A DNA stretch of 64,000 bases. It comes from Kalmusia sp. IMI 367209 (Eukaryota; Ascomycota; Dothideomycetes; Pleosporales; Didymosphaeriaceae). This document shows, in pieces, positions 1-64,000 of this stretch. A model generated the notes under the pieces. That model did no database searches, had not been told where the DNA came from, and saw only the letters and a program-made list of their open reading frames with translations. The translations under genes were made by a program, and so were the position numbers. The DNA is taken from contig JAPEUQ010000001.1 in the NCBI GenBank assembly GCA_027946365.1, positions 2,976,001 to 3,040,000 on the forward strand, read 5' to 3'. Numbering within the stretch: position 1 is the stretch's first letter; each line of letters begins with the position of its first letter.

Positions 1-287
1 GAGCAATCCATATACTTTGCCAAAGCGTGATTGGCAAGATGATTGGTTAGGCTTCGCCGGGAGCAGTATGAGCATCAATGGGGGCCACAGAACACCCTCT
101 CACGATCGCATGAAGGTCTGATTGGTCGTCAATTTGCAGCTGAGGAAGGGTCGCTTACGGAAGCAGAAACCGGTGAAGAATGGGGTTTCAGCCGCAGCAA
201 CTTCAACATCTCTCCGCCATCATTTTCAGCATACCAAGTCTTACCTACATATTATCGAACCCACCACAACTTATACTGACCTTAACC

Positions 288-1190
288 ATGAATCTGGCAC
301 CAGGTGTAAGTGATGCTCTGAAGAAGCAGCCACCGACCTACCGCCTAGCGCCGAATTGGACGACGCGTCCTTTTCCTGACGGGCCTTACGAGCTTGGTAC
401 ATTGGTTGAGGATATCGAAGAATACTATCCCATCAATCAAGGCGCCACAAATCTTGTCCCCATCCCAGATGGACAACGCTACTCAGATTCGAAAGAAGAC
501 ATCAGTGCTAGCGTGAAGACGTCTCGTAGCGGCGAGGCTAGCATCTTTGCCAAGGTCCTCGATCGTAGCATTGGTGGTGATGCAAGCCTAAAGGGCCAAA
601 AGAGTGACGAAGATGTCTTCAAGATTGAGAAGCTGGAGACCGTGTACTTCTTTCCTAATCGTAGCTATATCAACAAGTGCCTCAAGCTTCGAGACGTCAA
701 AGAATATATTGAAACGGGATCATACGAGCACCCCGTGTACCTGATCACAGGGTTGAAGATCGCCTGGGGTGCGACTATATCGACGGAGCGCGACAGGGCT
801 TTTGAGGGCGGCGCGGGAATCAGCGCAACAATTCCCTCGGAAGCCATTGATGTGAATATTGGAACCAAGGCTTCACTTTCTGGAAATTCAGCAATACCGT
901 CTTCGTTTGGAAAAGGGGCAGACTTCATACTCGGAATCCAATTGCAAAAGATTTACCACAAAAAGAAGTTCTGGACGGCAGCAAAGATTGTCGAGGTTGA
1001 GAAGGTGAGAAAAGGCGCTGTGTTGGTGGATAATGATGAATTAAAAGAAGATGAGGACAATGACGATACTGAGGATCAGTTTATATTTGCGGAAATGGAA
1101 GACGGGGAGCAAGTGGGCTTCGTTCCACACATTGGACAGGAGTCAAAGTTTGCGAATGAAACGTGGCTCATCCCCGCAGATATTGCCTAA
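288..1190 (+). CDS. Conserved fungal protein of unknown function (possible pore-forming-type fold)
   Basis: Single-exon reading frame of 300 aa. I start it at the ATG at 288, which follows CTTAACC; the in-frame ATG at 180 would add a 36-residue tail that looks like translated 5'UTR. There is no signal peptide. The middle of the protein (about residues 105-235) alternates short beta-like segments, among them LETVYFFPN, PVYLITGLKIAWGA and ADFILGIQLQKIY, with a Gly/Ala/Ser-rich stretch between them. The C-terminus holds an acidic run (about 255-265) of Glu, Asp and Asn. I recall the 'hydrophobic-ITG-K-A-GA' pattern from fungal hypothetical proteins, but I cannot assign a family with certainty. 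The order of amphipathic strands loosely resembles gasdermin-type pore-forming N-domains; this is an impression only. No catalytic motif is visible. Confidence 0.7.
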   Translation: MNLAPGVSDALKKQPPTYRLAPNWTTRPFPDGPYELGTLVEDIEEYYPINQGATNLVPIPDGQRYSDSKEDISASVKTSRSGEASIFAKVLDRSIGGDASLKGQKSDEDVFKIEKLETVYFFPNRSYINKCLKLRDVKEYIETGSYEHPVYLITGLKIAWGATISTERDRAFEGGAGISATIPSEAIDVNIGTKASLSGNSAIPSSFGKGADFILGIQLQKIYHKKKFWTAAKIVEVEKVRKGAVLVDNDELKEDEDNDDTEDQFIFAEMEDGEQVGFVPHIGQESKFANETWLIPADIA

Positions 1191-1953
1191 GGGGAGCCTA
1201 AGACTCGATGTGTTGGGCGGTTAAGAATGCAACTAGCGCACACCACAATTGATACCTGATAACTTTCTTGATCTTGAGTTAAAATCGTGTCGATAGACTG
1301 TCGGTTGAAAGTATTATGTGAGCGTAAACTGATATACTGTCTGGTTGGAATTGATCGAGTAGCAAAGTAGCAAAATCGTTCATGTTCAGAGAGAAATTGG
1401 TCCACGAATAAATATCCTTGACCACTTGGGAAGTGTATACGGAACAGATCAAAGTAATTCAAATTTGAGAATAGCAGATATCTAAATGATCTGAATTAGG
1501 CTCTTAGAATTGTAAATTAGAAGTACCCAATGGCGGGGACCATATAAAATTCTATGGACGCTGCTGCTTGCTCACGCATGGTATACCTCACGTGGAATCA
1601 TGTAGAAGACAAGAACGGGTCGATGCACATATATTGAAATTCTGTCTGACGAACTCCCTTCAACGCAAAAGCATATACGCTGCACAGACTAGTATGTGAT
1701 CTTGGTGATTTGGATATTCTACCCGAATGGTGTAATTTCGGTATTTGATAGGGCCGTCTCCTTGTTGAATGATTATGAGTAGTTGTCTTTTATCACGGGC
1801 GTGGAGCTTAATCGTTTCACTATGGGTGATCGAAGGCCGTTCCACAGTTATGCCATGCTAAATCTCCAACTCAAACATGCTCCTCTAAGTAATGAAAAGG
1901 CACCGATAGTAAAAGCGCACATTTTCGGCTTGTCATGGGTGATACATTAAAAT
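1191..1953. other. Intergenic, no gene seen
   Basis: AT-rich spacer between the convergent genes at 288-1190 and 1954-3154. Only short open frames without conserved character are present. It presumably contains both 3' ends; I see no repeat or RNA gene. Confidence 0.6.
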
Positions 1954-3154
1954 TTAACCCGATGGCCGCCGTAACTTCAAAATATCTGCGAGCACAACAT
2001 CTCCTTTACCTCCCCAGCCTGCAACACCACTCTTGACTTCTGGCCTTACACTACAATACCAACTCCAAGCTCGCTTATCCAGATCGTCTTTGCTCAGTAT
2101 GTGGTCCCACGACTGACACAATAGATCTAGAGCTCCCAGGAGCATGCCTAAATTGCGTTCTTTTTCCTCAATGGCTTTCTTGCCTGTCGCTGGCTTCGCT
2201 GATGTGCCTGACTTCGCTGATGTGCCTGGCTTTGCACCAAAAGACTTTAGAAGATACGCTTTTGTAGACTCAGGTCGGTAGATTGGAAGGTCGCTCGTAG
2301 AGCCTGGCCGTGCACCAATCGTCACTGGTCCGTTTGACTTCTTCAATGCCTCAAGGTCTACACCCCATAGTGCAGGCTCCTCGGGTGCGACGGTCTCTTG
2401 AGACTCAGCTTGAATAGTTTCTTGAGTCGAAATTAGTTCCTCCTCTTTGAACTCTGGCTCCTCTTTCCACGTATATCCCCATCTCTTCATGACCCTGATT
2501 TGCCGATTCAAAACGGTTATAAGAGGTTGTCCCTCGCCCCAGCCTTCTTCTTCTGCCGACTGACCTTTTTGAATGCCGAGGTACTTTGCTTTTGATTGGC
2601 TGTTGGCGCTACACACGGCCTGCGCGAGGCTGAGGCGGCTGGAGAGAGGTTGCTCGGGCATAGTGTATTTGAGCACGGTTACGGCGAAAGCGATCACGAG
2701 GGGTGCGCGATTGGTAAAGACAATCGCTTCTTTTAGCTTATCCTCGTCCAGATCTATCTCAGGTAATGCTAATGAAGCTTCAAAAGAAGCTGGGTCCATT
2801 GGCGCCCTTAAATTTGACTTGACTCTCTTTACTGGCGTGGGCGGGATCGTGGACGTCGATGTAGTGGAGAGGTCACTATTTGTGCGCTTCTTCGACACGC
2901 GTTTCGCGGCATTGAGTACTTGTCTCGCGAGTTTATCATCTCCAAGGACCTTTTGGAGATTGTCTATCTCGGCTTTCGCGATGTCATTTGGTCTAGACGC
3001 GTTAGCGACGCGGTTGCGCGAGAATGACCCCTGCTCACGTGATGAGCTTTGCGCCCTGGAAATCCTTGACCTTGCCCATCGCTTGGGAGAGTGGAATTTT
3101 CGCATCTTGGGAGAGAAAGCGCAAGAGCATCTGTAGATCTTGTGTGGTCGCCAT
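1954..3154 (-). CDS. Conserved ascomycete protein, probably nuclear, function unknown (2 exons)
   Basis: Two exons, 3154-3039 and 2992-1954, separated by a 46-nt intron (2993-3038; GTGAGC donor, GCTAAC branch, CTAG acceptor), giving 384 aa. Splicing is needed because the correct N-terminus (MATTQDLQMLLRFLSQ...) lies in a different frame from the bulk of the protein. The N-terminal 85 residues look helical and end in a lysine-rich segment (AKRVSKKR) resembling a nuclear-localisation signal. A central hydrophobic block (NRAPLVIAFAVTVLKYTMP) is followed by GWGEGQPLI and a WGYTWK motif. The C-terminus ends in WGGKGDVVLADILKLRR. Near the codons for GTSAK there is a short tandem duplication. Homologues in other fungi may carry an IMPACT-like label, but I do not see that signature. 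The head faces the SR140-like gene, so the two share a 242-bp divergent promoter. Confidence 0.8.
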
Positions 3155-3396
3155 TGTCGAATGATCTGAAGTCTCGGAGGGGGGAGCGGGGTTGATATAG
3201 TTCGAGGGTGCTCCGGATCCCTCATGCTCAGGCAGAAGGCGCTAGCGAGGTACTAGCGCGAACTGCACGGACGAAGCTTAAACGTTCTCTGGAGAGAGCT
3301 TCCTAAACGACCAACTCGCCCCACCTCCAGGGTCTTGGGCGCAATTCATTCGTCTTCTTGCGCTCACGATACTGAATCCGCACTTTGGATACTAAC

Positions 3397-5538
3397 ATGG
3401 CGTTCAGAATTTCTCTGAACAAGGCGGGCAAGGCCGCGCAATTGGGGTCAAAGGCGAAGGCAGAAGAAGATGCGAAAGCGCGTGAGGAAAAGAATGCGCT
3501 AGACAGGGTCATGGCAGATTTCATGGAAGAGCACGGCGACGAGAAGGGTGTGCTCGGAGAGACAGGGAAGGATCACGATGCCGAACACAGTGTATTTGTG
3601 CCAACAGGCTCAAAGCGACACTTCACAGGCAGGCCGCGCTCCATGAAGAGCGGACCCGGGACACTCGACTCGGAGCCTGGTCCCGCATTTTCGCGGCCGG
3701 GTGCTCCAGGAGGGCTTGTCGGAGCACCTCACTCTAGGTTTAGAGGTCCTGCTGCTGGAGGACTGGCTGCATTGGATGAGGATCGAGGGAACGAGAATGT
3801 GTACACCACGGTGGTAGCGAAGGCTTCGAACCTCCCACCTGCAATACTTCCTAGTCGCGTAGAAGATCTCTTTTCAGAGTTTCCGTCACTCAAAGTCGTA
3901 AAGGTTGAGAGGATACCGCCGTCGCGTCCGTCCAGCCCATCGCAAAGAACCCGACCGTCCGCCTCGATGAAAGTCATCTTCGACAAAGATGCCAACGCGC
4001 GCGATCTCGACGATGCGATGAACAAGATGAACGACAAGAAATATTTGGGAAAAGGATACTATCTCCATTTAGATCGCTATTTGGGTGGCCGAAGTGTGAG
4101 CACAAAGCAGCACGAGGAGCCGTTTGGAGCGACGTTGCATGATGTGGAGGTGGCCATGGGATATGCGCCGCCGCCAGATCTTGGAGGCAACAACCGGGAT
4201 CGAGCACGTGAAGAGGCTATGAACAAGCGGATGATGGTTACAGCCAATGCGCCACCGGATCTCCCAACATTACGACTGATACATCAGACGATCGAGGGCG
4301 TCATCGAGGGCGGTGTGGAGTTCGAGGCTGCACTCATGCAGGACCCACAAGTTCAAGAGGAAGAGCGCTTTGCATGGCTTTTCAACCAGAAGCATCCCCT
4401 AAACAGATACTACCGATGGCGTTTACACGAAATAATAAGCTCAACATCTCGATCTGACGTATTTCAACGTCATCCAGAATGGCGAGGCCCAAAGGAACCT
4501 CTACTGGATGAATACGCAAGCGGTCTCTGGGACCTAAATCACCCCTATGAAGAATCCTCCGACGAAGAGGAGGACGAGAAACCCGCGCGCACCACCCTCC
4601 CCATCGGCGACGACTATCCCGGCCGAGCCCAAACCGGCTACGGTGTCATGGAACCCCGCTCCCGTTCCCTCCTCATCTGGCTCCTCGCGACCCTGCCCCC
4701 CAGTAGCGCGCTCTCCGACGAAATTGCTGCGTTTTCCAATTTCGCAGTCGATCACGTGACCAAGGGCCTCGATGAAGTCGTCTCATTGCTTGTGACCAAT
4801 GTTTTCCAGCCTTTCTTCCTATCAAAAGCGAATCCTAAAAACCAAGGGACAGCGCAGGAAAACGAGGAAGAAATACTCCGCCGCCGTGGCCAGATCCCCC
4901 AGCTCACGACCAACGCGCTGCGCATTATATCTGATGTCGCGCTCACTACGTCCAAGGAAGCAGGCGTATGCTACAAGTATCGCGCAGTTATCGGCTCGCA
5001 GCTCGTCGACCGCGGCGTCTTCGAGTATCTCGAGCGGCTGCCTTCTACACTCTCTATGGGCAGGCTAGCGGAGAATCAGTACAGAGATGACGTGAATGCG
5101 ATATTGAAGGTGTGGATGGACGAACATCTGTTTGAGAAGGGGACGTTGGAAGAGCTCGAGAGGGCGTTTAATGAGAGGAGGAGGGAGAGGGAGCAAGAGG
5201 AGGTGGAGAGACGAGCGGTTGAGAAGCGGAGGGCAAGGAAAGGCGTGGTACAGAAGAAGGCCTCGGGCGCAGAGAGCGGAGAGGATGTTGAGATGGATGA
5301 TGTGAGGGATGTGGGTGGGGTCGACGGGGCGAATGAGGAAGAGGGGACGCCAATGGAGGTTGAGACTGGGACGCTTGCTGAGGCTCCAGCGCCGGAGGCG
5401 GCAAATGAAGATGTATCGAACCAAGATGAGACCAAGCAGAATACAGAGCCGTCAGAGATACCAGGGGAGACAGCTGCGGCACGGGCTCGCCGGCTACGGC
5501 CAAAGGCGGAGGATATGTTTGCTTCCGACGAGGAATAA
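3397..5538 (+). CDS. SR140/U2SURP-like U2 snRNP-associated splicing factor
   Basis: Intronless, 713 aa. The start is the ATG at 3397; the frame is open a few codons further but without an ATG. Domain order matches the U2-snRNP-associated SR140 family. An RRM lies at about residues 130-226 (VYTTVVAKASNLPPAI through YYLHLDRYLGG), a SURP module at about 286-341 (EEERFAWLFNQKHPLNRYYRWRLHEI), and a CTD-interaction-like (CID) helical domain at about 410-575 (SLLIWLLATLPPSSALSDEI onward). The C-terminal 140 residues are charged and coiled-coil-like (RRREREQEEVERR) and end in an acidic region. In other eukaryotes this protein binds the U2 snRNP and acts in 3' splice-site recognition in the nucleus. 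It is divergently oriented to the 1954-3154 gene and convergent with the TRAPPC12-like gene (83-bp gap). Confidence 0.9.
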   Translation: MAFRISLNKAGKAAQLGSKAKAEEDAKAREEKNALDRVMADFMEEHGDEKGVLGETGKDHDAEHSVFVPTGSKRHFTGRPRSMKSGPGTLDSEPGPAFSRPGAPGGLVGAPHSRFRGPAAGGLAALDEDRGNENVYTTVVAKASNLPPAILPSRVEDLFSEFPSLKVVKVERIPPSRPSSPSQRTRPSASMKVIFDKDANARDLDDAMNKMNDKKYLGKGYYLHLDRYLGGRSVSTKQHEEPFGATLHDVEVAMGYAPPPDLGGNNRDRAREEAMNKRMMVTANAPPDLPTLRLIHQTIEGVIEGGVEFEAALMQDPQVQEEERFAWLFNQKHPLNRYYRWRLHEIISSTSRSDVFQRHPEWRGPKEPLLDEYASGLWDLNHPYEESSDEEEDEKPARTTLPIGDDYPGRAQTGYGVMEPRSRSLLIWLLATLPPSSALSDEIAAFSNFAVDHVTKGLDEVVSLLVTNVFQPFFLSKANPKNQGTAQENEEEILRRRGQIPQLTTNALRIISDVALTTSKEAGVCYKYRAVIGSQLVDRGVFEYLERLPSTLSMGRLAENQYRDDVNAILKVWMDEHLFEKGTLEELERAFNERRREREQEEVERRAVEKRRARKGVVQKKASGAESGEDVEMDDVRDVGGVDGANEEEGTPMEVETGTLAEAPAPEAANEDVSNQDETKQNTEPSEIPGETAAARARRLRPKAEDMFASDEE

Positions 5539-5621
5539 CATACGTAGAGTAGTTTCAAGAATCTTATCGATTCTGGCCATGATACCATATTCCACATGAC
5601 ATATCCTCGTTTCTAGCTTTA

Positions 5622-6926
5622 CTACAGCTTGAAGTCTGCGTTGCTCATCTCCCATCCTACACTTCCATCGACTTTCCTCGTCGCCATCTTCCCTGCCAAT
5701 CCTACCTTTCTCTCCCGATTACGCTCTGTACATAACTCGAAAATCGTACTTAGATTAAACACCAAAGAATGGAAAGGCTGACTCTCATCTACCAGACCAA
5801 GAAGCAGGTCCTTGGCTTCAGAAATACGGCCGGTATACAACAAGCTCACAGCCAGATTCTGCGTGACCATAGCATCATCCGGGAATTTCTCATGGAGAGA
5901 TTGGAAGGAAGTTGTTGCTGCAGCATATTCCGAGTCTGCAAGCTGGACAAGGGCTTCCAGGGAGCCATCGATGAGCTCGTCCGGCTGTGCTGATGTAGCG
6001 GAAGACAGACAGCGTCGTGCGGCATCCATATCGCCTACACGGAGCCAGATGAGCGTCTCCATGACCAGAATCTCACGAGATGAGGACTCCGAAGAGAGCG
6101 TCGCAAGATGGCGTCCCGCGCTATCAAGGTCTCCCATTTCGACCAGCACATTGGCAACGCGTATCCCGCAGTCCTGCAAACGCGTCCGCCACAACAACGC
6201 ATCCTCTTCCGAATCTGCTTTCAGTATGTTCTCGCGACACTCCCGAGCGAGCTCGTAGTACCCCATAACCCCCCTTCCTCCATTCCCCATATCCCAGGGC
6301 TGCTAACCGCACAATCAACAGCCGCAGGTCCCACGGTACCAGATGCGCATTTGTCAAGGGATGTCGATAAAACGTGCTATTCAGATCCCCCAGAACCTTT
6401 GCCTCCTGCGCTGCAAGCGCATGCTCCGATATCAGGCATAAACATGCAAGCCTCACATGCAGGAGATGGAACAGGGTATCGAAGTCCGTAGGCGCAGCCG
6501 CGGTGACGATTATGCGCGCCGCGGCAATCGCAGCGAGGCGGTAGTGGCCGGACAGCAGCAACGTGTCGACGGGCGAGGACACGGAGGGGATGTTCGGCGC
6601 GTTGAGGAAGGGCGGGGGCACGTTTGAGGCGGCGAGCACATGGTATGCGGCGGCGTCTTGCAGGAAGGAGAAGTCCTTTGGCGGGAGGTCTGCGGTGACG
6701 GGGCTTTTGATGCCGACGTCGTGGGGAGACCGCGGGGCAGCTTCGTGCCGAGCGGGCGAGCGCACGCGCTCTATCGCGTGTTGAGGGACATTGGGGACTG
6801 GTGGTGCGGTTGCGGCGAGCGGGCTTCATACAGGCGTCAGCATCGCAATCCTACCTCCATCCTGTCGGGGTAAATGGTGGTACATACTCGTCTACAGCGT
6901 CCAGTGGGCCTTTTGTTGAGCGTCGG
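5622..6926 (-). CDS. TRAPPC12-like TPR protein (frame break at 6269-6274, 5' end unresolved)
   Basis: Two overlapping frames on the minus strand together give one TPR-type protein. The upstream frame (about 6810-6275) contains DFSFLQDAAAYHVL, a glycine/leucine turn (LLLSGHYRLAAIAAARII) and VPWDLRLLIVRLAALGYGEW. The downstream frame (about 6270-5622) continues with VMGYYELAREC and helical repeats including GDLDSAGRHLATLSS and GDMDAARRCLSSA, typical of the fungal TRAPP-II/III-associated subunit TRAPPC12. The switch falls in a run of six C on the plus strand (6269-6274). One base fewer would restore continuity, so it is probably an indel. A further N-terminal segment, KGPLDAVDEYVPPFTPT, is readable at about 6855-6910 in a different phase. 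I could not find a normal-sized intron joining it, so the first exon or exons are uncertain. Expected role: vesicle tethering at the Golgi/ER. Confidence 0.75.
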
Positions 6927-6929
6927 GGA

Positions 6930-7447
6930 ATAGCGACTGCGCAGGTTGTATATTAGAAATGCAACGCATAAATGGGTTAGGAGGCAATATACCGCGACGG
7001 CGCTCGTCGGTGCTGGTATGGCGGCTGTGGGTAGACATGCTGGCGTGAATCGACTGAGGTTGGCTAGGGTGGAGATGGCAGCTGTCGCCGAGATCGGAGG
7101 GGCGCGTGTGTGCAGGGGGATGGACACGTCGGTCCGTATGGGAGGGTGGAATACGGCTGAGCTCTGGTTATTTACGGAGATGTGATTGGTTGGCTTGTGA
7201 TGCTTCGGTCGTGTAGAGCGTCTAGTGTGCGTGTGAAATCGCATCGTGGTAGCACGTGAAGGGTAGACAGAGCTGGACATCACAGAAACCTACGGTCTTA
7301 ATACAACTGCAGAAATATGAGTATTGAGAGCAATTATTCGCACAAGTAGCTTCCGTACCATCGCCTGAGATGCTGGTCCCTATGTTCGTCAGCGCACACG
7401 AAGCCCGAGACGCCAAGGGTCGTACGTGTGGGGTAGTAGTCTGAGAG
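6930..7447. other. Intergenic / 5' region of the TRAPPC12-like gene
   Basis: The open frames here have no recognisable protein character. The stretch probably holds the missing 5' exon and promoter of the TRAPPC12-like gene and distal promoter sequence of ILV2. Confidence 0.4.
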
Positions 7448-7534
7448 GAGTCACGGCCAATGACGCCCAGCGCTCGGTCCGCTCTCGGTCGCTCGACACC
7501 ATCGAGACTTTTTAGAGCCCTTGGGCCGTGACTC
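7448..7534. promoter_or_regulatory. Two Gcn4/CPC1-type sites upstream of ILV2
   Basis: GAGTCA at 7448-7453 (TGACTC on the other strand) and TGACTC at 7529-7534 flank a CCAAT box near 7457. They lie 100-190 bp before the ILV2 start codon. TGACTC is the core recognition site of the Gcn4/CPC1 bZIP activators of amino-acid biosynthesis, and ILV2 is a classical target in fungi. This is a sequence match only. Confidence 0.5.
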
Positions 7535-7633
7535 TTTCGAGCTTCCCACACACGAGACCAGTCCTCATTTCTTTTTCCTCCCACTCTCCACTCCCACGAG
7601 GCTTTTAAAGGTCCGCAAGGACGCCCGCGCACC

Positions 7634-9828
7634 ATGCAGCAATCGCGCACAAAAGCCATCCAGGCTCTACGGAGCACACGATGTTTTTCGACCTCCGCTC
7701 CGAGAACCGCCGTATCGCCGTACAGGCAAGCTGCTCAGGTCGCCACCACCAAGGTCGTGACGGAACCGACGAAAAGGCCTCAGAGCACTGCTGCAGCAGC
7801 GAAAGCAGAGGGCAGAGCGCGACCGGCGCCCGCATTTAACAGGGAAGACTACGATGTGCAACCACTGCGGCGGCAGCAGCAAGAGATGGACCACTCGCTG
7901 GTCGGACTCAAGGGCGGCGAGATTTTCCACGAGATGATGCTGCGACACGGCGTCAAGCACATTTGTATGCCAATTTTTCCCTATCGCGACCAATTGACTT
8001 GGTGGCGGTGTGGGATTTGATCGCTAACATGACTCAGTTGGATACCCTGGCGGTGCCATTCTCCCGGTCTTCGACGCCATCTACAACTCGAAGCACTTCG
8101 ACTTCATCCTCCCACGACATGAGCAGGGCGCAGGACACATGGCAGAGGGTTATGCCCGTGCCAGCGGCAAGCCTGGTGTGGTGCTCGTTACCTCTGGCCC
8201 GGGTGCCACCAATGTCGTTACCGCCATGCAGGATGCGCTGATGGACGGCACCCCCATGGTCGTCTTCAGCGGCCAGGTCGTGACAAGCGCGATTGGATCG
8301 GACGCCTTCCAAGAGGCAGACACCGTTGGTATCACGCGACCGTGCACAAAGTGGAATGTCTTGGTCAAGAATATCGCAGAGCTTCCTCGAAGAATCAACG
8401 AGGCTTTCGAGATTGCGACCACAGGCCGACCCGGACCCGTTCTCGTGGACCTGCCCAAAGATGTCACCGGTGGTGTCCTTACACGCCCGATCCCCATGAC
8501 TAGCTCCCTACCTACACACCCCAGCGCTGCCACCCTCGCTGCGCGGGAACTGAGCAAGAAGCAGCTCCAGTCCTCGCTCAAGCGCTCCGCCGACTTGATC
8601 AACATGGCGAAGAAGCCCGTCATCTACGCCGGCCAGGGCATGGTTAGCGTGCCCGACGGCCCCAAGATCTTGAAGGAGCTCGCAGATAAGGCCCAAATCC
8701 CTGTGACGACCACGCTGCAGGGTCTCGGCGCTTTCAATGAGCATGATGAGAAGTCGCTGCACATGTTGGGTATGCACGGCTCAGCGTACGCCAACATGGC
8801 GATGCAAGAGGCCGATCTCATTCTTGCCTTGGGTGCTCGTTTCGATGATCGTGTGACTCTAAGCTTGGGCAAATTCGCTCCCGAGGCGAAGGCTGCCGCG
8901 GCAGAGGGTCGAGGCGGTATCATCCACTTTGAAATCATGCCCAAGAACATCAACAAGGTCGTGCAGGCAACCGAGGCTGTGGAGGGCGATGTTGTGCACA
9001 ACTTGCAACAGCTCGTGCCCATGGTCAACACCGTGAAGGAGAGGCCTGAATGGTTCGCACAGATTAAGGACTGGAAGACCCGCTTCCCTTGGGCGTATGA
9101 GAAGGAGGGCGAGAATGGCTTCATCAAGCCGCAGACTGTGATTGAGAAGCTGTCTCAGCTGACCGAGTCTATCAGAGACAAGACTGTCATAAGTACCGGT
9201 GTAGGACAGCATCAGATGTGGACCGCGCAGCATTTCAGGTGGACGCACCCGCGCACTATGATCACATCTGGTGGGTTGGGCACGATGGGCTACGGTCTGC
9301 CCGCTGCTATCGGCGCCAAGGTTGCAAGGCCTGACGCATTGGTCGTCGACATTGACGGCGACTCGTCCTTCAGCATGACCCTCACCGAGCTGTCTACCGC
9401 AGCTGAGTTCAATATCGGCGTCAAGGTCATCGTTCTGAACAACGAGGAACAGGGTATGGTCACGCAGTGGCAGACTTTGTTCTACGAAGATCGCTTCTCG
9501 CACACGCATCAGCGCAATGCAGATTTCGTGAAGCTTGCCGAAGCGATGTACGTCCAGGCAGACCGCGTCAGCAAGGTCGAGGAGCTGGAGGACAAGATCA
9601 AGTGGCTCCTCAACACTGAGGGACCCGCTCTGCTGGAGGTTGTGACTGACCAGAAGGTACCGGTGCTACCCATGGTTCCTGCGGGCAACGGCCTGCATGA
9701 ATTCTTGGTATATGATGAGAGTAAGTTCTTGCGACTCACCCTACCTTCACGTGAGCATGTTTGCTGACTGTAGTATAGAAGTTGCAAAGGAACGGAGAGC
9801 ACAGACGAAGGCTCGGTCGGGTCGCTAA
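7634..9828 (+). CDS. ILV2: Acetolactate synthase catalytic subunit, mitochondrial (3 exons)
   Basis: Exons 7634-7964, 8038-9720 and 9779-9828 (introns of 73 and 58 nt) give 687 aa, the usual fungal length. ALS condenses two pyruvates, or pyruvate plus 2-ketobutyrate, in the first common step of Val/Leu/Ile synthesis. The N-terminal 60 residues are rich in Arg/Ser/Ala and acid-poor, as expected for a mitochondrial transit peptide. GYPGGAILPVFDAIY, the catalytic-Glu motif PRHEQGAGHMAEGYAR and SGPGATN mark the N-terminal TPP domain. DGDSSFSMT and EEQGMVTQWQ mark the C-terminal TPP/Mg domain, including the conserved Trp of the herbicide site. Intron 1 splits FGYPGG at the expected position. The residue aligned with yeast Pro192 (GQVPTSAIG) is Val here (codon 8280-8282); see findings. 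Confidence 0.95.
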
Positions 9829-10318
9829 GCCGGACCGCTACCACGGTTCATACCTTCGTTTCTACTGTACATTATTAGCACGCTTCGAGGCGTTCTTGCA
9901 CGCTGGGATGATATTTCTTCAAAAGTTCTTCAAGGGAATCTGCGACAAAAGCAGGAATTTAGTCTTTACGGATGAGCATGTATGTGAGTGGGTGTATTTG
10001 CGATACCTTTGCATCTTGCGGGAGTAGGTTATCAATATGACAAATTTTGAAGACTCGTTCTATGGTCAGGACTATGCCGTACCATCCCAACACATCTGTT
10101 CGTACCTGCGGTTTTTGCATTGGTTTACCACAGGTCAACTCATAGTTGGGGAGGTGTGATTCCGTTGCCCAACTGTCGTTTCCAAGTATTTATGAATTGT
10201 CCTTCCCACACTCACATTCTTTTTCCATCCGCTGTACTACGTTCACACAGGCACAACACGCACCCACAGCGTTTACACTGGGCCAGGCAAACACCTACTT
10301 CTCAAACACCCACTCGAT

Positions 10319-10543
10319 ATGAGCGACCAGTCAATAACGTATGTGGACGGGGTCCGCGTCCCCAATCACCTCCACAGCTCAACGCTTATAAAACAATCCA
10401 CTGAATCGGACCTACAAACAACGGCATGTTTCGACGCCGATCTCTCACCACAGAGCTCTACTTCCCTCAGCCTCTCTCAGGAAGACGACGACGAACCCTC
10501 GAAGAGAAGCAACCGCCTTCCGCACTCATCATCATCCTTGAGC

Positions 10544-10574
<31 letters not shown>

Positions 10575-11140
10575 CATCAACCCCGAGCTCATTCAGACCA
10601 AACCCGAGCAAAAATTCCAAAGTAGCCCGCAGGCGCGAGCACAAGACCTACCCGTGTAACTCCTCATGCCACAGAGCCGAGGATGACGCGGAGCTAGGCG
10701 TGTCTCAGCTCTGGAGGGAGGAAGCTCGAATGCCAGCTGAGAGGGTCAAAGATCTGCGAGAGAGTGAGAAATCAAGATGCGATCGAGAGGTGAGTTTAGG
10801 CCCCAAGGTACCTACAGCCACACCTCCGGGTGAGAATAGGAACAGAGAGGCCGAGAGTGCTAGGCTGGGAGACGGCAGTTTAGAAACTGGTTACAGGAGT
10901 CGACTTACTTCTGAAAACGCACGTGAAGTGGGCATCGAGGGGGAAGAATCTGAGGACGAAGATGATGTCATGGCGAGGATGCTCCAGGAACAGGCGCGCA
11001 AGATTGCACTGTTACCCGAGATGCCGCCGGGGCGTACTGATTTGGATCTGCTGCCCAGAGAGAGGACGATACCTGTGAAGCGCAGGGCGAAGGCTTCTAG
11101 AAGGGAGAAGAAGGAGGCATCTCGTAGACGTCGAGAGTGA
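10319..11140 (+). CDS. Hypothetical low-complexity Ser/Arg/Glu-rich protein
   Basis: 273-aa single frame starting at the ATG at 10319, preceded by a pyrimidine-rich leader. It has no recognisable domain. Residues about 68-92 form a serine tract encoded by TCA/TCC repeats. The middle is charged, and the C-terminus is strongly basic (VKRRAKASRREKKEASRRRRE), resembling a nuclear-localisation signal. A Gly-Glu-rich acidic patch (EESEDEDDVMARMLQEQ) precedes it. Probably intrinsically disordered and nuclear. It could be an unspliced fragment of a larger gene; I see no clear donor or acceptor. Confidence 0.5.
10544..10573 (+). repeat. (TCA)n trinucleotide microsatellite
   Basis: About ten TCA units in tandem, coding for a poly-Ser tract in the hypothetical protein at 10319-11140. 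Likely length-variable between isolates. Confidence 0.9.
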
Positions 11141-14100
11141 TGGGATTGGGGTGGTGATCATCACCATCGCTCGTATGGGAAAGGGTAGACGAGGTGCAGC
11201 TAGACAACACAAAGCAGGAAGCTCGGCTAGAGAGAGCATTTGGGATTCTTAAGGTTGTTTGAGTTTCATCCCCATCACTAATTTCGTAGTAGATGAAAAT
11301 TTCCAGAGAACGTCTCGGGCTTCGAATAGTACTTTGATTCGGTGTTTTTTTGGGAGAGGGTACTACTGAGAGACGAGAGAGGCGCTTCAGAGCCGAATAA
11401 CGCAATCCGTTTTAAACGCGAAGCCGCGGACGAACCCATTCAGGATATTTCAAGGAGTTCTATTCAACGCCGCCTGCCATGTGGAGATTGCAGCTAGGCT
11501 TTTATATAGAAAAGGGTGTGTCGTGTGTGGACCGACTGAGTCCGTCCACCATCAATGCTACTTCTTTGCACTTTGAAGCCCGTCATACGCCTCCAGCACA
11601 GTACTAAGTGCTTCAATCAATTTTATCTTTCTGCTTCCGGCCTAGATATTGGTGATGCATGACGTATAATTTCAAAGCCACGACAAGTCCACATCGATCT
11701 TCTTCTCAATTATTTTGACGGTAGCGCAGCAAGGATGGGCCTAAATATTTGTGACATACGTTTCAAAAGCAGGCGCTGGTCCACATGTACTTCCTGTGGA
11801 AAGTTTTCAGGGCGGAGACGCGGCAGAGACGCACATCAAGGTCCTGATAATTCATTTTAAAAGATCGAGATAGTCTTTATTTTGTATTGTGGGTGCCTTT
11901 TCATTCTCTTGCGTTAAACAGGGACGTGGAAGAACAGATAAAGGATTTGGCGCAGGGTCTGGCTCACAGAGGATGTTTGGAGTATCCTTTTTGTTCGACA
12001 GGCTAAGCACTAAGCATATGTTTACGTAATGTTGCTTTTGAAGTTGTTATCTGGTCTTCAACATTGTCTCAGGCAGTTTTTGTCTCCTGAAAACAGGCGG
12101 ATATTCCTACGTCTCTTCTGTGATTTTTGGAAACCCTCCAAGACCTTGGATCAGAAAGGTCCGTCGGTTTTTGGCGGTCGTACTCCGCACTTGCCCTGAG
12201 GGAGTATTCCGCAAAATCTGGAGATCTTCTTTGGTTCACTTGCAGGTGATACACGATCGAAACTTTCTTTTCCACGTCGAACGAGGACATAGCCAAAGGT
12301 GTTCAATTTTGAAGTCCTTCTTGGCGAGCATATAGTATTCTGTACATTGCTTTATTGACGGTATCAAGCGAGACACCTATGAGCCAGGTTGATATATTTC
12401 TAGTTTTGTATGACAAGAAGGGAAGATATCGAAGATGGCATGGATGCAGCGGTCGGAACACGCGTACGATCAAGGTTTTAGCATCTCGAGATCGCGCATC
12501 CGGCAGACATTTGTGGAGTTATATGGACATCTTCAGCTCAGCCAGACAGGAGCACACGTCGCAATGCCTTCTTTTCTTAAGTATGATCCCCCAGCCACTT
12601 AGCGCTTTGATAGAGCCTGTTTTCTTCTGTAGGACCAGCAACAAACATCATATTGGCCGCTGTAAGTTTCTTGAGCTCTCCAGAAGACACATGTCATGGA
12701 TGTTCAAAAGCCTTCAGTCCAGAGCAGCAGTAACGCGCCATGATCTTCTTGTGATGGCCTTAATAGTCTTGCAAAGAAATTGCCGCGATTTGGCTGCTTG
12801 CGTTTAAGCCGTGGACTTCAAACATGACGCAGAAGGTCTGGAGTCTATTTCGAGAGCACAATGTGTTGTGGAGAGGCCTTCACGTCCAAGGTATGAGACG
12901 GCGACAGATGTAGGCCTATATGGCTTTTTGAGGGGTATTCTAACACACATTAGGTTTAGGATCCATGATTTGGTGTCAGACACGAGAGCAGCACAGGCGT
13001 TGATATGGCATAAAGTTCAAGTCTTCCTGTCCGCGATATTGCGTTGTATGTATACTTTTATCTCGTACATGGTAAATGAAAGAGGTTCAAGCAACTTTTC
13101 CAATGTCGTATGTGACTTACTATACAGCATGTTACAAAATGATTGTTGATTATCGTCCAAGGCGGGGAAACGCATGGAGCGCTGCATGTACGACTTCGTT
13201 GCTCTTTTTGTACCGCTTATTACAGGCATCCGACGTGCGAAGCTTCCTTGTCCTAGATCGAGGGGGCACATGCTATCGATATCTGTACATTTTCTTCCCG
13301 CAAAGTTCAAGCTCAAGCTCGATTTCGGGCTCTCCTTCTCTACGTCAGTCCTTGTCCTCTAGTCTTCTCATTCTGGCACCTGCCCCTCACATAAGTGGTG
13401 CAGGCTGTGATTCCTTTTGCTTGATCTGGATTCGCGTCCGTTTGGAACGTGTGGCGGTTATGTATATCGAAATTAGTATAGAGAAGCGGCATTATGTCAG
13501 GATCCACAACCCCTTTTATACTGTACTTGAAAGTAGCAGCCGAGCCGTGTTGAGGAATATGGACTCATTAAGCTAAAAGAACTACGTTTATCCCTCACAG
13601 CACTGATAAGCACTAATCAGCGCTCACGGAACATATGCTGCGACTATCCACCGGCTGTCCTCTTGACACCAGAGCCACATGTGCGCAGTTGGATCCATTA
13701 TTCCTTTCTCTCTTTTGCTGCATCACATTGATCGAAATGAAGAACGCTTCCGCTTTCTCCCGCCGCAGATCGACACCATCGCCGCCAGCCTGTGTGGCGA
13801 CTCCCAAGGTCACACACGAAGTCTGAGGTTGGATGCTCCTGGTTCTTCAGGCCTTTATAACATGTTGCAATAAGAGAAGCATAGTTCCAGTTCTCGTCAA
13901 TTTTTTTCTTTGAACGCTCGATGACACACAAGAGCACAGTTGGGTTTCTAAACTTCCATGAACAAGGAAGGACCATGAGCAAATCATGTTATATCGAAAG
14001 TTGACTTGAGACACCCCAAGGACGCAGAAATGTCATCATGTGCTCAATGATGCTCAGATTATAGTCCAAGGTCTCGAGTTAGAGAGCTATGTAAATGTCT

Positions 14101-15556
14101 TCTCGAGACTTTTGTTCTCTACTGGGGATTCCTAGGGCATAGGACCGCAAAGCTATTCTTGGACTAGCGCAGCTTGTTCGCGATTGTACGCGACATGCCT
14201 AGTGTGAAGCTGGGCGACACCCATAGATAGATTTCCAGTATCTTTGGTTAGAAAAGCATTTTCCAAACTTCATAAAGGTAATTATCCCTTTCTTTTGATC
14301 GCTGCTGGTCCGACATACACTATTGTGGGGGTAGTTTTCTGTTTTAATTGGTCAGATCCTTCTTCTCCGATCATGGGTTGAGAGTATGGGCAATTTGTGA
14401 CAGAGATACTGCATACATGTTCTTGTGCTAGCTTCATCTCCTCTTGACAAGCATATTATAACTTGTTCATTTTTTCATTTTATATATTTCATCGCTCCCA
14501 ACGACGAGCATTTACATGGACGCTTAGATAATAATCTTGTGAACGGTCTTTGGCGAGATGTTGAAGAAATGGATCAACGAGCAATTCTATATCATCGCAT
14601 TATTCTTGTTTTGAGTCATGATTCAGCAAGCTGCCCCAGCAATGGTCAAGTTCGAGCTCATGTGTGATTATGACCGAAGACCATGATTCTCAAAATATAA
14701 ACTGATGGCATCCCAATTCCAGTCCTCCATCTTCAGTCGTACAGCATGTCCCAAATATATCCCTTAATGCGTATTTTATAGTAGCCAGCTGAAGGAAAGA
14801 GGTATTGATAGAAAAGGCCAGGCATGCTATCGATGCCCTTTTAGACTCTCTCTCCCCATGAAGAGATCTGTGTACTTATTGAGAATCTAGATCGGCACCC
14901 ATGATTTTGTCCAGAAGCTTGTATAATGGGGGTGCACTTAGTAGGACATGGACGAAAAAAACCCTTTTCGACCCCCATGCACGTCCAACTCTGCCTTCCT
15001 GAATGAAGCTTCCACGAAAGATTGCTTCTTCACAAACGACCGCCTCATATCATCTGAGGACTCGTCTTCTGGACCGGACTCCCGGTGCTCATGAATGGTC
15101 TTTTTTTTAATCCTCCACCAGCTGCCAATCTCGAGGAAGCGATTTTTTGTATTACGTCCCTCTCCCGCGAGAAACAGACTCCATGTATTCTCAGTTTTCG
15201 AATTTTAGTGACTGCGAGCTGAAAAGCGGGGAAAGTGTGATGAGAAAAGGTTGAAGAAGATCGCGTTTATATATCATGCTTCATCCTTTACCAGTCTAGA
15301 TTCGGTGGATACAGCGTCATAATCAACGAGATGGACCCTTCACTTGGGATGATTGAGTCAGTACTAGAGGCGATCAAGTGTTTGATAAACACGGTAAGCC
15401 CAGAAGCGCTCCATTTCCTGGGAACCATGGAAATCTCGAGATCAAATGAGCACATACTAGGCGAGACATGATCTCAACCGAGTGAAGCTTATACAGACAG
15501 GGGATAGTAAAATGTCGAAGAGACTCTTTTTATTAATCTAGAGGATTGAAAATTGA
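11141..15556. other. 4.4-kb gene-free block with diverged short repeats and TATA-like leaders
   Basis: No open frame here has domain-like composition or convincing splice structure. Short motifs recur: CATGCTATCGAT at about 13269 and 14823, and two stretches of about 35 nt beginning CGAA(A/G)CTT(T/C)CTT near 12257 and 13237 that match at roughly three quarters of positions. The motif pair GGAGCACAC (12549) and CCCCCAGCCA (12588) also occurs in the 49-53 kb block. A TATATAAAC box (minus strand, 15265-15273) is followed by a pyrimidine-rich leader and CTAAAA. Several other TATA-like sites point the same way (about 14775, 13518). It could be decayed repeats or a family of short, unrecognised transcription units. 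Confidence 0.4.
15265..15273 (-). promoter_or_regulatory. TATATAAAC box, promoter-like unit A
   Basis: Minus-strand TATATAAAC followed by a pyrimidine-rich stretch and CTAAAA about 62 nt downstream (15208-15203). The same arrangement occurs at 49698-49706 and 53360-53368. No confident coding sequence follows. Confidence 0.35.
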
Positions 15557-17158
15557 CTACACTATATCGAACCACTGATTAAATCTATTCTGTGGGTCTA
15601 CTTGTTTTTTGATAGTGCGTAGCCTGTCGAGACTATCTCCATACACGACCGAAAGATCTTCATCTCCATGCGCAAAGTTAACGTACCTGTTGCAAGTTAG
15701 CATCTCATCAGCACGTACTCCGCCATGGTCATAACTTACGAGGCGTTCCTGCCCAATCCATCATTACTTCGCCACAAATCTCTTGCCGCCTTCCCAAAAG
15801 CCACAGCCTCCGCATCATACGACGCATCATAATACCACGGAATGGCAACGGCATTGAAATTGACATTCCGATGTGGGAATGCAGTAGCTCCTGCGGGCAA
15901 AGACCGCGCCTTACCCAACGAATACGCTTCGACAAGGACAACGCTGTTTTCAGCTCCAGGCTTCTGTTGAAACACGACGTACTTGTCCCAGATCTGGCGC
16001 CATACAGACGGGATCATGGTCTGGAAGCCTACTGTGAATGACGGCTTGCGTCCGCCTCTGGTGCAGAACCCGTCGGCGCCGGTGTTCCACTCGGGGTAGG
16101 GCAATACAGTTGTTGTGTCTGCGACGGGCCCGATGGCGTAGAGGCTTGCGAAAGCGGCTTTACCTGAGGCTGCGTCTCCCTTGTAGAGGAAGGGTGTTAC
16201 GACTATGGCTGGTGTGTTCGTGGGTGGGCCGCCGGAGATGAAGTACATGAAAACGTTCATTTCAGGCTTGAGGACAAGGTTCTGGATGGCTTGTACGACT
16301 TGCTCCAGTTTGTCGGGGGTAAATATAAGTGCACCATTCCATGCAGATCTGGCGGCTGCTGTTGCTGGGGTCCTGTACCCAAGGTATGGTTAGCAAATGT
16401 TCGAAGCACGAGAACTATTGAATCGACTCACGCTTTCACTATGGCAGAAGTGACGATTCCAAAGTTTGGACCCGCGCCTCGAAGAGCCCAGAAGAGATCA
16501 GTGTTCGAAGCCGAAACGGTCTGGATCTTCCCATCTGCTGTCACGAGGCGAACAGAGATTATCTGATCGACACCCATTCCCGCTATTCCCATCAAGTTAC
16601 CGTAGCCACCACCCAAGTAGGCGCCTAGCGTTCCGACGCAATTGCAGTTCCCAGTGAGCACGAGAGCGCCAGCCGCATCCGCTGCTCGAATGGTAGAATT
16701 AATCGACACTCCACCTCCAATTGTAGCTTGCGTTTTGTCTGCGTTGAAGGTTACTTGATTGAGTCCAGCAAGATTTATTATCACGCCGTTGTTGTTCATT
16801 TTGAAGGTAGTCGACCACCCGTTGCCACCATTTTGAGCAAGGAATGGGATGCCGAAGGCATTACAAAATGCTACCTGTTTGCCTCCTCTGTAAGCTTATA
16901 TGCATAAAAAGCTAGGGTTGTTCACATTCGGCTTACCGTAGCTTGAACATCCAATTCACTTTTCGCATTGACAATGACAGCGGGGTCGGGAGCAGCATAC
17001 ACGCTCCAACGATTCGGATCATCGAAAGAAATAGTAGCACTTGTCGAGAGCTTCGATTGCAAGTCGGACTTAGCCTTTGCTTGAATCTGCGCCGGTGTCA
17101 ACGCAGCCTCGCAAAGACACGCGAGGAGCGCAACGAGCCAGAACCCGAAGACGGTCAT
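15557..17158 (-). CDS. Secreted FAD-linked oxidoreductase, berberine-bridge-enzyme type (4 exons)
   Basis: Exons 17158-16937, 16874-16432, 16372-15740 and 15686-15557 (introns of 62, 59 and 53 nt) give 475 aa with no frame break. MTVFGFWLVALLACLCEA at the N-terminus is a clear signal peptide. The PCMH-type FAD domain follows, with NGGNGWSTTF where BBE-like enzymes usually have a Gly-Gly-His flavin-linking motif, and GNCNCVGTLGAYLGGGYG, which retains the cysteine used for the second covalent link. The C-terminal BBE segment reads YVNFAHGDEDL...RLRTIKKQVDPQNRFNQW. The expected chemistry is oxidation of an alcohol, amine or C-H bond with O2. It is the leftmost gene of the RiPP-like cluster, and secretory routing would match a precursor that is processed in the secretory pathway. 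Confidence 0.9.
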
Positions 17159-17711
17159 TTGGAGTAGCAATGAAAATGATAAGAATGGTTGCTGTAACTG
17201 AGGCGGACATCAATGCCAGCTTTATACGAGGCGCGGCTTACTGGTGCTCATTCCCCGAAGCCACGTGGTGGGCGGCACGCGAGCAGGGATCAGAACATGG
17301 GCGCCGTGGCTGGCCACCAATAATTAGGAGTCTACGCGATTCGCAAAGAGTCGTACAGGGGTATTCTTTCACGCGTGAGAAACATGACAAAGAGGCTTCA
17401 GGGCGTCACCAGTCTAGGCGAATGTGCTTGATGGCACGGCCCAGACGTTCATCGGCCGGGTTTCGAATGTTACGTAGCTGGGAGCTATATTTATCGAGGA
17501 ATAGAGAAGCATGGCGCAAATAGGGGTCCCAGTTTGGCAATTGCGTGTTTCAACTACTTTCTGTTTGATTAGAGATGGTATATCTTGACCCAAACATGTT
17601 GCCCGTATGTTTAGGCTGCTGAATGCTTGCGTGCAAAAGAGCGTGTGCTGTAATTGTATTCCTTACCTCGGTGTCGAGGTCTGTAGCAGTCTAAATTGAT
17701 ACACATAATAC
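17159..17711. other. Intergenic within the cluster
   Basis: Promoter of the FAD oxidoreductase and 3' region of the receptor-like gene. No further gene or repeat was identified. Confidence 0.5.
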
Positions 17712-19095
17712 CTATACTACATGATGCACACTCCTCGTCTCCACACTGGTGTGCACAGATATACCACTTTCAGGGCCTGCGATATTGCTATTATGCCTGG
17801 CCATCTCATTTTCACCATCAGACCCTGCATCTGTCGCTCGAATCGAGGTATCAACCCCGAGTACTGGAGCATCTGCGTCATCAATCTCCGTCCATTCCTC
17901 AGTGCCGAGTTTCTTGGACCTTTTGCTTCTTAATTCGTAGTCCATATTGCCCAAGCTCGAAGTGGGTTTCTTTGGACGTATATGCGTCCAGATTGGGCGG
18001 AGAGTCGGGAGGCAAGACGAAATAACTGCAAGCGAGAGCTCGATATTGGTCCAGAAGAAAACTGGAGATGTGTAGTCTAGTAGCTAATTAGCGTGTGATT
18101 CGGATTTGGTGTAAATATCCTTACAAGTTTCGTCATTGAAGTGGAGAGCAAACTCGTCGGCGATTTTGGTCAAAACCACCAATCTCGTGATACTGATTGC
18201 GATAACTCTGAAGAGAATGAATATATCAGCACATATTCGTTTGCTAGAAAGAAATTAGGGACATACGAAGAGCCGAGTAAGAACATTCCCAAAACACCTA
18301 GCTTTTGATGCCAAGGCAGCTGGAGTTTCAAGACCATTGGAATAGGCATTACTAGGATGCCGACATCGATGATCAGATCTGTGTACACAACCGATAGCCA
18401 CATGTCTATGACATGGGTCATACATTTATTGCCGTAGAACGGCTCAATAAGAGCCGTCACTGGATAGCAGGTGAACAGGTTCGCAAAGGCGTATGCGATG
18501 GTCCAGCCAACAACAAAAAACATCATCACCCACACCACCCATCGGAATGAGCGCGTGTGGAAGATGGTCTTGTAGAAGATAAGGAACGAAGCCTTGATGA
18601 GGCCAAGACCGACAACACTGAGGATGTTGACAGCGAATTTTGTCTTCACGCTTGTCAGACTACTCCCCGATATACATGGCTACAACATTAGGATTGACAG
18701 CTTACACGCTCATAGACGAGGAATTCTGGATCATCAAGAATGGGCATGCCCTTCTCGTCGACATTTTGATGCTGGCCCAGGCTCCCGTGGATGGCGGCTT
18801 TGTGGCTCAATTAGCAAAAATGGGCGTTGAGGAGCGGATGACTAGCTTACCCACAACCTGGAGAATGGAGCAAGAAAGAGCAACAACCTGCTCAACGTTA
18901 GTCTCTATTTGCAAACTGAGTCTCTAAAGTGCCCACCAAAGCTGAGAAGCACAGATAGTCTTCCAGTGCCAACTTTCTCGATCCAAGGTGCTTCGCCCAC
19001 ACGCGTAATCCGACGAAAGCCGTGGGGATGATCATGAAGACAACACCGAGTCCTATCATCATCCCCTGGCTGTAGTCCTGCTTCATAGCAACCAT
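17712..19095 (-). CDS. PTH11-type/rhodopsin-domain integral membrane protein (about 6 exons)
   Basis: A plausible model begins at the ATG at 19095 (MVAMKQDYSQGMMIGLG, first TM helix). It continues through GLRVWAKHLGSRKLALEDYL, a segment GSLGQHQNVDEKGMPILDDPEF, and helices in TKFAVNILSVVGLGLIKASF, WVVWVMMFFVVGWTIAYAF, VVYTDLIIDVGILVMPIPMV and GVLGMFLLGSS. It ends with VIAISITRLVVL and a cytoplasmic tail starting LRPIWTHIRPKK. This is the order of the fungal seven-helix PTH11-like family, several members of which are G-protein-coupled sensors. Introns lie near 18240, 18090, 18690, 18840 and 18910. Exons 2 and 3 join out of frame by one base at a GGG donor (about 18850), so a missing base or an unusual splice is likely. 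It sits inside the RiPP-like cluster and could sense the product or the host; that is inference. Confidence 0.75.
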
Positions 19096-19960
19096 GATTG
19101 CGACTAATAGAAAAAGTAACGTTGAGATAGAAAGTGGGCCTCGTCATGCAATGGTTCTGTTCCTGAAGGGATATACGGAATGGCGTCCATTTCTCTCGTG
19201 AGGGCTTGCGCCTCGCCTCGGGCCTTGGCTTCAAGCTGAGGAGACCGAGAATATGGTGCTATGCCAGGAGCGTACTATTGTTCATCTTGGGATTCCCGGC
19301 TTCAGACAGTGCCCGTCCGGAGAAGATGATGTGAACATTGGGCGCACCTGAAGCCATCGTTCGGGAATCCTGCATGAAAGAGTACAGCTGCCTAACGTGG
19401 CATGGCGAATCATGCGTGTATGACTGCGCTTGGGAGCAGGCTTAGCAATCTATTCGTATTGTGGTTTTCGCCCAGCGCCACCACATTCACGGTAAGCTGA
19501 TTTAAGGCCGGACTTCACAGCGTGGCGTTCTCAAACAGTCTTGGAGGCAAACAAGTGTGAGATTCGTCTGTAATGGGATGAGATTGTACTAGGGATGGAA
19601 TATGCGACATCCTAGAGACGCCACGGTCGGTTTCCAGCGAGCCGTCGAAATCTACACTTCTTCGCAAACTCTCGATCCTGCTCGATCCTGATAGCAGCCG
19701 AGACATGCATGGTAAGGTGGCCGACATCGGTAGGATGGAATCTCTAGGGCTGAAAAGCCTAGACTACACGGCAGGACAGGGGGGTGATGGAAAAAATCAG
19801 GGAATGATGATTTTATTGGGCACTCGCTTATCATTCACGACCCGATGGCAGCCCCGCTTCCCGCCAATTAGCTCCCGCTAGCGCCCGCTTACCTCGACTT
19901 CACTCTGGGGGATCGCACAGGCTGCATTTTGTTGCTTGCCCCAATCCCGCGCCACCCATC
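19096..19960. other. Intergenic within the cluster
   Basis: Between the receptor-like gene and the 3' end of the precursor gene, which lie on the same strand. Only short frames lacking conserved features. Confidence 0.5.
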
Positions 19961-20380
19961 TCAACCCCGGGCCGACCAGCTGTTGCGAACCAGCTCGTCC
20001 GCGTCTGCCTCCGCAGTCCTCGCCGACCATGAGTTGCGCACCTCGTCGTCGGCGTCCTTGGGAGTGAGTTGCCCACGGGCAGACCACGAATTGCGGACCT
20101 CGTCGTCAGCGTCCTTGACCAGCTGCGCGCGAGCAGACCACGAGTTTCGTACGTTGTCGTCTGCATCCTTCGTAAGTTGCGCGCGGGCAGACCACGAATT
20201 GCGGACCTGATCGTCCGCATCAGCCTCGCGTACGCTCACAGCGCTGTTGGTCACTGATATTCAACTTAGCCGAGCAAAACTAACATGTCGTGCCTAGAAT
20301 TTAACTGGCTGTTACATACCTCCGTTCAGTGGAAGAGCTAGAGCCGCACCGGCGAGCAGGGAGATAAATACGAAGCGCAT
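19961..20380 (-). CDS. Secreted tandem-repeat RiPP precursor (dikaritin-like), 2 exons
   Basis: Exon 1 (20380-20320) encodes a 16-20 residue signal peptide beginning MRFVFISLLAGAALA. A 66-nt intron (20254-20319, GTATGT donor, CTAAG branch) leads to exon 2 (20253-19961); total 117 aa. Exon 2 holds five consecutive units of 15-19 residues, each built as acidic spacer (DADDx) + VRNSWSAR + variable linker (AQLTK, AQLVK, GQLTPK, TAEA, then Gly-stop). VRNSWSAR is identical in all five while its codons differ; the first core Ser uses TCG, TCA and AGC. This indicates selection on the peptide. Signal peptide, repeats and two neighbouring UstY-family genes match fungal RiPP precursors such as UstA. Oddities: no Kex2 dibasic site, only single Arg/Lys between units, and no Tyr in the unit. 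A non-RiPP secreted repeat protein is the alternative. Confidence 0.85.
19964..20226 (-). repeat. Five tandem copies of the VRNSWSAR unit
   Basis: Coding repeat of 45-57 nt per copy inside the precursor gene. DNA identity between copies is high outside the core as well, suggesting fairly recent amplification, yet the core codons carry only synonymous changes. Confidence 0.9.
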
Positions 20381-21265
20381 TGTTGAGGCTGTTGGAGTGG
20401 ATTGATCTCGAAGAAATGTGTTTGATACCTTGGGCTCGAGCCGATGGATATGGGGTCTGACAGCATGGCCCTCGGTTGGGCTATATGCTTTCGACTGCCT
20501 AGGACGAAGGGCGTCAACATGCCACGGACATGCCTTGTCGGTCATGTGCCAGCTGCCGTGTCCGCTGCAGTGCACTTTTTCACGTTCCGTCGTCATTGTA
20601 CGTCCATAGCCTTCGACACTATCGTCCATACATTTCAACAAGGTCTTCCAATGCGGACACCGGCGATCTGGAGCATTATCCGGTAGAAGGGTCTGGCGCG
20701 GCTTACTGACATTAGCGATGTATACACCATACACTAGAATAGGTAATCATCTTATGATAATCGGTAGAGGTCATAGCGTTTACCTCCTTTCTGTAAGCTG
20801 ACTTTACTCTCGTATATTGCCCCCAAGAAATCCCGCCTATGGAGCTCACACTTTCCTAGCACATGACATATCAATGCATCATGATGGGGTGCTCGTACGG
20901 CTGGAGGCCTTGACGGGCATTGAAAAGGGAAGGTTTTGTTCCGGGATGCCCGTTGTTCGCCCTGCATGTGCGGACACTCCATGTGCAATGCATATCATCG
21001 AGTCAATCGGTGTGAGCCTTGGCATACCGCAGCGGATAATGCAGCTGGACCATAGACAGCGTGCTCAACATTGTGCAACGCGATGTCACTGTGTATCCTT
21101 AGCTTGGGTCTAGGCTGCTGGTGGCCAAGGCAAAGGGCGATCAATCGGGCGTTGGAGATGTGTAGATTGGCCTAGCTTACAGTGAATCTTCACTCCGAAT
21201 GCAGCACCGTGAGAAGCCACTGTCTGCAGTGGCCCATTGTGAATCAGTGTTTCTGGTGCATCATC
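20381..21265. other. Divergent promoter region between precursor and first UstY gene
   Basis: 885 bp between the precursor start codon (minus) and the UstYa-like start codon (plus). A shared bidirectional control region is likely. I found no transcription-factor site I would defend and no further gene. Confidence 0.5.
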
Positions 21266-22054
21266 ATGAAGCTCGAAAGCAGCAAAGACCATGAAGAGAG
21301 CGAGACTCTTCTCCCTGTATCCCACCAGCCCCAAAGCTCTGTGAAGGCAAACAGGAATGTCGAAGCCTATATTCAATGGACTCTCGCGCTTTGCTCGATT
21401 GCTGTAGCGGTCACTGTTGGCTACTTGATCGGGCGCTTCCAAAGCCCAGCTACTATCCAGAACTACGGCTTACCAGGTAATTCCTTTTTTCAACACAGAA
21501 TTACTTTGTCGTTGACAGTATCAGCACCCCCCGGTACCGTGCATCTAAAATGGCAGCACAACCTCACCTTCACACAGAAGCCAGATGCCGCCTCTGAATC
21601 CGCCTGGAGCTCCATCATCCCCGTAGGACGCGGCTTCATCACGCACCCCCATCTCGCGCCCCAGGCCTCCAACATAGCAGTCTTCCACCAACTTCACTGT
21701 CTCGTGAGCCCGTTTCCATCTCTCAAACCCACATTGCATTCACTAACGACCCACGAGCATGCTATCTACGTAGCCTACTACGACGCGCTGGCCAGCGCAC
21801 CCATGGAAATGGCAGACGTCCCTGACTTCGACAACTCGACGGGGACACGCACCGCGCCGTTTCACATACGGCATTGCTTCGATTATATCAGGCAGACGCT
21901 CATGTGTCACGCTGATACGAATCTGGAGGTGCTGGACCCGGCGAAGCACACGACGAATGGGTGGAATCAGACCAAGATTTGCAGAGATTATAGTGTGGTT
22001 AAGGATTTTGCGGAGCGTTATGCTAATTCGTCTGATACGGGCATTGTTACTTGA
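21266..22054 (+). CDS. UstYa-like DUF3328 oxidase (3 exons)
   Basis: Start at ATG 21266 (MKLESSKDHEES). Exons 21266-21476, 21519-21703 and 21758-22054, with introns of 42 and 54 nt that are multiples of three and leave the frame open, giving 230 aa. One membrane helix (about residues 38-58, WTLALCSIAVAVTVGYLIG) follows a short cytosolic tail. Both family hallmarks are present: HQLHC, restored next to HAIYVAYY when intron 2 is removed, and HIRHCFDYIRQTLMCHADT. UstYa-type proteins catalyse oxidative cyclisation of ribosomal peptides in ustiloxin, asperipin and phomopsin pathways. It is divergent from the precursor and convergent with the second UstY gene (180-bp gap). Expected location: ER/Golgi membrane with the catalytic part lumenal. 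Confidence 0.9.
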   Translation: MKLESSKDHEESETLLPVSHQPQSSVKANRNVEAYIQWTLALCSIAVAVTVGYLIGRFQSPATIQNYGLPGNSFFQHRITLSLTVSAPPGTVHLKWQHNLTFTQKPDAASESAWSSIIPVGRGFITHPHLAPQASNIAVFHQLHCLVSPFPSLKPTLHSLTTHEHAIYVAYYDALASAPMEMADVPDFDNSTGTRTAPFHIRHCFDYIRQTLMCHADTNLEVLDPAKHTTNGWNQTKICRDYSVVKDFAERYANSSDTGIVT

Positions 22055-22234
22055 GGTGGTATAATTGAATCGCTCTTTGATGCATTGTTAGCCTTAAGGG
22101 TGCCGGAATCTATCTGCTAGCATCCTCCTAACAATTCATAAAATATGTGGCATTTATATTCTCGATTCAATTTTCATAATTCGTGTTGTATAAGCTTTGA
22201 ATCGTTATCATACTGTTTCAATGTGTTCTCCAAC

Positions 22235-23229
22235 CTATGGCCCAGCAAGAATTGATCGGTCACTCATGTCAACCATGCGCTTCCTCGCCCAGGTATCTAA
22301 AGCGGTCCAGTCTACACACTCATTGTCCGTGTAGACTCTTGAAGTAGGATACCCGTCCGTGTCGCGCCAGTAAAAGGTCCCGAGCGTGACGTCTCCCCTG
22401 CACATGACCGACTCACGCCAGTACTCTAGGCAATGATCTTCCCGCTGTTAGCTATTGCTCTACGAGTATTCGTGGCTAATGAAAGCGGTCGAGATGAAGC
22501 TTACCGATATGTTTGTCTTCAGTGATCTGTTCTTCCGCCGTGAGATTGTGATAGTAATAATCATAAAAGATGTACCTGCGGATACGTTTCTTCTCCATAT
22601 CAGCACATGCAGAAAGCAGGAGATGCAGCAAAGCACACATTACAGTGAAGCTCGTGGTAGGCTGCCATCTCTGCGATGTAGCCCGAGCCGTCTTTCAGCG
22701 CGATGGAAGTATCACCCTCCGAGAAGCGCGCGAACTCCTCAGCCGTGACTTTGATCGTCATCGCTGCGCAATAGTGAGTAGCAAATTCGCGCAAGAGACG
22801 TGCGGTTCACGTACGCTCAAGAAGATCATGCCATGCCTTGTCCAGCTCTGGGCGCGGCGCACCCGTGAAGGGATTGGGCCCATCGATGTCTCTCCAAAGC
22901 CGCCTTTTCTCATACCGAAGGGCCTCTGTGGCAGGTGCTAAGCAATCGATTAATTCTGTACTACTTCTAACTAAGACGTGGGAACTCTTACAATATGTTA
23001 ACTGCGGCCGCACGCAGCTTTCCTGTGCGGGAATATTCTTATACGAGGAAGTTGTCCACAAGCTCAAGAACAAGATGTTGGAAATAACGAGCAGCGAGTA
23101 CACAACAATGTGGCGTTTTCGCTGGCTCGCAGTTGGTAGCTTGTTCACTCCGTATTCGGCAAAACGAGCAGGCTCCTCATGATCCGCCTCGTCGGATCCG
23201 CGCAGCTGCGAATATTTCGTGGTGTCCAT
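22235..23229 (-). CDS. UstYb-like DUF3328 oxidase (5 exons)
   Basis: Exons 23229-22992, 22937-22815, 22763-22639, 22589-22505 and 22437-22235 (introns of 54, 51, 49 and 67 nt) give 257 aa with consistent phases throughout. The N-terminal 46 residues are cytosolic, followed by a membrane helix (HIVVYSLLVISNILFLSLW). Exon 3 ends with YHELHC, exon 4 supplies KRIRRYIFYDYYYHNLTAEEQ, and exons 4/5 meet at KHI-D-HCLEYWRESVMCRGD. The two HxxHC motifs are therefore both created by splicing. The C-terminus DNECVDWTALDTWARKRMV is typical of the family. Intron 3 uses a less common GTGTGC donor, and its acceptor choice (AAG versus GAG) changes one residue. It pairs with the UstYa-like gene; the known systems usually need two UstY proteins for cyclisation. 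Confidence 0.9.
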
Positions 23230-23689
23230 TGCAACACACAATGCTTTGATGGAATCTCCTCCTCAGAACCGTTCTTACAGTTGACCTGATAGCATGGCCA
23301 GCTCTGTAAGCTAAGCACGAGAGAGCCAGTCGTGCTTGCATGCATGCATGCACGACCCAAAGTACCGAAACGGAAACCGGGCTGCTTTGTCGGCCGAAGC
23401 TTACGGGGCACTGCAGGCATTAGTGGCGACCCGCGAGAGTACTGCATGATGTCCGGTGAAAGCTCAGTTACGCGCCGTAAGTTGTACTACCCGATGCGGT
23501 CACCTCGCGTATGGGGGTGGCACGGTAAGTGCCGTTGGGTTGTGTGGCTTACTGCTGCACAAAGAGAGCCAGACTTCATCCAGGAACTCCTTCCTCGTCG
23601 CCCTTGCTAGCAGTCGCCATAGACAAGCGGTGTCGATACTTTTCCAGAAGATCTGAACCAATTACACTTTTCGAACGCCCACGTCGAGA
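23230..23689. other. Divergent promoter between UstYb-like gene and SDR gene
   Basis: 460 bp with no conserved open frame. A CATGCATGCATGCATG-like tract (TGCATGCATGCATGCAC, about 23337-23353) is a small alternating purine-pyrimidine palindrome. Confidence 0.5.
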
Positions 23690-24650
23690 ATGGTTACCTA
23701 TCTCATCACCGGAGCGAGTAGAGGTATTCATCCTGCCCTGTCACTGTCCACTCTCTTTCAGACCGCCATCTAATTACCGGTGCCGCAGGCCTAGGACGAG
23801 GCTTGACGGAAGCTCTGCTTTCCCAGCCGTCGCATACTGTCGTGGCGGCCGTGCGCGATCCCCAGAGCTCCACTAGTCTCTCACTAGCCGATCTGCCGCG
23901 TGCGGCGGATACACAGCTCATCACTGTGAAGATCGATTCGACATCGGACACCGATGCAGCCGAAGCAGCTCATGTGCTTGCCACGCAGCATGGAATCAAG
24001 AGTCTTGATGTCGTCGTTGCGAATGCTGGGTTCGGAGAGGTGTGGGGCGACTTGACGACTGTGAAGCCGAAGGAAGTTGGTGAGTTGGTGGATGTCAATG
24101 GAATAGGTGAGTGCAATATGTTTCGTTGGCATATGTTTGTCGCAGCAAGGTCTTGATGCGACGACGGTTCGTTGTATTGATTGTACTGATATTTCTACTA
24201 GGACCACTGCGCCTCTTCCAAGGGGTTCGAAAACTTCTCGAGAGCAGCCCAGCAGGGGGAAATTTGTCCTCATCGGCACGCCTATTGCGAGCATCAGCGC
24301 CATGGAGAAGGCACCGTGGCCGATGTTTGCGTATGGCGCCAGCAAGACGGTTGCGCATTACCTGACTAGGAAGATCCACGTGGAGAGCCCAAGCCTGACT
24401 GCTTTTGTGGTCGATCCTGGGTGAGACATATACATAATTGTTAGCTTGAGTGCAATGGCTGACTAGGTCTAGATTCATGCAAACGGACATGGGCAACAAT
24501 GGCGCGAGGCACTTTGGGTATGAGCAAGCATTCGTTCCAGTAGCCGCTTCGGTCAAGTTCATTCTCGGACAAGTCGAAGAAGCAACCAGAGAGAAGGTAG
24601 GAGGAAAGTTCGTTTCAATCGATGAGGAACGGAAGGAAATCGAGTGGTGA
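23690..24650 (+). CDS. Short-chain dehydrogenase/reductase (4 exons, one-base break at 24254-24258)
   Basis: Exons 23690-23723, 23789-24106, 24202-24420 and 24473-24650 (introns of 65, 95 and 52 nt). Rossmann motif TGASRG-LGRG is split by intron 1. NAG (DVVVANAGFGEV), the catalytic serine region (GTPIASIS) and YGASK (Tyr and Lys) follow in order, then a C-terminal FMQTDMGNNGA typical of the C-factor/NorA-like NAD(P)H-dependent reductases. The frame changes within a run of five G at 24254-24258, between LLESSPAG and KFVLIGTP. Adding one base makes the exon total 750 nt (249 aa), so a missing G is likely. In the cluster it would reduce a carbonyl or oxidise an alcohol on the modified peptide or an accessory group. 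Confidence 0.8.
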
Positions 24651-24746
24651 GGCTACGAGATAACAGTGATAGCCCCTTAGCTTCGAGAAGTCTGTGCCTA
24701 AGTTCTACAAGTCTCTCAAGTGGCATGCCACAAATGACACTTCTCA

Positions 24747-25836
24747 TTACCCATTCTTCCGTGCGAGGACCAATACTGCAGGCCACGTCATTGGAACTTT
24801 AACATTGCTCCCACCAAGCGCTTTTTCCAACTCCCCAAAATACCCCTTCATAATTTCATCCGCACTGTTCATGTGATCCGGTTTCGGAAATATAGAAAGA
24901 ACAAATTTCCGCAACATTTCGATGTCCCAATCAACTTTCCAGAAATTAGGGTCCTGCTCTTCAATCATGAGTTCGGTCTCGCCTACAGCGGTCTTCGGCT
25001 CCAGTTCAAAATCACCAGCATCGGGTCCGAAGAAGGCTAGGCGAGCATTTGAATTATTCCATTTTTGTCGCCGCACGTCGCTCCACTGCTCGGTCGAAAA
25101 AGGAATGTAGTCCAACCAACTCGCCATGCCCTCAGCGGCGTGCTTCCAGGCTGCACGAGCCTGCGGGTCGCCCCCCGTCACGATTGGCTTGAATGCGTGA
25201 TCAAGCGCGGCGTACAGAGCAGCCTGCCCCTTCGCTGTCTGGACTGGGTCCAGAAAAATTGGCGGTCCATAGAACCATATCGCCAGGGTGCCTCCAGGCC
25301 GTAGAAGCGTGGACATGCAGTGTAGCGCTTTCTCAGTATCCAGCAGAGGAAATGTCAAGGCACACGTTATCATATTGAATGAGGAGGGTGTATGGTAGTT
25401 GATCAGATCTTCTGCTCGAGAGACAGTCCAAGACAAGCGGTTGGGATCGATGTTTCGATATCTCTTTTGGGCGAAGCCGAGACTGGTGGTGTCGTTGTCA
25501 CTCGCAGTGACGACTGTAAATCGCTCAGTCAATGGACCAAAGAGCGGATCCAGCACCGGTGCCCACATCAAGAGCGGCATCGAATTTGTTGTTGTTGGCT
25601 TCGTGGTAAGCGAAGATCGGATTGAATATAGTTGCATCGTATGGCGGTCTCGTCGCAATGTAATCATTCCAGTATGATGCTTCGACATTCTGAAGTTTCC
25701 AGACACTTTCAGTCGAATTACTATTGAATCTCCGTGAGGAGTATCCCAAAGTTTTCTGAGCGCGCGTGTTGAATATGGTTTTGCGTGTGAACCCAAATCG
25801 TCGCACAGTCGTAGAGACAGCGGAGTGGTTCGCCAT
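24747..25836 (-). CDS. SAM-dependent methyltransferase, Crg1/Tmt1-like (one-base break near 25540)
   Basis: The N-terminal frame (from ATG 25836) carries YWNDYIATRPPYD, FDAALDVGTGAGS (SAM motif I), then hits a stop. The next frame continues FGPLTERFTVVTASDND (acidic loop, motif II), LIN...FNMITCALTFPLLD, LLRPGGTLAIWFYGPP (motif III), and a C-terminal half ending in VPMTWPAVLVLARKNG. Removing one base near an AAA run at 25539-25541 joins them; the total is then 1089 nt (362 aa). The architecture matches the fungal trans-aconitate/Crg1-type small-molecule methyltransferases. N- or O-methylation of the RiPP is a reasonable role, by analogy with N-methylation in ustiloxins. The N-terminal 35 residues are basic and may be an extension rather than part of the protein; a start near 25690 is possible. 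Convergent with the SDR gene (96-bp gap). Confidence 0.8.
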
Positions 25837-26146
25837 CCTGGATTGGAGGTGAGGAACGGCGCACCACCAGAGTGGGAAGTAATATATCGGGCTCCGGCGC
25901 ATTGTCGTCTTTACCATGCTTACAGTGTCCCAACACCTGAACCCCGCACACATCAAAAGCGATTGGCGGAGCCTGCTGCAGGCGCTTTGTGACACCTGCT
26001 AAGATCTCCAACACCACGGCCTCACCCGGCGCTCGGGCGCTCAGACGTTCAGATGCTTACAAAATTGACTACAATGAAATATAAGCGCGCCCACGCATGC
26101 TTTTCTAGCGCTGAGCACCTAATCTCAAAACACTTTGAAAATTGAC

Positions 26147-27718
26147 ATGAATATGGACTCGACTACTGCAGACTACATCGTTGTCGGAGGCGGTCTTACC
26201 GGCTGTGTCATCGCTTCGCGCCTCGCGCAGGCCGCCTCCTCTCCCTCAGTTACCCTCATTGAAGCTGGACCAGATCCGACCGGCGAAGCTGGAACCGACA
26301 CAATCCTTGCCGGTCTCTCACTCATGGGCGGGAAGCTGGACTACTCGTACCAGAGTGAACCTGCTGCCCAGACTGCTGCCCGAGTGCACACCTTACCGGC
26401 AGGAAAGATGCTAGGCGGGGGCAGCATGTTGAATTTTTTGGAGGTTGGCTGGCAGCAGATGCGAAAGACTACGATGCTTGGGGAGGAAAAGTTGGTGACG
26501 AGCGATGGGGCTACAAGGGATTGAATCCGTGGTTGGAAAAGGCGGAGAAGTTGTTCAATGTCTCTGCTGTTTCTGACGATCCAGAGAGGAAGTATCCGCT
26601 CAGAAGCGCCGTGGAAGACGCATGGAAGGGATTAGGTGTGGGACGCAGTAGCGCAAACGGTTCCATGACCGGATTATCAGAGATGAAGGAGAATCTACGT
26701 GCCGATGGAGTTCGCCAGCCTTCTTATCAGGCATATCCTCTCGAAGGTGTTAACGTCCTCACCAACACGGCCGTAGAGCGGGTGACGTTCACCGCAAACA
26801 AGGCAGATGGCGTTCAACTTCACGGCGGCCGCACAATTCGTGCAAACAAAGAAGTCATTCTCTGCGCTGGTGCGTACCGCACACCACATCTACTAATGCT
26901 GTCTGGAATCGGTCCGCAAGCCGTCCTATCAGCCAACAATATCCCCGTCATCCATTCCTCGGAGGAGGTGGGTCAGAATCTTTTTCGATCATTTCGCCGT
27001 GTACATGGCCTTCAAGCTGCGCGACCCATCCCAGAACCTAGCACTAGGAAGCTCTGGCTGGACCAACCCGTCTCTCTTCAAAGGCCTACCTATCGACTGG
27101 GCAGTGAGCGAGCGCGTACCGCAAGAAGTGCTTAACAAACATAAAGACTCAGACTCTGAATTCGAAGGGCGGAACCTCTGGGAAGTGCTCACAGTCTACG
27201 TACCGCCTGGTATCCCTGGCATTCCCTTTGATGGATCGCACATCGCGACATCGACGATGCTTCTCCTCCCGACATCCCGGGGAACTGTATCCCTCAGTTC
27301 GCCTTCGCCCAAGGACCCTCCCATAATCCAACCCAACTACCTCTCTACTTCCTTTGACCGCCATGTGCTCGGATACGCCGCTCGACGCACGCTGGAGATG
27401 GTGCTCGAATCAGAGAGTATGGGACGATACGTCGAGAGCGAGACGCCGCCTTCAGGACCTGGCCTAGATGGTTTGGTCCCGCTGGTTCCTGATGTAAGCG
27501 ATGAGATTTTACAAGAACGTATTGAGCGATCAGGTCTGCAGCACCATCATTCTGGGGGCACGGCTGCGATGGGAACGGTGGTCGATGCGGAAGGTAAGGT
27601 TATTGGTGTGAGTGGGCTGCGTGTTGCTGATGCGAGTGTGCTTCCGCTTCCTCTGGGGGGACATCCGCAGGCTACGTTGTACGCGATGGCAGAACAGCTG
27701 GCAAGCTTTATCTTATGA
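26147..27718 (+). CDS. GMC-family FAD oxidoreductase (two compensating one-base breaks)
   Basis: Start at ATG 26147. The ADP-binding motif VVGGGLTGCVIASRLA is near the N-terminus, followed by GKMLGGGSMLNF, the GMC signature GAYRTPHLLMLSGIGP, and a C-terminal catalytic region LQHHHSGGTAAMG...GLRVADASVLP...GHPQATLYAMAE holding the two active-site positions. The frame changes at a run of six T (26434-26439, one base short) and back at a run of five T (26981-26985, one base extra). The two cancel, giving 1572 nt (523 aa), a normal GMC length. Enzymes of this class oxidise alcohols or form double bonds with FAD. It ends the cluster on the right. The divergent spacing to the methyltransferase (310 bp) suggests a shared promoter, with a TATA-like ATATAAG near 26078. 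Confidence 0.85.
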
Positions 27719-29363
27719 TAAGTGAAGGGTGCCTAGGATTTGTACCATGGCTTTCGCTATGGTGAGTGTCTTAGATACGTGGAATAAAGTATTGGTTTCA
27801 CATCAACATCAAGTGTTATATTTTGTACCAAACTCTATTTAGAAAATGAGCCGAATGGCAGATTGCTCAACAACAGAACAGCAAGCATAAGTATGCTTCG
27901 AAGTCATTTTGGTGGTCCTTGAGACTAATATGGAGATTGCGTGCTGGTCCATGACATGATGATCTCCTGGGCCAGTTTCAGCAGCGCAATCAAGTAATTC
28001 GAATCGCAGTGATGAAGGGGCATTGGTTGGGTGATCGCATGTTTGAATCTGAGCTTGCCTTCCTACCGCTCGCTTAGACATCTCGTTGTGCTTCAAGCAC
28101 AATTTCCAAGTAGATTGAAAATTTATGTTCGAGAGCATCGACTAGTTGCAGACAGTCATTCCGCGGTTTTGTCATTATTTTCTAAACTATGTTTAATTGT
28201 CATGATCGGTTAACGATGAGACAGGGAACATGGCCATATGAGAGGGGCGTTTAGCATAGGGTGCTGCTCTTGCAAAGGGCCGCACACATACTTGGAGTAA
28301 CTGTCATTTTCAGTCACCCCAGAGGCACATTCTGGAAGCATGGTGTCGCCCGCCACATGCCCTCACACCATTTGTCTTGAAGAACGGCATAGATAACATT
28401 GCCTTTGTAACGTTTCGAACAAATTGCCGCAACCAGAGGACAGACTACACATAACAAAGTTCTATTCAACGTTGAGTCGTCCCGAAGACTGACAAGTTCG
28501 CCCATAACTGTAAGTTTTCGACATACGCAGCCCCCACATTGAATACCCTTCGTCCTCGTATCATGTCTTCCCATGCGTGAACATGAATGTTGTCTGTAGC
28601 TTTTTGATCATCTCCTGGCTCCACAAAATGTTTATTGCTTATTACTGCTATCTTAGTAACCTGCAAGCAAAGAGCGACCCCCGCATCCGTCCATGGAAAG
28701 TTGAATTTCATTCCCTCTTGCTAAGAGAGAAGAAGTGTGGAGAAGCATGTAAGCAACCCCGTGGTGAGATGTTATATACCGACTTGATCCCATGTAGGCA
28801 TCGAAAGAGCACCGTCAAAGCTCTCCCGTTAGCGACTGCCGAACCTTATTAAGATTGAGTCAACTGGGGAGGTCCGTTTCTGACGGAGAGTCATATGCGG
28901 AGTGCTGCATAGACATAGATCGTAAGCTTTTGGGACGTGTATTTTAGAGGTCAAATATCGCGTCTTGACGAAAGGCAAAGGCTCTCCCATGATATAGTGA
29001 ATTCTGTTTACGGGAGCTACACCACAGAACGAGGACACTGTTGTCTTGTGTTTCATACGCGGGCGAGAAGGGTGACGCAGAGAAGAGGCGAGCTTCAGAC
29101 TCCATGAGCCGGGTAAGATGCCACTTTTAAAGAGCCCGAGGAGCGGATTAGGACCCATGAAACAGTCGCATCCTTGAATATAGTCTTCCATTTTGGAAGC
29201 AGAGTAGTAATGTGAGAAGCAATGAGGTGCGAGGGAGGAGTCCTTATACCTTTCTCCGGATTTACGCTATTGCTTAGTTTCACGTGACCCACCTTTAAGT
29301 GTTGTGTTTGCAGTGCCTTAAGTGTCTATCTGAAGAATTGGTAGATGCATCTTATTTCAACCC
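27719..29363. other. 1.6-kb gene-free spacer with promoter-like minus-strand leaders
   Basis: No supported gene. Minus-strand frames at 29191-28829 (120 aa) and 28711-28466 (81 aa) begin shortly after TATA-like boxes (GGTATATAAC at 28771-28780; TATAAGG near 29245) and pyrimidine-rich leaders. Their translations show no domain. Composition and leader layout resemble those in the blocks at 11-15 and 49-53 kb. Confidence 0.35.
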
Positions 29364-30791
29364 CTACCGTCTCCCTAAATCAATATCCAACACCCTGATC
29401 AACCCTTCTTCCCCATCCTCTTTCCCACCAACTCCAAAGAAGCCCCCCACAGCAACGCCCACAACCTCTTCTATTAGGCCTTCCACCACCCCCTTACACT
29501 CCTCCCCAGTCTGCCTAAAATCCGGAAACGCATTGACCTCCAACAACCACGTCCTTAGCGTCCCATCCGCCTCTACTCCCACCATAAAATCCAACCCAAA
29601 GATCTCAAATGCATTCGGCAGCGGCTGAAAATGCACGCTCATCCCGCGCGCCGCGGCTTCGAACACGGCGCCTGTAGCGGCGCAGATTTGACGGAAGATG
29701 TCGTCTTTCCAGTGTGGATTCTGTAGGATGGCGGCAGAGGGAGAGCAGGGCTGCGAGGGGAGAGCGTTAGGTAAAGACCAGAATAAGCCGACGGAGCCTT
29801 CGCGCTCGCCGGTGGACTGGAGACATGTGTTCGTTAGATGTGCTTTCATGGCTTCGTCTGTAGCGTCTTGTAGGTTTGAGGACCAGGGAGGGGTGTAGGG
29901 GTGTGCGGCGAAGAGTGCGAGCATGGGTTTGTAGACGTAGATTTGTAGGGCGCCAGAGGCGAGAACGTAGGTTCTAATGTGAAATTTGCGGAGGCCGTCC
30001 GTGTCTTTGGAGTGTGGGGTAGATGTGGGAGGGTGCAGGAGGAGCGGTGGGTGGATGTAAGGTTGTGCGATGAAGTGGCGCAGTTGCGAGGTTATGATGC
30101 CTTTGCCTTCGTTCTCTTCCTCATCCTGATCCACGTTTTCCTGTTTCGACAACGCAGGTGCACCAGATGTAGATCCGGTATCACTACGCGCGTCGTTGTC
30201 ATCAGCTTCTTCCTCGTCATCGCTTTCAGGATCCCACTCCTCGAAAATCGTTGTTAATTCCTCCTCACTCGAGAATAGTCTTATGCCCTGCCCCCTCTCA
30301 CTCATTCCCGGCTTCAAAATCCACCACTCCCTTTTCTGCGCATCTTCCTCTTGATCCCCACGCGCCCAGCTCTCCTTCAACTCCCAGGCTTCGACAAGTG
30401 CATCGTCCAAGAACTCTGCGTAGTCGACTTCGAACTCCACGCTTGGCTTGACGCAACGTGCTAACACACTGTCGGGATACTTCACCACCCAGTTCGCTAC
30501 CGTCGTACTAAGATAGTGCTTCCGGATGAGGGCTTTACGGATGACGTATGCGTTTGCAAGGCTGGTGGTAGGGTGTTGCAGTAGATGTTCGAAGTTGATG
30601 GATTCATATTGTAGGAATTGGAGCACAGGAGAGGTTTTGGAGGGGAGCGCGTCCCAGTCGGAGATAGATTCTAATTTATCAGAAGGGATGTGTTTCTTCA
30701 CGGCGGCGACGATTAATGGTTGTACATAGGGGTCTTCGTAATTGATGAGGGCATAAGTTTTGTTGTTTTCTTCTTTGGGTGGAGGCGCCAT
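29364..30791 (-). CDS. Tubulin-tyrosine-ligase-family (TTL, Pby1-like) protein
   Basis: Single exon. I choose ATG 30791 (MAPPPKEENNK, 475 aa); an in-frame ATG at 30815 would add eight residues. The ATP-grasp/TTL pattern is visible: WWILKPGMSERGQGI (ATP-binding lysine region), FIAQPYIHPPLLL, KFHIRTYVLASGAL, and FEIFGLDFMVG...TWLLEVNAFPDF near the C-terminus (metal-binding acidic residues plus Asn). A long acidic insertion (residues about 190-235) is low complexity. The C-terminus is glycine-rich. Yeast Pby1, the nearest well-known fungal relative, associates with P-bodies. The substrate here is unknown; many ascomycetes lack a tubulin C-terminal Tyr cycle, so the TTL name describes the fold. 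Confidence 0.85.
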   Translation of the reverse strand: MAPPPKEENNKTYALINYEDPYVQPLIVAAVKKHIPSDKLESISDWDALPSKTSPVLQFLQYESINFEHLLQHPTTSLANAYVIRKALIRKHYLSTTVANWVVKYPDSVLARCVKPSVEFEVDYAEFLDDALVEAWELKESWARGDQEEDAQKREWWILKPGMSERGQGIRLFSSEEELTTIFEEWDPESDDEEEADDNDARSDTGSTSGAPALSKQENVDQDEEENEGKGIITSQLRHFIAQPYIHPPLLLHPPTSTPHSKDTDGLRKFHIRTYVLASGALQIYVYKPMLALFAAHPYTPPWSSNLQDATDEAMKAHLTNTCLQSTGEREGSVGLFWSLPNALPSQPCSPSAAILQNPHWKDDIFRQICAATGAVFEAAARGMSVHFQPLPNAFEIFGLDFMVGVEADGTLRTWLLEVNAFPDFRQTGEECKGVVEGLIEEVVGVAVGGFFGVGGKEDGEEGLIRVLDIDLGRR

Positions 30792-31179
30792 TGTGAGAGC
30801 AAAATCCAGACTCATTTATCCTAGCGCTATCTCTTGCTACTTTCCGTTGTGTGCACTGGTGGGCTATAATGTGGTGTAATATGCAGTCAGCTCAGCACAC
30901 GGCAGGGAGGAAGGAGTTGAAGCGTGTGCAACAAGAAATCTAGAGCGAACGAGAAGATCGGCTCATAGGCCTGTGGATTTAATCACACTAAGAAAAGGTC
31001 GTCGTTGGGCAGATTCTCGCTCAAAAAGTTGCACCTTCACTCGCTTAAGTGGCCCGAGCTTAGCCCAGCCAATCAGGGCAGCCCACTGTCCAAACGCCTC
31101 CCATCCTGCCCTTCCTTGCTCAGTCCATCTGAGCCGTAAACAAAAGAAACCCGAATAGTGGATATCATACGAATTGCAA

Positions 31180-33580
31180 TCAAACAACCTCCAAATCATC
31201 GTCATCCTCGTCCATCGCCGCGATGAGCCCAACATCAAGCGTACCCAAACTCTCACGCCCTGGCTCACGGATCCCTTTCTCAGGGAGCAGTAAACGAGCT
31301 TTTTTTTTTGCGGGACTAGGTTCCCTTGTGCCGCGCATAGAAGAGTTGATTTCTTTTTTGGTTGGTGAGAGGAGGAGGCCGCGTCTGAAGGCGCCGCCCC
31401 AGCCTACTGGGGTACTGGAAGTCGTTGACTTGCCAGAGATGATTCGTTTGCGCTTAGCCGGACCGAGAGAGACATCTTCTGCCCTTCTGTCGAGAAGACC
31501 GAGGACATCACTTGGTTGCTTCTCCGATCCCGATATGAATGAATCGTCCATGGCGCTATTGGCGCGAGACGAAGAAAGTGTGTTGTCCGTTTTGCGCCGC
31601 ATATATTCGCCACCTGTTGTTGTGCCCCCCATTTCGCCCAATTTCTTTGCAAGCTCCCGCTCCTTCTCCTTCTCGGCAAGCTGCTTCCGATGTCTCTCGG
31701 CTCGGTCCGTGACATGGTAGGGCTGCTCGTCTCTGTCTAGTAGTCGCGCTGCACTACCGGCGCCCGGCGTGATGTACATCGTTTCATGGAGGTAGCTGTC
31801 GTGATATCTTCCTTCCCTCTTCAGCTCCTCAGCCTTCAAACCTCTGCCTCTGCCTGCGCCAGCGAACATACCACCTCTGCCTGTCCCACCTGGTCCTTTG
31901 CCGAAGCCGCCCATAGTGTTGACCTCCATACGGCCTCGCTTGCTCTTCTCGACCTGCAGCTCAATATGGAAGTCGCAATATTCAGTCTTGCGCCCATCGA
32001 TCCATTGCGCACATTCTTTTCCATCCTTCTTCGTAGCATGACAAAAGTCTAGATCGCGAGCGACGCCGATCTCAAGCACTGTATCATCAGAGCTACTAAG
32101 TCTGAGGTGAAATTTACCCGTACCGCGGTCTCGGTCCGGCATGATGTCGGGGTTATGGATAGCAATAAGCGTTCCAGGAGTGAGTTTCCAGAATTGCGAG
32201 AATCCAGTGTCAAAGAGGAATAATTTCAATTCCCACTTAAGGTCCGTTAGAGTTATAATCATGAACTTGTTTGTCTGGCTCGCATCCATCTCTTGAGTGC
32301 CTGCCGATCGCTCTCGAACTGCGTTTTTAGGCGTCATGGGTGACGTCTTAGATGCTATCACTCCCATGACCACGTAATCATTTTCTACGTCCGGCGGATC
32401 GAAGTCTGGAGCTTTGACAGTTTTCAAAAGCTGGGGTATCGTGACAATAGTTTTCCCTTCTAAAGTACGAGCAACAACATTGTGCTGCATGTCTCGAGAC
32501 TTCAAATGTAGGCCAGAAAAAGATTCGAAGCTGGGCGCATCTATACTATCGTCTCGTGCGGCGATCTCAGCATACTTGGATACTGTAGCTGTAGTTCGGA
32601 AGCCTCTTGAGGAAGATTTTGAAGCCGCAGATGGTGTTCGGGAAGCGTCCGATCTTCCGGATAGGTTGGAGCCTGGTCTGGGAGTCGCAGTATCCCGTAG
32701 GTTGCTGATAGAGCGACTTTGCGCCCTATCCAGATTTTCCACCTCTGGAGCCGCGTCTCTTGAGCCTCTTGTCCCTGACCTCAACGAGGAAGTTGCTCGA
32801 GATGTCGGGCGGTCCTTCAATCCCTCAATGTTTTGTAGTCCAAACCCGGTACTTCTGCTCTTCTCGATCCTGGCCTGCTTTTCTTCACGCTCCTTCTCCT
32901 TATTCCTACTCTCCGCTATCCGCTCGCTAAACGACTTGATCTTTGGTGCTTCCGCTCCTTGTGATGAATTCATCCGTGAAGGAATTCCCGCCGTACTCCT
33001 GCTAGAGTAGCTAGCCGCCCGCTTGAGACTAACATCCTTCGCGCGAAGGCCTTTATCGATGCCTAAAAGTACCCTCGCCGGGCTTTTCTGCTCCTCCGGG
33101 TCCCGTCTATTCCTCACAGGCGATACCGGAACCTGCACGTCAGACCGCGGTCTAGGAAGTTCAGGTCTCCTTGAACTCGCTGCCGTGCCTGGTCGCGAAG
33201 ATGTGCTCGTGCTATCTGTCCCCTCCTCCTCTGCCTTTTTCGCCTTCTGTAGCTTCTTCAGCTTCAACCGGGCCTCGATCGCCTGAAGTTTCAGCTGCAG
33301 TGTTTCCTCGTCCTCCTCCTCATCATCATTATCATCGATCGGCGGCTGTCCGCTCGACAAAGGGCGGCGTTTACTGGGTGAGGGCGACACAGAGTTGCGC
33401 TCGCGCTGGCGCTCGTACTTCTTGCGAGCGGAGGGCGACAACAACACGGTCTCGTGCGGCGATTTCGGCGGCCAATTTGGTGCATTCTTCGGTACTGCTG
33501 CTTGATTAGTTCATGTGCACTCGTGAATGCGCAACGTGTGTATACTGACCCCTCGACTTGGGGCTCTCTCTCACGATCAT
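31180..33580 (-). CDS. MCM10: Mcm10 DNA replication factor (2 exons)
   Basis: A small first exon (33580-33550, MIVRESPKSR) and a 55-nt intron (33495-33549) precede the main exon 33494-31180; total 781 aa. The N-terminal 350 residues are disordered with acidic and coiled-coil stretches (about residues 65-100). An OB-fold (about 380-485, MIITLTDLKWELKLFLFDTGF...GTLIAIHNPDIM) is followed by the Mcm10 zinc motif C-x9-C-x11-C-x2-H at about 495-520. Further basic regions follow, and the C-terminus ends in an acidic DEDDDDLEVV. Mcm10 activates the CMG helicase and recruits Pol alpha. It is head-to-head with the RNase H2B gene across a 370-bp promoter holding two MluI cell-cycle boxes. Confidence 0.93.
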
Positions 33581-33794
33581 GACGGCGGAGTGTGCACGCG
33601 AAACCCGCGATGCAGCTTGCCCATATCCGACGCCCAGACCCCGCGCATGTGCAGCTAAATCGAAGCTACAAGCAAACAAGCGGGTGAGGCGCGGTAGAGG
33701 CTATTCACTTGTTGTGTTCGGCTCGGCTGTGCTGTCCGGCGTCCGATTAAGGTTGGACATGGCAATCTGAAACGAGCCAGGATGACGCGCACCG

Positions 33795-33823
33795 ACGCGT
33801 TCAGATTCGCGGAGCAAACGCGT
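33795..33823. promoter_or_regulatory. Two MluI cell-cycle boxes (ACGCGT) in the MCM10/RNase H2B divergent promoter
   Basis: ACGCGT at 33795-33800 and again at 33818-33823, with an ACGCGC variant near 33784. ACGCGT is the MBF (Mbp1/Swi6) site that drives G1/S transcription of replication genes in fungi. Its position between two DNA-replication/repair genes fits that role. Sequence match only. Confidence 0.6.
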
Positions 33824-33950
33824 CGCCCCAATCTAATTCCTCAAGTTGACAATCGCATAACGCGCATTGCATCGTAGCCTTTTCGAATACACTTCGACTG
33901 TATACTTACGACTGCTTTACACAATTCTCTAATAATCAAACTACTTTACA

Positions 33951-35317
33951 ATGGCGCGCACACGATCCAAACCAAAACCCGCAAAAGAAACTACTCCTGA
34001 CCCTCCAATCTCGACCGCGAAACCCCTGCCACCCAGTACCACGAACCCCCCAAAGCTCTTCGTCCTCCCCAGAGACACATCCTCAGACTCGCGCATAGTA
34101 ACACTTGACAATCCTGCCAACGGAATACCATCAAGATACTACTTCTGTCCCAACAAAGGGTTCTACGAATTCACGCGCATCGCAACGCCAAAGAAAGACT
34201 GCAGGAGCTGGTTGATCACACCAAACATCCCCCGCGATGAAGCCCAAGACACCAAAGATGAGGAGACATCCTCTTCAAAACGAGATAATGACGATCTGAG
34301 TATCGCAAGCGGCTACCTCACCAACAAAGCCGACCTCTTCCTCGCAACCCCCTTCGACACCCTCTTCCTCCTCCTCCCGGCCCTCGCTCCAAAATCTTTA
34401 GCAGAGAAGCAGCACTTCCTTGCGTTTGAAGACCACCTCGATGCCCTCTCCTCCACGGGGCGGCAATGGAAGGTCATACTTGCACAATACCCTAGCTTAA
34501 AAGACAAGCTCGAGAAACGCATGGCGGCTGTCTGCGACACCGTAACCGCAGGCGACGAGACAATGTACCGCTTGTCTCAAGAAAAACTAATCGGGATACT
34601 GGTCCAGAAAGCACAGCGTATGTGCGCAAACGGTCTTCCGCCATCCATGGAAGACCGATTCATCAAGCCCGCGCTCGAAGTTCCCGTCATGAGCATCCGG
34701 CGCGAGGAGTCCAACCTCAGCGTCGTATCTTCGACTTCTACGCCTGAGGTTTCAGAGTCCCAAACCACAACATCAACATCAACAACGACGACCTTAACGC
34801 AGACCGAATCCACACTCGCCACAAGTACACCACTAGACTCGCAAACCAGCCTGTCCACAACCGCCACCTCTATATCAACAGAGGAAATAGCACCCACACC
34901 CCCTCCAAACACCCCCCAGAGATACCCACCCTCCTCCGCCTCCGCACATCCCTCACATACCTCGGCCACTCATACCTGCCGCCGCCCCTCCTCTCCCTCC
35001 TCACCACCGCCCTCACAACGCCCTCGTCCTCCTCGCCACCTTCTCTCCCCGACTTCGCACCTCTAACAGCACATCTCGCTACGCTTGCCAAACTGCGCGC
35101 CGAAGCGCTCGCGTTGCGCTCCATATCCGACAATATAAGCCGCAAACGAGGGTACGTCGAGGACGACGAGAAGGCTGCGGAGCGGGAAGAAAAGAAGAGG
35201 AAAAAGGAGGAGGAAGACAAGAGGAAAAAAGGGGAAAGCAGGGCGGCGAAGCAGTTGAAGAAGGTGGATGTTAGTGGAATGAAAAAGCTAAGTTCGTTCT
35301 TCACTAAGAAGGCGTGA
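33951..35317 (+). CDS. Ribonuclease H2 subunit B (one-base break at 34912-34917)
   Basis: The first frame from ATG 33951 carries the RNase H2B core: FVLPRDTSSDSRIVTLDNPANG, RYYFCPNKGFYEFTRI, DLFLATPFDTLFLLLPAL, FEDHLDALSS and a helical region to residue about 320. A run of six C (34912-34917) shifts the frame. The next frame reads IPTLLRLRTSLTYLG and ends with a lysine-rich coil and VDVSGMKKLSSFFTKKA, the expected C-terminus with a PIP-box-like KLSSFF motif for PCNA binding. One added base gives 1368 nt (455 aa). RNase H2 removes ribonucleotides and RNA-DNA hybrids from genomic DNA; subunit B is structural. It shares its promoter with MCM10. Confidence 0.88.
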
Positions 35318-36362
35318 TTAATGAGTTGGGGAAAACCGGGGTCATGCAGTACGGAATAGGTTATTTGATGCGGGTTCTCCGGTGGGTCATGGGAAGGCGT
35401 TGAAAGTGAATGAGTTTGAGGTTCTAGATGTAAGGTTGGAGATTAGGGTGTCACGGTCATATACCACCACATCACGAGCAGTTGTCAATACCAGCTCCTT
35501 CTTTATTGATTTGTATTGATTGCTTGACAATTCAATGATATGCCAGCCAGGCTAGCTACTTACCCGCATATCACCAGCACGCACACTACCAGGTTCCATG
35601 CGCATCGCACCAAGCCAAACGCAGCCCTGGTGCACAAGCAAGCCCCAGATACCCTAGGAGGCATATCGCAGTTCTAGACACAGACGAGCTGCATCCGAAG
35701 CGCAAACGCGAACGCGAGAGGGTATCCGAGAGCAGAGCAAGGGAACCCAGCCCGCCGACAAGAGTACAGTGGATATCCGTACAAAGCCGCTAAATAAAAT
35801 AGTCACGTATCCTTGTGGCAGCAAAATCACATGACCTCCAAGCGATATCGAATAGCCATCAGCTAATAACGGTAAATAGGCCGCAATCATCGGAGATGAT
35901 CGCGCCTAAAACCGTGATTAGATAGTCGCAGAAAAAGTATCCGTAAAACAGTGTAAGACGCGTCCTTCGCACAAATAAAAGGGTATCCAGCAAGCGCCTC
36001 TCGTTACATTAAAAGCTGTAGTCACCCAGATCGATGGTTTATGCGGTCGTAATCGTGATGAGATGCCAAAGGAACGCCAGGGAGAATGCAAGATGTTGGT
36101 GAAACAAGCACCCAGAAAAGTGGAACTTTCTAAGCCAATTGCAACACACAAGCACTGCATCAGCGGTCTATGCCGCGTCAGAAGCTGTCAAGAGACATTG
36201 CTGGAGAGGAGTGCTCACTCCGCGCCCGCTTATCAGCGGAATTCTCAAGCGGCGGACCACTGCGCTTTGTGCCAGCGCGGGCAGAGCTAGTGGATCGAGA
36301 AGAAGACTTAACTCGGCCCCATGATTCAAACGATATTTCTGACTACGTTTAGCTGGCATCTT
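35318..36362. other. Intergenic, no gene seen
   Basis: One-kilobase spacer between the convergent RNase H2B gene and the 36363-37542 gene. Open frames are short and lack conserved features. Confidence 0.55.
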
Positions 36363-37542
36363 TTAGAAAGGAAGGTTGTGCTTACGTCGCTTGACGGTCT
36401 TGGTCGGAGGTGGCGTGGTCTCCTGCGTCGTGGACGCCGAGACGTCCAGGCCGTAGCGTGTCTTGCGGCTGGGAGTGGAGATTGGAAGCTCAATATCAGT
36501 AGGGGCTTCCTCGTCGTCGTCTTCGCCATTCTCGCGCTTGAGACGCTCAATTTCCTCCTTGAAGAGAAGCTTAGGTTTGATAGCAGAACGCGTGAGACGG
36601 CGAGAGCCGTGCGGATCTGCCTTGCGATAAACTTCATCTTCAGAAGATCGTCCAGCATCCGGATCATTGGAGGACGGAACATCGTCAAACTGACGGAAGA
36701 TGGTCTTGCCGCGACTACAAACATTAGCGATAGTCGTTTTCAGAATACAGAAGTACTCACTGAGTGTAAACAATGCCCTCATCGCGAGCAGCCGCCTCGA
36801 AAATCTTGACAGTCTTTTCATCCATTTTGCGCGGTTTCTTTGGAGTCGCCTTCGCTTTTCCTTTGCCCCTACGCGAAACGAACGGATTGTTTTCCTCGTC
36901 CTCACGGTCTGGAACGCGCTCCTTCGAATCGACGTACACGCCAATCTTGTCGCTACCGGCGCCCATATGCTCGTCGAAACTATCCAAATCGAGCGCACTC
37001 TTCATACTCTTTCGGGACTTGCTCGGGGTGGGCATAGCGTCGTCAACAGTAGACGGGCGGTTCACGAACAGAACACGTGCAGTAGAGCGCAGAGAGTCCT
37101 CACTGTGAAGAGCGCGTTTTCGGGGCGTTTTGGCTGGTGTAGGGAGCATTCCGTGGGGCGCCAGGGTAGACAAGAGGCGGCGCGCGGGCGTTGGGGCGAA
37201 GTGATCAGAGTCAGAGTCAAGCAGGCCAGACTCGTGGTGGGCGCGGCGCGTTGAGCGAGGAGAACGGAGCTTGGCGGGAGAAATAGGTGACGAGGGTGGT
37301 GAAAGCGTGAGGTGCGTGGTGCGGTTTGCCGATTTCTGCCTAGAGTTTATGGGAGTGACGTCGCGCGTGGTGCGAGCGCGCGTAGGTGAAGTCGTTTGGT
37401 CCAGGTGGGAGTGAACGTTGTGCTGCTTGGCTACTCGACTCGACCGGCGCGGTGAGAAGGGTTCGTAGTTGTCGTACTTGGGACCATGGAGCGGCGCCGG
37501 CGGCGTGCGCACTCGGCGCGGAGGAGACGGGGTGCGCTCCAT
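36363..37542 (-). CDS. Disordered nuclear protein, possible cell-cycle/chromatin role (2 exons)
   Basis: Exons 37542-36761 and 36714-36363 with a 46-nt intron (GTGAGT donor, GCTAATG branch, T-rich acceptor) give 377 aa. The protein is rich in Pro, Ser, Arg and SP/TP motifs (MERTPSPPRRVRTPP, TPAKTPRKR, TPSKSRKS), which are potential CDK sites. Short conserved-looking islands are NPFVSRRGKGKAKATPKKPRK, cut into pieces by basic residues, and RGKTIFRQFDDV followed by KPKLLFKEEIERLKREN. It ends with the basic VKRRKHNLPF. I do not recognise a named family. Its head-to-head arrangement with DUO1 across 448 bp suggests a shared mitotic or nuclear context. Confidence in the gene model is high, in the function low. 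Confidence 0.8.
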
Positions 37543-37990
37543 CTCGAGCGTGCGCTTTGAGGTTGCTGTCCGGTAGCAGTTCCGGTGTCGTGGGTGGTGG
37601 AAGGATATCCAAGAATACTAGTCCAAAATCAAAACACAGTCGAGGTCGAGGTCGAGTCGGCGCAGTCGGAGTCGACGGTAACCGCAGGCAGGACCAATTG
37701 GATTATGTGATAGTTGGGAGGGACCGTGTCATGCGATGTGTGAGTACAGGTTGGAGATGGGGCGGGAGGCACGGTGAAGTGGAGATCGGCTCGTCGATTC
37801 GGTGAAGGAGCGAGGAGGTTGGGTTTCCAGCCATCATGCCTTGGCAGGGCTGGCGCAAGGGCCACTACGACAACAAACAGCCCCCGCCATCAAACACATC
37901 AAACACGCCAACACAGGGTTCCACATGTCAAACATCGAACCATAACGGCCATCAAGGGTAGCAAATCGTCTCAATTTGTTCTATCGGGCA

Positions 37991-38754
37991 ATGGAGGACC
38001 CAAAAGTCGATGCCCTGAACCTTTCAGATTCAGACTCCGACGCGCTATTCGATACCCCCGCCGCGTCCAAAAACAGAACGAAATCGCGGGATGGTACAAA
38101 CGACACCGGCAAGACGCGTATCAAAGAGTCGCACTATTCAACCGAAGAGGCCCGCGAGGCGGCGCTACGGAAGGAGCTAGAAAGCGTACGCAATGTGAAC
38201 AAAGTCATCGAGGGCGTCGTAGAGAGCCTACAAAAGGCCAAGAACAACATGGATGTATGCATATCCTTTGTGTTTGCTTAGGGGGATACGGAACGCTGAC
38301 TTCTGAGTAGACTGTATCGCGCACTGTCAACAACGCGTCAACGCTCCTGCAGACATGGACGCGCATTCTCTCGCAGACAGAACATAACCAGCGCCTCATA
38401 TTAAACCCGCAATGGCAAGGTGCGACCCAGGACCTCGTCGACATACAAGAAGAGGAGGTACAGCGCCAGCAGGCTGCTGAACGTCGGGCAGCTGAGGAAC
38501 AAGCAAGACGGGAAGCCGCAGCGCGGAAAGCTGAGGAGGACCGCAGAAAGGCGGACGCTCCGACGAAGCCTGGGGTTCGCGGACGAGGACGCGGAGCAAC
38601 GAGATCAAGAGGTGCATCCACATCAAGTACTGGCTATGTTGGTGTGGGTGGGCAGACAGGGCGAGGCGGCCTCAATCGTAGCAATTCCACCAGCAATCGA
38701 GCTGGAAGCGGTATTGGGCGTGGTCTGCGTGGGAGGGGTAGGGGTCTAGGTTAG
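37991..38754 (+). CDS. DUO1: DASH complex subunit Duo1 (2 exons)
   Basis: Exons 37991-38254 and 38311-38754 with a 56-nt intron give 235 aa. The start ATG 37991 begins MEDPKVDALNLSDSDSD, an acidic N-terminus. The Duo1 core helix starts at about residue 58 (REAALRKELESVRNVNKVIEGVVESLQKAKNNMD) and continues across the splice as TVSRTVNNASTLLQTWTRILSQTEHNQRLILNP. After it come an alanine/arginine coiled coil (AAERRAAEEQARREAAARKAEE) and an RG/GR-rich basic tail. The DASH/Dam1 ring couples kinetochores to microtubule plus ends. The RG-rich C-terminus is longer than in budding yeast. Confidence 0.9.
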
Positions 38755-38822
38755 AACAAGTCCAGGTGGAAGAAAGGTAAATGCATGAATTTTGATACCC
38801 AAAGCCGGTTATTGCGCCATAT

Positions 38823-41097
38823 TCATACAAGTAGGATTTCTTGCTCACGTTTTGTGATGTCATCCATCTTCCATAAAGCCTCTGCGACGCGAGCCACGGC
38901 TACCCGCTCACAAAGACCGCGACTTCGGTCTGTCCAGCGAACAACAAGACAAATATAGGAGTGGGCACCTGTGCATGGCTTGCTTGAGAAGTAATACGCA
39001 TCGTGCGAGTATACCCACGACAAGAGAAGAATGAAAGATACAGCCGGATCAGAAACATCACTCATAGTGGCCCCAAATACAATCCCTCCTTTTTTTGAAC
39101 CGACATCCTCTTTTGCAGACGCGCTTCCCCAAGAATAATCTGTAGCTATTGCGAAATTGTGCTCCTTGTGCAGCATTTCAAGTAGAGGACAATAAGGAGT
39201 CTTGGTCATGTTAGGTTGCTTATGATCATTGCGATCAAGCACCTGAAAATGGAACTCAGCCGCATCGACTACAATGGCAGTCATCTTTACAGCGATCGTG
39301 GGTCCAGCTGGCCAAATTTTGACTGTTGCGAGCGGGGTATACCGCATACCTGAGGTATTCGCCCATGATATCAGATCTAGAAGTTGGGATGCAACTCAGT
39401 AACCATGGAATAGAGGATACAGGACTCAGAGACTAGACTGTAGAACTCCTCGAAACACATACCGGATATATTTGGCCAAACGACTCTTGAGCCTTCCCAA
39501 CCGATCCAAGTCCAGCTAGGAACATCATAGGGCACCCCTGCTGCGTGTAATCGTCGACCTACCTGGTCTTCGCACACCCAGCCCAGCGCAAGCACCAAAT
39601 CGTCTTCAGGCATGCCCAAGCGCATGTTACCGATCTTTTTCGCCTCTAGCATTGATGATATCCCTAAAAACGCACGAAGCATGTCGGCTTTGTAAGTTAA
39701 CTGTCGACCCGTGTAGAGCCAGACCAGGTGACAATACCACGGGAAACTACCAATGTTGCCGTTCATCGGTTTTATGTAAGTTTTCAGTGGGTTTCCGGCA
39801 TTCTCTAGAGAATTCAAAGCTTGAGCCAAGAACGTAGCCGAACCATTTGCATCGGTCCGAGAGTCAGACGGACATGACAAGACAGCCCCAAAGTCCGAAA
39901 GAATCAAACATCGCTTTGATAGCATAAACTCTTGAAATGTCCAAGCCCGCGATGCATACTTCGTTGTCCAAAACCAGAAGTGCAATCTAGGCGGGCTCAA
40001 GACCAGTCGAATCCCATCTGACTCGTCCTAGATTTCGAGTCACATGTCAGTAAAGAGAGGTAAGATAAGTAAAGTGTATCACCGAGAAGATACAAAATCA
40101 TCGTAATAACTCGTAAGGGGTACCATACCGAGACTTTTGGTGGTCGGCTATCAGGCCGAACTCCTGGTAGTGAATCTTGCGCACTGCTTGTGCTAGCAGC
40201 GACTATAGTTAGCAGAGCTCTTGAGTATATGATATCCATTTGGTCGATATAGAATGCGGTATTCTCTGCGTCATTTTGAATTATGCAGAGGGCATCTACC
40301 CAAAGATAACGCTCTCCTAATTGCTTCACTAACTCGATTGCGTCTTGAATTGTATTAGGAAGAGTGATCGTATCGAGACTTTGAGGTTCTCGAAGCCGTT
40401 TGTAGTTTTCTTTGGTCAAGTGGAAGAATTCACACTGTCCCCAAACGTAGCTCAGGGCTACATATGGCCCAGAGGAATCCCTTTTGACGATTCGATTTTC
40501 GACAATGTCGATGAGTAGGAGCTTGATTGCGCTCTGCACATCACAGCGACGGCCGCACCCCATATCGAGGCTATGGGATGTCGCATCTTTGGCCTCGCAG
40601 CATTCAGAAATAAAGTCTCGGATCCAATGAGGGTTGATCAGTGAGCCATCTCCATTACGATACTCGAATCTGACTCTTGACGCTTCTGGCGAAAACCAAT
40701 TCGGCAAGCGGTCAACAGGATCGCTCTTGGACTTATTGGTATTGACTAGGCATGAGAAAAGCTGCTGGCCGTTGCAAATGACAGAGACCCAATCCTGAGA
40801 GGATGACATTGTTTCAAGCGCACACTGTACCTGAGTTGGGCAAAGATTTGGCTGTCCGAAAATACGATTCCCCTGGATGTAAGAGGCGAGGAAACGACAT
40901 AGCGGACAATCTGCACGCTTCAACAATTGCTTGAGCGATCCAAACTGTGTGATGCGGCGAGATGATGCGTTTCCAAAAAGGCCGCCGACCGGGAATGGGG
41001 AGAAATGCCTCCGACAGTAGTGGCATGGGCTTCTCAGGGAGCTTGTTGGCCTTTCACTCTTTCTTAACTCGAGCCATTCTCTGAAAGTTCCCTTCAT
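38823..41097 (-). CDS. HET-domain (heterokaryon incompatibility) protein (3 exons)
   Basis: Exons 41097-40129, 40027-39421 and 39376-38823 (introns of 101 and 44 nt) give 709 aa, with all phases consistent. The N-terminal 80 residues carry Cys pairs (CHYCRRHF, CPLCRFLA). The HET domain begins at about residue 211: YVALSYVWGQ, LPNTIQDAIELVKQLGERYLWVDALCI, QMDIIYSRALLTIVAAS, and SRAWTFQEFMLSKRCLIL after intron 1. Exon 2 ends in a segment typical of long HET proteins (DVPSWTWIGWEG), and exon 3 encodes an uncharacterised C-terminal domain. HET proteins trigger cell death after fusion of unlike strains. No NACHT or repeat domain is attached. It stands alone, without a recognisable partner gene beside it. 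Confidence 0.88.
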
Positions 41098-42145
41098 AGC
41101 CAGAGGCTAATGGAAGATATATCTCTTTCAATGTGACCGAAATATCTCTCCTTGGCTCCCTTCCACCAGCTTTGGATACTCGGTATTGTTGATAGGATTT
41201 ACGTCTAATGCGGATTTCTTGAGGGCGATTTTGAAACATTCGCTTCTTATTGCGTACGGGGTCAGTCTGGGTTTTAAGTTCATCTCAACCTGGTCAGGCA
41301 GCTGCGGGGAAAGCCAGCCCCAGGTTTTACAAAGCCTGTGGGAATGGACAAGGCTCGTGTGCATAGCCGTAGTCCAATGATTTGCCTATGATTGGGCTTC
41401 TCGATGATGGCGTTGCAGCAGGGTCGAGCTTTCATTGGAGATATACGATGTTTTTGCTTCTATGCATGGTGGCTGTGCATGCAAGGGCAACGAAACAAAT
41501 CGTGTCGCGGTAGTGTCTGGCCACGTAAATGGGAGCGCGACGATGGTCGAGAAGCGAGAAGCTGTTGTGGTCAAAGGAACTGTCTTCAAGAACAGTGTCA
41601 AAGAAAGTACCTATATGGCGACTGTCCCGATCTGGTCGAGAGACGCAGCGTTGATTGCAGCTGGTATTTATTCTACTAAAAGCATTGATTTAAATATTTC
41701 AAATTTCATGGCGATTATAATTTAGAGGAAAAACCAAGTTCAATGATTCGTGATGGTAGGAAACATGTCTTCTTGTTGTATTCACCTCTGGTACCTTCCG
41801 ACCGTTGCGCCGGATCGAGTTCCTAAACGGGAAAGCTTCCAACCCCACCTTAGCTCCCCCGCTATTTTGCAGACCGAGCCGCATAAGGTCAGGACACACT
41901 CTCGTATGAGTTTGTCCGCCTATATTAAAGCTCGCCGCTGGCCTGATTGCTCCGTTTCTTTCACTCTTTCGTTCTTGGCTTTCAGTTTCATGACGTCTTG
42001 CCTGCCGCTCTGTTCCCACGCGTATTGACTACGCGTATGCACTACCCTTACGGCCCGGGCCAACAATAACTAGACAGAGTCGGACACGTATTCACACAGG
42101 CTCCGAAGACATTTCTAGATCCTACGCTTTCTCCACGACGTCACC
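41098..42145. other. Divergent intergenic region between HET gene and galactokinase
   Basis: About 1 kb. A plus-strand frame at 41435-41725 (96 codons) has fair amino-acid composition but no recognisable features, and I do not call it. No GAL-type palindromes were noticed. Confidence 0.5.
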
Positions 42146-43809
42146 ATGGAGGTTCCAACTGCCACGTCATTGCGTGACATCTACCCTGAGGACGCGGTTC
42201 CAGTCCAGACGAAGCGATGGGAGAGGATACTAGCCAAATTCAAGGAGACGTATGGTAGGCAAGCAGAGTTCGTAGCTCGGAGTCCAGGTCGGGTGAACAT
42301 CATTGGCGAGGTAGGCTCACTAGTAAAGCATTGGCAGTCACGGTATTAACAACAGCTAGCATATCGACTATTCTCTTTACGAAGTACTACCTATGGCCAT
42401 TACTGCCGACTTTGTCATGGCGGTAGCCGTTCGACCCTCCGACGAGAAGCCTCGAGTGCGTATCGCAAACGTGCAATCGGACAAGTTTCCATCTCGCGAA
42501 TTCGAGATCCCAACCGAAGGTGACATTCCCATCGATGCTTCTGAGCATGAGTGGACCAACTACTTCAAGTCCGGTCTCCGCGGAGTATCAGAATTGCTTG
42601 AGAAGAAGCAGGGCAAGCATTTTGTCTCGGTTGGGATGGACGTCATGTGTGACGGCACGGTTCCGAGTGGTGGTGGGCTCTCGAGCTCAGCATCATTCAC
42701 GTGCACAACCGCATTGGCTGTATTGACTGCCAATGGAGAAACCAAAGTTGACAAGAAGGAGCTCTGTGAGCTCGCCATTGTTTCAGAGCGTTCCGTGGGC
42801 GTGAACTCTGGCGGGTAAGTTTCAAGTACCTATGTCCCTAGCTCCGGCAATTTGCTAACGGAAGAACAGAATGGACCAAGCAGCCTCAGTCTTCTCACTC
42901 CGCGGTTCCGCTCTTTATGTCACATTTAAACCGGCTCTTGATTTCACGACCATTGAATTCCCACACACTGATCCCGAACTCACATTCGTCACAGCTCAGA
43001 GCTTCGTAGCGGCAGACAAGCACGTCACGGCACCTGTGTGCTACAACTTGCGCGTAGTTGAATGCACACTAGCAGCCGTTTTCCTAGCCAAAGTGTTTCA
43101 ACTGAAGAAGGATTTGCCTCAGGATGCATCGCCATTGGGGGTCAGCTTGCGAGGCTTCCACGACACATACTTTGAAGAGAAGCAGGGCGTTGCAGACAAC
43201 ACAAAGAGTTCCGTCGCTGAATTTGAGGATCAACTCAAAAAGCTTATCCAGCTAGCAGAAGACTATCTCCCACAGGAAGAAGGGTACTCACGAAGTGACA
43301 TTTGTGGACTACTTGGTGTATCAGAAGAAGACCTCAACCAGCGCTACATGTCGAAATTCCCCGTCCGTGCGGAAAAATTCAAGCTACGACAACGTGCCCT
43401 GCATGTATTTAGAGAGGCGCTTCGAGTCATAAAATTCCGACAACTGTTGTCTTCGCCACCAGCGGACGGCAAGGATCTAATCAAGTCTCTTGGTGACTTG
43501 ATGAACGAAACTCAAACCTCCTGCCGAGATATTTACGACTGCAGCTGTCCAGAACTCGATGAACTGTGTGATCTTGCACGTAGCGCTGGTGCCGCCGGCA
43601 GCAGATTGACCGGAGCTGGGTGGGGAGGATGCAGTGTACACCTTGTTCCCAAGGATAAGGTTGATGCTGTGAAACAAGCTTGGGAAGAGAAGTACTACCG
43701 GAAGAAGTTCCCCGATATCACGGAAGAGAAGCTAGAAGAAGCCGTCGTCGTCAGCAAACCTGGAAGCGGCAGCATGGTCCTGAGGGTGGTTGGAGAAAGC
43801 ATTGCTTGA
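42146..43809 (+). CDS. GAL1: Galactokinase (3 exons)
   Basis: Exons 42146-42310, 42360-42814 and 42870-43809 (introns of 49 and 55 nt) give 519 aa. The galactokinase signature GRVNIIGE-HIDYSLYEVLPMAI is assembled across intron 1. The GHMP ATP-binding motif GTVPSGGGLSSSASF is at about residue 155. NSGG-MDQAAS, which includes the catalytic Asp, is rebuilt across intron 2. GSRLTGAGWGGC lies near the C-terminus. The enzyme phosphorylates galactose at C1, the first committed Leloir step, in the cytosol. No other GAL gene lies nearby, as is usual in filamentous fungi. Confidence 0.95.
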
Positions 43810-44138
43810 TTCACGAAAAGTGGCTAACACCAATCAAGGTAGTCGCTCACAGGTCAAAGCAATCGAAATAGCATAGCGAGGCGCTGATGATACCAATTTC
43901 TTTGTGTAAGACGGCTTTGCACAATGCATGAAAGAATTGTGAAGTTCTCAGTTCTCTATTGAACGATGTCCTTATTCGGTCATTGCACTTGTACGCCATT
44001 GTTCACATCTAAGTTTAAAGCTCGACATTCCGCACCGTTCTCACACTAGAATAATCTTCTCACATGTCACATATACATAATTCCTTCACGGTCAAAGTTC
44101 AATCAGAAAAAGACATACTTACCTGCAAGACTAACACA

Positions 44139-44771
44139 ATGGCCAGCCAGTTAATGTCCGAGAACCAAGACGACGAACGTTGCCACTCTTCGATGGGGTC
44201 TCATGTCAAAGAGGCCGCGGTAGTTGCCATCAACGTCCTCCCGTGCATCCTCGCAAATCACAAGCGACACAATACTGGTGCTTTCCTCCGCGCAGAGCGA
44301 GTCGTCCAACGCCTTTCCCGCATGGTCGACGCTCACTTAACCGCTGACAGCGATTCCGAAGAACTGCGAGTCGCCATCATCCACGCTATCAACACAGTCA
44401 GGGCAATGTTAAACGAACCTGGGGATGTGGCTGAGTCCCATGTCCCTGCATACGCACAAAAAGCCCCATCAATCACTAACCTCGGCATGTTCACCTCCCT
44501 GGTCTCCTCTAAACCATATAACGATTCGAATGCAGGTGGTTTTATGAGAGACATGGTTCTGGCCCGCGATGCCAGTGCGATCAGCGCAGCTAGTAACGCC
44601 GGCTCGTTCCGTCCAGATCCATACCGGTATTCATCAGAGCTCGCTAGCTCTGATTTGTTGTCTTTGCTCTCACCTACTGCGTCGGACTTCGTTCCGGCTG
44701 CAGCTGCGCGGGATGAATGGGAGTGCGATTTTTGCGGGCTGGAGTGTTTTTGTAAGAGCCTTGATGGCTGA
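44139..44771 (+). CDS. Hypothetical protein with Cys-rich C-terminus
   Basis: 210 aa from ATG 44139 (MASQLMSENQDD); an in-frame ATG at 44064 adds 25 weak residues. Helical N-terminal half (VKEAAVVAINVLPCILANHKRH, FLRAERVVQRLSRMVDAHL, ELRVAIIHAINTVRAML). The middle is Ser/Ala-rich and the end short and cysteine-containing (WECDFCGLECFCKSLDG), which could bind a metal. No family recognised and no signal peptide. Codon usage and length support a real gene; function unknown. Confidence 0.55.
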   Translation: MASQLMSENQDDERCHSSMGSHVKEAAVVAINVLPCILANHKRHNTGAFLRAERVVQRLSRMVDAHLTADSDSEELRVAIIHAINTVRAMLNEPGDVAESHVPAYAQKAPSITNLGMFTSLVSSKPYNDSNAGGFMRDMVLARDASAISAASNAGSFRPDPYRYSSELASSDLLSLLSPTASDFVPAAAARDEWECDFCGLECFCKSLDG

Positions 44772-45723
44772 TTAGCAGAGGAAGCAGGTCTTTGTTCGTA
44801 AGTCCTCTTCTTTTCGTAACTCCTGAATTTAATACTTTGTTCTTGTTTTTAACACTGTACTATCTATGCCTAAACTTGAGGTAAGTTTTGTTGCAGTTTC
44901 CTGTGCTGCTTGCAATTCTTTTCTGACTCGAACAATGTGACACAATCATTTGTATTCCAACGCTGCAGCGACCGAGGCTACGTCAATGGCTGCTGAGGGC
45001 AAGGGTGAGGTCGAATGGGGCCGATGCTGCACACCCATCCCACGCTAAGCTGCAGCTGTTGTCCCAACGATGCATGATCCTGTCGGAGAAGCGCGCACCA
45101 AAGACTAATGCAAGCACATGCAGGTTCCCGTTGTGTGATTGCTGCTGTACGTGTCCGCCCCGCATGCAACTTACCGATCAGGGGACGCTTGGCGGCCTTA
45201 CCGACAAGGTCTCCCGCGCCCCGGTTTTGGAGAAGCAGAGCGACGATACACACGTTCATCGACCGCAATGAAGCGGACGATGATCGTCTCCAGCAACAGG
45301 AGCATGATTGAGACGGCAAGCGATCCCATTGGCTCGTTTGCAGACTGCGTGCGCCTTCCGCCACAACCTCATTTTTTCCAGGGCAGCCTTGCCTCCGTGA
45401 CAAAGTAAATCTGTACATCGACAGAGCTTACTCAAAGATGTCTTCTCGCGTTCTTCATGTTGCTTCTGGCGGCTCATTGGTGCGCTTGGAATGCGGTGTA
45501 TCCTGTTCATTCGGCATGGCTGAAGGTGCGTCGACGAATGATGCAACTTCCTCGCATTCTCGTCCGAACCCGTGCCGTCCTTCTTGCCTCATTTCACCCA
45601 CATACGCAAAATTCGGCAGTCGCAAGGTTGTGCACTCACAGTCTCTCATCCTTCCAGTCGACTTCCTCCGACGTCCATGACAATCATCGTCCCACTCAGC
45701 CCATGATCTGACAGCAAGCCACG
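44772..45723. other. Intergenic, promoter of the ABC transporter
   Basis: About 950 bp with scattered short frames on both strands, none domain-like. Confidence 0.5.
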
Positions 45724-48700
45724 ATGAGTTCCAAAAGTGAGCTTCTTCGCAGCCTGCACTTTTCATCGCCTTTCCTGGTTGTTGCGTGCGCATTATTATT
45801 TTCAGCAGCGACCACCTGCTTTGTTCCCCCTTCGAAACGAATGACTCTCAATGCTTCACAACGAGCCGTCTCAAAGCATCTCGCCGCCGTGGTTGCAGTA
45901 TCGCACTTTCTTGAAGCAGTGCTCTGTGCCATTTGTCGAGGAATCCAAGCTCAATGCACCATTGCACCAGATGCAGTGGCATATTCAACTCTCAATCTTC
46001 TGATCTGGCTCATCATCTCCCTTATCCACACCGATGCGGAGCAAGTATACCGGCTATCCAATCTTTCCATTTGGGGAATTACGCTATGCTTGGATGGTGC
46101 CGTCTGCTTTCTATCCTTTCGTCCATCAAATGCTGGGTTTTTGGAATGCGTTGAACTATCAATTCGTTTCATCCGGATTGCCTCTCTTGCATTTCTCTGC
46201 GTTTCTACTACCTGGTCAACAAAGACGCCCCGACAGAGACAATCCGAACAAGAGCCTCCACTACAATCAGAAAATACGAACAGTGTGTTCTATTCGACGC
46301 GCAAGGACACTATTCTCGAACATGCCAAAGGAGGTGAATCTGGAGACGATAGCTCTAATACATCCTGGGAACAAAACGAGCGCATCGATCAAGTCGGCGG
46401 ATGGTGGGCTTACATGCATGAAGTCAAGTTCCTGTTACCATACATAGTACCCATCGAAGATCGACGGCGCCAACTTTACGCTCTAGTCATGTTCGTGCTT
46501 ATGCTCTGCGATAGAGCCTCTGTTCTACTCGGTCCGCGACTCCTCGGCAACATCGTGCAGACGATCAGCAACAAAGAAAGCACCGAGACGGGTCTCTATT
46601 CACAAATCCTGATCTATATTTTCGCTATCAAAGTTTCCCATGATCTCGTATTGGAGCCTGCAAGACGGTGGCTAAGCATCCGATACTTCTACGATAGCTA
46701 TTTAGACTTGCTGCTATCGCTGGCCTCGCATGTTTTCGGGCTATCTTTCGAGTTCCACGAGAACAAACAAACCGGAGAGATTATAGCAGCTATAGGACAA
46801 GGAGAGATCCTGAACAAGTTCGTCGATGATTTCATCGAGAATACGCTTCCACTGGTACTGGATATCATCGTGGCATTCGGTTACCTCACTTATCTCTTCG
46901 ACGTATATGTCGGTTTGATACTCGCGACGACATATGTCTTCTACGGAGTCGTGACATATAAAGGCACCATGTTGTGTGCTAGGGTTCGTCGAAAGTATCG
47001 AGAGACGTCACGCATCGAGTGGAACGTACTTCATGAAGCTGTGGCAAATTGGATGTCTACCTTCTACCTGAACCGGCAAGAGTACCAGCATCGTCGCCTT
47101 GAGAGGCTCACTCGCCAGGAGTTGATGGAACAGGCGCATGGCTACGATTTATCCCTGACAATGCGAGTCTGTCAGACTTTGGTCATGTGTCTAGGATATT
47201 GCGCCATCCTGCTTCGCACCGTGCAACTTGTCAGCCATGCGAAGGATGCGGTTGGAGATTTTGTCACCCTACTTTTCTATTGGAGTTTCTTCACTACTCC
47301 CCTTTTCAAGATAGCGCACTTCTACAGCTCTATAACTGAGCTTCTTGTCGACGTCGAACGGCTGCGACAACTTATGCACACCAAACCAAGTGTAAACGAT
47401 CGTGAAGGAGCTCGAGATTTTCAATATCGAGATGGTAAGGTGGAGTTTCGAAACGTGTCTTTTACTTATGATGGCGAAAGATTAGTATTGGATCATCTAA
47501 ACTTCGTCGTTGAGCCAGGTTGCACTGTGGCTTTCGTTGGTCGGTCGGGTAGTGGAAAGACCACGACCTGTGATAAATTGCTCTTCCGCGCTTATGATGT
47601 TACTGAAGGTGCGATACTAATAGATGACCAAGACATTCGTAGCCTGAAGCAAAGGAGCTTGAGGGAGACAATCGGTATCGTGAGACAAGAGCCGACCTTC
47701 AACAACGACACTGTACTGGAGAACGTTCGATACGCTCGCTTGGAAGCTAGCGATGAGGAAGTCGTAACTGCTTGTAAGGATGCTGCAATCCATGATCAAA
47801 TTACGAGATTTCCCATGGGTTACCACACAAGAATCGGAGAGCGTGGCATTAAACTTTCTGGCGGGGAACGGCAACGACTAGCGATTGCGCAACTTTTTCT
47901 CCGGAACCCAAAAATCGTGGTCATGGATGAGGCCACTTCAAGCGTGGACAATGTTACCGAGGCAGAGATTCAGGAATCTTTCGCGAGAATCTGCAAGGGT
48001 CGTACGACGATCATCATTGCTCATCGGCTTTCGACGGTGCAACACGTTGACAAGATCTTCGTGCTAGATAGAGGCAACATTGCCGAGCGCGGCAATCACG
48101 AAGAGCTTTTGAGATTGCGGGGCAGGTATTCCCAACTCTGGAATAAGACGCAGACAGCAAAGAAGCTCAAGAGCGACTTGGAACGTGTCAATTGCTCTTC
48201 TACAGAGGGACTGAGGCACGGCCATCGCCTTATCGATCTGTCTAGTGATAGCGGTTCCGAGGCTGACTGTGGCTCGCTTGGAGACATCATGCAAGTTGAT
48301 GGGGCGAGTAGCAGCAAACAGACCGACGAAGGACGCACAGGTATGCGTAAGAGATTGAACAGCCTGAAAGAAAAATTTCGCGGCAGCAAGAATAGGGATG
48401 AGGAAGATGAATCCTACGACGAAGAAGACGAAGATACCTCACCAATCCGCGTCATATCTCCAAGGGTGACGGAAGCTAGTCCTCCAGTTACCTTTTCTCG
48501 TCGTTCTTCCCGCCGCAGGTTCTCCCGTGGCATGAAGTCTAGTCTTGTCTCCTCTCCTATCTCGCCAACTGGAGTTCAAACGCGCGACATCTCGGCCCCC
48601 ACGTCGCCTGTCCATATGTCAACGCAAGAGCCATTAGATCATAATCCCGTTTCTCCACCGAGCCGCATCCCGATCAGTGTGCATCCGCTTGCTACACCTG

Positions 48701-48879
48701 TGCGAACAAGGCAGAGTAGCACACGTGATGCACTATTGCAGTCGCCGCTGCAGTCTCCCGGCCGCAATGCGGCGCTTCACAGTCACCCGATTCTGACGGA
48801 CGGAGACGACATCAACGGGTCTGAGGAAACGTATCATACAGCCGGATCGTCCACTGAGAATCGTACGGGTATCAATTAG
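45724..48879 (+). CDS. HMT1/ABCB6-type vacuolar ABC half-transporter
   Basis: Intronless, 1051 aa. The N-terminal extension of about five hydrophobic helices (residues 15-165, e.g. FLVVACALLFSAATTCF and YSTLNLLIWLIISLI) precedes the six-helix ABC membrane domain (about 245-530), the layout of heavy-metal-tolerance HMT1 proteins. The nucleotide-binding domain has Walker A GRSGSGKTTT (about 605), signature LSGGERQR (about 711), Walker B VVMDEATSSVD (about 731) and the switch His in IIAHRLSTV. HMT1-type pumps move phytochelatin- or glutathione-metal complexes into the vacuole. The last 230 residues are a disordered, Ser/Pro/Arg-rich tail with acidic run DEEDESYDEEDED, longer than in yeast homologues and a likely phosphorylation target. 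Confidence 0.92.
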   Translation: MSSKSELLRSLHFSSPFLVVACALLFSAATTCFVPPSKRMTLNASQRAVSKHLAAVVAVSHFLEAVLCAICRGIQAQCTIAPDAVAYSTLNLLIWLIISLIHTDAEQVYRLSNLSIWGITLCLDGAVCFLSFRPSNAGFLECVELSIRFIRIASLAFLCVSTTWSTKTPRQRQSEQEPPLQSENTNSVFYSTRKDTILEHAKGGESGDDSSNTSWEQNERIDQVGGWWAYMHEVKFLLPYIVPIEDRRRQLYALVMFVLMLCDRASVLLGPRLLGNIVQTISNKESTETGLYSQILIYIFAIKVSHDLVLEPARRWLSIRYFYDSYLDLLLSLASHVFGLSFEFHENKQTGEIIAAIGQGEILNKFVDDFIENTLPLVLDIIVAFGYLTYLFDVYVGLILATTYVFYGVVTYKGTMLCARVRRKYRETSRIEWNVLHEAVANWMSTFYLNRQEYQHRRLERLTRQELMEQAHGYDLSLTMRVCQTLVMCLGYCAILLRTVQLVSHAKDAVGDFVTLLFYWSFFTTPLFKIAHFYSSITELLVDVERLRQLMHTKPSVNDREGARDFQYRDGKVEFRNVSFTYDGERLVLDHLNFVVEPGCTVAFVGRSGSGKTTTCDKLLFRAYDVTEGAILIDDQDIRSLKQRSLRETIGIVRQEPTFNNDTVLENVRYARLEASDEEVVTACKDAAIHDQITRFPMGYHTRIGERGIKLSGGERQRLAIAQLFLRNPKIVVMDEATSSVDNVTEAEIQESFARICKGRTTIIIAHRLSTVQHVDKIFVLDRGNIAERGNHEELLRLRGRYSQLWNKTQTAKKLKSDLERVNCSSTEGLRHGHRLIDLSSDSGSEADCGSLGDIMQVDGASSSKQTDEGRTGMRKRLNSLKEKFRGSKNRDEEDESYDEEDEDTSPIRVISPRVTEASPPVTFSRRSSRRRFSRGMKSSLVSSPISPTGVQTRDISAPTSPVHMSTQEPLDHNPVSPPSRIPISVHPLATPVRTRQSSTRDALLQSPLQSPGRNAALHSHPILTDGDDINGSEETYHTAGSSTENRTGIN

Positions 48880-49697
48880 GGAGCTTTCATCATTGAGCCT
48901 TGTATGGTTTTGGAAACAGGTTGGCTTCTTACCACCGTCAAAAGAAGGAATCGTTGACCTCGAGTGGTATTTGAGCATTCATCTCGATGTTTCTGCACCT
49001 GTTTATAAGAAGCAGAATGTCTAGGTTTAAAAAAAAGTCTCTCTTTACGCTCTTTGGAGCACTTACTCGGATATGTTACGATAGTAGGGTTAGCGACATA
49101 ATATAAGGTAGATAAAACTATGCTTTGCGCATTGGTATCCTTCTTGGCTTCCGTGATGAGAGCTCGTGCTGTGCTCAATCTATCGCTGGAGCAATATACT
49201 GCTTCTATGAATCGTAGTAGCTTACCTCAACACTATCTAAAAGCAGCCAACTCTACTAAACCCCGAGTCATTCTCTATGACTCAGGCACACATTGGGAAG
49301 ATATGCCCCGTGCTGACCACCGCTCCGGTAGTGAAGAGTTCCAACTCCAATAGACGATGAGCGCCATCATCGCTACTTTCCACTCATGGGCTCCTAAGCC
49401 GTAGATGCACAGCAACTGTATTTCATTCCGCTCCTACTCTACACTCTCCATGTTCCAGTCGTTGACTTCTTCGTGTTTACACCCTCGCTCAACCCCTCGT
49501 GCGACAATCTTCGTGGAGTCGTTACGTCCGTATGATCCAGTGCCGCAGGCAGCAGTCCTCGGCGGAAACATGCCATTGGGCTGTCCATCTTTTAGCCGAG
49601 CACGACCCCGCTCCGCAATGACTCCTGTATCTCGAGTTTTTAGTGACCGCTTTGGTGGGTGCGCGCAGTGTCGAGGTGGAAAGGCGGAATACGAGGG

Positions 49698-49706
49698 GTT
49701 TATATA
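49698..49706 (-). promoter_or_regulatory. TATATAAAC box, promoter-like unit B
   Basis: Minus-strand TATATAAAC with CTAAAA 55-60 nt downstream (49643-49638) and an intervening pyrimidine-rich leader; GGTCACTAAAA matches AGTCACTAAAA in the 15.2-kb unit. Confidence 0.35.
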
Positions 49707-52700
49707 GTACTTTCATCCCCGGGCGGGAGATTGGGTATGAGTCGTTCGAGGCGGGGAGAGCATGGCTGACTCGTCGCTGTAGTTTTGAAACGGGCAGCGG
49801 ACGTTGCACGGAAAGACATCCTCTTTTTACGTCCGCATGTTACTGTTATGCTGTTGTTGTTTGTTTGATTGGTGTCTTTGTATGGAAGGAGAGCTGCGCA
49901 CGGGCAGAACATCGTTACCTCATCTCTGTGTTTGGGTCCGAGCACGCAGCACATGGCTGGGACATCGTCATTTTGGTCTTCGGGCGTGCGGTGGTGTGCA
50001 GGGAGCGAGCCCATGAGAATGAAGAGGCCACCTTTGGAGGCCTGGGGCGGCTGAGTTAGACTGGGCTGAGGTTGCGGGAGGAGAGGAGCGAGGAGGGGAC
50101 ATGCTTTTTGATTGAACGAATTCGGAGAAGGCGTTTAGGCTTTCGGGTGGTAACTCAGACGCTCACATGCCATTCTAGATTGAAGGATTTGGCGCTACTC
50201 TCATGAACTGGATATCCCTATTTTTAGATTCACCTTCTGGAGGAGATTGTAGAAGGAGAAGTCAGCCAGGAGCCACATAGTCTATTTTGTCTATAATTTA
50301 TGGTGTGGTTGGCAAGAGGCAGACGGAGGAAGGACCCATACAATCCTAGTCACGGACTTCTGGTCCACCAGAGACATAATTTTGTGAGGCTAGCCTTTAG
50401 CATCAAAGGAGATGTGATGTAGGGAAGAGAAGTATGACACAGCGGAAGACTTCTAATCCAGCCCACAGAGGTTTCCGAGATGGGGGTTGATCGCTGTGCC
50501 AGAGACCAAAATCAATGTATTTGGCTGAACATCGGTCGTGCCAAAATAGACTTTTCTTAGCGTCCGCTTTGCTTGAAGGTGAGGACAGGTCGTACTGTGG
50601 CATTTCAAGTGGCTCTCCCATAGCGGTTGACGTGATCCACCAACTGTTTTGGTCAGGACAACATGTTTTGGTGTAAGGATTGAGCATTGGTATAGCACTT
50701 TAGATTTCTTAGAATAGTGTGCGAGATGAATCATCGACACCACCGATCTCATCGGAATAGAAAATTGTCGTTGTAAGATCCCAGCTCTACTTGTCGATTG
50801 CAGATTCTATCGAACAACTTCATGCCGCTTGCCACAATGTGGGGACCACCATGGTCGCGATCGATGTGGCTCGCTGGCTGGGTATATTAGAGTAAAGTAA
50901 GACGGAAGAAGAAGAAGACATAACGCTGTGGTTAATTCTTTTTGGACAAACAAGGGGTACTCCATACAAGGTCGTCCTTACAAATTTTAGTGAGGAATAG
51001 GAGTGGAGCGTACGGAAGAGGAATGTAAGATCGAGGTGGAGGTACGATTTAATAGTCCATTTCCACAGCCTTCTTATTTGAGCATAGCATTGAAAGCCCA
51101 ATAGAGCACATGAGGATTCAATTTTTATTGGAGTGCGAGTGGCCTCTTGCGTACATAGGGCTTTGAATACCAAGAAAATTAAACAAGGCGCAGCCCAGGG
51201 AGCGTTCAGTGCTATATCCGTTGATGGCGAACAATTGGCGTCCAGAGATGTGCCAAAGATAGCCGCACAATCCAAGATGCGCTGTTATGAACAAGTCTTG
51301 TAGAGGGGGCAGCGAAACGCGCATGATAACAATGATGCTGCTTTTTGGATTGAGAGGTGAAGGATTGATAAGGCTATAGGCAAAAAGATAGTCTTCTTGC
51401 TCAGAGACGAGGATCTTTCATTATGTTTGAGAATATGGGATTTGGTTATGGCGTTTTTCAGCCTATGTTTGCAGTAGAGAAGACAGATATAGTCCCCTAA
51501 CAGCGGCCGTTCTGGGAAAGAGTCAAGACATTCTAGACTGTTGGGTATGATTTTAGACAAATTGACGCGAATTCATACCCGGTAGCGTTCCATCTTTCGT
51601 CAAGAAGTAAGGAAGGTGGTAGAGTATAAAACGTGGAAGTCAACGACTGCCTTTTGGTGTTAGATCCCGAATAGTCGTTGATGCTGGCGAGAGATACACA
51701 GCACATCTGTGGAACGTTCTTCGGTTTTAATTCTACTGGCGAACAAATTGTAGCTGTATTGTTGTTGTTGTTGTTTGAGGCTGGGAAGAGAGACTATATG
51801 ATGACCTGCTCTGGATTCTGTAGGTAGAGTTTCCTCGCCGACATGGCTTTATACTCTGTATTATTGGGTTTGGACAGACATACAAATGTCGCATCGCGAA
51901 AGCGCTTGTGCTCTTGAAAGCGAAGTATTAGCATAGACACGCATGTTGAATTCCAAGATTTGAAGCAGCCACAGGGAACCACGACGTATGTTGCATCTGT
52001 TGTATATCTTGTATGATTTGAAAACACAAGCCCACTCCCGGCCATGGAAACATGAGTGAGCAATTTAGAAGTAGATAGGGGAGCTACGTACGATGCATGA
52101 GATGTATGTGTTACAAAGTTGAAATAACAAGAATGCTTCCGACCATGCATCATTTTCGCTTCGGACAATGGACAGAAGAGATGCGTTATCCCTTTGTTTT
52201 AGATTCCGAATAGGAGACTCTCTACTCAAAGCCATGCTTGACCCTCAACTACGTCTTTCAAGAGGAAAGGGAGTAAAATTCACACGGATACGCCGCAAGA
52301 GGCTTCTGTTTTCCGGACGAAGCAGAAAGAATGCGTCACGTAGTCTGTTCGATCGCCTAGTTCAAGAACCAGACTGCGCTCCCAAGCATGGATCGCATCG
52401 TCCCCTATTTTTAATAGGAACGGAGGGGAAGGAGCACGCCTCATAAGTTTTTGATCTGGTAGTTGAGACTTCGTCGCCAGCCATATCCATTCATGGACAC
52501 CTCCCTATATTTGTGGATGTTCTGGAAGGAAAGGAGGAGCAGGCGCACACCACATACGTTCATTGTCTGCCTGTTTTACAAATCCAGATTTCACCCAAAC
52601 ATCATAAGCTAGAATTTTGGTAGAAAGTGACGTCCATATGGAGTTTTCTTCTTCTATTCAAGTGCCTAGAAACATAGTATCGACGCTAGGGATGATATAT

Positions 52701-53359
52701 GTTTGTTCACGATTTTAAAGAAAACAAGAAGTGCAGGCCACATTGCAACCTTGCCGACGGACGGGGTTTTAGAGCCCGAAACTTTTCTCCCAGATATACG
52801 TTCGTGTCTGCGTTCATTTTCATTTTCGCAATGGAGAGCGGCAAAACGTCACATAACCCTCTGATCTCACCAATGCGAAAACCCGACTTCGCCCCCAGCC
52901 ATACATCCGAAGCAGCTTTCGTTTTGATAAAGAAGAGAAAGAGAGCCCACCACATGTATTTGTTAGATTCCATTTCAGAACCTCAGATTGTACTCCAGAT
53001 ACGCCCTTGTCCCAGCCCCACCCTAGAGCCACAAAAGAGGGAGGCGGAGGCACAAGCCCTATGAACTTTCTTGACTGAGAATTTCTGAACGCCAGACTCT
53101 TCTCCCCATACATTTGTAATTCGTTGTGTTTGCCTCTTTGCATGAGGCGTAGAGGAGGTAGATGGCACATCATTCTGTTAAAGAAGTTCTTTTGCCTTCC
53201 AATCTCCTCCTCCTCCGAGCATATGGCAGGATCGATGGACATTAGAGGCCCATGACGAAGACAAGCGTCACATTAAGTGGCGTGATGAACATTTTAGGTA
53301 GCTCTCGGCGAGCAAGGTGGGAGTTGTGTGAGGAGAAAAGAAAAGTGTGCGAGGGCCAG

Positions 53360-53368
53360 GTTTATATA
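53360..53368 (-). promoter_or_regulatory. TATATAAAC box, promoter-like unit C
   Basis: Minus-strand TATATAAAC, leader containing CTTTTCT and TCACAC, then CCTAAAATG (53298-53290). A minus-strand frame of 140 codons (53242-52820) follows but shows no domain. Confidence 0.35.
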
Positions 53369-53625
53369 CCTATGTAGGGTTCGTCTGTTGGAATTCAGGA
53401 TGAATGTGGACCGTGACCTGGACCTTAGTCTGTATGCTTTTGCATAAAGGGGGAAAATGTATGGAGTCTATTACCACGTGACATGCGGCCTTTCCAAAGC
53501 CCAGAGAAGGAGAACAATTCAACGACGCAAAAGTAGCAATCATATATATATCCAAGAATATGCCAAAACGGAAACTCCCCCACAATGCAACGCATGCGCC
53601 CGAAAAACTCCATTGTGATAACGCT

Positions 53626-55050
53626 CTACAACTTAGTCTCCCCCTTTGCAAACTCTTCCTGCAGCACCATGCCCACTGGGCCCCCTCGGCTCCCGTCTCC
53701 CGCCCACTGCTCCTCAGGCACCCGCTCGGCGGGCCACTTCCACCGGTCCTTGAATTCCTCCGGCGTACGTCCCATGACGCACTCCACGATGCTGTCTCCG
53801 ATCACGGGTAGGAACTTGAAGCCGTGGCCCGAGCCGCCAGTCGCTACGAACAGGCCCTTGTACTTGGGGTGATACGTGATGAGGAAGTCGCCGTCGCGGG
53901 TGTCAGTGTACCAGCAGATCCTTGAGACGGTGAAAGGGCGCGAGGGCGTCGCGAGAGACGGGTGGATGGAGGCGAGGAAGTTGCGGCAAGCACGGCGGCC
54001 TTCGGCGGGTACGACGAGGTTGGGATCGGTGACGTGGGTGTAGGGGAGGGAGACTGTGATGGTCTCGTTGGGGTCTGAGGATTCGGGGTGTGGGATGGTG
54101 GTGGGGTTGAGGTAGCCGTGGCCATGGCGCGCGACCTTGAGTTTGCCGCGCGAGGGGGGGATCATGAAGAGCGCGTTGGAAAGGTTGAGGATGGTGGGTC
54201 TTTGGGCGATGGCGGCTTCTTCTTCCGCGGAGATGGGGCATGTAGCAGAGGACTTGGCCCGTCGACTTGCAGATACCGCGGAGGTCGATCAGGGACGCTG
54301 ACCATGCGCCTGCGGCGAGGATCGTGAGGTCTGCGCGGAGTTCGGACGAGTCGCTGAGTAGGGCACCAGAGACGGTGTTCTTCTCGAAGTCGAATAAGAG
54401 TTTCTTGACTGACCCGACGACGAAGTTTACTCTGTTGAAATTCTCCACCTCTTTCCGTAGCCACACCATTGCGCCTTCAGCATCTGCCCAACCTGAGCTC
54501 CAGTTTACATATCCTGTAGTACCGCAGGCTAGTACGTCGCTGTTTTCTAAGCCGCATACTCTTCCGATCTCTTGTGCTGATTTTAATACTTCTACTTTGT
54601 CTATTCCGATTGATTGTACATTTGCCAGTGAGTCCGGGACATATCGCTGCTCGGGGCCGGATGCAGTCACACACAGGCCTACTTCATGGTAGTGTTCCGG
54701 GGCGAAATCGGTGCGCCAGCGTCCCTGGGCAATCGTAGCGAGGCGTGCGTAAGGTGCGGAGGCATAGTCAGGACGGATGATGCGAGAAGAGTCGACCTAA
54801 CCGGCTTGAGTCTGTGATAGGGAATGAAAGTTGAGAATGTGTGTGTGACTAAGTCAGACCTTCAGATATGGAACACTCTTGCACTTACGCTTGAGCCATC
54901 CGAAGAAGGAAAGGGATTCCGATCTACTACAGTGATTGAGGTGTTCTTGAACTGCGGATTCTTGCAGAATGCATGAGCGGTGGACAGGCCGAAAGCACCG
55001 CTTCCGATGATAAGAACAGACGCGGGGGTATCAATTGGATCCGACGCCAT
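53626..55050 (-). CDS. FAD-dependent amine/amino-acid oxidase, sarcosine-oxidase/FAOX type (2 exons, one-base break)
   Basis: Exons 55050-54889 and 54796-53626 (92-nt intron). The dinucleotide motif is IIGSGAFGLSTAHAF, and TVVDRNPFP carries the acidic end of the second strand. Central DAO-domain motifs include GWADAEGAM and LTILAAGAWSASLI. The C-terminal part has RICWYTDTRDGDFLI, with the Cys that binds FAD covalently in monomeric sarcosine oxidases, and ATGGSGHGFKFLPVIG. The frame changes within GGGG at 54235-54238 (one base extra); removing one base gives 1332 nt (443 aa). Likely substrates are secondary amines such as sarcosine, pipecolate or fructosyl-amino acids; sequence alone cannot decide. 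Possibly peroxisomal, though the last residues (GETKL) form only a weak PTS1-like end. Confidence 0.87.
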
Positions 55051-55363
55051 GATGAATATTTGATTCTATGACACAAAAAGAGATCCTAATGTGATCTATA
55101 TGAAGAAGGAAAGAAAAGAAGGGAAATTATACTACCTTGGTGTGGGCCGATCTAGATAAAGATGGCGGGGAAAGCTCCGATGTCGAAGGCGCACGCGTCG
55201 GTTTTCTTCGGTCCAAAAAGTTTGCTGCTGCTGGTCGGAAGGAGGTTGAGCTTGGGCCAACTCAAGCCCGAGAAAAGCTTCCGCAATCCGCGACAACAGT
55301 CATTTGGCTGCAATCGAGTCCACGTCGCTCATTTTCGTTCACCCAGGACCCAATTGCGCCGAC

Positions 55364-56449
55364 ATGGCCAAACTGCCAAAGGCACCACGACGACTACCGC
55401 CGAAGTCGCCCCCTCCGCCTCCGCGCAACCGACCGCTACAGTACCGTCCACCACCAGCTCCGCCGCGACCGAACGATGAAGCGCTCTCGAACGTGAAGCG
55501 AGTATGGGAAGCGCGACCGAAAGTATCAGATATTCGCATGCTCTCCGATGAACAAAAACGAGCCCCAGCGTACACAAACAGGGTGCAGAGATGGAGACAG
55601 TGGCCCATCTTCTTCGGCGCATTGACTGCCTTCGGCCTGGGGATGTACGGGACGCAGCTGTACGTTTCGCTGGCCAACGCTGAGGTACCAGAGAACCTAC
55701 CGGAGGACTTCCTCGATCGCTTCGATAAGGAGGCCGAGGGCTATGACGAGAAGGTCAACATGGCGGAGACTCTGCTCTTGCTCACCATGAGACGGAAAGA
55801 GCTGACCAGGAGGGTGAGAGGCCATGTCTTAGAAGTGGCTGTGGGCACCGGACGCAACATTCCGTACTACCCGACCAAACAATGCGCGACCGTGACATTG
55901 CTGGACTACAGCGCGCCTATGCTGGCGGTTGCGAAACGAAAGTGGAAAGACACGCATCCGGAATACTTCAGCCGCGTCTTCTTCAAGCAGCAGTCGGCTC
56001 TGGAGCCTATCACGCCGCCGTTCGATGCCCAAGAGGGTTACGATACCGTGATACAGACCATGGGTTTGTGTTCAACGCCTGAGCCTGTGAAACTGCTGCA
56101 TAACCTAGAGGCCGCCACTAAAGAGGACGGCGGGCAGATACTCCTGCTAGAGCACGGAAAGTCGCACTACCAGTGGCTGAACGATCTCCTTGATAAGACA
56201 GCACCGGGGCATGCCGATGCCCACGGGTGCTTCTGGAACAAAGATATCGGAAAGATCGTCGAGGAAAGTGGGCTGGAGGTGGTCAACATCAAACGATACA
56301 ATCTTGGCACGACGTGGTGGATAGAGCTGAAGCCGCGGAAGGGGAAGCGGCAGAGGCAAGTGCAGGCACTTGTCGATGAGAGGACGGTTGTGTCACCTGT
56401 ATCCGAAGCCCCGGTCCCACAGCGATCGTGGTGGAGTTTATGGAGATGA
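55364..56449 (+). CDS. OMS1-like mitochondrial-membrane methyltransferase
   Basis: Single exon, 361 aa from ATG 55364 (MAKLPKAPRRLPPKSP). A frame open upstream (from 55304) would add 20 residues and is less likely. Pro/Arg-rich N-terminus (about 50 residues), one membrane helix (FFGALTAFGLGMYGTQLYVSL, about 95-115), then a class I methyltransferase fold: SAM motif VLEVAVGTGRNIPYY, LLDYSAPMLAVAKRK, YDTVIQTMGLCST, GGQILLLEHGKS. The C-terminus is basic. Yeast Oms1 is an inner-mitochondrial-membrane protein with this layout, linked to the OXA1 pathway and to coenzyme Q. The divergent 313-bp gap with the FAD oxidase suggests a shared promoter. Confidence 0.85.
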   Translation: MAKLPKAPRRLPPKSPPPPPRNRPLQYRPPPAPPRPNDEALSNVKRVWEARPKVSDIRMLSDEQKRAPAYTNRVQRWRQWPIFFGALTAFGLGMYGTQLYVSLANAEVPENLPEDFLDRFDKEAEGYDEKVNMAETLLLLTMRRKELTRRVRGHVLEVAVGTGRNIPYYPTKQCATVTLLDYSAPMLAVAKRKWKDTHPEYFSRVFFKQQSALEPITPPFDAQEGYDTVIQTMGLCSTPEPVKLLHNLEAATKEDGGQILLLEHGKSHYQWLNDLLDKTAPGHADAHGCFWNKDIGKIVEESGLEVVNIKRYNLGTTWWIELKPRKGKRQRQVQALVDERTVVSPVSEAPVPQRSWWSLWR

Positions 56450-58833
56450 GCGTACTAGTGCAGGCTAGCTTATGCAGCTGCAGTACTCCGTAGCCATCGA
56501 TGTGCAACGCTAGGATATCTTGAATACCTACATGGGAAGCCAGAGCAGCTTTATGTACAATACACGATACACAGGTCGACGAGACAATTCGACGACGGCA
56601 TGGTCTTGGTGGTAATGCTGGGCGATTCGTGGGGCGACGAGGAGTGGCGTCTCGATGAGGAAATACCAACATCACTTGCAACTGAAGCGAGATCTCAGAT
56701 GCTCCTTCACAGTTCCCAGGCCAATCGCGAAGCCCCTGATACGCCGACACGGCTTGTGTGTTCCCGTTTCCTGGGCTGGTATATGGAGCTATCCGCCGTT
56801 TGCGCGCTCTGACATCTCATGATAATGAGCTCACGACGTGTAATCGGGCCTGGCATGGCACGCAAAGACAAAGAAGGGCCGCATATACAGTAGCTTACCG
56901 GAAGGCTCCCCTGCACCAGCTGTAGCTGACATGCATGACTCGCCCACGGTTTATCCCACCATTATCAAAGGCAGAGGGCGCTGGCCGTGGGCTTCTCGGT
57001 GCAGCTGCGGTGTCCGCATTTCGTCTGGGGCACGGCGGAGCGCATCCGAAGCGTTTGCTAAGGCGCGCGACACCTTCCAACCCCACAAAAAGTGACGATG
57101 CAAGCAGACGCCTTGTGTAATGCGGGCGACCCGATTGGGGATGGATGGGCAGTTTTTCCCCTTGCCAATCGAGGCCCCAGCGGTCGGCATGGTGGCACGT
57201 CGCGTGCGTTGTCCACAAGCGATGGATGCGCCGGCTCGTGAAACGTGCATCCCAGCCGCTTTCCAGAAGGAGACGCGACGAGCTGGCCGTTTCGGATGTG
57301 TTGATGAGTGGGCGAGCCTGGTGGTGAGGACGATGGGCCCCCGAGCGACGACGCACTCTTCCCGCAAGTGTCGCGGCAGGACGCTGAGGGACCGATGGAC
57401 GGCTTGCGGCTGTTGCGACTGTCTGCCGACTTCTTCCGTGGTTCTGGCATGTGGCCGTTGCCATCGCGGTGCTAGGAGCCGAGGCCATCAAGGAAAAATT
57501 GTTCGCAAAATGTTAGCTCACCGCCCGTCGAAAATCCGGCACGGCGTTGAGGCTAAATTGTCTAGGGCAGCAGACGATGGCAGGGGGTGCCTGCAGCCCG
57601 GATCAAGAGTATGCGACACCAATGACCCATCATCACGGCCACTCAGAACCTGCCTGTTGAGCGCGAGGCGGTCAGCAGAGCGATCTTCCCGGCCTCGATC
57701 AATCTCGAGGTCGGAGGTGACGGCATGCTCGCAGCTCGCAGCAGCCTCGCTCACGCCCACTTCTTCCCCCAGACCGTGAGGTGCGCTCAGGGGGCCGGCC
57801 GTTGGGGGGCGACGACGACGACGACCGCAACACGAAGCCGTGGTGGAGCTGGCCGTGAAGGAAAAGTGCTTGCAAGTAGTGCCCCCTCTGCGGCAGCCAG
57901 ACTGGCGGGGCATGCGTACAGTGCAGGTACTGCGTGTTAGCGCGGGCTTGCTGCAGCTTTAAAGCCGTGGAAGCTCGAAGCTGTAGCGGAAATGCCTGCG
58001 GGCGCGCGCGCCGTGAGCCTGTGTGGAAAGGTTGGAGGAGTGCTTTTTGGGACCTTGTGCCACAGTCCGGTCAGCCAGGCGCCTGCGTGATAGGCTCCGT
58101 CGGACGGATTTCAGCCCCTTGGTGGGCGACAGCGGAGCCAGCGGCGCTCCAAAGGCTCTAAAAGTAGCATGTTGTCATATCTTGGGACTATCCAGAGAGC
58201 CCATCCCTGAAATACATTCACTACGCACGGCCGCCCCCCTCTAGCCTAGCTCCTCTCTCTTTCTCAAACCGTGCTCCGCTCCACTCCTCCATCTCTCCCT
58301 GACCCTCACCACATCCCCCTCTTCTCGAACCACGCCAGGGACAGTACCGCGCCTTGCTTCCCCCCTTCCCAAAGGCTGCCATCCCATCCTCGTGCTGCCC
58401 ATTGCACATATACAATACCCGCAAGCCGGCGCCGTGACGCAGTTGACGTCGACGCCCATCTGCCCAGGAGACGAGCGCGGCAGCAACGAGCAGAAGACAC
58501 CAAAAGGGAGCGACGGCCGGGCTGTCAGCAACCCACCCCCCCTTCATAGGCGCTGCATCCTCCCAGAATTGATTATTTGAGCCGGGCACACACCAACCTT
58601 GACAAGACGCGGGCGTGAGCAGGCAGAAGTGTTGCACGCTGCCTTGCATTGAGCGGTAACGCTTCAGGTTAAGGCTGCCGCACCTGCATTCCGTAACCAA
58701 TCGCAGGCGCTGGCATTCTCACTGCACAACAATCTTTCGCATCCGGGGCGCCGCAACAATTCCTCTCTCTCTCACCAGGCAGACTGCCTCTGCGCTCTCG
58801 CACACCCGTCGCGACCCCCCTCCATCCGCCGCG
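56450..58833. other. Long GC-rich upstream region of the GDS1-like gene
   Basis: 2.4 kb without a supported gene. Long frames on both strands (for example plus 57120-57779) are by-products of high GC and have no domain-like features. The stretch before 58834 is pyrimidine-rich (58230-58330, 58750-58830), consistent with a long 5' leader of the downstream gene. Confidence 0.5.
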
Positions 58834-60123
58834 ATGCCCTACAACACCCGCCGCAAGTCGCTGTCGCTGCCGTCGCTGGGCATAACACTCCCCGGGGGCC
58901 CGCGATCCGTGCGCTCACCGCCCTCGACGGCAGACAGCCAGCACGTCGCGAAGAAGCAGAAACGCTCACATTCCAACTCGACCGCCTCGACCCCGACGAC
59001 GCCGCCACGCCTGCCCACCCTGCGCTTCGAGGAGCGTCCCAAGAGCAGCGCAGGCCGCGTGGCCGACACCCCGCCACCGTCGCCAGGCGGCGAGTCCGGC
59101 CAAACAAAGGTCGACACCCAGGGCATCGACGACATCATCGTCGTGGGCGTGATCGAGCAGCTCGAGAAGACGGGCAATCGCCCCCACCTCCTCAAAGAAC
59201 TCGCCACCGTGCTGTCGCCGACAATACCCATCGTGGAGAGGTACGTACCCAACTTCAGCTCCCGTTCTAGCCCATGCGCTAGCTCCTCGTTACCCTCGTT
59301 ACTCACGCTGACGCGACACAGCTCCGCCAATCCTGCAGCCATCATTTCATCACGCCTGGCGACATACCTCAAACGCACCTGGACTGCCCTGTCACGGTGT
59401 CCGCTCGACAAGAAGCTCGTGGGCACCCACCCAAAGCGCGTGTACTATTTCCTCACCACCAGCCCGCACCAGCCCATCCCGGACGATGCAGGCAACATCG
59501 CCATGGCCGCGCGCATCATCTCACCGTCTCTATCATCCGATACCTCGGAGGGTGACGACGTCGACTCGCGCTCGCGCGACGTGCGGTCCCCCTCACCGGA
59601 GCTTGACCTCTCCGACTACGACGACAGCGGCAGCGACCCCTTCACCAACTCCACCCACCCACCGACAACCCACAACATTGCGCACAATCGACGAGCCCAG
59701 TCGCCGCCGTTAGAAAAGGACGAGCGCGAGTTCACCCAGACGGCGTCATCGTTGCAAGAGCGGAGAAAGAGTCAGCAGGCCGAGCGCGAGCGATCAGCCA
59801 GCGCAGTCGTTGAGAATACGCAGCCCCCTGACGTGACCATGGACGACATTCCTGAGCTCGAAGAGACTGAAGAAAGCGCCGCGCTAAAGAACTCGGAAAC
59901 CGCTGCGGCCTTGTTCGGAGAAATGGAACACACGGCCTTCCAGCCGGATCTAAGCATCAGCAGCCCCCTTCTCAAGCCGTCGTTGAACATCGAAATGCCG
60001 CCGCCGATGTTCAAGGCCAGCGAGTCGTTGTCTGAGAATGACGACGAAGACCTAAACTGGGATATGAAAAGCCCGGAGAACATTGAGCTTGAGGAGCTCG
60101 ACGACCTCTTCGGCAATTACTAA
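58834..60123 (+). CDS. GDS1-like winged-helix nuclear protein (2 exons)
   Basis: Exons 58834-59240 and 59322-60123. The 81-nt intron is a multiple of three and carries GTACGT, a CTGACG branch and CACAG; it gives 402 aa. The conserved block spans the splice: DDIIVVGVIEQLEKTGNRPHLLKELATVLSPTIPIVE, then SANPAAIISSRLATYLKRTWTALSRCPLDKKLVGTHPKRVYYFLTT. I recognise this as the GDS1-type winged-helix domain of ascomycete nuclear proteins. The N-terminus is Ser/Pro/Arg-rich. The C-terminal half is acidic (VTMDDIPELEETEESAALKN and an end of LEELDDLFGNY), resembling an activation domain. Likely a transcriptional regulator; targets unknown. Confidence 0.85.
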   Translation: MPYNTRRKSLSLPSLGITLPGGPRSVRSPPSTADSQHVAKKQKRSHSNSTASTPTTPPRLPTLRFEERPKSSAGRVADTPPPSPGGESGQTKVDTQGIDDIIVVGVIEQLEKTGNRPHLLKELATVLSPTIPIVERYVPNFSSRSSPCASSSLPSLLTLTRHSSANPAAIISSRLATYLKRTWTALSRCPLDKKLVGTHPKRVYYFLTTSPHQPIPDDAGNIAMAARIISPSLSSDTSEGDDVDSRSRDVRSPSPELDLSDYDDSGSDPFTNSTHPPTTHNIAHNRRAQSPPLEKDEREFTQTASSLQERRKSQQAERERSASAVVENTQPPDVTMDDIPELEETEESAALKNSETAAALFGEMEHTAFQPDLSISSPLLKPSLNIEMPPPMFKASESLSENDDEDLNWDMKSPENIELEELDDLFGNY

Positions 60124-60137
60124 CACGAGAAACATCT

Positions 60138-60138
<1 letters not shown>

Positions 60139-60198
<60 letters not shown>
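60139..60198 (+). repeat. (CA)30 microsatellite
   Basis: Uninterrupted CA dinucleotide tract of 60 bp starting 16 bp after the GDS1-like stop codon, so it lies in its 3'UTR. Likely polymorphic. Confidence 0.97.
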
Positions 60199-60202
<4 letters not shown>

Positions 60203-61899
60203 GGGATATTTGCAACAAACGAAACTGAATGACGAATCTCCTTTGGCTCGCGGTCTACCTTTCCGATTTACATTTCTAGTATATCCCTCTCTACTTTTAT
60301 TAATGGCGTACTATCCTAGACGGAGTTTCGATTCGCCGCTCGCGCAGCGCCAAAGGTTCGGGGGAATGTCGGGTTATCAGTCAAATCGGGGTTTCAGCGA
60401 TTTTTGGTGTCTAGGTGATGGGATTGGTACTTTGTCTGTACGATAGTGTGTTGATGGTATTGCTAAGGCACTGGCTGTTACTTGGCGTGACTGAGGTCGA
60501 CATTCGGATCAGGGTCGAAGGGGGTGGAGCAAGCACAATTGCCTTGCGAGGACCACCCAGATCAGATAAAAGTGCTTAAATTGGAAAAACAATTTATATC
60601 TTCTAGTGCTCGCATCAACCTTTGTGACGACTGTGTTGACCTGTCTTTGATGATGGAGAGTGCTGCAATATCGAGTGAGGCTGCCAGGATCGCGCTCGAT
60701 TGCTTGTGCATGTATGCAGCTACCTGCAGGCCATCAGGCGGTGAACATATGCAGAACAACTAGACACCGCAACTCGAAGCCAATCACAGCATGTCCGCAT
60801 AACTAATCGCCATCTCTCCAATTAACCCTGTTCGTGCTAGTGTACGGCCAGCAATACTCCGTTACAACGCCCGCCCGCCCAAGGTACACCTTCGTTGCTA
60901 GTCAATGCGCCCCACACCGCGTTTTTGCGTCCCTACACCGGCCAGAATGTGGTCTTTGAGCTGGCACTCACCGAAGTCCCAAATGCGACCGTCTTTTGAA
61001 GGGGCATCCTGGGAATCATGGACAGATGTCGGCTTGGCGTGCGAAGGGCGAGATTTCCCAAAACCGTCCACTACGATGAGCTGGCAAACGTGCTCAGTGC
61101 GTCACCAGATCAACACCAACCAGGCACGTATTAGGACGTTGTGTGAACGAATATCGCCCCCCCCCCCTTCAAGTCCCAGGGGGTGGGGAGAAGTAAAGAA
61201 ATCGCAGAGTGAGGCTCTCTCTCTCTCTCGCTCTCCAGCCACCGGTTCTCAGGATTCCCAGCCACCGAACGCGAAGCGAGAGAGATCGTCGCGCTGGCTG
61301 GCCGCTCGACTGACTGACTGACGCCCAACTCATGTGAGATTTCGTGCAGCGCGCGCAACACTCTCCTTTTCGCCCTTTTTTTCTTCGACGCGCGCGTTGC
61401 AATCGACGCTTCCGAGCGACCAGTTACCTGACCGGGAGGCGCTTTTTAGGGCGTGTGTGTTCTGTAAGCTGTTCGCGCTGCAGGGTGTGTGTGCCGCGAA
61501 GTGCGACGGTCACGCTACCGAGGCTGGGGAAAAAAAGAGCGGGAAAGTGAGAAAGGGTTGGGAAAGTCGACGAAGAGCAAAGTCTCTGTGAGAGTCTGGA
61601 AAAGAGCGAGGATTATTCTGGATCGGGTTCGGCTGAGGGACGACTGCAGGGCGCCGGCGCTCCCGCTGTTGATGCATGTCGGGCTGCTTCCGCACGTGGT
61701 CGTCTAGTTGTGCAACCAGGCTATCGTATCGACTGGCCTTTTCACCGCAGCCTTCATTCGACCCCTGTTGGATAGTGCAAATTAACTCGGACTGAACACC
61801 TTTACAACCTCCGCGGTGGATTCCTCGGAGAGCAGCGACTCGGGGTACTTCCCCTCACCCGAATCAGAGAAGCAGAAGAGAAGGGGAAACAGAGACTCG
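60199..61899. other. Intergenic region with C-run and CT repeats, upstream of the DUF2235 gene
   Basis: 1.7 kb without a supported gene. It contains a run of about 11 C at 61158-61168, a CT-rich tract at about 61215-61240 and purine-rich stretches before the DUF2235 gene. It may hold an upstream exon of that gene. Confidence 0.5.
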
Positions 61900-63784
61900 A
61901 TGTCCATAGCGCATTCAAGAGCAAGGAGCAGGAGCAGAGCGCCCAGCAATGCGAGGGGCTCTGCGCCCATCGTGGTCCCCGTTCCGCCGAAGCCTCCGCT
62001 GGAAATCGTACTGCCTGCTTCGCCTCGTCCGCGGAGCAGGGGCCCGGTCTTCGTCGATGCGCCTGGTCTCAGCGGAGGACGGGGCATGTTCAAGAGGTTG
62101 ATCGTTGCCTGTGACGGGACGTGGTTGAACTCTGATAATGGCATGATCAATGGGAAATTGTCTGTTCCTAGTAACGTGACACGGATATCAAGAGCTATCA
62201 AGGCTGTCAGTCAAGATGGGATCCCGCAGATCGTCAACTATCATTTTGGCGTGGGTTCGCAGGGTGGCCGCCTGAATCGCATCATAAGCGGTACTACAGG
62301 CGAAGGGCTCGGCGATAACGTGCGAGAGGCGTACTCCTTCCTTGCAAATAATTACCATCCTGGCGACGAGATCTTCCTGCTCGGTTTTTCACGCGGGGCC
62401 TTCACCGCGCGAAGCATCGGCGGGTTGATTGGCGAGATTGGATTGCTCACCAAGAAGGGCCTGAACAGTCTCCCAGAAGTCTTTGAAGATGTCCAGCACC
62501 GGCGAGATCCCAAATACGTCCCCAAGAATCCCAACATACCCTTCACAAACAAGCCTAGCGCGAGTAGTCCGCGGTACGCGGATGAACTTGAAAGAAGAGG
62601 TCTCACAAGGCTGGACATCAAGATCAAGGTCATCGCCGTGTGGGACACGGTCGGTAGTCTCGGCACACCGCGCTTCGGCTTTCTCCAGAAACTTGGCCTG
62701 CAAAGCGCTGAATCAAAAGAGATGGCCTTTTACGATACCAAGCTGTCCAACTGCATCGAGAATGCGTTCCAAGCGCTGGCCCTCGACGAGAAGCGCTCTG
62801 CATTCAGTCCCGCGGTGTGGGAAAAACCTGAAGGCAACAGGACCACGCTGCGGCAGGTCTGGTTCCCCGGCGTGCATTCAAATACAGGCGGTGGGTACGA
62901 CGACCAACAACTCGCAAACATCACGCTTGCGTGGATGATGAGCCAGCTCGCGCCCTTCCTCGACATGCGCGAGGAATACCTCTTCGAGCAAGAAGAAGAA
63001 AACGAGCGCTACTACAAGCGCGAAGGCGAAAGCCCGAGACCATGGGGCTTCGGCGAAATATACAACTCCACAACCGGCATCTACGCCCTAGGCGGCAGCT
63101 CAGTAAGTACTCCCTTTGCACCTCCCCCACCAGACAAGTCCTTAACAGACCGCAAAGCTCCGCACCCCAGGCCTCTACCACGCCGTCGACCCCTTCACCT
63201 GCCGCCCGACAGAGCGCCCCCTCCGCCAAACAAACGAATACATCCACGCATCGGCGCGGACGCGCTTCCGCCTCGGCGGGCCCGGCGTCTCCGACAAGGG
63301 CTTCTACGAGTGCGCGGCGCTCGCGCACAACTACAAGCTCGTCGTCGACTACGGGCCCGACGGCGCGCGCGCCGCCGACCCAGACGTCCACTGGAAACTC
63401 AAGTACCGCGACCCCAACGCCGTCCGGATCCTGCCCGAGGCCCCGCTGTGGGGCATCGAGAAGGAGCTCGCGCGCCGCGACCCGGAGACGTACGACTACG
63501 TCAAGAGGCCGCCTGCCACGGGGGGCAATCGGCGGTCCAAGAAGGCGCGGCCCATGAGCGCGGATATGGGCGCTGCTGCTGCTGCGTTGAGGTCCGCGGG
63601 TGGGCGGAGGAGCTTTGCCGAGGGCGAGGGCAGGGGGACGAGGAGTTCGGCGGTGCTGGAGAAGAGGGATAGGGCGAAGGGCCGGAGTAGGAGTCGGGGG
63701 CCTGCGGGGAGGAGTCGGAGTGGAGCTTCGATGAAAGGAGTACGGTTATTAGGAGAGCATGCCGCATCGGAGGGAAAAGGATAG
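61900..63784 (+). CDS. DUF2235 alpha/beta-hydrolase (Tle1-like phospholipase fold), 2 exons
   Basis: Exons 61900-63102 and 63149-63784 (46-nt intron, GTAAGT donor) give 612 aa from the first in-frame ATG. The frame is open back to 61786 without an ATG, so an upstream exon is possible. After an Arg/Ser/Pro-rich N-terminus the DUF2235 domain starts at about residue 62: RLIVACDGTW, then the nucleophile elbow LLGFSRGAFTARS, VIAVWDTVGSLGTP (acid region) and VWFPGVHSNTGGGYDD (catalytic His). The family relates to bacterial type VI lipase effectors and is widespread as single genes in fungi, with unknown substrate. Exon 2 continues with GLYHAVDPFT and YKLVVDYGPDG, then a low-complexity Arg/Gly/Ser tail of about 90 residues. 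Confidence 0.88.
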
Positions 63785-64000
63785 GGCGTGGTGGGAGGGG
63801 CAGCAGGGTGGGGACCGAGGAGTTCGGTCATGGGCGGTGAGGGGAGGAGGAGTCCTAGGAGGAGTAGCATGAGGGTTTGAGATAGCGGTGGGTGAGGGAG
63901 AAGGAGAAACTTTCTTGTGGCTTCGGCCTGGTTTTTCCCGCGAAGAGAGAGTTGTAGGATAGATCACACGGAGAGATAGATTTTTGAGCGGATACCCTGC
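63785..64000. other. Window end, 3' flank of the DUF2235 gene
   Basis: No gene seen in the remaining 216 bp. Confidence 0.6.

What the first reader, a model, noticed from the sequence alone, without database searches (positions are those of the whole stretch)
15557..27718. Candidate new fungal RiPP (dikaritin-like) biosynthetic gene cluster
Seen: eight adjacent genes comprising a secreted five-repeat precursor, two UstY-family proteins with paired HxxHC motifs, a secreted BBE-type oxidoreductase, an SDR, a Crg1-like methyltransferase, a GMC oxidoreductase and a PTH11-type membrane protein. Established: precursor plus two UstY proteins is the minimal signature of ustiloxin/phomopsin/asperipin-type clusters. 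Inference: this enzyme set is not one I know from those clusters (no UstQ-like tyrosinase, P450, flavin monooxygenase, peptidase or transporter), so the product should be new.
Basis: partly seen in the sequence, partly recalled or inferred. Interest (0 to 1): 0.92.

Follow-up and report, generated by a model that had tools for sequence, protein, structure and literature searches.

The report
Conserved fungal cyclic-peptide (UstY-type) gene module
A plant-inhabiting fungus carries a small gene set, shared with very different fungi, that most likely makes a new tryptophan-containing cyclic peptide from a repeat protein that dibasic-site searches for such peptides would miss.

Summary
In detail: a secreted-type precursor (19961-20380, -) with five near-identical repeats sits beside two intact UstYa-family genes, with BBE, 7TM, SDR, methyltransferase and GMC neighbours. 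The window is from Kalmusia sp. IMI 367209 (Pleosporales). The repeat is DAD(D/E)xVRNSWSAR, under strong purifying selection (pS 0.73, pN 0.11 among the five copies). Homologues occur in distant fungi: of 64 repeats found by their acidic motif alone in 24 proteins, 64 have Trp at the same place. In 7 of 11 NCBI-named species with the precursor, a UstY hit lies on a contig of the same length; in Penicillium chermesinum precursor, UstYa and UstYb have consecutive locus tags. A three-gene UstY-RiPP (dikaritin) module is well supported. Two points differ from the textbook type: no tyrosine in the repeats, and no dibasic Kex2 site in this precursor, so a survey requiring such sites would miss it; relatives in Aspergillus, Penicillium and Hymenoscyphus do have KR. 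Weaker points: the eight-gene extent is untested, GMC is frame-broken in this assembly (SDR and MT perhaps too), and no product is known. Verdict: real RiPP module, new variant of a known kind.

The parts
19961..20380 (-). RiPP precursor gene, exons 20380-20320 and 20253-19961, 117 aa: signal-peptide-like N-terminus (by eye), then five DAD(D/E)xVRNSWSAR repeats
   Evidence: splice model and repeats; homologues; no Pfam family; only one such locus found in the genome
21266..22054 (+). UstYa-family gene 1 (called UstYa here), exons 21266-21476, 21525-21703, 21758-22054, 228 aa, HQLHC and HIRHC
   Evidence: PF11807 6.6e-20; model; homologues; alignment of homologues; structure model of the Periconia homologue
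22235..23229 (-). UstYa-family gene 2 (called UstYb here), exons 23229-22992, 22937-22815, 22763-22639, 22589-22505, 22437-22235, 257 aa, HELHC and HIDHC
   Evidence: PF11807 2.7e-54; model; identical to N0V90_001023; alignment; structure model
15557..17158 (-). BBE-type FAD-linked oxidoreductase, 475 aa, 4 exons, signal-peptide-like N-terminus (by eye); membership in the pathway not shown
   Evidence: FAD_binding_4 9.7e-23 and BBE 1.5e-7; model; NCBIfam matches all far below cut-off
17715..19095 (-). 7TM protein of the fungal rhodopsin / PTH11-like type, multi-exon; exon 2-3 borders uncertain; membership in the pathway not shown
   Evidence: PF20684 3.5e-29 on the stretch 18679-18173; exon enumeration; start
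23690..24650 (+). short-chain dehydrogenase gene; second half seems by eye to change frame, not confirmed by Pfam
   Evidence: adh_short 2.8e-11 on the first piece (exons 23690-23723, 23789-24106); no SDR match on the later pieces
24747..25998 (-). class I SAM methyltransferase gene; the first motif seems by eye to lie in another frame (25998-25528) than the rest (25910-24750)
   Evidence: Methyltransf_11 positions 13-95 of 95 in the frame 25910-24750, no match in the frame 25998-25528
26147..27718 (+). GMC oxidoreductase gene with at least one frame break inside the N-terminal domain; a second frame change near 26.99 kb may be a break or an intron
   Evidence: GMC_oxred_N 2-35 (6e-5) and 38-214 (8e-20) in different frames, GMC_oxred_C 6.6e-29 in the last piece;

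Best explanation
This is a UstY-type (dikaritin) RiPP module whose conserved heart is three genes: the repeat precursor, UstYa and UstYb. Inferred route: the precursor enters the secretory pathway. Each unit is cut out at basic residues: monobasic in this fungus (..SAR| and ..K|DADD..), dibasic KR in the Aspergillus, Penicillium and Hymenoscyphus relatives. The acidic DADD segment acts as spacer or recognition element and may be trimmed. The core V-R-N-S-W-S-A is then oxidatively closed by the two membrane-anchored, copper-type UstY enzymes. Because Val and Trp are the near-invariant aliphatic and aromatic residues, I propose a Val-to-Trp side-chain bond, giving a V-x-N-S-W ring, by analogy with Tyr-Ile in ustiloxin/phomopsin/epichloecyclin and Phe-Leu in victorin. 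Inferred: secretion, cleavage, the bond, the product. BBE, SDR, MT and GMC may be lineage-specific tailoring enzymes or bystanders.
For: Five repeats under purifying selection. Precursor family: 23 database proteins at E<=1, 20 at E<0.01. Repeats located without using the core (motif D-x-D-[DE], 64 sites in the window's precursor plus the 23 hits): W at +9 in 64/64, N at +7 in 63/64, V at +5 in 61/64. Consecutive tags: P. chermesinum N7468_000926/927/928 = precursor/UstYa/UstYb; A. tubingensis _005564/_005565 = precursor/UstYa; shared contig lengths in Xylaria grammica, X. longipes, X. cubensis, Nemania serpens, Bimuria. In 15 species with both UstYs (14 by equal contig length, plus the window) UstYa and UstYb distances correlate (r 0.62, 0 of 9999 permutations). 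Both HxxHC motifs in 15/15 UstYb and 13/15 UstYa. Models show a long N-terminal helix and the two HxxHC motifs on two separate helices, as described for the copper enzyme CctR (PMC12435403, abstract and section 3 part 1).
Against: No dibasic Kex2 site in this precursor, so the usual processing signal is missing. 4 of 11 named species show no shared contig length between precursor and UstY hits; some shared contigs are chromosome-sized (5.3 Mb in P. chermesinum, 11.2 Mb for the UstY pair of Podospora), where only the tags are telling. No UstYb was found for Bimuria although precursor and UstYa share a contig length. No expression or product data. The Val-Trp bond is an analogy only; the UstY family also hydroxylates and halogenates. 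The UstYa-UstYb distance correlation may simply mirror species relationships. No solved structure was found that resembles the UstYb model.
Confidence: 0.78

Rival explanations
1. All eight genes form one co-regulated cluster that makes a heavily tailored peptide (UstY cyclisation, methylation, BBE/GMC/SDR redox steps).
For: The eight genes lie within 12.2 kb; oxidoreductases and methyltransferases are usual tailoring enzymes. Housekeeping-type domains lie outside the block: TPP enzyme to the left (8.1-9.8 kb); tubulin-tyrosine ligase, MCM10 and RNase H2 subunit to the right (29.4-35.1 kb).
Against: Only precursor and UstYs are shown to travel together across species. GMC is frame-broken, SDR and MT perhaps. 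In P. chermesinum the three core genes have consecutive tags with nothing between them.
Confidence: 0.35
2. The repeat units are released as linear signalling or antimicrobial peptides; UstY proteins act on something else.
For: Most KEPs (78%) have no DUF3328 neighbour and some are pheromones (PMC7329392 abstract and section 7). The unit is strikingly conserved across distant fungi, which suits a shared signal.
Against: Repeated linkage of this precursor to the same UstY types in distant fungi.
Confidence: 0.1
3. The locus is a decaying or silent cluster: the core is still readable but the pathway is dead in this strain.
For: A clear frame break in GMC and suspected ones in SDR and MT, while five flanking genes with Pfam matches are single long open frames (I picked those flanking ORFs because they were long, so this comparison is biased).
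Against: Precursor, both UstYs and BBE are intact, and the repeats show purifying selection. The assembly began from 27x fast-basecalled Nanopore reads (Raven, then Illumina/Pilon polishing; PMC10027605 passages), so residual indels are possible. For the second GMC frame change many GT..AG pairs would formally bridge the frames (29).
Confidence: 0.25
4. A repetitive secreted structural protein with chance UstY neighbours (dozens of UstY genes in this genome).
For: 72 UstY match groups at 54 loci in this genome, so chance proximity is not negligible.
Against: Cross-species linkage, KR-separated units in Aspergillus/Penicillium relatives, and no other such repeat protein in 64 kb.
Confidence: 0.04

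Closest known systems
Dikaritins: ustiloxin, phomopsin, asperipin-2a (UstY/DUF3328 RiPPs)
   Same: Signal-bearing multi-repeat precursor next to UstY genes with paired HxxHC motifs; two UstYs as in the ustiloxin cluster (PMC7329392 section 7)
   Different: No Tyr in the repeats; Trp is the only Phe/Tyr/Trp residue in 66 of 67 repeats; no dibasic Kex2 site here; no tyrosinase among the sequences scanned; core unlike YAIG / YVIPID / FYYTGY (these three recalled, not fetched)
Victorin (Cochliobolus victoriae)
   Same: Multi-core precursor, aromatic-aliphatic side-chain bond without Tyr (Phe-Leu; PMC9233826 passages)
   Different: Different core (recalled); no sequence relation tested
Epichloecyclins (GigA)
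   Same: Aliphatic residue N-terminal to the aromatic one in the crosslinked core (PMC9233826 passages), as proposed here for Val and Trp
   Different: Ile-Tyr bond in a nonapeptide, described from Epichloe; precursors not compared
KEPs (Kex2-processed repeat proteins) of Umemura 2020
   Same: Secreted tandem-repeat precursors, 22% with DUF3328 neighbours
   Different: That survey required at least 3 repeats of at least 8 aa between KR/KK/RK/RR sites (section 13); this precursor has none, so it would have been excluded by construction
CctR (cyclochlorotine hydroxylase, DUF3328)
   Same: N-terminal membrane helix and HxxHC(x)nHxxHC on helices; copper enzyme
   Different: Acts on a non-ribosomal peptide; not compared by sequence here

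Membership tests
Dikaritin (UstY/DUF3328 RiPP) | DUF3328/UstYa protein as class-defining enzyme, with two HxxHC motifs | tested here: met
   PF11807 hits; both motifs in both window proteins; definition from PMC12048977 passages
Dikaritin (UstY/DUF3328 RiPP) | precursor with repeated core units close to the UstY gene | tested here: met
   five repeats, about 0.9 kb from the UstYa gene
Dikaritin (UstY/DUF3328 RiPP) | N-terminal signal peptide | tested here: inconclusive
   hydrophobic MRFVFISLLAGAALALPLNG by eye, similar N-termini in the named homologues; no signal-peptide program available
Dikaritin (UstY/DUF3328 RiPP) | dibasic Kex2 sites between cores | tested here: not met
   0 of KR/RR/KK/RK in this precursor and in Bimuria, three Xylaria, Nemania, Truncatella; 2 each in P. 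chermesinum, A. tubingensis, H. albidus; 1 each in H. texense and H. argillaceum, outside the repeat joints
Dikaritin (UstY/DUF3328 RiPP) | conserved linkage of precursor and UstY genes in other fungi | tested here: met
   7 of 11 named species by shared contig length or consecutive tags; DNA not seen; 4 of 11 without such evidence
Dikaritin (UstY/DUF3328 RiPP) | oxidative macrocyclisation of the core | not testable with these tools
   needs chemistry; the usual target Tyr is absent, Trp present
Ustiloxin/phomopsin sub-type | tyrosinase (UstQ-type) in the cluster and Tyr in the core | tested here: not met
   no Y in 67 repeats; no tyrosinase domain among the 30 sequences scanned (not every ORF of the window)
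KEP as defined by Umemura 2020 | at least 3 repeats of at least 8 aa between KR/KK/RK/RR | tested here: not met
   definition

The most novel reading that the evidence does not exclude
A deeply conserved V-x-N-[ST]-W peptide, found in Dothideo-, Sordario-, Leotio- and Eurotiomycetes, is crosslinked through tryptophan by a dedicated UstY pair and serves a shared fungal function (such as a signal) rather than a lineage-specific toxin; one part of the family has shifted from dibasic Kex2 cutting to monobasic cutting and so would be skipped by surveys that demand dibasic sites.
Probability: 0.3. Interest if true: 0.75.

Novelty: new variant of a known kind. Interest (0 to 1): 0.55.

Why it matters
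UstY enzymes are a recently defined family of binuclear-copper C-H oxidases, and the RiPP rings I know of from them use Tyr or Phe. A conserved module with Trp in that role would point to a new crosslink. It would also show that dibasic-site filters leave out part of the fungal RiPP repertoire, and that at least one fungal RiPP is kept across several classes of Ascomycota, which makes its biological role testable in several laboratory fungi. Product, activity and role are all unknown.

Tried and rejected
Viral contigs scanned with UstYb to get a DNA-level relative: nothing. PDB by sequence: no match at E<=10. PDB by fold of the UstYb model: 0 matches at E<=0.001. NCBIfam: nothing for the UstYs or the Penicillium precursor, weak BBE matches only. 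Literature: 'NSWSA/NSWSE/RNSWS' found 17 papers, none on fungal peptides by title; dikaritin/UstY/RiPP searches listed no paper whose title or abstract start describes this core; the strings NSW/SWS/VRN are absent from the main text of PMC7329392 and NSW from that of PMC12048977. The library lacks most subscription papers and I could not open supplements, so KR-bearing members from Aspergillus/Penicillium may already be listed in Umemura's tables. Chance/low complexity rejected by the codon analysis. My first repeat count (67 repeats) used a pattern that itself demands W, so its 67/67 for W proves nothing; I recounted with the acidic motif alone (64 sites, 64 with W). The first intron test for the GMC frame changes was too permissive (33 and 29 formal solutions); the Pfam positions settle the first change as a break, not the second. 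On checking, Pfam gave no support for breaks in SDR and MT, so I lowered that claim and the odds of the decay rival from 0.3 to 0.25.
Full report
What is there. The window belongs to G000, a 42.78-Mb genome in 30 contigs. The UstYb protein that I spliced from 23229-22235 is identical over 257 aa to N0V90_001023 of Kalmusia sp. IMI 367209 (P0024), a Pleosporales fungus of Didymosphaeriaceae. The strain is an endophyte from a culture collection, assembled with Raven from 27x Nanopore reads and polished with Illumina reads; 30 contigs, 42.78 Mb, BUSCO 98.18% (PMC10027605, passages).

Anatomy. The precursor gene (20380-19961, -) has two exons and a 66-nt intron and encodes 117 aa. After a hydrophobic N-terminus come five units DAD(D/E)xVRNSWSAR. 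The five DNA copies differ at 11 of 13 codon positions, but the residue changes at only 2; pS 0.731 against pN 0.108. The repeats are therefore held by selection. No Pfam family matches the precursor, and only this locus was found in the genome. UstYa lies divergently 0.9 kb away; UstYb is convergent with UstYa. Both carry PF11807 and two HxxHC motifs.

Relatives of the precursor. The search gave 23 proteins at E<=1, of which 20 at E<0.01: Bimuria novae-zelandiae (67% identity), Xylaria, Nemania, Hypoxylon, Truncatella, Hymenoscyphus albidus, Aspergillus tubingensis, Penicillium chermesinum and 12 unnamed proteins. The class assignments of these genera are from memory. I counted repeats in the window's precursor plus all 23 hits, including the three weak ones. 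A first count (67 repeats) used a pattern that demands W and is circular for W. A second count used only the acidic motif D-x-D-[DE]: 64 sites, of which W at +9 in 64/64, N at +7 in 63/64, V at +5 in 61/64 (I in 2, T in 1), S or T before W in 64/64, and R, H or K at +6 in 59/64. No repeat of the 67 holds Tyr; one holds a Phe. Two hits (P0018, P0023; the second at E 0.9) carry a variant, V-S/N-N-T-W-D. In A. tubingensis, P. chermesinum and H. albidus the units are joined by KR, and in A. tubingensis and P. chermesinum the last unit ends right after SWSQ or SWSE, which suggests the C-terminal edge of the core. In Kalmusia, Bimuria, Xylaria and Nemania the same place reads SAR, and no dibasic pair exists anywhere in the protein. 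Within three residues after W-S (or W-D), 43 of 67 repeats have a single basic residue, 17 a dibasic pair, 6 end with the protein and 1 fits none of these.

Linkage in other fungi. P. chermesinum: N7468_000926 precursor, _000927 UstYa, _000928 UstYb. A. tubingensis: _005564 precursor, _005565 UstYa. X. grammica (contig 334,320) and X. longipes (335,770): all three. X. cubensis (130,339) and Bimuria (559,953): precursor and UstYa. N. serpens (380,738): precursor and UstYb, with neighbouring protein numbers. That is 7 of 11 NCBI-named species. The other four: Hypoxylon texense has no UstY hit in my lists (cut at E 1e-10); Truncatella and Hymenoscyphus have UstYb hits only from another assembly or species; H. 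argillaceum has both UstYs, with neighbouring numbers, on a contig of different length from its precursor's. One of the 12 unnamed hits (P0003, contig 12,475) shares its contig length with a UstYa hit (P0126). The Kalmusia UstYa and precursor do not appear among the proteins found (the search only considers proteins of 0.55 to 1.75 times the query length), so they may be unannotated.

The UstY pair. In 14 further named species UstYa and UstYb hits share a contig length; with Kalmusia, distances of the 15 pairs correlate (r 0.62; 0 of 9999 permutations reach it), although species relationships alone could give this. Both motifs are present in 15/15 UstYb and 13/15 UstYa; the two exceptions (Lojkania, A. 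recurvatus) each lack one motif, perhaps through faulty gene models. The UstYb model (mean pLDDT 84.6) has a long N-terminal helix 34-64 and puts HELHC (157-161) and HIDHC (189-193) on helices 154-169 and 180-204. The Periconia UstYa model (77.0) puts its motifs (122-126, 163-167) on helices 119-140 and 161-177. This is the layout described for CctR, whose HxxHC motifs sit on paired helices and bind two coppers (PMC12435403, abstract and section 3 part 1). No coordinates were available, so the metal site itself was not tested.

Mechanism. Shown: an intact, selected repeat precursor, two intact UstY genes, and linkage across species. From the literature: UstY proteins are indispensable for cyclising cores of ustiloxin, asperipin-2a and phomopsin (PMC7329392 section 7), and dikaritin precursors are cut in the Golgi by Kex2 (PMC9233826 passages). 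Inferred: cutting at single basic residues in this branch, removal of the acidic DADD stretch, and an oxidative bond. Known rings join an aromatic and an aliphatic side chain (Tyr-Ile; Phe-Leu in victorin). The only near-invariant aliphatic and aromatic residues here are Val and Trp, with three residues between them (V-x-N-S-W), so I predict a Val-Trp bond. I give that detail about 35%.

Extent of the cluster. BBE, 7TM, SDR, MT and GMC are real homologues, but nothing ties them to the precursor beyond proximity. The GMC gene breaks frame inside its N-terminal domain: GMC_oxred_N positions 2-35 end near base 26437 in one frame and positions 38-214 begin near 26446 in another, too close for an intron. 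A second frame change near 26.99 kb, before the GMC_oxred_C domain, may be a break or an intron. In MT the domain starts at profile position 13 in the frame 25910-24750 and the other frame gives no match; in SDR the later pieces give no match. Breaks in these two are thus my reading by eye only. The cause may be leftover read errors or decay. Precursor, UstYs and BBE are intact. I did not read the broken genes through.

Other repeat precursors in the same genome. PF11807 rings at 102 exon-level places. A repeat scan of the loci in hand, L001-L046 plus the window (47 records, 307,712 bases), showed repeat precursors beside several other UstY genes (see Noticed in passing).

What is new. The closest kind is the dikaritin family; the class-defining features tested are met (UstY with paired HxxHC, repeat precursor, linkage). 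The dibasic sites are not met in this branch and the Tyr of most known cores is absent. The large KEP survey required dibasic sites (PMC7329392 section 13), so this branch would not have been counted; the KR-bearing Eurotiomycete members may already be in its tables, which I could not open. No paper that I found by searching describes the core (listings and starts of abstracts only, plus the passages and sections cited). I therefore call it a new variant of a known kind, interest 0.55.

Noticed in passing
own genome: L039, L016, L017, L031, L036/L008, L030/L037, L013/L041, L043: Other repeat precursors beside other UstY genes of the same genome, e.g. KR-separated AVAVGPIIEEAGEGYES (8 copies, L039), APTVDEGFSKIIY (L016), AATYAPLVYTGGLK (L017), TEFAPWYRATNILPASDDK (L031), ARTPIGQFISIWYGEDGDD (L036), SSPVPPLWDGGVEG (L030/L037), VDATYTSINWKK (L013/L041), HHKGRKNNKREVEIEE (L043). 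The genome seems rich in UstY-RiPP loci.
   Followed up: partly
own genome, 102 PF11807 matches: A very large UstY family: the 72 match rows that I merged (of 102) give 72 groups at 54 loci.
   Followed up: partly
26147-27718 (and perhaps 23690-25998): GMC gene with a frame break inside one domain; SDR and MT beside it look broken by eye only; local decay or residual long-read errors.
   Followed up: partly
61816-63669 (+): 618-aa ORF with a strong match (5e-86) to the Tle1-like phospholipase catalytic domain PF09994.
   Followed up: no
40000-41097 (-): HET-domain (heterokaryon incompatibility) ORF.
   Followed up: no
P0018, P0023: Variant precursor branch with V-(S/N)-N-T-W-D-R-(R/K) units, possibly a sister product with Asp after Trp.
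   Followed up: no
60139-60198: Perfect (CA)30 microsatellite.
   Followed up: no
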